25,226 nt of DNA, from contig RFFU01000100.1 in assembly GCA_003697085.1 (NCBI GenBank), positions 1-25,226 of the forward strand. The letters are read 5' to 3'. The position numbers and the translations under genes were made by a program. Below, piece after piece: positions 1-25,226 of the stretch. Source of the DNA: Candidatus Hydrogenedentota bacterium. Its GTDB lineage: Bacteria > UBA8481 > J006. The notes under the pieces were generated by a model. The model saw only the letters and a program-made list of their open reading frames with translations, was not told the origin of the DNA and ran no database searches. Every line of letters begins with the position of its first letter. The stretch's first letter is position 1.

Positions 1-1
1 G

Positions 2-201
2 CAAGGAGGAGACATTCGTGACAGGTGGTCATGGGTGGAACCGGCGGTCTGGACGGAGCGTATGCTGGAGGCTCTGGAAAACGGAGTGAAAGGAGGTAAG
101 GACGGGGCGCCGATCATCAGCGCTGGCCGAATACCTACTTTGCGGAGCGCGGGTTGTTCACCATGCAGACAGCCCACGCCACCGCCATCCAGTCCCGATG
201 A
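2..201 (+). pseudogene. Group II intron maturase remnant (N- and C-terminal ends only)
   Basis: In the frame starting at base 2, bases 2-100 translate to a segment containing WSWVEPAVWTERMLEALENG, which resembles the beginning of group II intron reverse transcriptases. From about base 100 to the stop at 199-201, the frame starting at base 1 of each triplet gives RWPNTYFAERGLFTMQTAHA, which resembles the extreme C-terminus of the same family. The whole reverse-transcriptase, maturase and DNA-binding core, normally several hundred residues, is missing between them. The two ends are also in different frames, so the deletion junction at about 95-105 is a frameshift. This is a dead gene. Identification rests on recognising both ends and on the domain V/VI RNA immediately after it. 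Confidence 0.82.
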
Positions 202-219
202 GGAAGACCACTGACCGGA

Positions 220-295
220 GAGCCGTATGCGGGAGATCCGCACGTACGGTTCGGAGGGGGGAGGGACTGAGAGAACCGGTCCTTCCTACCCCTAT
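220..295 (+). ncRNA. Group II intron ribozyme domains V and VI
   Basis: Domain V spans 220-252. It begins GAGCCGTATGC and ends GCACGTACGGTTC, with the catalytic AGC triad at 221-223 and a terminal loop around 233-237. It is 33 nt long, against the usual 34, and lacks a clean GNRA tetraloop. Domain VI spans 253-295. Its basal stem pairs 256-259 with 289-292, its upper stem pairs 260-267 with about 279-286, and A288 is unpaired, eight bases from the predicted intron end as expected for the branch-point adenosine. The structure was folded by eye. Confidence 0.8.
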
Positions 296-454
296 CAGGT
301 AACGGCAGACTCTCGAAACAGTTCCCGGGCCTTTAAGCCGTCTCTTCGTGAGCATTCCAGCCTCTCTTTTAACTCCTGGCATTGGGGATAGCGGCACGCC
401 TCTTGCTCTGTTCATAAACCGAATTCCACAAAGTCGAAGGATTTCCTTGCGAAA

Positions 455-3271
455 ATGCCGGAAATATTGTCGTATTTTAATATGTTGAAACCGTTTGAAA
501 GCAGTTTCTTGGATTCCTCGAACCTGATGTCGCATCGGACGGCACTTCCGAATCGTGTCGCGATCTTTTCGCCGGCTCCGAGCCGGCGCCGACGCCGGAA
601 TTTCTTTCCGGCAGTTCAGTTTCTTCTTCTCCTGTTTCTCATCGGTATCTCCGCTTTTCCCGCCGCGGCCCGACCATCACGAAGAGCCGAAGCCGAAAGA
701 GAATACCGTTTCGCGTTTCAGCTCCTGGAAAACAATATGCCGCGATCGGCAATCCCCCATTTTCGACGGTATCTCGAGAAATTCCCCGATCACAAGGGAC
801 GGGAACGCGCTCTCTTGGGGCTCGCTCAGGCTCTCGAACAGACGGGAGAGCCGGGAATCGAGGACGTCTATCGGCGATATCTCGACGAGTTCCCGAAGGG
901 AAAGGATCGCGCCTTGGCGCTTCTGGGACTGGGTCGGTCTCAATATAAGAAAGGGAAATGGTCGGAAGCGCGAACGACCTATCATCAATTCGCAAAGGAA
1001 TTTCCGAACCATCCGGAAGCGGAGAATGCGCGTCTCTTCGAAGCCGTCTGTCTCACGAAGACGGAGCGTTATGACGAAGCGACGGCGCTCCTGCAGGAAC
1101 TTCGAAAGAGTTCCGATCGCAATTTGGCAGCCGAAGCGGATTACCTGGCGGCGCGGATCTTTTACACGACGGGAGAGTTCGGCCGAGCGGTCGAAGCCCT
1201 GATCTCGATCCAAAATCGTTTCGAGGGTACGCCGGCCGGGTTCAAGGCCCACGGCCTTTTGGGAGATATTTATTATCAACAGAAACGCTATGCGTCCGCG
1301 CGGCGCGAGTATTCGGCGGCGTTGAAGGGAAAACTCTCCTACGCGGACGACCTCCTTTATTGGAAGGCCTGGTCAGCCATCAAGGCCGGTGACACAACCA
1401 CAGGAACCGAGGAACTGATCTCGCTTGCCACCCGTTTCCCGAAGAGCGAAAAGGCTCCCGCCGCTTTGCTCCAGGCGGCCGGGTTCAAATCCTTGTTCGG
1501 CGACTCCACGGCCGCCTTGTCCCTTCTCGAGGACGCCGCCAAGCGGGGAAACGCCTCGCAACGAGCGGAGGCGCTCTACAAGAAAGCGATGATCCTGATC
1601 GCGGCCGGAAGGATTCGAAAGGCCCGTCCCGCCCTTCTCCGTCTCCTCGAGTTCCCCAACGCATATCATCTCCCGGCTTCGTACTATCTTGGGCTCGATG
1701 CGCTCGATCGAAACGACCTTTCTGAGGCTCACCTCCGTCTTGAAACAGCACGGGACAGCGCTCTCCCCACCTCCGAGTGGCGCGAACGAATCATCCTCGG
1801 TCTCCTGGATCTGGCGCGCCGGGAAAACAACGCCGCCGACTACGACCGCTACCTCGGCATACTCGAAAAGGAAAACTCGCCTGTTCTGGCCCATGTGATT
1901 CTCAACGGAGCCAAGATGCGTGAGGCCCAAGGAGATCTCGAAGGGGCGGCCCACGAATACCAGCGTATTCTTCGCGAGTTTCCCGCTTCCTCCGCTGCTC
2001 CCGAAGCCGCGTACTCCCTCGGAGTCGTCCAATATTCGCTCGGCGATTACAACGCCGCGGAAAAGGCGTTCCAGACCTTCACTCGACTCGCCAAGAAAAA
2101 AAACGTTATGCGGGATTTCATCGACGACGCTCGATATTGGATCGGGTTTTCCCGTTATCAACGCAAGGATCTCGAAGGAGCCGCGGAAGCCTTCTCCCGT
2201 GTCGCCTCCGATACCCGCTCCAACCGCCGGCTCGATGCGGCCTTCCGCGCCGGCGACGCCTTCTTCGGCCTGGAGCGGTATGAGCGCGCCGTTCAACTCT
2301 ACACCTCGGTCATCGAGGACTCCTCCGCTCCCAAGCGTCTCCGCCTCGACTCACTCTTCAACCGCGCCGCAGCCTTTCAGGCCTTGGGAAGGAGCCGAGA
2401 GGCACGCGAGGATTTTCTCTCCGCGTGGCAGGAAGGAGACACGGAATACGAGGAAGCGCTTCTGAAGATCGGCGATGCTTATCGAGAGGCCGGGCAAGAT
2501 CCCGAAGCCGCGCGGGCCTACGAATTCGCCGCCAATAACGCGACAACCCTCTCCGTCCGGGAAGAGGCCCTCTTCCAGGCCGCGGAAACCCACCGCCGAC
2601 TTGGAGACACCGATTCTTCCATTCGGCTTTTTTTAGCGGCGGCGGGGATCGCGGGCGGATATGCTCCCAACGCGCTCTTCTCCGCGGGGCGTCTCCTCCT
2701 GGCGCAAGGGGACACGACGAAGGCCCGAACCGTTTTTCGCGAGGCATCCGATTCGTATCCCCGAAGTCTCTTCGGACGCTGGAGCCGCTATCGCCTCGCG
2801 CTCTTGTCCCCGTCTCCCGATTCTCGAATCCAAATCTTCCATTCCCTTCTCGACGAGGCCTCGTCGGACATTGTCGCCGGAGCCGTTCTCGTCCAACTCG
2901 GAAGAGAATCCCTCTCCCAAGATCAGATCGATTCCGCGCAAGCCTTCCTGGAACAAGCACTCGAATTCCTCCCCGACGGCTCCCATCTCGCCACCGCCAA
3001 AATCCTCCTCGGAAACATCTTCCTCCAAAAACAGCAGCCTCTTGAAGCCCAGATTCAGTACGAATACATCTTCCGTTCGCCCGCCTTTGCTCAAAACCCC
3101 CTTCGCTTCACCGCAGGGATCGGCCTTCTCGATTCCTTGATCCAACAGAAACGAACGGAAGAAGCCATCACGCTTCTCGAGGAACTGACCGATAAATTTC
3201 CAGAAAGGAAAAAGGAACTCGAACGGTTTCGGAGAAAATTGAAAGACGCTGGGAATTCCAATGTTTCCTGA
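455..3271 (+). CDS. Large exported TPR-repeat protein, first gene of the TonB operon
   Basis: The frame encodes up to 938 aa. A basic stretch (RRRRR) and a hydrophobic segment ending FPAAARP form a signal peptide at about residues 44-75. The rest is a long array of tetratricopeptide-type helical pairs, for example AIPHFRRYLEKFPDH, ARTTYHQFAKEFPNHPEAEN and AAHEYQRILREFPASSAAPE. This solenoid resembles CpoB/YbgF and BamD-like periplasmic scaffolds. The start is unsettled: ATG at 455 has only a distant GAAGG, and ATG at 482 or 527 would also keep the signal peptide; 527 gives the most normal n-region. It precedes exbB, exbD and tonB on the same strand, so it probably supplies a periplasmic scaffold for that machine. 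The precise partner cannot be read from sequence. Bases 296-454, between intron and gene, hold nothing I can name. Confidence 0.85.
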   Translation: MPEILSYFNMLKPFESSFLDSSNLMSHRTALPNRVAIFSPAPSRRRRRNFFPAVQFLLLLFLIGISAFPAAARPSRRAEAEREYRFAFQLLENNMPRSAIPHFRRYLEKFPDHKGRERALLGLAQALEQTGEPGIEDVYRRYLDEFPKGKDRALALLGLGRSQYKKGKWSEARTTYHQFAKEFPNHPEAENARLFEAVCLTKTERYDEATALLQELRKSSDRNLAAEADYLAARIFYTTGEFGRAVEALISIQNRFEGTPAGFKAHGLLGDIYYQQKRYASARREYSAALKGKLSYADDLLYWKAWSAIKAGDTTTGTEELISLATRFPKSEKAPAALLQAAGFKSLFGDSTAALSLLEDAAKRGNASQRAEALYKKAMILIAAGRIRKARPALLRLLEFPNAYHLPASYYLGLDALDRNDLSEAHLRLETARDSALPTSEWRERIILGLLDLARRENNAADYDRYLGILEKENSPVLAHVILNGAKMREAQGDLEGAAHEYQRILREFPASSAAPEAAYSLGVVQYSLGDYNAAEKAFQTFTRLAKKKNVMRDFIDDARYWIGFSRYQRKDLEGAAEAFSRVASDTRSNRRLDAAFRAGDAFFGLERYERAVQLYTSVIEDSSAPKRLRLDSLFNRAAAFQALGRSREAREDFLSAWQEGDTEYEEALLKIGDAYREAGQDPEAARAYEFAANNATTLSVREEALFQAAETHRRLGDTDSSIRLFLAAAGIAGGYAPNALFSAGRLLLAQGDTTKARTVFREASDSYPRSLFGRWSRYRLALLSPSPDSRIQIFHSLLDEASSDIVAGAVLVQLGRESLSQDQIDSAQAFLEQALEFLPDGSHLATAKILLGNIFLQKQQPLEAQIQYEYIFRSPAFAQNPLRFTAGIGLLDSLIQQKRTEEAITLLEELTDKFPERKKELERFRRKLKDAGNSNVS

Positions 3272-3315
3272 TGGAAACTCTTGAAATTGTGTTCAATTTT
3301 GAAGGGAGGAGAACG

Positions 3316-3690
3316 ATGAAAAACCGAGGAGTTCTTGGAAGGTTATTTTGTATCGCCGGTTTGCTAATGGTGTTTTTGCGACCAACATTGGCGGAAGAAA
3401 ACGCGGTTCCGGTCGATACCGGCACCGTAATCGGAATTCAGAATTACGAAACTCAATCGGCGACTCCCATCGTCACTCCGGAGGTTTCCCCTCCGGGCGT
3501 ATCCGACCCCGGCACACCCGGCAAACCGGAACTGACTGCTCCGGAACCGGAGCCGCCGGAGGTCACGGTTTCCCGCGACGACGGGCGGCGGGAAAAGGCC
3601 CCCCGGGGAGGACGGGGAGAGAAAAGAAAGAAGTTCCCCTGGTTGTGGCTGTTATTGGCCGTGGGAGTCGGAGTTGCGGCTTCGGGATGA
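3316..3690 (+). CDS. Small exported protein with C-terminal membrane segment, unknown function
   Basis: This 124-aa protein starts at ATG 3316, six bases after a strong ribosome-binding site (GGGAGG, 3304-3309). The frame also opens at ATG 3271, which overlaps the TPR stop, but that start lacks a ribosome site. Residues 1-26 (MKNRGVLGRLFCIAGLLMVF...) form a signal peptide. The middle is rich in Pro, Glu and Val (PEVSPPGVSDPGTPGKPE). A basic patch (KKFP) precedes a short hydrophobic tail, WLWLLLAVGVGVAASG, at the very C-terminus. The layout suggests a periplasmic tether with a membrane-anchored tail. It lies between the TPR gene and exbB and is probably co-transcribed with them. I do not recognise a family. 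Confidence 0.75.
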   Translation: MKNRGVLGRLFCIAGLLMVFLRPTLAEENAVPVDTGTVIGIQNYETQSATPIVTPEVSPPGVSDPGTPGKPELTAPEPEPPEVTVSRDDGRREKAPRGGRGEKRKKFPWLWLLLAVGVGVAASG

Positions 3691-3738
3691 AAAAACAAGA
3701 TCGTTTGAGCAAAATCTCTTCGGGAAAGGAGTCGAGGA

Positions 3739-4371
3739 ATGTCTTTTGTTAGTTATCTGGAGCGCGGCGGACCGATTATGTATTTCATCCTGGTTGTTTC
3801 CATTATCGGTCTCGCAATCGCCCTTGAACGTCTCTACCATTTCTTCCGGGCGAAAACCAATTACAGAAAACTTCTTGCCGATGTAAAGGAACTACTTGCC
3901 GACGACCTGGTTTACAAGGCGATGGCGCGTTGCGACGAGGATCACGGTCCGATCGCCCGTGTTCTCAAGACCATCCTGAAGAACAAGGACCAGTCCAGTG
4001 AAACGATCCGCGATGCGATCGACGCCGCCGCGCTGGAGGAAATCCCGCGGCTCGAACGCCGCGTCGGCGCCCTGGGCACCATCGCCAATATCTCCACCCT
4101 CCTCGGCCTCCTCGGAACGATCATCGGAATGATCGTGACCTTCGCCTCGATCGCGGATGAAGTCACCGGCGTCGTCAACGTCCAGGTTCTCGCCGGTGGG
4201 ATTTGGCAGGCGATGCTCACGACGGCCTTCGGGCTCTCGGTCGCCATTCCCACGACGATCGTCCACGCGTACCTCGTAAACGAGATCAAGAAATTTTCCG
4301 TCGCCATGGAACATTCAGCCGCCGAACTGATTCACTTTCTCGAACACAAGACGGTCAACGACGAGGTCTGA
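3739..4371 (+). CDS. exbB: ExbB/TolQ/MotA-family proton channel subunit
   Basis: This 210-aa inner-membrane protein is the usual length for ExbB. AAGGAG at 3726-3731 lies seven bases before ATG 3739. The first membrane segment is MYFILVVSIIGLAIALERLY at about residues 14-33. A long cytoplasmic region follows. The second and third segments are GTIANISTLLGLLGTIIGMI and GGIWQAMLTTAFGLSVAIPT, both matching the conserved MotA_TolQ_ExbB core. In the family, a pentamer of this subunit surrounds an ExbD dimer and couples the proton-motive force to TonB (or TolA). The exbD start follows after five bases. It could be a TolQ-type paralogue, but the neighbouring TonB-type C-terminal domain favours ExbB. 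Confidence 0.93.
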   Translation: MSFVSYLERGGPIMYFILVVSIIGLAIALERLYHFFRAKTNYRKLLADVKELLADDLVYKAMARCDEDHGPIARVLKTILKNKDQSSETIRDAIDAAALEEIPRLERRVGALGTIANISTLLGLLGTIIGMIVTFASIADEVTGVVNVQVLAGGIWQAMLTTAFGLSVAIPTTIVHAYLVNEIKKFSVAMEHSAAELIHFLEHKTVNDEV

Positions 4372-4376
4372 CCGCG

Positions 4377-4850
4377 GTGCGTTTCAAATATCGCTTGCAG
4401 ACCTTCGATGGACCCAAAATGGATATGACTCCCATCATCGATATCGTCTTCAATCTTCTTCTCTTCTTTCTCCTTTCCTCTTCCTACGTCCAACATTCCG
4501 CCCTCGATGTCAAACTTCCGAAGGCCGCGACTTCCGAGGGTGTGGAAGGAGAAGTTGTTATCGTGGAACTCAATCGCCAGGATCAGATCTTTCTGCAGGG
4601 CAAGCCTGTCGAGGGACTCGAGGATCTCGAAAAGCGACTCGGTGCCATCTACTCCAACGCCGGGGCGGAAGAAAAGAAGCCGCTTTTGATCCGCGCCGAT
4701 GAGTTCGTTTATCACGGCCGTGTCGTCTCCGTCCTTGACATCGCTCGAAAGGTCGGAGTCCAATCGCTCAACGTCGCCACCGTTCCCTCGGAGGAAGAGC
4801 CCTCTTCCTCCGATCCCAACGCGGAATCGAAAAAGAAGGACGCCTCTTGA
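4377..4850 (+). CDS. exbD: ExbD/TolR-family subunit
   Basis: This 157-aa protein starts at GTG 4377, five bases after the exbB stop. Upstream in-frame ATGs fall inside exbB and are rejected. The N-terminus (RFKYRLQTFDGPKMDMTPII) leads into a single membrane helix, IIDIVFNLLLFFLLSSS, which carries the conserved Asp used for proton translocation in ExbD. A periplasmic domain of ExbD/TolR type follows, including LLIRADEFVYHGRVVSVLDI, the segment that usually reads as D...Y..v..v. The C-terminal tail is charged and Ser/Lys-rich, with little predicted structure. There is no strong ribosome site, so translation is probably coupled to exbB. Confidence 0.92.
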   Translation: MRFKYRLQTFDGPKMDMTPIIDIVFNLLLFFLLSSSYVQHSALDVKLPKAATSEGVEGEVVIVELNRQDQIFLQGKPVEGLEDLEKRLGAIYSNAGAEEKKPLLIRADEFVYHGRVVSVLDIARKVGVQSLNVATVPSEEEPSSSDPNAESKKKDAS

Positions 4851-5938
4851 GAACGCGCACGCTCGAATCGGATGATCGCGTCTTTCCCGGGGCACTCTTT
4901 CTCTCTCTCATCCTTCATTCCCTCCTCGCCCTGCTTCTTCCCGTCTGGAAACATCATCCCCCCCGCCCCCTCACCGAAATCGTGCATTCTTCCACCATCG
5001 CCTATCAAAACTTTCCCCAGGAACAACTCTTCAAGAAATTTTCCGCGGATAAGAAGATCTTCTCTCAAGCCAAAAAAGGGCTCGAAGAACCCACGTCCGG
5101 AGACGTAAAGGTCGAACCCGAGAAGATCGAGGTGACTCCCGAAATCCCGCAACCGATGCAGGTCGTCGAAGAGTTTCCGGAACCGATCCCCGCCACCAAG
5201 AGACGAATCCACCTCGCGGGCGATTGGGACGTCGCCCCCGAAAAGATTGAAACGCGCCAGCCGTCCCGCCAACTGCTCGCCGCCACCCACTCCACGCCGC
5301 CCCTCCCCCGCGAACCCAAGGGTATCGTTTCCCGGAACGACGCGGCGCCGGCCGCTCTCCAAACCCCCGTTCCTCTCCCGAAGGACGCTTCCCCCACGGA
5401 GAAACCGCTGCGCTTGCCCCGAACCTCCGCCGCCGCTCACCCCGCAATGCCCGCGCCCCCCAGGCCCGTTCCTCCCCGTGGAATGCTTCGGTCCACCGGT
5501 CCGAAAGCGATTCTCCCGCCGACAACTCCTCAACCCAATCAGACGGAACAACATCAACCCGTCACCGATGTCATCCCCGTCGGTCCCAACGTTACGGATA
5601 TTCTTCCTGAACCGCCCCGTCCCACGGGAACTTTGTCTCTTTCTTCCTCCACGGGCATCCGCTCGGGAAGCCGCCGCTTGATCCATCAACCGCTGCCCGA
5701 ATATCCTGACTGGGCAGAACGGGATAACGTGCAGGCCCGCGTAACCTTCTTCGTCACCGTTACCCCCGAAGGGCGCGTCAGCCGCGCGCGGCTCGCCGTC
5801 TCTTCCGGATTCCCCGACCTCGATCGGCTCGCGGAACAGTCCGTCAAGCGTTGGCTCTACGAACCCCGGCCGGGACAAACCGAGGAACGACAAGCCGTCG
5901 TGGAGTTTGTCCTGAAAAGACACCCCTCCTCCGGTTGA
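4847..5938 (+). CDS. tonB: TonB-family energy-transducing protein
   Basis: This 363-aa protein starts at a TTG (4847) overlapping the exbD stop (TTGA), with AAGAAGGA at about 4832-4840 upstream. One membrane segment, GALFLSLILHSLLALLLPVW, lies near the N-terminus. A long Pro-, Arg- and Glu-rich periplasmic linker follows (residues about 50-270). The C-terminal TonB domain begins near residue 275 with RRLIHQPLPEYPDWAE and contains VTFFVTVTPEGRVSRARLAV, the SSG...LD signature and a final W.YEPR motif. It is longer than the roughly 240-aa E. coli protein, mainly in the linker. It should bind TonB-dependent outer-membrane receptors and use ExbBD energy; no receptor gene is in view. It converges on gmd across about 70 bases. 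Confidence 0.92.
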   Translation: MRTRTLESDDRVFPGALFLSLILHSLLALLLPVWKHHPPRPLTEIVHSSTIAYQNFPQEQLFKKFSADKKIFSQAKKGLEEPTSGDVKVEPEKIEVTPEIPQPMQVVEEFPEPIPATKRRIHLAGDWDVAPEKIETRQPSRQLLAATHSTPPLPREPKGIVSRNDAAPAALQTPVPLPKDASPTEKPLRLPRTSAAAHPAMPAPPRPVPPRGMLRSTGPKAILPPTTPQPNQTEQHQPVTDVIPVGPNVTDILPEPPRPTGTLSLSSSTGIRSGSRRLIHQPLPEYPDWAERDNVQARVTFFVTVTPEGRVSRARLAVSSGFPDLDRLAEQSVKRWLYEPRPGQTEERQAVVEFVLKRHPSSG

Positions 5939-6010
5939 CCGCCCCTCACGTTTCTTCTCTTCTCTTCACTCCGAGGACCGCCTCGCCCGATTGTTTCTCC
6001 GCTCGTTTCT

Positions 6011-10248
<4,238 letters not shown>

Positions 10249-10373
10249 TTCGTCCCCATCTCTCCTCTCTTTGTTCCCGAGCATTCCGCCGCCCCAGCCC
10301 GCCCCTCGATCACATCGGCCCACGAAATCTATCAGGAATGTCCGCAAAAAAACAGGGGAGAGAGGAAAACTTC

Positions 10374-11348
10374 CTATCCCGCCGCCGTCTCTCCTTTCAC
10401 GGCTTCGAGGATTCGGACGGTGGCCCGGGATTTGTTCAATGTATAAAAATGTATTCCCGGAGCTCCTCCGGCCAGTAACCCTCGCACTTGTTCGATCGCG
10501 AACGCCGTCCCTCTCTCCTCCACTTCTCGGTCATCCTTCGCCTCGTCAACAATTCTTCTCAATCGTTCGGGAATAAATGCACCGCACATCGAGACGAAAC
10601 GGTCCAATTGGTTCTTCTTCGTTACAGGCATAATCCCCGGAATGACGGGGATGCCGCTGACCCACCCCCGCTTCGTCTTCTTCGCCCCGTATTGCAGTTT
10701 CTCTATGAAATTGAAATAATGCTCGTTCTCGAAAAAGAGCTGCGTCAAAACAAAATCCGCTCCCGCCGCAATTTTGTCCTTCAAGTGCCGGATGTCCGTC
10801 TCGATATCCGGCGCTTCCGGATGTTTTTCGGGGTATCCGGCAACACCGACTGAAAACTCCCGCCCGGTGGCACGGATCAGTCTCACCAAATCCTCCGCAT
10901 AACGAAGGCCGTTCGGTGCCTCCCGGAATTCTCCCGTCCCCCGCGGCGGGTCCCCTCGAAGAGCCAAAATATTCCGTATCCCCCGTCGATCGATCTCCTC
11001 GATGAGACCGTGGAGTTCCCCCCGGGAACTTCCCACGCAGGTCAAGTGCGCCATGGCCGGTATCCCATATCTCTTCTGTATCGTCTCCGTCCATTCCAGT
11101 GTCTTGTCCCTTGTACTTCCCCCGGCTCCGTAGGTCACCGAAACGAAATCGGGATTCAAATCCTTCAACCGCTCGACCGCTTCATACAGGGCGATTTCCC
11201 CCCGCTCCGATTTCGGAGGAAAAAACTCGAACGAGAAGAACGGGCGAACCGAATCGCCACTCCTCCTCTCCTCCACCATCCCGCGGATCGAGTATTCTCT
11301 CCCACTTTTTGCCCCCTGTACCGAAAGCCCGCTCTCTCGGCTCGTCAT
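10374..11348 (-). CDS. metF: Methylenetetrahydrofolate reductase
   Basis: The product is 324 aa from ATG 11348, which overlaps the folE stop as ATGA, so the two genes are probably translationally coupled. ATG at 11279 (MVEERRSGDS) is a shorter alternative that still keeps the whole domain. The enzyme is a flavin-dependent TIM barrel reducing 5,10-methylene-THF to 5-methyl-THF for methionine synthesis. Family motifs are FFSFEFFPPKSERGE, FVSVTYGAGGSTRDKT, AHLTCVG, LALRGDPPRGTGEF, DFVLTQLFFENEHYF and, near the end, GAPGIHFYTLNKS. All conserved blocks and the length are normal. About 125 bases separate it from bamA. Confidence 0.96.
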   Translation of the reverse strand: MTSRESGLSVQGAKSGREYSIRGMVEERRSGDSVRPFFSFEFFPPKSERGEIALYEAVERLKDLNPDFVSVTYGAGGSTRDKTLEWTETIQKRYGIPAMAHLTCVGSSRGELHGLIEEIDRRGIRNILALRGDPPRGTGEFREAPNGLRYAEDLVRLIRATGREFSVGVAGYPEKHPEAPDIETDIRHLKDKIAAGADFVLTQLFFENEHYFNFIEKLQYGAKKTKRGWVSGIPVIPGIMPVTKKNQLDRFVSMCGAFIPERLRRIVDEAKDDREVEERGTAFAIEQVRGLLAGGAPGIHFYTLNKSRATVRILEAVKGETAAG

Positions 11349-11977
11349 CGAGGAACGGATCCGGGACGAAGAAGATGGCGGAGAAACTCCTTTCGGTAGT
11401 CAACTCCCTCCTCGACGTCGAAGGTCCCGCGGGTCGTCGTCGTCATCGTCAACGCCCCCGGCTTCTCGACTCCTCGCATCTCCATACAGAGATGGCGCGC
11501 TTCGAGAACAACCATAACTCCTCGCGGGTTGAGTTTCTTCTGGAGGAAATCCGCAACTTGCTCCGTCAGGCGCTCCTGCACTTGCGGACGGCGGGCGAAA
11601 TGTTCCAGAACCCGGGCCAACTTCGACAACCCGACGATGCTTTCCGCCGGAATGTAACCTATGTGCCCCACACCGAAAAAAGGGACCAAGTGATGGGCGC
11701 ACATCGAATAGAAGGGAATGTCGCGAACCATAACCATGGAACGATACCCTTCATCGTTCGGAAAGACCGTCAACTTCGGCTCGTTCTCTTCGCGCTCCCC
11801 CCGAAAAATCTCCCAGTACATCTCGGCCACGCGGGACGGTGTATCGCGAAGATCGCTCCGCGCTATATCGAATCCCAGGGTTTCCAGGATCTCCCGTATC
11901 GACTTCGCAATCCGCCTCCGCCGTTCCGAACAATCTTTCCCACAAGGGCTCTTCTCTTTTTTGCCTTCTCGTTCCAT
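11345..11977 (-). CDS. folE: GTP cyclohydrolase I
   Basis: The product is 210 aa from ATG 11977; an in-frame TTG one codon earlier is less likely. The enzyme converts GTP to 7,8-dihydroneopterin triphosphate, the first step of folate (or tetrahydropterin) synthesis. Signatures are RDTPSRVAEMYWEIFRG, the zinc/active-site segment FYSMCAHHLVPFFGVGHIGY, GLSKLARVLEHFARRPQVQE, and HLCMEMRGVEKPGALTMTT with the second zinc ligand Cys. It overlaps metF by four bases, giving a folate-themed pair. No ribosome-binding site precedes the ATG, and a promoter ends only nine bases before it, so the message may be leaderless. Confidence 0.96.
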   Translation of the reverse strand: MEREGKKEKSPCGKDCSERRRRIAKSIREILETLGFDIARSDLRDTPSRVAEMYWEIFRGEREENEPKLTVFPNDEGYRSMVMVRDIPFYSMCAHHLVPFFGVGHIGYIPAESIVGLSKLARVLEHFARRPQVQERLTEQVADFLQKKLNPRGVMVVLEARHLCMEMRGVEKPGALTMTTTTRGTFDVEEGVDYRKEFLRHLLRPGSVPR

Positions 11978-11986
11978 CAAGAACAG

Positions 11987-12015
11987 ATGTTATCACGCCT
12001 TCCTTGCTCTGCCAA
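11987..12015 (-). promoter_or_regulatory. Sigma-70-type promoter for folE-metF(-bamA-gmd)
   Basis: Read on the minus strand, TTGGCA (12015-12010) and TAACAT (11992-11987) are separated by exactly 17 bases. The -10 box ends nine bases before the folE ATG. Initiation at the usual distance would place the transcript start within about three bases of that ATG. Confidence 0.5.
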
Positions 12016-12140
12016 TGCGCCTACGAACCCGCTTCCGCGGGTAAGAAGTCTCTACTCCCGGGAAGAGTTCCCCACCGGAGAATACCGTCCCTCAAAATTT
12101 GTTCCGTCCTCTCCGGGAAAGGCAAAGCAAAAAAGGAACG

Positions 12141-12166
12141 GGACGGGAAAGTCCACTCTCCCGTCC
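12141..12166 (-). terminator. Candidate minus-strand terminator in the folE-wzx gap
   Basis: GGACGGGA (12141-12148) and TCCCGTCC (12159-12166) form an 8-bp perfect stem with a 10-base loop. Read on the minus strand, the stem is followed within six bases by TTTTTT. No minus-strand gene ends here. If real, it would stop antisense read-through across wzx before the folE promoter. It could equally be a structured leader for wzx. Confidence 0.3.
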
Positions 12167-12221
12167 TCCACTACAAGAAAAATCTCCCGTTTCGAAAGAG
12201 GATGGTTTACGCTACCGGGAA

Positions 12222-13826
12222 ATGAAGACGTCTTTCTCGGAAAATTCTCAAAGTCCTTCCCCTGTATGTGAAGTTCCCCGAACGAAACACCGGATGGCCC
12301 ATTCCGTTTTGGCCAACATCGCCACATCGGGATTCCTCTTTCTGGCGGGACTTCTCGCCGCCCGAGGGTTGGGACCGCGGGACTATGGACGTTTCTTCTT
12401 TCTGTTGGGTTCGTTTGAATCTTTTCGTTCCCTCTTGGACTGCGGCTGCCAGCAAGCGTTTTTTACCTTCTGTTCCACAAAAAGACGCACACGTCGCTTC
12501 TTTTCCCTTTATTTCTTCTGGTTAACTCTTCAAACTCTCATCCCCCTCGTCGTCATTGGATTCTTGTTGCCTGACCGTTGGATCGCCCGTCTCTGGGTCA
12601 ATGAAAGTCGTGGCCTCATCCTGCTGGCCTTTCTTGCTTATACGTTTCGTCAGGTTCTCTGGAACACGATTACCATAATAGGCGAAAGCTATCGCAAAAC
12701 CCTCCGCGTTCAGTGGTTGACAGCCCTATGGGCAATGTTCTATTTTGCCGGTCTCTTTGTCCTCTGGCGTTTCTATCTTCTCAACCTTATTTCGGTCTTT
12801 CTTCTCATCATCTTCGATTACGGAGCCGCATTATTGATCGGTTACGTTGCGGTAGGAAAAAATTATCCATTTGTTGAAGACGAAGGCGAATCCGTAGGAA
12901 AGATTCTCTCGGAATACGTTTCCTATTGCGCGCCGCTTGTCGTGCTTTCTCTCTTTTCGTTTTTGAGTGTTTATCTTGATCGCTGGCTTCTTCAGTATTT
13001 CGGTGGAGCATCCCAACAAGGGTATTTCGGAATTGCTTTTCGCCTTGTCTCCGTTTCAGCCTTGTTGATGACAGCCGTCACCCAGATTTTCTGGAAGGAA
13101 TTGGCTGACGCCGCCGGCCGGAACGATAATGCCCGTCTCAGAATCGTCTTCCAACGAATCACACGTTTCTTGTTCTCAGTCAGCGCCGTAATGAGTGCCC
13201 TCTTTATACCCTGGGCCCGAGATATTCTCACTCTCACCGTCGGTGCCGCCTATGGGAGCGGAACCGTCGCCTTCACAATTCTGTTGATCTATCCGATCTT
13301 TCAAAGTCTGGGGCGATTCAGCGCCATTTATTTTCACGCGACATGCAAAACAAAAACATTGACTGTCATTACGATCCTTCGGTCTTTGATCGGTATCGTA
13401 CTTCTTTACTTCCTCGTTGCTCCTCCGGACAACCCCTTACCCGGTCTCGGTGCCGGCGCCGTCGGTCTCGCACTGAAAACAGTGCTTCTCCAAATCCTCT
13501 TCGTGAATTTGATGCTCTGGTATATCCACAAACAAGAAGGTTGGCGTTTTGAATGGAAGTACGAATTGCTCATCCCCGCCGCCGCCTGCGCCCTCTCCTT
13601 TGCTCTCCGCGGCTTCATCGACGGCCTCATCCCCGTCTCCCCCCTCTCTCTCGGATTCGTTGTCATCCCCGCCTCAGCCCTTCGAATCGCTCTGTCCGCG
13701 CTCCTCTTCTTCCCGTCCGCCGCAAGCGTCTTCTTCCTCAAACCACACTGGTTCGGTCTCACTCGAGGTGACCTCAAACAGTTGCTCTCAAAAATCTCTT
13801 CGCTCCTCCGTCTGAATCGCGTTTGA
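12222..13826 (+). CDS. Wzx-like polysaccharide/O-antigen flippase
   Basis: The product is 534 aa from ATG 12222 (MKTSFSENSQSPSP). The frame is open further upstream to 12099, but that part is polar and unlike the family. After MAHSVLANIATSGFLFLAGL come about 12-14 hydrophobic segments, the arrangement of MOP/MVF-superfamily flippases. The family-typical early motif reads ARGLGPRDYGRFFFLLGSFE. Later segments include VVLSLFSFLSVYLDRWLLQY and QQGYFGIAFRLVSVSALLMT, which match the YLDR.ml...lG..g.Y..a..l pattern of Wzx proteins. It would flip lipid-linked oligosaccharide units across the inner membrane. It converges on the GT-C-like gene with a 31-base gap. The substrate cannot be inferred. The ribosome site is weak. 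Confidence 0.82.
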   Translation: MKTSFSENSQSPSPVCEVPRTKHRMAHSVLANIATSGFLFLAGLLAARGLGPRDYGRFFFLLGSFESFRSLLDCGCQQAFFTFCSTKRRTRRFFSLYFFWLTLQTLIPLVVIGFLLPDRWIARLWVNESRGLILLAFLAYTFRQVLWNTITIIGESYRKTLRVQWLTALWAMFYFAGLFVLWRFYLLNLISVFLLIIFDYGAALLIGYVAVGKNYPFVEDEGESVGKILSEYVSYCAPLVVLSLFSFLSVYLDRWLLQYFGGASQQGYFGIAFRLVSVSALLMTAVTQIFWKELADAAGRNDNARLRIVFQRITRFLFSVSAVMSALFIPWARDILTLTVGAAYGSGTVAFTILLIYPIFQSLGRFSAIYFHATCKTKTLTVITILRSLIGIVLLYFLVAPPDNPLPGLGAGAVGLALKTVLLQILFVNLMLWYIHKQEGWRFEWKYELLIPAAACALSFALRGFIDGLIPVSPLSLGFVVIPASALRIALSALLFFPSAASVFFLKPHWFGLTRGDLKQLLSKISSLLRLNRV

Positions 13827-13857
13827 ATCCTCCCGCGTTCTCCGACACCGCGCCCCT

Positions 13858-15816
13858 TCACGGAAAACCATCCGGACGAACTCGGTAAAGAACCGCGTCG
13901 TGCTCCTCATCAACCAACACGGGATCGCAAAATTGGTGAAAATACTTCCTCAATGCCAAACGATCCCGATCACAGGGATACCACGGGGAAATCCCCAGAA
14001 CCATTTTTCGAGCGTACTCCCGCGGAACATCGAGAATGTGCGTGTAACCTTTCTTCTTCACCCAAGCCGACACGCGAGCAGGATCGTGCCCCGACTCGTG
14101 AATGTACCGGTACACCTCTGGAAGATCTCCATCGGCCGTGAAATCGGCGTTGCGTCCGAGATAAAAGAGCGAAGGCTCGCCGATCGAAAGAACCTTGGCG
14201 TCCTCCGGTAGAATCCCCGAGGCCTCGCTCTGCAACCGATGAGTGCTCAACCAGTGATCGAAATATTCCTCCTCGGAAATTCCACCGGACAGATACGGCA
14301 ACAAACGTTGATACCGTTCCAGAATCTTTACAGAGGCACTCAGACTAACGACCAAAGCGAACACCACCGCCAGCAAGAATAGATTTCTTTCGCGTTTCGG
14401 CGCGTTTTCGACGAGCCGAATGGCGACGGCGGCTCCCGCCGGGACCAAGCCCACCAGGGCCGGATAGAGAAAACGGGCGATCCCGCCGGGAGCATAGGCG
14501 TGGCTGCCTCCGCCCGTCAGAAACCATATCACAACCGCTCCCGCCCCCGAAAACGCCGCTATACCCGCGGCGCCTCGTACCCCCAAGCTCAGAATTACGA
14601 GAAGAAGAAGAAGCGGACCATAGGGACCATCGAGTTGGCCGGAGAGGAAGAAAAGCATGCTGCCGGCAAGACGCGCCACGCGAAAAAGAATCGGGGCTCC
14701 GGCCTGCCCCGAAACACTCCTCCAAAGGAAAGTCTGTTGGGGCAGAAGCGCTCCCGTCTGAAAAAGATTTCGAAGGTGCCAAAACGCCGCCGGAAAACAT
14801 AAGAGGATCACGGCGCCCAGCACCGTTCCCGAATTCTTCCTCTCACGAAATACAAGATAAGCGACAGCGGGCAAGACGCCGTATGCCGCGGTCACCTTCA
14901 CGGAAACAGCGGAACCGAGAAGAAAAGCCGCTAATAACGTGCGGTTCCTTACCGCCGCACGAAGACCAACCAGATAAAAAAAAGCCGCCAAGAGGTCCGG
15001 CTTTGTATGCGCCACCAGAATCGCTCCCAGGGGCGTTGTCGCAAGAGCGGCGAATGTCAGCGACACCGTGAGATTACGCTTCCCGTCTGAAAGATTTTCC
15101 CGTTCGGAACAATCCGAAATCTCTCCTCCAAACGTCGCGCCGGCCAACGCCGTGAGAAGAAACGTTCCGAACAGGAACAGTGTGGCGGCTCGGCCTGAAC
15201 GATCCCACAACAGTGACTGGAGGAAGATCATTTCTCCCCCCTGATTGTACCGGTAATAAACGATCTCGTTCGGAATCGAAAGACTCTCTCGAGACAAATA
15301 TTGAACCGGAAGCCCCAAATGGTAGGTCAAGGCATCCATTCCCATCGGCGGAGGAAGCGCGGCCAAGAAGGCCCAAGCCATGCCGAAAACCCCTAATCCA
15401 ATCAGAAGAGACCTGAAACCGCTGACGCGCGGAGCCGACTTCAAAGGCTCTCCTCTTCCTTCCGATTTTCCCCTTCCGGAGAAAGATGACTTCAGCCAGG
15501 AGATCACCGCGATCGTGAGGATAACAATATCGGCCGCGCCAAGCATGCGACGCGAAAAAATCCCGATGAGATGAAAAAGGATGGGGAGGAGAGAAAGAAT
15601 TCCAAGCCCGACGGCCGTGCCGAAGAAAAAATCCGCTTGGCCCAACCATAATCCCATCCTTCTCGCGCCGAAAAGAAAGAGAAATGCAACAATGAGCGAA
15701 CGAAGTGGGAATCTTGAAAAGACCGGCATCCCCGTGTTGAGCCAGGTGACGACGGAAAACGTAAGGAGAAGCCCCAATACGATTATGAAACCACGACAGC
15801 GGCTCTCCCCTACCAT
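13858..15816 (-). CDS. Multi-pass membrane protein, GT-C glycosyltransferase-like
   Basis: The product is 652 aa from ATG 15816, with GAGGTG nine bases upstream; an in-frame TTG at 15861 is less likely. About 12 membrane segments fill the first 500 residues and a soluble domain of about 150 residues follows. The segment PPPMGMDALTYHLGLPVQYL, placed after the first few helices, resembles the acidic loop of GT-C (ArnT/PMT/DUF-type) transferases with its D-A-x-x-Y-H pattern. VAHTKPDLLAAFFYLVGLRA is also characteristic of such proteins. These enzymes use polyprenyl-phosphate sugars on the periplasmic face. The family call is by pattern only. The gene is divergent from lacI, and the operator near 15900 lies between them. 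Confidence 0.65.
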   Translation of the reverse strand: MVGESRCRGFIIVLGLLLTFSVVTWLNTGMPVFSRFPLRSLIVAFLFLFGARRMGLWLGQADFFFGTAVGLGILSLLPILFHLIGIFSRRMLGAADIVILTIAVISWLKSSFSGRGKSEGRGEPLKSAPRVSGFRSLLIGLGVFGMAWAFLAALPPPMGMDALTYHLGLPVQYLSRESLSIPNEIVYYRYNQGGEMIFLQSLLWDRSGRAATLFLFGTFLLTALAGATFGGEISDCSERENLSDGKRNLTVSLTFAALATTPLGAILVAHTKPDLLAAFFYLVGLRAAVRNRTLLAAFLLGSAVSVKVTAAYGVLPAVAYLVFRERKNSGTVLGAVILLCFPAAFWHLRNLFQTGALLPQQTFLWRSVSGQAGAPILFRVARLAGSMLFFLSGQLDGPYGPLLLLLVILSLGVRGAAGIAAFSGAGAVVIWFLTGGGSHAYAPGGIARFLYPALVGLVPAGAAVAIRLVENAPKRERNLFLLAVVFALVVSLSASVKILERYQRLLPYLSGGISEEEYFDHWLSTHRLQSEASGILPEDAKVLSIGEPSLFYLGRNADFTADGDLPEVYRYIHESGHDPARVSAWVKKKGYTHILDVPREYARKMVLGISPWYPCDRDRLALRKYFHQFCDPVLVDEEHDAVLYRVRPDGFP

Positions 15817-15865
15817 ATCCTTCACCTCAATTTTTTTAACTATCGTCTCTTCAATCCCCAACGTC

Positions 15866-15894
15866 TTGACTTTTCATTTTTTTCCGATTTTAAT
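15866..15894 (+). promoter_or_regulatory. Promoter of lacI-type regulator
   Basis: TTGACT (15866-15871) and TTTAAT (15889-15894) are spaced by 17 bases. The A/T-rich region lies 57 bases ahead of the regulator's ATG and immediately before the operator at 15897, so a bound repressor would cover the transcription start. Confidence 0.65.
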
Positions 15895-15896
15895 CC

Positions 15897-15913
15897 TTAT
15901 GCAAGCGTTTGTT
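15897..15913 (+). promoter_or_regulatory. LacI-family operator, copy 1 (autoregulatory)
   Basis: TTATGCAAGCGTTTGTT contains an imperfect palindrome centred on CG (TGCAAGCG...), the usual form of LacI/CcpA/MalR-type sites. It starts two bases after the -10 box of the regulator's promoter. Fourteen bases (TTATGCAAGCGTTT) recur exactly at 17249. It also lies upstream of the divergent GT-C-like gene. Confidence 0.65.
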
Positions 15914-15950
15914 TTTTTTGGAAAACAGAAAGAGGAGTTGAAAAACAGAG

Positions 15951-16976
15951 ATGAGTGTCACGATCAGAGAAATCGCTCGTACCCTCGGCCTGTCGGAATC
16001 GACCGTCTCACGCGCGCTGACGGGAAAGGCCACGCTCAAAACCTCGACAATCGAGCGGGTCAAGAAGACCGCAGAGGAGTTGGGTTACGTGCCGAATCTG
16101 ATGGCGCGGGGCTTGGCCGCTCGGCGAAGTGGGATAATTGGAATGGCAGTTCCAACCCTCGAATACCCTCACGGGGAATTTTACTCACGCGTCCTTCACG
16201 GGGTCGAACAGACCGTGACGCGTCTCGGCTATCACCTTCTTTATTTTCCTTACCGAAACGGAACCGCCTCAACGATCCCTTATCAAAGTTTCCTCGATGG
16301 GATCCTCCTTTTCGGCCCTCTCTCCAACGAAGAAACCTCCTCCGCAGTCCTTGAGAAGATCCACATACCCGTCGTCATCCTCGACGATAATCTTCCGGAT
16401 TATCCCAGCGTCTTTTCGCAAAATAGAGAAGGCGCCTCTCTGTTGGCTCGCTATCTCCTCAGTCTCGGCCACAGGCAATTCCTCTTCATCGGAGGCCCGG
16501 AAAATCACCCGACTGTTCAGCAGAGAGAAAAAGGGTTCCGCGAAACTCTCCGGAAGGAATGCTCCGACCCGACCCGAATCGAATCCCTCTATGTCGATTG
16601 GAGGGAGGACCATCACGCCGGACGCCGCGCTATGAGGAAAATACTCCAAAGCGGTTTGGACGAACTGACGGCCGTGGTGGGAGCCAATGATATGCTCGCC
16701 ATCGGGGCTCTTCTCGAGTTGCGGGAAAACGGCATCTCGGTCCCCGACCGTGTTTCCGTCGCGGGTTTTGACGACAGCCTCGCTTGCGAAATCGTTTCCC
16801 CTTCCCTGACCAGCGTCCGTCAGGCAGGAGAAGATATGGGAGAGGTCGCTGTCGAACTCCTTCATAACTTTATAACGGAAGAGATAACGAACTCCCGAGA
16901 AAAAGTATCCACTCAGACACGCTTGATCACGAGACAATCTACGAAGAGACGCTCGCTCGATAATCCCCCCTCATGA
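15951..16976 (+). CDS. LacI-family transcriptional regulator
   Basis: The product is 341 aa from ATG 15951, preceded by a GAGGAG 13 bases away. The N-terminal helix-turn-helix is TIREIARTLGLSESTVSRAL, followed by the hinge region YVPNLMARGLAARRSGIIGM. The hinge helix inserts in the minor groove at a central CG, matching the operators seen nearby. The rest is a periplasmic-binding-protein-like sensor with GHRQFLFIGGPENHPTVQQR, AVVGANDMLAIGALLELREN and VAGFDDSLACEIVSPSLTSV, the usual LacI landmarks. The ligand is unknown. Because the next gene is an exported GH81 glucanase, an oligosaccharide released from beta-1,3-glucan is a reasonable inference. Confidence 0.95.
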   Translation: MSVTIREIARTLGLSESTVSRALTGKATLKTSTIERVKKTAEELGYVPNLMARGLAARRSGIIGMAVPTLEYPHGEFYSRVLHGVEQTVTRLGYHLLYFPYRNGTASTIPYQSFLDGILLFGPLSNEETSSAVLEKIHIPVVILDDNLPDYPSVFSQNREGASLLARYLLSLGHRQFLFIGGPENHPTVQQREKGFRETLRKECSDPTRIESLYVDWREDHHAGRRAMRKILQSGLDELTAVVGANDMLAIGALLELRENGISVPDRVSVAGFDDSLACEIVSPSLTSVRQAGEDMGEVAVELLHNFITEEITNSREKVSTQTRLITRQSTKRRSLDNPPS

Positions 16977-17129
16977 TCCCGGGAACAGGCCCTCCTTTTT
17001 CGTCTGCCTTAAATCCGGTCCCATCTCCCCTCCCCGCGGAAAAAGACTACAAAACCCCGTCTTCTCCTTTTCGGCGCATACCCGCGCCCCTCCAAAAAAA
17101 AATCTCCGCTGCGGATTGAGACGGGCGGA

Positions 17130-20100
17130 ATGCACTCGAACTCTGCTCGGATAACCTCGAAAGAAACGAATCTTCCAACCTTGTCTTTAATCCCTGCCTC
17201 ATCCGGCGACGTTCCTTCTCTCTCCCGTCTCCCTTTTCTTTCCCATTTTTATGCAAGCGTTTTCATATTCTCCGGAAGCGTTCCCCTCCCTTATTCCCTC
17301 TCGAGGAAGCCCCGCGCAACTCCACTCCTTCGCTTCGCCGGCCTTTTTTTCGTCTTCTTCCTTCTCTCCGCCCTTCCGGCCCGAGCGGGAATCGTGCCCG
17401 GTCCCGGCTCATCCTCCTGGGCCGATACGCCGGACCTGAGCGAGTACCCGCTTGTTTTGCTCAACGCCGCCGGTACGGAAGGCGGAGGCCCGGAAATCTA
17501 TGCAACCGCGAATCTTCTCGGCACCGGACGCCCCATTCCAACAAACCGTTGGTATTCCTCCGTCGTCTCACAAAAGTATTCCTTTGCTCACTTCGGATTT
17601 CCTCTCGCCTATCAAGCCACCGCGAAGGGACTGGACATTGACAGTCCGGGATCCGGCATCATTGTCGGTACCGCGGACAATCCCGTCCAGATCGCTTCGT
17701 TCACGGCGGATATGTCGATCATTCCCACTTATGCCAACGGCGACAGTCTTCTTTCAAACGACGCCCGACTGGATACGTTCAGTGACTGGTACATTTCGGT
17801 CGTCTGGAGCGATACACCGCACAACTCCGGAGACACGCTTGTTGCCACGTACGGTCAAGGGAATCCTTATGTCTTTTTCGAGATGGCGGATTCTTTCCAT
17901 CTCACGCTCGATTTCGCCGGGACCGTAAATCTCTACGATTCTTCGGGTGCCGCCGTCCCGGTGGGAAATTCCATTCTCGACGACGCCGCGCGAATCGAAG
18001 CGATCTTTGCTTCCAATGCCCAATACGGCATCTTTCTTCCGCCGGGGTGCACGATCACCCACGTTCGAGGCGCTCCCAATTCTCAGATTCGAATCGATTT
18101 TCCCGCGGACACCGACCACTACTTTTCAGTCGCCGCTCTCCCTTCCGACGCCTTCTTCAATCTCTTTTACAACCACGCTTATGCCTGGCCGACGCAATCC
18201 CAGGTATCCTGGTCCTATAATCCGACGTCGGCGGAGATCACGGCGACCTACCAAGTGACGACAACCCCCCGCCGTTTCGCGCAAGCCACCACTCTGACGG
18301 CGCTTCTGCCTCACCACCAATCGCGCGCCGTCGCTCCGCCCCCCACCCAGGCGACTTACCGCACGATTCGCGGCACCTTGAATCTCGTTGCCGCCAATTC
18401 CTTCACGACCCGAGACAAATTTTACGGGATACTACCGTTTCTTCCGGATTCCGGAACCTACGACACCAATGCGCTCAACAGCCTTCTCGACCAGGATTGG
18501 GCCGACCTCGATGCCATGGCGCAACCGTACGCTATGTACATCGGAGGTCAGATTATGTGCAAAGCCGCCTCGATGATCCCCATCGCCGATCAGATGGGAC
18601 GCGCCGAACTTCGCGACTCCCTTATTGCCCGCGTCAAAACGGAACTCGAAAACTTCTCGACCTACGACGGCGTGGAACAAAAGGGCTACTATTACTACGA
18701 CCAAGAGTACAAGGGATATATCATCTACGATGAAACCTTCGGGAGTTGGGCGTACACCGACCAGCATTTCGGAATAGGGTACCATCTTTACGCCGCCGCC
18801 ATCCTCTCGCTCTACGACACCTCCTTTCTCGCCAACTATGGAGATTTCTACGATCGGGTTATCGATCACCTCTATGAATACCAACGCAACAACAACGAAT
18901 TCCCGTTTATGCGGTTTCTCGATCCTTACGAAGGACACGGCCACGCGCACGGTATGTCCCCCTTCGGCGACGGGAACAACCAGGAATCGACGGGGGAAGC
19001 GATGGCCTCGCTCGGAGCCGCGATTCTCTTCACGACGATTCGAAACAACAACGCGAGCCGGCGGGATGCCCTTCTCTGGGCTTACGTGACTCAAGCCGAG
19101 GCCGCACGGAAATACTGGTTTCACTCGGACGATGACATTTATCTACCCGGCTACGGCAAGGAGATGGCTTCCATTGTTTGGGGGGGCAAGGCCGAATACA
19201 CGACCTTCTTCGGCGGCGCTCCCGAACGCGTCGTCGGAATTCAAGCCACGCCCTTCTTCCCTACGACCCTCCATTTCGCGCGCGACTCCGCGCAGGTAAA
19301 ACTCATCTACAACGAAATGCAGGCCGCTCCCGGCGGTCCTCATCCCAACGAATGGTACGGCACGTTGTGGAAACTGGAGTCCGTCTTCGATCCGGCTCAA
19401 GCCATCGCCGATTTCGACTCCTCCGTTGTGCTCAACGAAGGACAATACCAAAATTACTCCAATATCTTCCATCACATTCACAATTTTCACGCGCTGGGCT
19501 CCATCGCCCCCAATGTAACCTCCGATTTTCCGCTCAGCGCAACCTTCGACAGCCCCGGACGGCGCAGTTACATCGCCTTCAACCCCTATGCGACGGCCAA
19601 GACCGTCACCTTTTACGAAAACGGCTCTCCTCTCGGCTCGATGACCGTTCCTCCTGGAAAGATCCTCGTCGAACATTTTCTTTCTTCCGTTACGGAAACG
19701 CCCGTCATCACCTCCCTCTCCGTCTCGAGCGATACTCCGGACCGATTCTTCGCTCCCGCTCCCCTGGATACCTCGCCCGCGGGAGACACCGTTTGGTTCG
19801 CCGCGGAAACTCAGACCATCACGATCACCGTGTCCGTGAAATCCAACAACGCGGACACGTTGACCGCCTCCGCGGCTTTCGATTCGCCTCCCCAGACAGA
19901 CGGAGCCGTGCCGCTCGAGGCGATCTTCCACCTCAAACCAAGGCACGCTGTCGCCGAAACAATCGTCGTTTTGACCGTGACGGACAGCGGCGGAGCCGGT
20001 GATTCCGTGCTTCTGACCTTTCGCCCCGATACCATCGCCCCCGATACCGTCTCCCTGTTGCAACCCCCTTCCGGCTCCTCGAATCAAATCCTTCCCACTT

Positions 20101-23100
20101 TCGAATGGTCTTCTTCCTCCGATTCCCAAAGCGGCCTCAAAAATTACATTCTCCAGATCTCCGGAAATCCGGGGTTTACCGTCCTCGCCGATTCCGCTTC
20201 TCTCTCCCCGCCGGACACGAATTTCACGCCCTCCGGCCCGCTGGCGGATTCCCTTTGGTTCTGGCGTGTCCTCGCCGTGGACAGCATCGGCAATGTCTCC
20301 TTTTCTCCAACCGATACCTTCATTCTTTCCTCCCCCCCTTCCGGTGTCTGGTACATCAATGATACCTCGAGAGTAGGAGATTCGTTCACCTTCGCTGTCG
20401 GCGCTCCCGACAATGCCGGAACCGCTCCCAACGCTCCCAAGAATTCCCTCGGAAACATTATTCCCCTCCTCAAGGCCGGAGAGACCGTCTATGTCGATGT
20501 AGGAGAAATCAGAGAGACGGCCGTGCTTTCCATCAACACAGGTCCCCTCTGGATCATCGGAGCCGACTCCTTCGCCGCCGACCTCGATTTCGGCGATTCC
20601 TCTTCATCCGGCTCCCTCCAATTCCAAATCCTCGATTCCGGCATTCATCTCTCGAATCTTCGGATCTCCAATGCCTTCACCGGTATCCATATCACCGCCG
20701 TGACGCCGAAGCGCGCTTCCGCATCCCTCGATTCCATCACTCTCCAAAGCCACGGAACCGCCCTTCTCGTCGATACGAATTCCGAAGGCTCTCTTTTTCA
20801 GAATATCGCGATCACCGGTTGCACCACCGGCATTCAAGTCATCACCTCCTCGTTCAATCGCTTCCAAGGGATCATAATCGAAACTCCGGTGGGAGGAGGT
20901 CTCGATTTCGTTTCCTCTGACTCCAACACAGCCCAATCCGTAACCGTCTTTTCCCCCGGAACCTTCGGCCTCGAACTCAATAACTCTGATGGCAATATCA
21001 TCGAATCCACCACCGTCTCGGACGCCGGAGCCCAGGGGTTTCTTGTCACGAACGGATCTGATTCCAACACGCTGCGGACCTCTTCGGCCCTTTCCAATGC
21101 CTCATCCGGATTTCTCATCACTTCCAACTCCGATTCCAACCTTCTCAGTACCAATTTCTCCAGCGGAAACCTCGATGGCTTCGAAATCACCGTCACATCG
21201 TTTTATAATCTCTTTTGGAACAACACCACCTCGGGAAATCTCAACCAGGGCTTCTCCGTCAACTCCTCTTTCAACTTCTTCGATTCGAACACGATCCGAA
21301 ACAGCGGTCAGCAGGGGATCATCTTGTTGGCCGACACAAACACTCTCACGAACAACCTTGTCGAAACGGCGGCACTCCAAGGCATCAATATTCAGTCCCG
21401 AAACAACCTTCTCTCCGGGAATACGATCTTGACGCCGGGGGACGCGGGTTTTCTTGTCCAAGGCACGGGAAATACCCTGGATGGGAACCAGGTTTCGAAT
21501 CCGGCGGCTCAAGGTTATCTCGTTCAAGCCGCTTTCAACGATATCTCAGGAAATACTGTGGTCAATGCGACGGCGCATGGTTTCCAAGTCGTAAGCACCG
21601 GCAACGACACCTTCACCGGAAATCTTGCGACGGGAGGCCTTCTCAGCGGCTTCTTCTTCTTTTCTTCCACGGGCCTCGTCATTGATTCCAACGTGGCCTA
21701 CGGAAACAGCCAGAGCGGTTTCTCCTTTGACGGCGACACGGGGCTCACCGTAACCGGAAACAGCGCGCGAGGAAACGTGCTTCAGGGCTTTTCCTTGACC
21801 AGCGGAAGCAACAATATGCTCCTCCGTGGAAACGCAGCCGAAACGAACGGCTTGGAAGGTTTCAGCCTCGTCGGCGGGGGGAATAACCGGCTCGAGAATA
21901 ACAGGGCGCGGCGGAACGGTTCCCACGGATTTCTCTTGACCAACGCGGACTTCGTCGTCTTTGAGGCAAACGAAGCCGAGTCAAACACCGGCTTCGCCTT
22001 CTTGCTCGATGCGAATTCCGAATCTCCGGTTCTTCATAAGAACAACATCCTGGCGGATACGCTGTGGGTCAGCGTGGACACCGACAACGTCGATATGACG
22101 CGGAACTGGTGGCATACGACGGATTCCAACCTCATCGCTTCCAGAATTCAGGGAAATTCCTCCGCGACCGCGCGCTGGATCCCCTTCCGCCTCGGAAAAG
22201 TAGACACGACCGCGGGTGCGGACACCGTGGCGCCCAAGGCTCCCGATACGGTCGCCGCGGTTCCCGATACCTCCGCCGGTACCATCGTCGTAACGTGGAG
22301 CCTCCCGACCACAAACGAGGAACCGAGTCCTTTTCCCGTGAATGCCTCATTCTTCACCGTCTATCGTTCCTCCTCCTCCGATACCTCCCTTTGGATCGCC
22401 ATCGCTTCCGTCCCCTTTGGAACCAATTCGTTTGCCGATTCCCATCTCATACGGGGTACAACTTACTATTATCGCGTGACCGTTTCCGATACGGGCGATG
22501 CGCGCTATCCGAATGAGAGTTTCTTTTCCGACAGCGAGGCATCCGCCACGGCGCCCAACCCGGTCGTCCGCATTACGGAAGTCCTCGTCCTCTCTTCTCT
22601 TCCTTCCCACTTCACCGCCGGAAACGGCATCGATACAACCGCTGGTTCCGATACCGTCTATTTCAATAACGTCGGCGCGGGGGGAAATCAGCAGGACACG
22701 ATCGTCGTCGCGATGAGCGGAGGTGAGACGTTATCGTTCTCTCAGATTTTCGGAGACGGCCCCCTCGAAGACACGACCGCTCCTTATGAATTTCTCGTCA
22801 TTATCGACCCCGGACTTTCCGATACCGTTCTCACCATCACCGCCGTCGAGACCACCGGAATGACCGCAGACACGTTTTTCCTTTTCTGGGATCGCGATAC
22901 GACCGCACCCGCCGGTGTTACCCTCGATACTCCCGTCGGAGGCACTTTCGTTGGTACTTCGACCGTTCAACTCGTCTGGACCCCACCCACCGACAGCCAG
23001 TCGGGTATCCGAGGCTACGTTGTTGAGGTTTCCGATGTTCCCACGTTTTCGTCTCTGCAGGACAGCGGTTTTCTCTACGCTCCGGACACCGCGTTTCTTG

Positions 23101-25226
23101 TCACGCTTCCGAATGACTCGACGTGGTATTGGAGGGTCATCGCCTATGACTCTGTTTCCAACGCCGATACCGCCGCCGCCCCCAGTGACTCATTCATCCT
23201 GATCACCACCGGTTCCGGAACGTCGCCCGTTATCACCAAAATCGCTATTCTTTCCTCGACCCCCGCTTTTTTCTTCGACGATCCCCCCATTCTCATCACT
23301 TCCCCCCCCGACACCGTTTACTACAATCCCAGCGGAGCCGGCGCTGGACAGACCGATACGATTACGGTTTTCGTCTCGGATGATAACGAGACGGCGGTGA
23401 ACGGAAGCCCGGCCTTCACGGTTCTTCAGGGCGGCGACAGCGGCGTAAACAAGGATTCTTATACGCTCGTGTACCAGATCCCCGCGGCCTCGGCCTCCAG
23501 CCTCATCTCGATCGTCGTCGTGGATACCAGCGGATTCTACGACACGGCCAACGTCTGGTTCCAGGCGGATACGAACTCCCCGACGCTTCCCATCTTGGCC
23601 GCACCGGCGGACTTGACGGAGACGAATCTGGTCACGATCTCATTCTCCTGGGCTTCCTCGTCCGATACGGGCGCGGGGCTCAAGGAATACCTGTTGCAGA
23701 TCGATACGGCGGGAACGTTTGCGAATCCGCTCTTCGATTCCTCGACCTCGACGAACACCTTCGGGACGCTCACTCTTCCCCCAAACGATACCTACTTCTG
23801 GCGCGTCGTCGCTGTTGACAACGTTTCCAACACGGCCCCGTCAGCCGTCCGCATGCTGGTCGTGGACACGACATCGCCGACGCCGCCGACGCTGACCGCT
23901 CCGTCGGACTTGACGGAGACGAACGCCGTGACGATTTCGTTCACGTGGACGGCGGGGGCGGACACGATCGCTGGGGTATCGGGGTATCGCCTGCAGGTGG
24001 ATACGGCGGGGACGTTTGCGAATCCGCTCTTCGATTCCTCGACCTCGACGAACACCTTCGGGACGCTGACGCTTCCGGCGAACGACACGTATTCCTGGCG
24101 GGTCTTGACGGCAGACGATGCCTCGAACACCTCGGTGACCGCGGCGCGTGTGTTGGTTGTCGATACCCTGCCGCCGACGATTCCCGGCATCGTTTCGCCG
24201 ACGGGAGGAACGACGGTGATAGCGATGCCGATGACCTTCGACTGGAACGCCGCGGCGGACTCCTTGAGCGGTGTGGCGGGTTATCGTTTGCAGGTGGATA
24301 CGTCGGGAACGTTCACGGGACCGCTGACGGTCGATTCGACGCAGGCGGTTCCGGACACGACGGCGACGCTCGGGTTGGATACCTACTTCTGGCGCGTGAT
24401 CGTCGTCGATGCGACCGGCAATACAACCGCCTCGACGACGGAGAGTTTCGTGGTGTCGGCAGCGGCGGAGACGGTGCCGCCGGAGACCTTCACGCTGACG
24501 AACCCGGTGGATCAGACCGAGACGAACGAGGTGGTGATCGCGTTCCGGTGGACGGATGCCTTCGATTCGACGCCGCCGGTGACGTATCGCTTGATTGTCG
24601 ATACGGATATGGCGGGGAACTATGTCGTGGACACGACGGTGCCGGACACGGTGGAGTTCGTAACGGTGCCCGCGAACGACACGTATTTGTGGCGTGTGAT
24701 CGCCATCGACAACGGCGGCAACACGACGCAGGTGGGCGACTCGATCTTCCTCGTCGATACCCTGCCGCCGACGATTCCGGCCTTGAACGCTCCGGCGGGA
24801 GGTGTGTCGCTTCCGTCGCCGATCTTCCTCGACTGGAGCGCCGCGGCCGACTCCTTGAGCGGTGTGGCGTCCTATCGGCTTCAGTTGGACGGAACGGGCA
24901 CCTTTGCGGGGGTCCTTGCGGTCGATTCGGTTGTGAACACGCCCGATACAACCCTCTCCCTGGCCGACGACACCTACTTCTGGCGTGTGATTGCAATCGA
25001 TGTCACCGGAAACACGACCGTTTCGGCCACGGATAGTTTCGTGGTGGCGGGGCTGGATACGACACCGCCGGTCTTCGGTGCAACGCCATCCGCAACACCG
25101 TCCTCCGTGACAAACACGGGAACGACGCCGGTCGTGATTACCGTGACGGTGTCGGACAGCGGAACGGTGGACACGGTGGTGATCAATCTCCTCCCGGTGG
25201 GCGGGGCGGAATCGACGCCGTTCACC
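17130..25226 (+). CDS. Giant exported GH81 endo-beta-1,3-glucanase with beta-helix and Ig/FN3-like repeats (3' end outside window)
   Basis: One uninterrupted frame runs from ATG 17130 to the window edge (2,699 codons so far). A signal peptide, RFAGLFFVFFLLSALPARA, ends at about 17387. The GH81 domain (about 17388-19690) shows PIPTNRWYSSVV, FGFPLAYQAT, DQHFGIGYHLYAAA (18759) and GDGNNQESTGEA (18972), whose Asp and two Glu align with the conserved acidic residues of the family; it should cleave beta-1,3-glucan internally. An Ig-like segment follows, then a NosD-like right-handed beta-helix with Gly/Asn-rich turns (about 20345-22200), one FN3-like domain, two less clear Ig-like regions, and a roughly 99-residue repeat array from 23583. 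The true start is unclear: ATG 17130 gives an unusually long n-region, while ATG 17251 is out of frame. The operator at 17249 lies inside the open frame. Fate of the C-terminus is unknown. Confidence 0.88.
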   Translation, partial: MHSNSARITSKETNLPTLSLIPASSGDVPSLSRLPFLSHFYASVFIFSGSVPLPYSLSRKPRATPLLRFAGLFFVFFLLSALPARAGIVPGPGSSSWADTPDLSEYPLVLLNAAGTEGGGPEIYATANLLGTGRPIPTNRWYSSVVSQKYSFAHFGFPLAYQATAKGLDIDSPGSGIIVGTADNPVQIASFTADMSIIPTYANGDSLLSNDARLDTFSDWYISVVWSDTPHNSGDTLVATYGQGNPYVFFEMADSFHLTLDFAGTVNLYDSSGAAVPVGNSILDDAARIEAIFASNAQYGIFLPPGCTITHVRGAPNSQIRIDFPADTDHYFSVAALPSDAFFNLFYNHAYAWPTQSQVSWSYNPTSAEITATYQVTTTPRRFAQATTLTALLPHHQSRAVAPPPTQATYRTIRGTLNLVAANSFTTRDKFYGILPFLPDSGTYDTNALNSLLDQDWADLDAMAQPYAMYIGGQIMCKAASMIPIADQMGRAELRDSLIARVKTELENFSTYDGVEQKGYYYYDQEYKGYIIYDETFGSWAYTDQHFGIGYHLYAAAILSLYDTSFLANYGDFYDRVIDHLYEYQRNNNEFPFMRFLDPYEGHGHAHGMSPFGDGNNQESTGEAMASLGAAILFTTIRNNNASRRDALLWAYVTQAEAARKYWFHSDDDIYLPGYGKEMASIVWGGKAEYTTFFGGAPERVVGIQATPFFPTTLHFARDSAQVKLIYNEMQAAPGGPHPNEWYGTLWKLESVFDPAQAIADFDSSVVLNEGQYQNYSNIFHHIHNFHALGSIAPNVTSDFPLSATFDSPGRRSYIAFNPYATAKTVTFYENGSPLGSMTVPPGKILVEHFLSSVTETPVITSLSVSSDTPDRFFAPAPLDTSPAGDTVWFAAETQTITITVSVKSNNADTLTASAAFDSPPQTDGAVPLEAIFHLKPRHAVAETIVVLTVTDSGGAGDSVLLTFRPDTIAPDTVSLLQPPSGSSNQILPTFEWSSSSDSQSGLKNYILQISGNPGFTVLADSASLSPPDTNFTPSGPLADSLWFWRVLAVDSIGNVSFSPTDTFILSSPPSGVWYINDTSRVGDSFTFAVGAPDNAGTAPNAPKNSLGNIIPLLKAGETVYVDVGEIRETAVLSINTGPLWIIGADSFAADLDFGDSSSSGSLQFQILDSGIHLSNLRISNAFTGIHITAVTPKRASASLDSITLQSHGTALLVDTNSEGSLFQNIAITGCTTGIQVITSSFNRFQGIIIETPVGGGLDFVSSDSNTAQSVTVFSPGTFGLELNNSDGNIIESTTVSDAGAQGFLVTNGSDSNTLRTSSALSNASSGFLITSNSDSNLLSTNFSSGNLDGFEITVTSFYNLFWNNTTSGNLNQGFSVNSSFNFFDSNTIRNSGQQGIILLADTNTLTNNLVETAALQGINIQSRNNLLSGNTILTPGDAGFLVQGTGNTLDGNQVSNPAAQGYLVQAAFNDISGNTVVNATAHGFQVVSTGNDTFTGNLATGGLLSGFFFFSSTGLVIDSNVAYGNSQSGFSFDGDTGLTVTGNSARGNVLQGFSLTSGSNNMLLRGNAAETNGLEGFSLVGGGNNRLENNRARRNGSHGFLLTNADFVVFEANEAESNTGFAFLLDANSESPVLHKNNILADTLWVSVDTDNVDMTRNWWHTTDSNLIASRIQGNSSATARWIPFRLGKVDTTAGADTVAPKAPDTVAAVPDTSAGTIVVTWSLPTTNEEPSPFPVNASFFTVYRSSSSDTSLWIAIASVPFGTNSFADSHLIRGTTYYYRVTVSDTGDARYPNESFFSDSEASATAPNPVVRITEVLVLSSLPSHFTAGNGIDTTAGSDTVYFNNVGAGGNQQDTIVVAMSGGETLSFSQIFGDGPLEDTTAPYEFLVIIDPGLSDTVLTITAVETTGMTADTFFLFWDRDTTAPAGVTLDTPVGGTFVGTSTVQLVWTPPTDSQSGIRGYVVEVSDVPTFSSLQDSGFLYAPDTAFLVTLPNDSTWYWRVIAYDSVSNADTAAAPSDSFILITTGSGTSPVITKIAILSSTPAFFFDDPPILITSPPDTVYYNPSGAGAGQTDTITVFVSDDNETAVNGSPAFTVLQGGDSGVNKDSYTLVYQIPAASASSLISIVVVDTSGFYDTANVWFQADTNSPTLPILAAPADLTETNLVTISFSWASSSDTGAGLKEYLLQIDTAGTFANPLFDSSTSTNTFGTLTLPPNDTYFWRVVAVDNVSNTAPSAVRMLVVDTTSPTPPTLTAPSDLTETNAVTISFTWTAGADTIAGVSGYRLQVDTAGTFANPLFDSSTSTNTFGTLTLPANDTYSWRVLTADDASNTSVTAARVLVVDTLPPTIPGIVSPTGGTTVIAMPMTFDWNAAADSLSGVAGYRLQVDTSGTFTGPLTVDSTQAVPDTTATLGLDTYFWRVIVVDATGNTTASTTESFVVSAAAETVPPETFTLTNPVDQTETNEVVIAFRWTDAFDSTPPVTYRLIVDTDMAGNYVVDTTVPDTVEFVTVPANDTYLWRVIAIDNGGNTTQVGDSIFLVDTLPPTIPALNAPAGGVSLPSPIFLDWSAAADSLSGVASYRLQLDGTGTFAGVLAVDSVVNTPDTTLSLADDTYFWRVIAIDVTGNTTVSATDSFVVAGLDTTPPVFGATPSATPSSVTNTGTTPVVITVTVSDSGTVDTVVINLLPVGGAESTPFT
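17249..17265 (+). promoter_or_regulatory. LacI-family operator, copy 2 (glucanase gene)
   Basis: TTATGCAAGCGTTTTCA shares its first 14 bases exactly with the site at 15897. It is a slightly better imperfect palindrome (TGCAAGC / GTTTTCA around the central CG). It lies 120 bases downstream of the in-frame ATG at 17130 and about 135 bases before the end of the signal peptide. Translation probably starts downstream of it, or repression is by roadblock. I saw no convincing -35/-10 pair directly upstream. Confidence 0.55.
23715..23770 (+). repeat. 56-bp perfect direct repeat, copy A
   Basis: The 56 bases at 23715-23770 are identical to those at 24012-24067. The offset is exactly 297 bases (99 codons), so the copies sit at the same place in adjacent Ig-like units. 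Both encode the segment TFANPLFDSSTSTNTFGTL. Confidence 0.9.
24012..24067 (+). repeat. 56-bp perfect direct repeat, copy B
   Basis: Second copy of the 56-base direct repeat that begins at 23715. Sequence identity falls on both sides of the block, which suggests recent duplication or gene conversion between repeat units. Confidence 0.9.

Follow-up and report, generated by a model that had tools for sequence, protein, structure and literature searches.

The window analysed here, 25,226 nucleotides in length, is the entire contig C136 of genome G000, a MAG-like assembly of 3.2 Mb in 145 contigs that is 94.6% complete; one of its relatives belongs to the same order and all others share the same domain with it, which marks its phylum as thinly sampled. 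Positions 17130..25226 of the forward strand, on which all features of the gene described below lie, encode a giant multidomain protein (P0001) in a single frame of 2,699 codons, which begins at an ATG, contains no stop codon up to the contig end at 25226 and is therefore missing its 3' part, estimated at ~420 aa by comparison with a sibling protein of the same genome (L018). A probable Sec signal peptide, SRKPRATPLLRFAGLFFVFFLLSALPARA, read from the sequence with the start codons checked, occupies aa ~57-86 (17298..17387). The leader is oddly long, as this signal-like hydrophobic segment begins ~56 residues past the only ATG (17130) and the only nearer start codon is a TTG at 17181; the true N-terminus may thus differ from this ATG, or the leader may be an extended one. 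Directly upstream on the same strand is a gene for a LacI-family regulator (15951..16976), which could possibly act as a sugar-responsive regulator of the P0001 gene. Elsewhere in the window, an Omp85/BamA-type protein (7015-10347, reverse strand) exhibits an unusual N-terminal extension, with Big_1 Ig-like domains ahead of its POTRA region. The window yielded no plasmid match, and a plasmid origin was rejected.

The head of P0001 is a GH81 domain (aa 108-847; 17451..19670), recognized by Pfam, by phmmer against the PDB and by structure modeling. Glyco_hydro81C matches aa 450-765 (E 2.3e-43), the GH81 N-terminal domain scores above its cut-off (29.7 bits) and the CtLam81A structure 6fop is matched by aa 115-831 (E 3.5e-99). 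For the head, AlphaFold modeling that included 24 GH81 relatives from named genomes gave a pLDDT of 85.6, and the model compares with CtLam81A 6fop at TM 0.87 (E 1.5e-55) and with BhGH81 at TM 0.86. Membership in the family is evident from homology over the full-length N- and C-domains, from the fold and from the presence of the conserved acidic residues D544, E619 and E623. D544 lies within TDQHF (codon 18759..18761), while E619 and E623 lie within NNQESTGEA (18984..18998), and all three are invariant in the 25 aligned GH81 domains. In CtLam81A, the position that aligns with E619 is the one mutated in the E515A variant 6fop. We take D544, E619 and E623 to be the catalytic acids of GH81. Based upon the homology, the fold and these invariant residues, there is a strong expectation that the head is an endo-beta-1,3-glucanase, its substrate and function being predicted by family membership. 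In fold, full domain length and conserved D/E motifs, the head resembles both CtLam81A (6fop) and BH0236/BhGH81 (5t49 and others), whereas those enzymes carry at most CBM-type accessory modules and lack both the beta-helix and the giant Ig stalk (PMC9609564; relatives scanned). In a tree of 97 distinct GH81 domains, P0001 included, its branch meets Elusimicrobiota-type GH81s at an open fork with support 82, and at 2.37 this branch is too long to support any argument on the origin or transfer of the domain.

Behind the head, an Ig-like pair, A1-B1 (aa 852-1070; 19683..20339), leads into a right-handed parallel beta-helix of about 615 residues (Beta_helix/NosD/TIGR03804; aa 1075-1690; 20352..22199). 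Its repeat pattern is present and the Pfam matches are strong (Beta_helix E 1.1e-33, with the best stretch at aa 1418-1569; NosD E 8.4e-28), the two profiles scoring 116.6 and 97.7 bits against cut-offs of 25.9 and 23.6. An AlphaFold model of the helix made from the single sequence without an alignment reached a pLDDT of 43, which is too low for surface inspection. The PHROGs search returned no match, and a phage tailspike-like beta-helix was rejected. An FN3-like domain follows (aa 1700-1812; 22227..22565), then Ig-like A2-B2-A3 units delimited by sequence pattern (aa 1813-2145; 22566..23564), five Ig/FN3-like B repeats of ~99 aa each (aa 2146-2640; 23565..25049) and the start of a Big_13-like domain (25050..25226), which is cut by the contig end and corresponds to L018 up to aa ~1604. 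Pfam matches of Ig type lie within aa 1700-2699. Two neighboring Ig repeats share an exact DNA repeat of >35 bases at 23715 and 24012 (297 bases apart), reflecting either a recent duplication or an unsure repeat number in the assembly at this position. The coordinates and domain calls of an earlier note on this DNA, which had placed a GH81 region, a NosD-like beta-helix and Ig/FN3 domains in one frame, are thus borne out by Pfam, PDB and model comparisons.

The same modules recur in other giant proteins. One of these siblings, L018 (4078-10143, reverse strand), has a TIM-barrel head that resembles GH2 and, weakly, GH158; its stalk is of the same kind as that of P0001, and it carries a Por_Secre_tail. 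Its Ig pair (aa 645-864, 46% identical to that of P0001) passes directly into a B-repeat stalk (aa 858-1360, 49% identical to P0001 aa 2144-2647), and the two are likewise contiguous in L021 of genome G001. In P0001, about 1,075 residues, the whole beta-helix-FN3 block included, lie between the Ig pair and the B-repeat stalk, although the exact borders of the interposed block are uncertain owing to the repeats. Judged by these alignments, the simplest reading would be a module insertion into a common scaffold in P0001, while a loss in L018 and L021 is also possible. The beta-helix is similarly found in other contexts. L019, on contig C140 of G000, carries no GH81 domain, but encodes two beta-helix-FN3 units 33-39% identical to that of P0001, with the FN3-like domain again following the helix, plus the stalk. 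In G030, a distantly related genome, NosD matches number 173, and among the matches listed, most fall in frames >2,000 aa; GH81 was not found in G030, nor in the 3 genomes of its phylum in a search run without a positive control. Since the beta-helix module recurs in giants devoid of GH81, both in L019 and in G030, it travels independently of glucanases. Like P0001, the giants L019 of G000 and L028, L029 and L031 of G030 combine a NosD/Beta_helix-type helix with FN3/Ig repeats; unlike P0001, they lack GH81, in place of which some contain FG-GAP or PKD domains. The end of L031 is of the CHU_C type, and L029 (G030:C6:160000-179900) belongs to an open frame of 9,114 aa in which NosD-type beta-helices and Ig-like repeats are numerous. 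Directly after two of the G030 beta-helix giants, there are genes for an outer-membrane barrel of the Alginate_exp type (PF13372) rather than PorV (L028:2732-4177, reverse strand; L031:11257-13068, forward strand).

Among GH81 proteins, the arrangement appears to be rare, as the earlier note had supposed in calling the architecture unfamiliar. The named genome collection holds at least 592 GH81 loci, and with the best 80 of these plus about 20 from whole-genome and viral searches, a profile built in this analysis detected a beta-helix beside GH81 in 0 of the 96 other distinct GH81 domains, a sample that is Streptomyces-heavy, similarity-ranked and contains some frames cut by contig ends, such that rare cases may exist elsewhere. 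The longest other GH81 frame in this sample is 1,600 aa, and in whole-genome surveys of 386, 5 and 80 genomes it is 1,336 aa. Eight of the longer relatives scanned with Pfam carry CBM6, malectin, PKD, Big, FN3 or sorting domains, several of them CBM6 or malectin, which agrees with the earlier statement that GH81 enzymes are normally paired with CBMs. No paper describing a fusion of GH81 to a beta-helix was found in the part of the literature covered. Close parallels in overall build are multimodular type IX-secreted CAZymes of Bacteroidota, such as those of 'Ca. Paraporphyromonas polyenzymogenes' (PMC5831590) and the Lutibacter protein L091, a 1,600-aa GH81-CBM6-PKD-Big-FN3-sorting-domain protein. 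P0001 shares with these a GH head and Ig/FN3 linkers, together with a sorting domain that is seen in L091 and is probable in P0001, but it differs in its lineage, its much longer stalk, its beta-helix block and its lineage-specific Ig modules. By sequence comparison, P0001 is composed of known parts in an arrangement not found elsewhere in the GH81 sample examined.

By analogy with its siblings, the C-terminus of P0001, which lies beyond the contig end, probably forms a sorting domain of the type IX-like kind. In G000, the stalk siblings end in Por_Secre_tail/CHU_C/FlgD-like sorting domains, and L018 continues for ~420 aa past aa ~1604, its sorting domain included (Por_Secre_tail, 2.4e-6). Fifteen G000 sites match the L018 C-terminal region, the short match of the window itself being left out, and GH81 relatives of other lineages (L036, L040, L091 and L110) have such tails too. 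Among type IX parts, G000 has 16 PorV-family matches, and a 2,100-aa frame on C50 encodes a protein distantly resembling SprA, with scores of 74 and 61 bits that stay below the curated cut-off. PorU (peptidase C25) had no match in G000, in the same search that finds it in G026, and GldM/PorM had none in a search that lacked a working control. In G000, G001 and G030 taken together, the L018 C-terminal region has 56 matching sites, and at 30 of them a PorV-family gene comes next on the same strand, at a distance of 68-272 bp (10/15, 9/14 and 11/27, respectively; binomial p under 1e-21 in each genome). Examples of the pairing lie at G000:C96:5540-7848, G000:C130:8641-11052 and G000:C92:9385-11066, while L018, the closest sibling of P0001, has no adjacent PorV. 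Bacteroidota use PorV as the general carrier for type A cargo, and their cargo-specific carriers are PorP/SprF, clustered with type B cargo genes (PMC10994853; PMC9143113; PMC10202324). The gene pairing described here, in genomes that gave no PorU match, suggests one PorV-type carrier per cargo. It has also been proposed that cognate PorV-like barrels may shield a sorting domain from cleavage (PMC10202324), and the occurrence of PorV beside many giants in G000, where PorU was not detected, would fit this idea. No paper on gene-paired PorV copies was found in the literature covered, which was partial.

Several alternative explanations for P0001 merit consideration. The most trivial of these is that a GH81 gene was wrongly joined to a beta-helix/stalk gene during assembly, as could be suspected of a MAG-like assembly in 145 contigs with several paralogous stalk genes. 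Third-position GC is steady at 0.65-0.70 throughout 19530 to 21030, which spans the GH81/beta-helix junction, and for this reason 19690-20345, where the earlier note had envisaged a possible stop codon or frameshift, reads as one coding frame with no interruption. P0001 and the sibling giant genes compared with it have zero 20-mers in common, and together with the steady GC this makes a frameshift or a paralogue-mediated assembly join unlikely. Composition is also continuous over the junction, and the Ig pair behind the GH81 head is the same pair that stands behind the GH2-like head of L018. An assembly chimera is accordingly very improbable and was rejected. A further alternative concerns the beta-helix, which could be carbohydrate-active in its own right, as a lyase, epimerase or hydrolase that works with GH81 on a mixed polysaccharide. 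The right-handed beta-helix is the fold of many polysaccharide lyases, mannuronan epimerases and GH55, and the best PDB sequence matches of the P0001 helix are mannuronan C5-epimerases. These matches are, however, weak and repeat-driven (E 2.2e-5 to 1e-3); AlgG and AlgE share with the helix the right-handed fold and this weak similarity, whereas their catalytic DPHD motif is absent from the P0001 sequence, which has FFF-S where the DPHD of AlgG aligns. An epimerase was therefore rejected. The helix is also poor in Lys, Arg and His (0.8%, 2.9% and 1.1%, respectively), and as a general NosD/Beta_helix kind, it occurs in two or many copies per protein in giants without GH81. For these reasons, the "two-site glucan machine" of the earlier note is not supported, and we regard a second active site working with GH81 as improbable.

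Somewhat more credible, yet still unlikely in our estimation, is that the beta-helix and Ig modules constitute a true glucan-binding device, replacing a CBM and targeting the enzyme to insoluble glucan. CBM6, CBM56 or malectin modules are common on GH81 enzymes (relatives scanned; PMC9609564), Pfam recognized no CBM in P0001, and the beta-helix fold presents an extended flat face. On the other hand, the same beta-helix-FN3 units are present in the glucanase-free L019 and L028, such that a specificity for beta-1,3-glucan is not indicated. It is also conceivable that P0001 is secreted and released rather than held on the surface, as some type IX cargo is freed once its sorting domain has been removed (PMC10202324). 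We consider this rather doubtful, given that no PorU-type peptidase (C25) was found in G000, that PorV carriers are paired with many of the siblings and that a long stalk is most sensible when tethered. Counting against a surface-held protein is the location of both the P0001 C-terminus and the downstream gene outside of the assembly. Surface display, the part of the earlier note's proposal that stands, is nonetheless a reasonable inference by analogy with the siblings, which end in sorting domains.

The reading that we favor, and hold to be rather probable, is that P0001 is an endo-beta-1,3-glucanase that is exported to the cell surface and built on the giant-stalk scaffold of its own genome, with the beta-helix as a spacer instead of a second site. 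A full-length GH81 domain and the Ig, beta-helix, FN3 and Ig-repeat modules follow one another in one frame, and sibling giants contain these modules too. P0001 would cross the inner membrane by Sec and the outer membrane by a type IX-like route, directed by a sorting domain at the C-terminus that would have been lost at the contig end; thereafter, a PorV-family outer-membrane carrier may keep it on the surface. The stalk and the rigid beta-helix rod would hold the GH81 head well off the cell, where it could cut beta-1,3-glucan, be it laminarin, curdlan or fungal or algal wall. The helix itself is probably a rigid spacer, perhaps with a weak glycan-binding surface; there is no indication of a second catalytic site, although one is possible. 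Extending this to the other giants, we tentatively suggest, at less than even confidence, that the beta-helix cassette is a plug-in module for length and glycan contact that has moved between surface giants with different heads, that each giant has a PorV-family carrier of its own, which exports and holds it with no cleavage by PorU, and that PorV would thereby take the place of the PorP/SprF pairs of Bacteroidota.

In the uncultured lineage that encodes P0001, very long surface enzymes appear to arise through the transfer of whole modules, namely the head, the beta-helix rod and the Ig stalk, between genes of one genome. The build of P0001 yields testable predictions regarding reach, glucan binding and surface anchoring. 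Furthermore, the PorV-per-cargo pairing bears upon the type IX question of how carriers select what they carry and whether, where no sortase is present, a carrier could itself act as the anchor.
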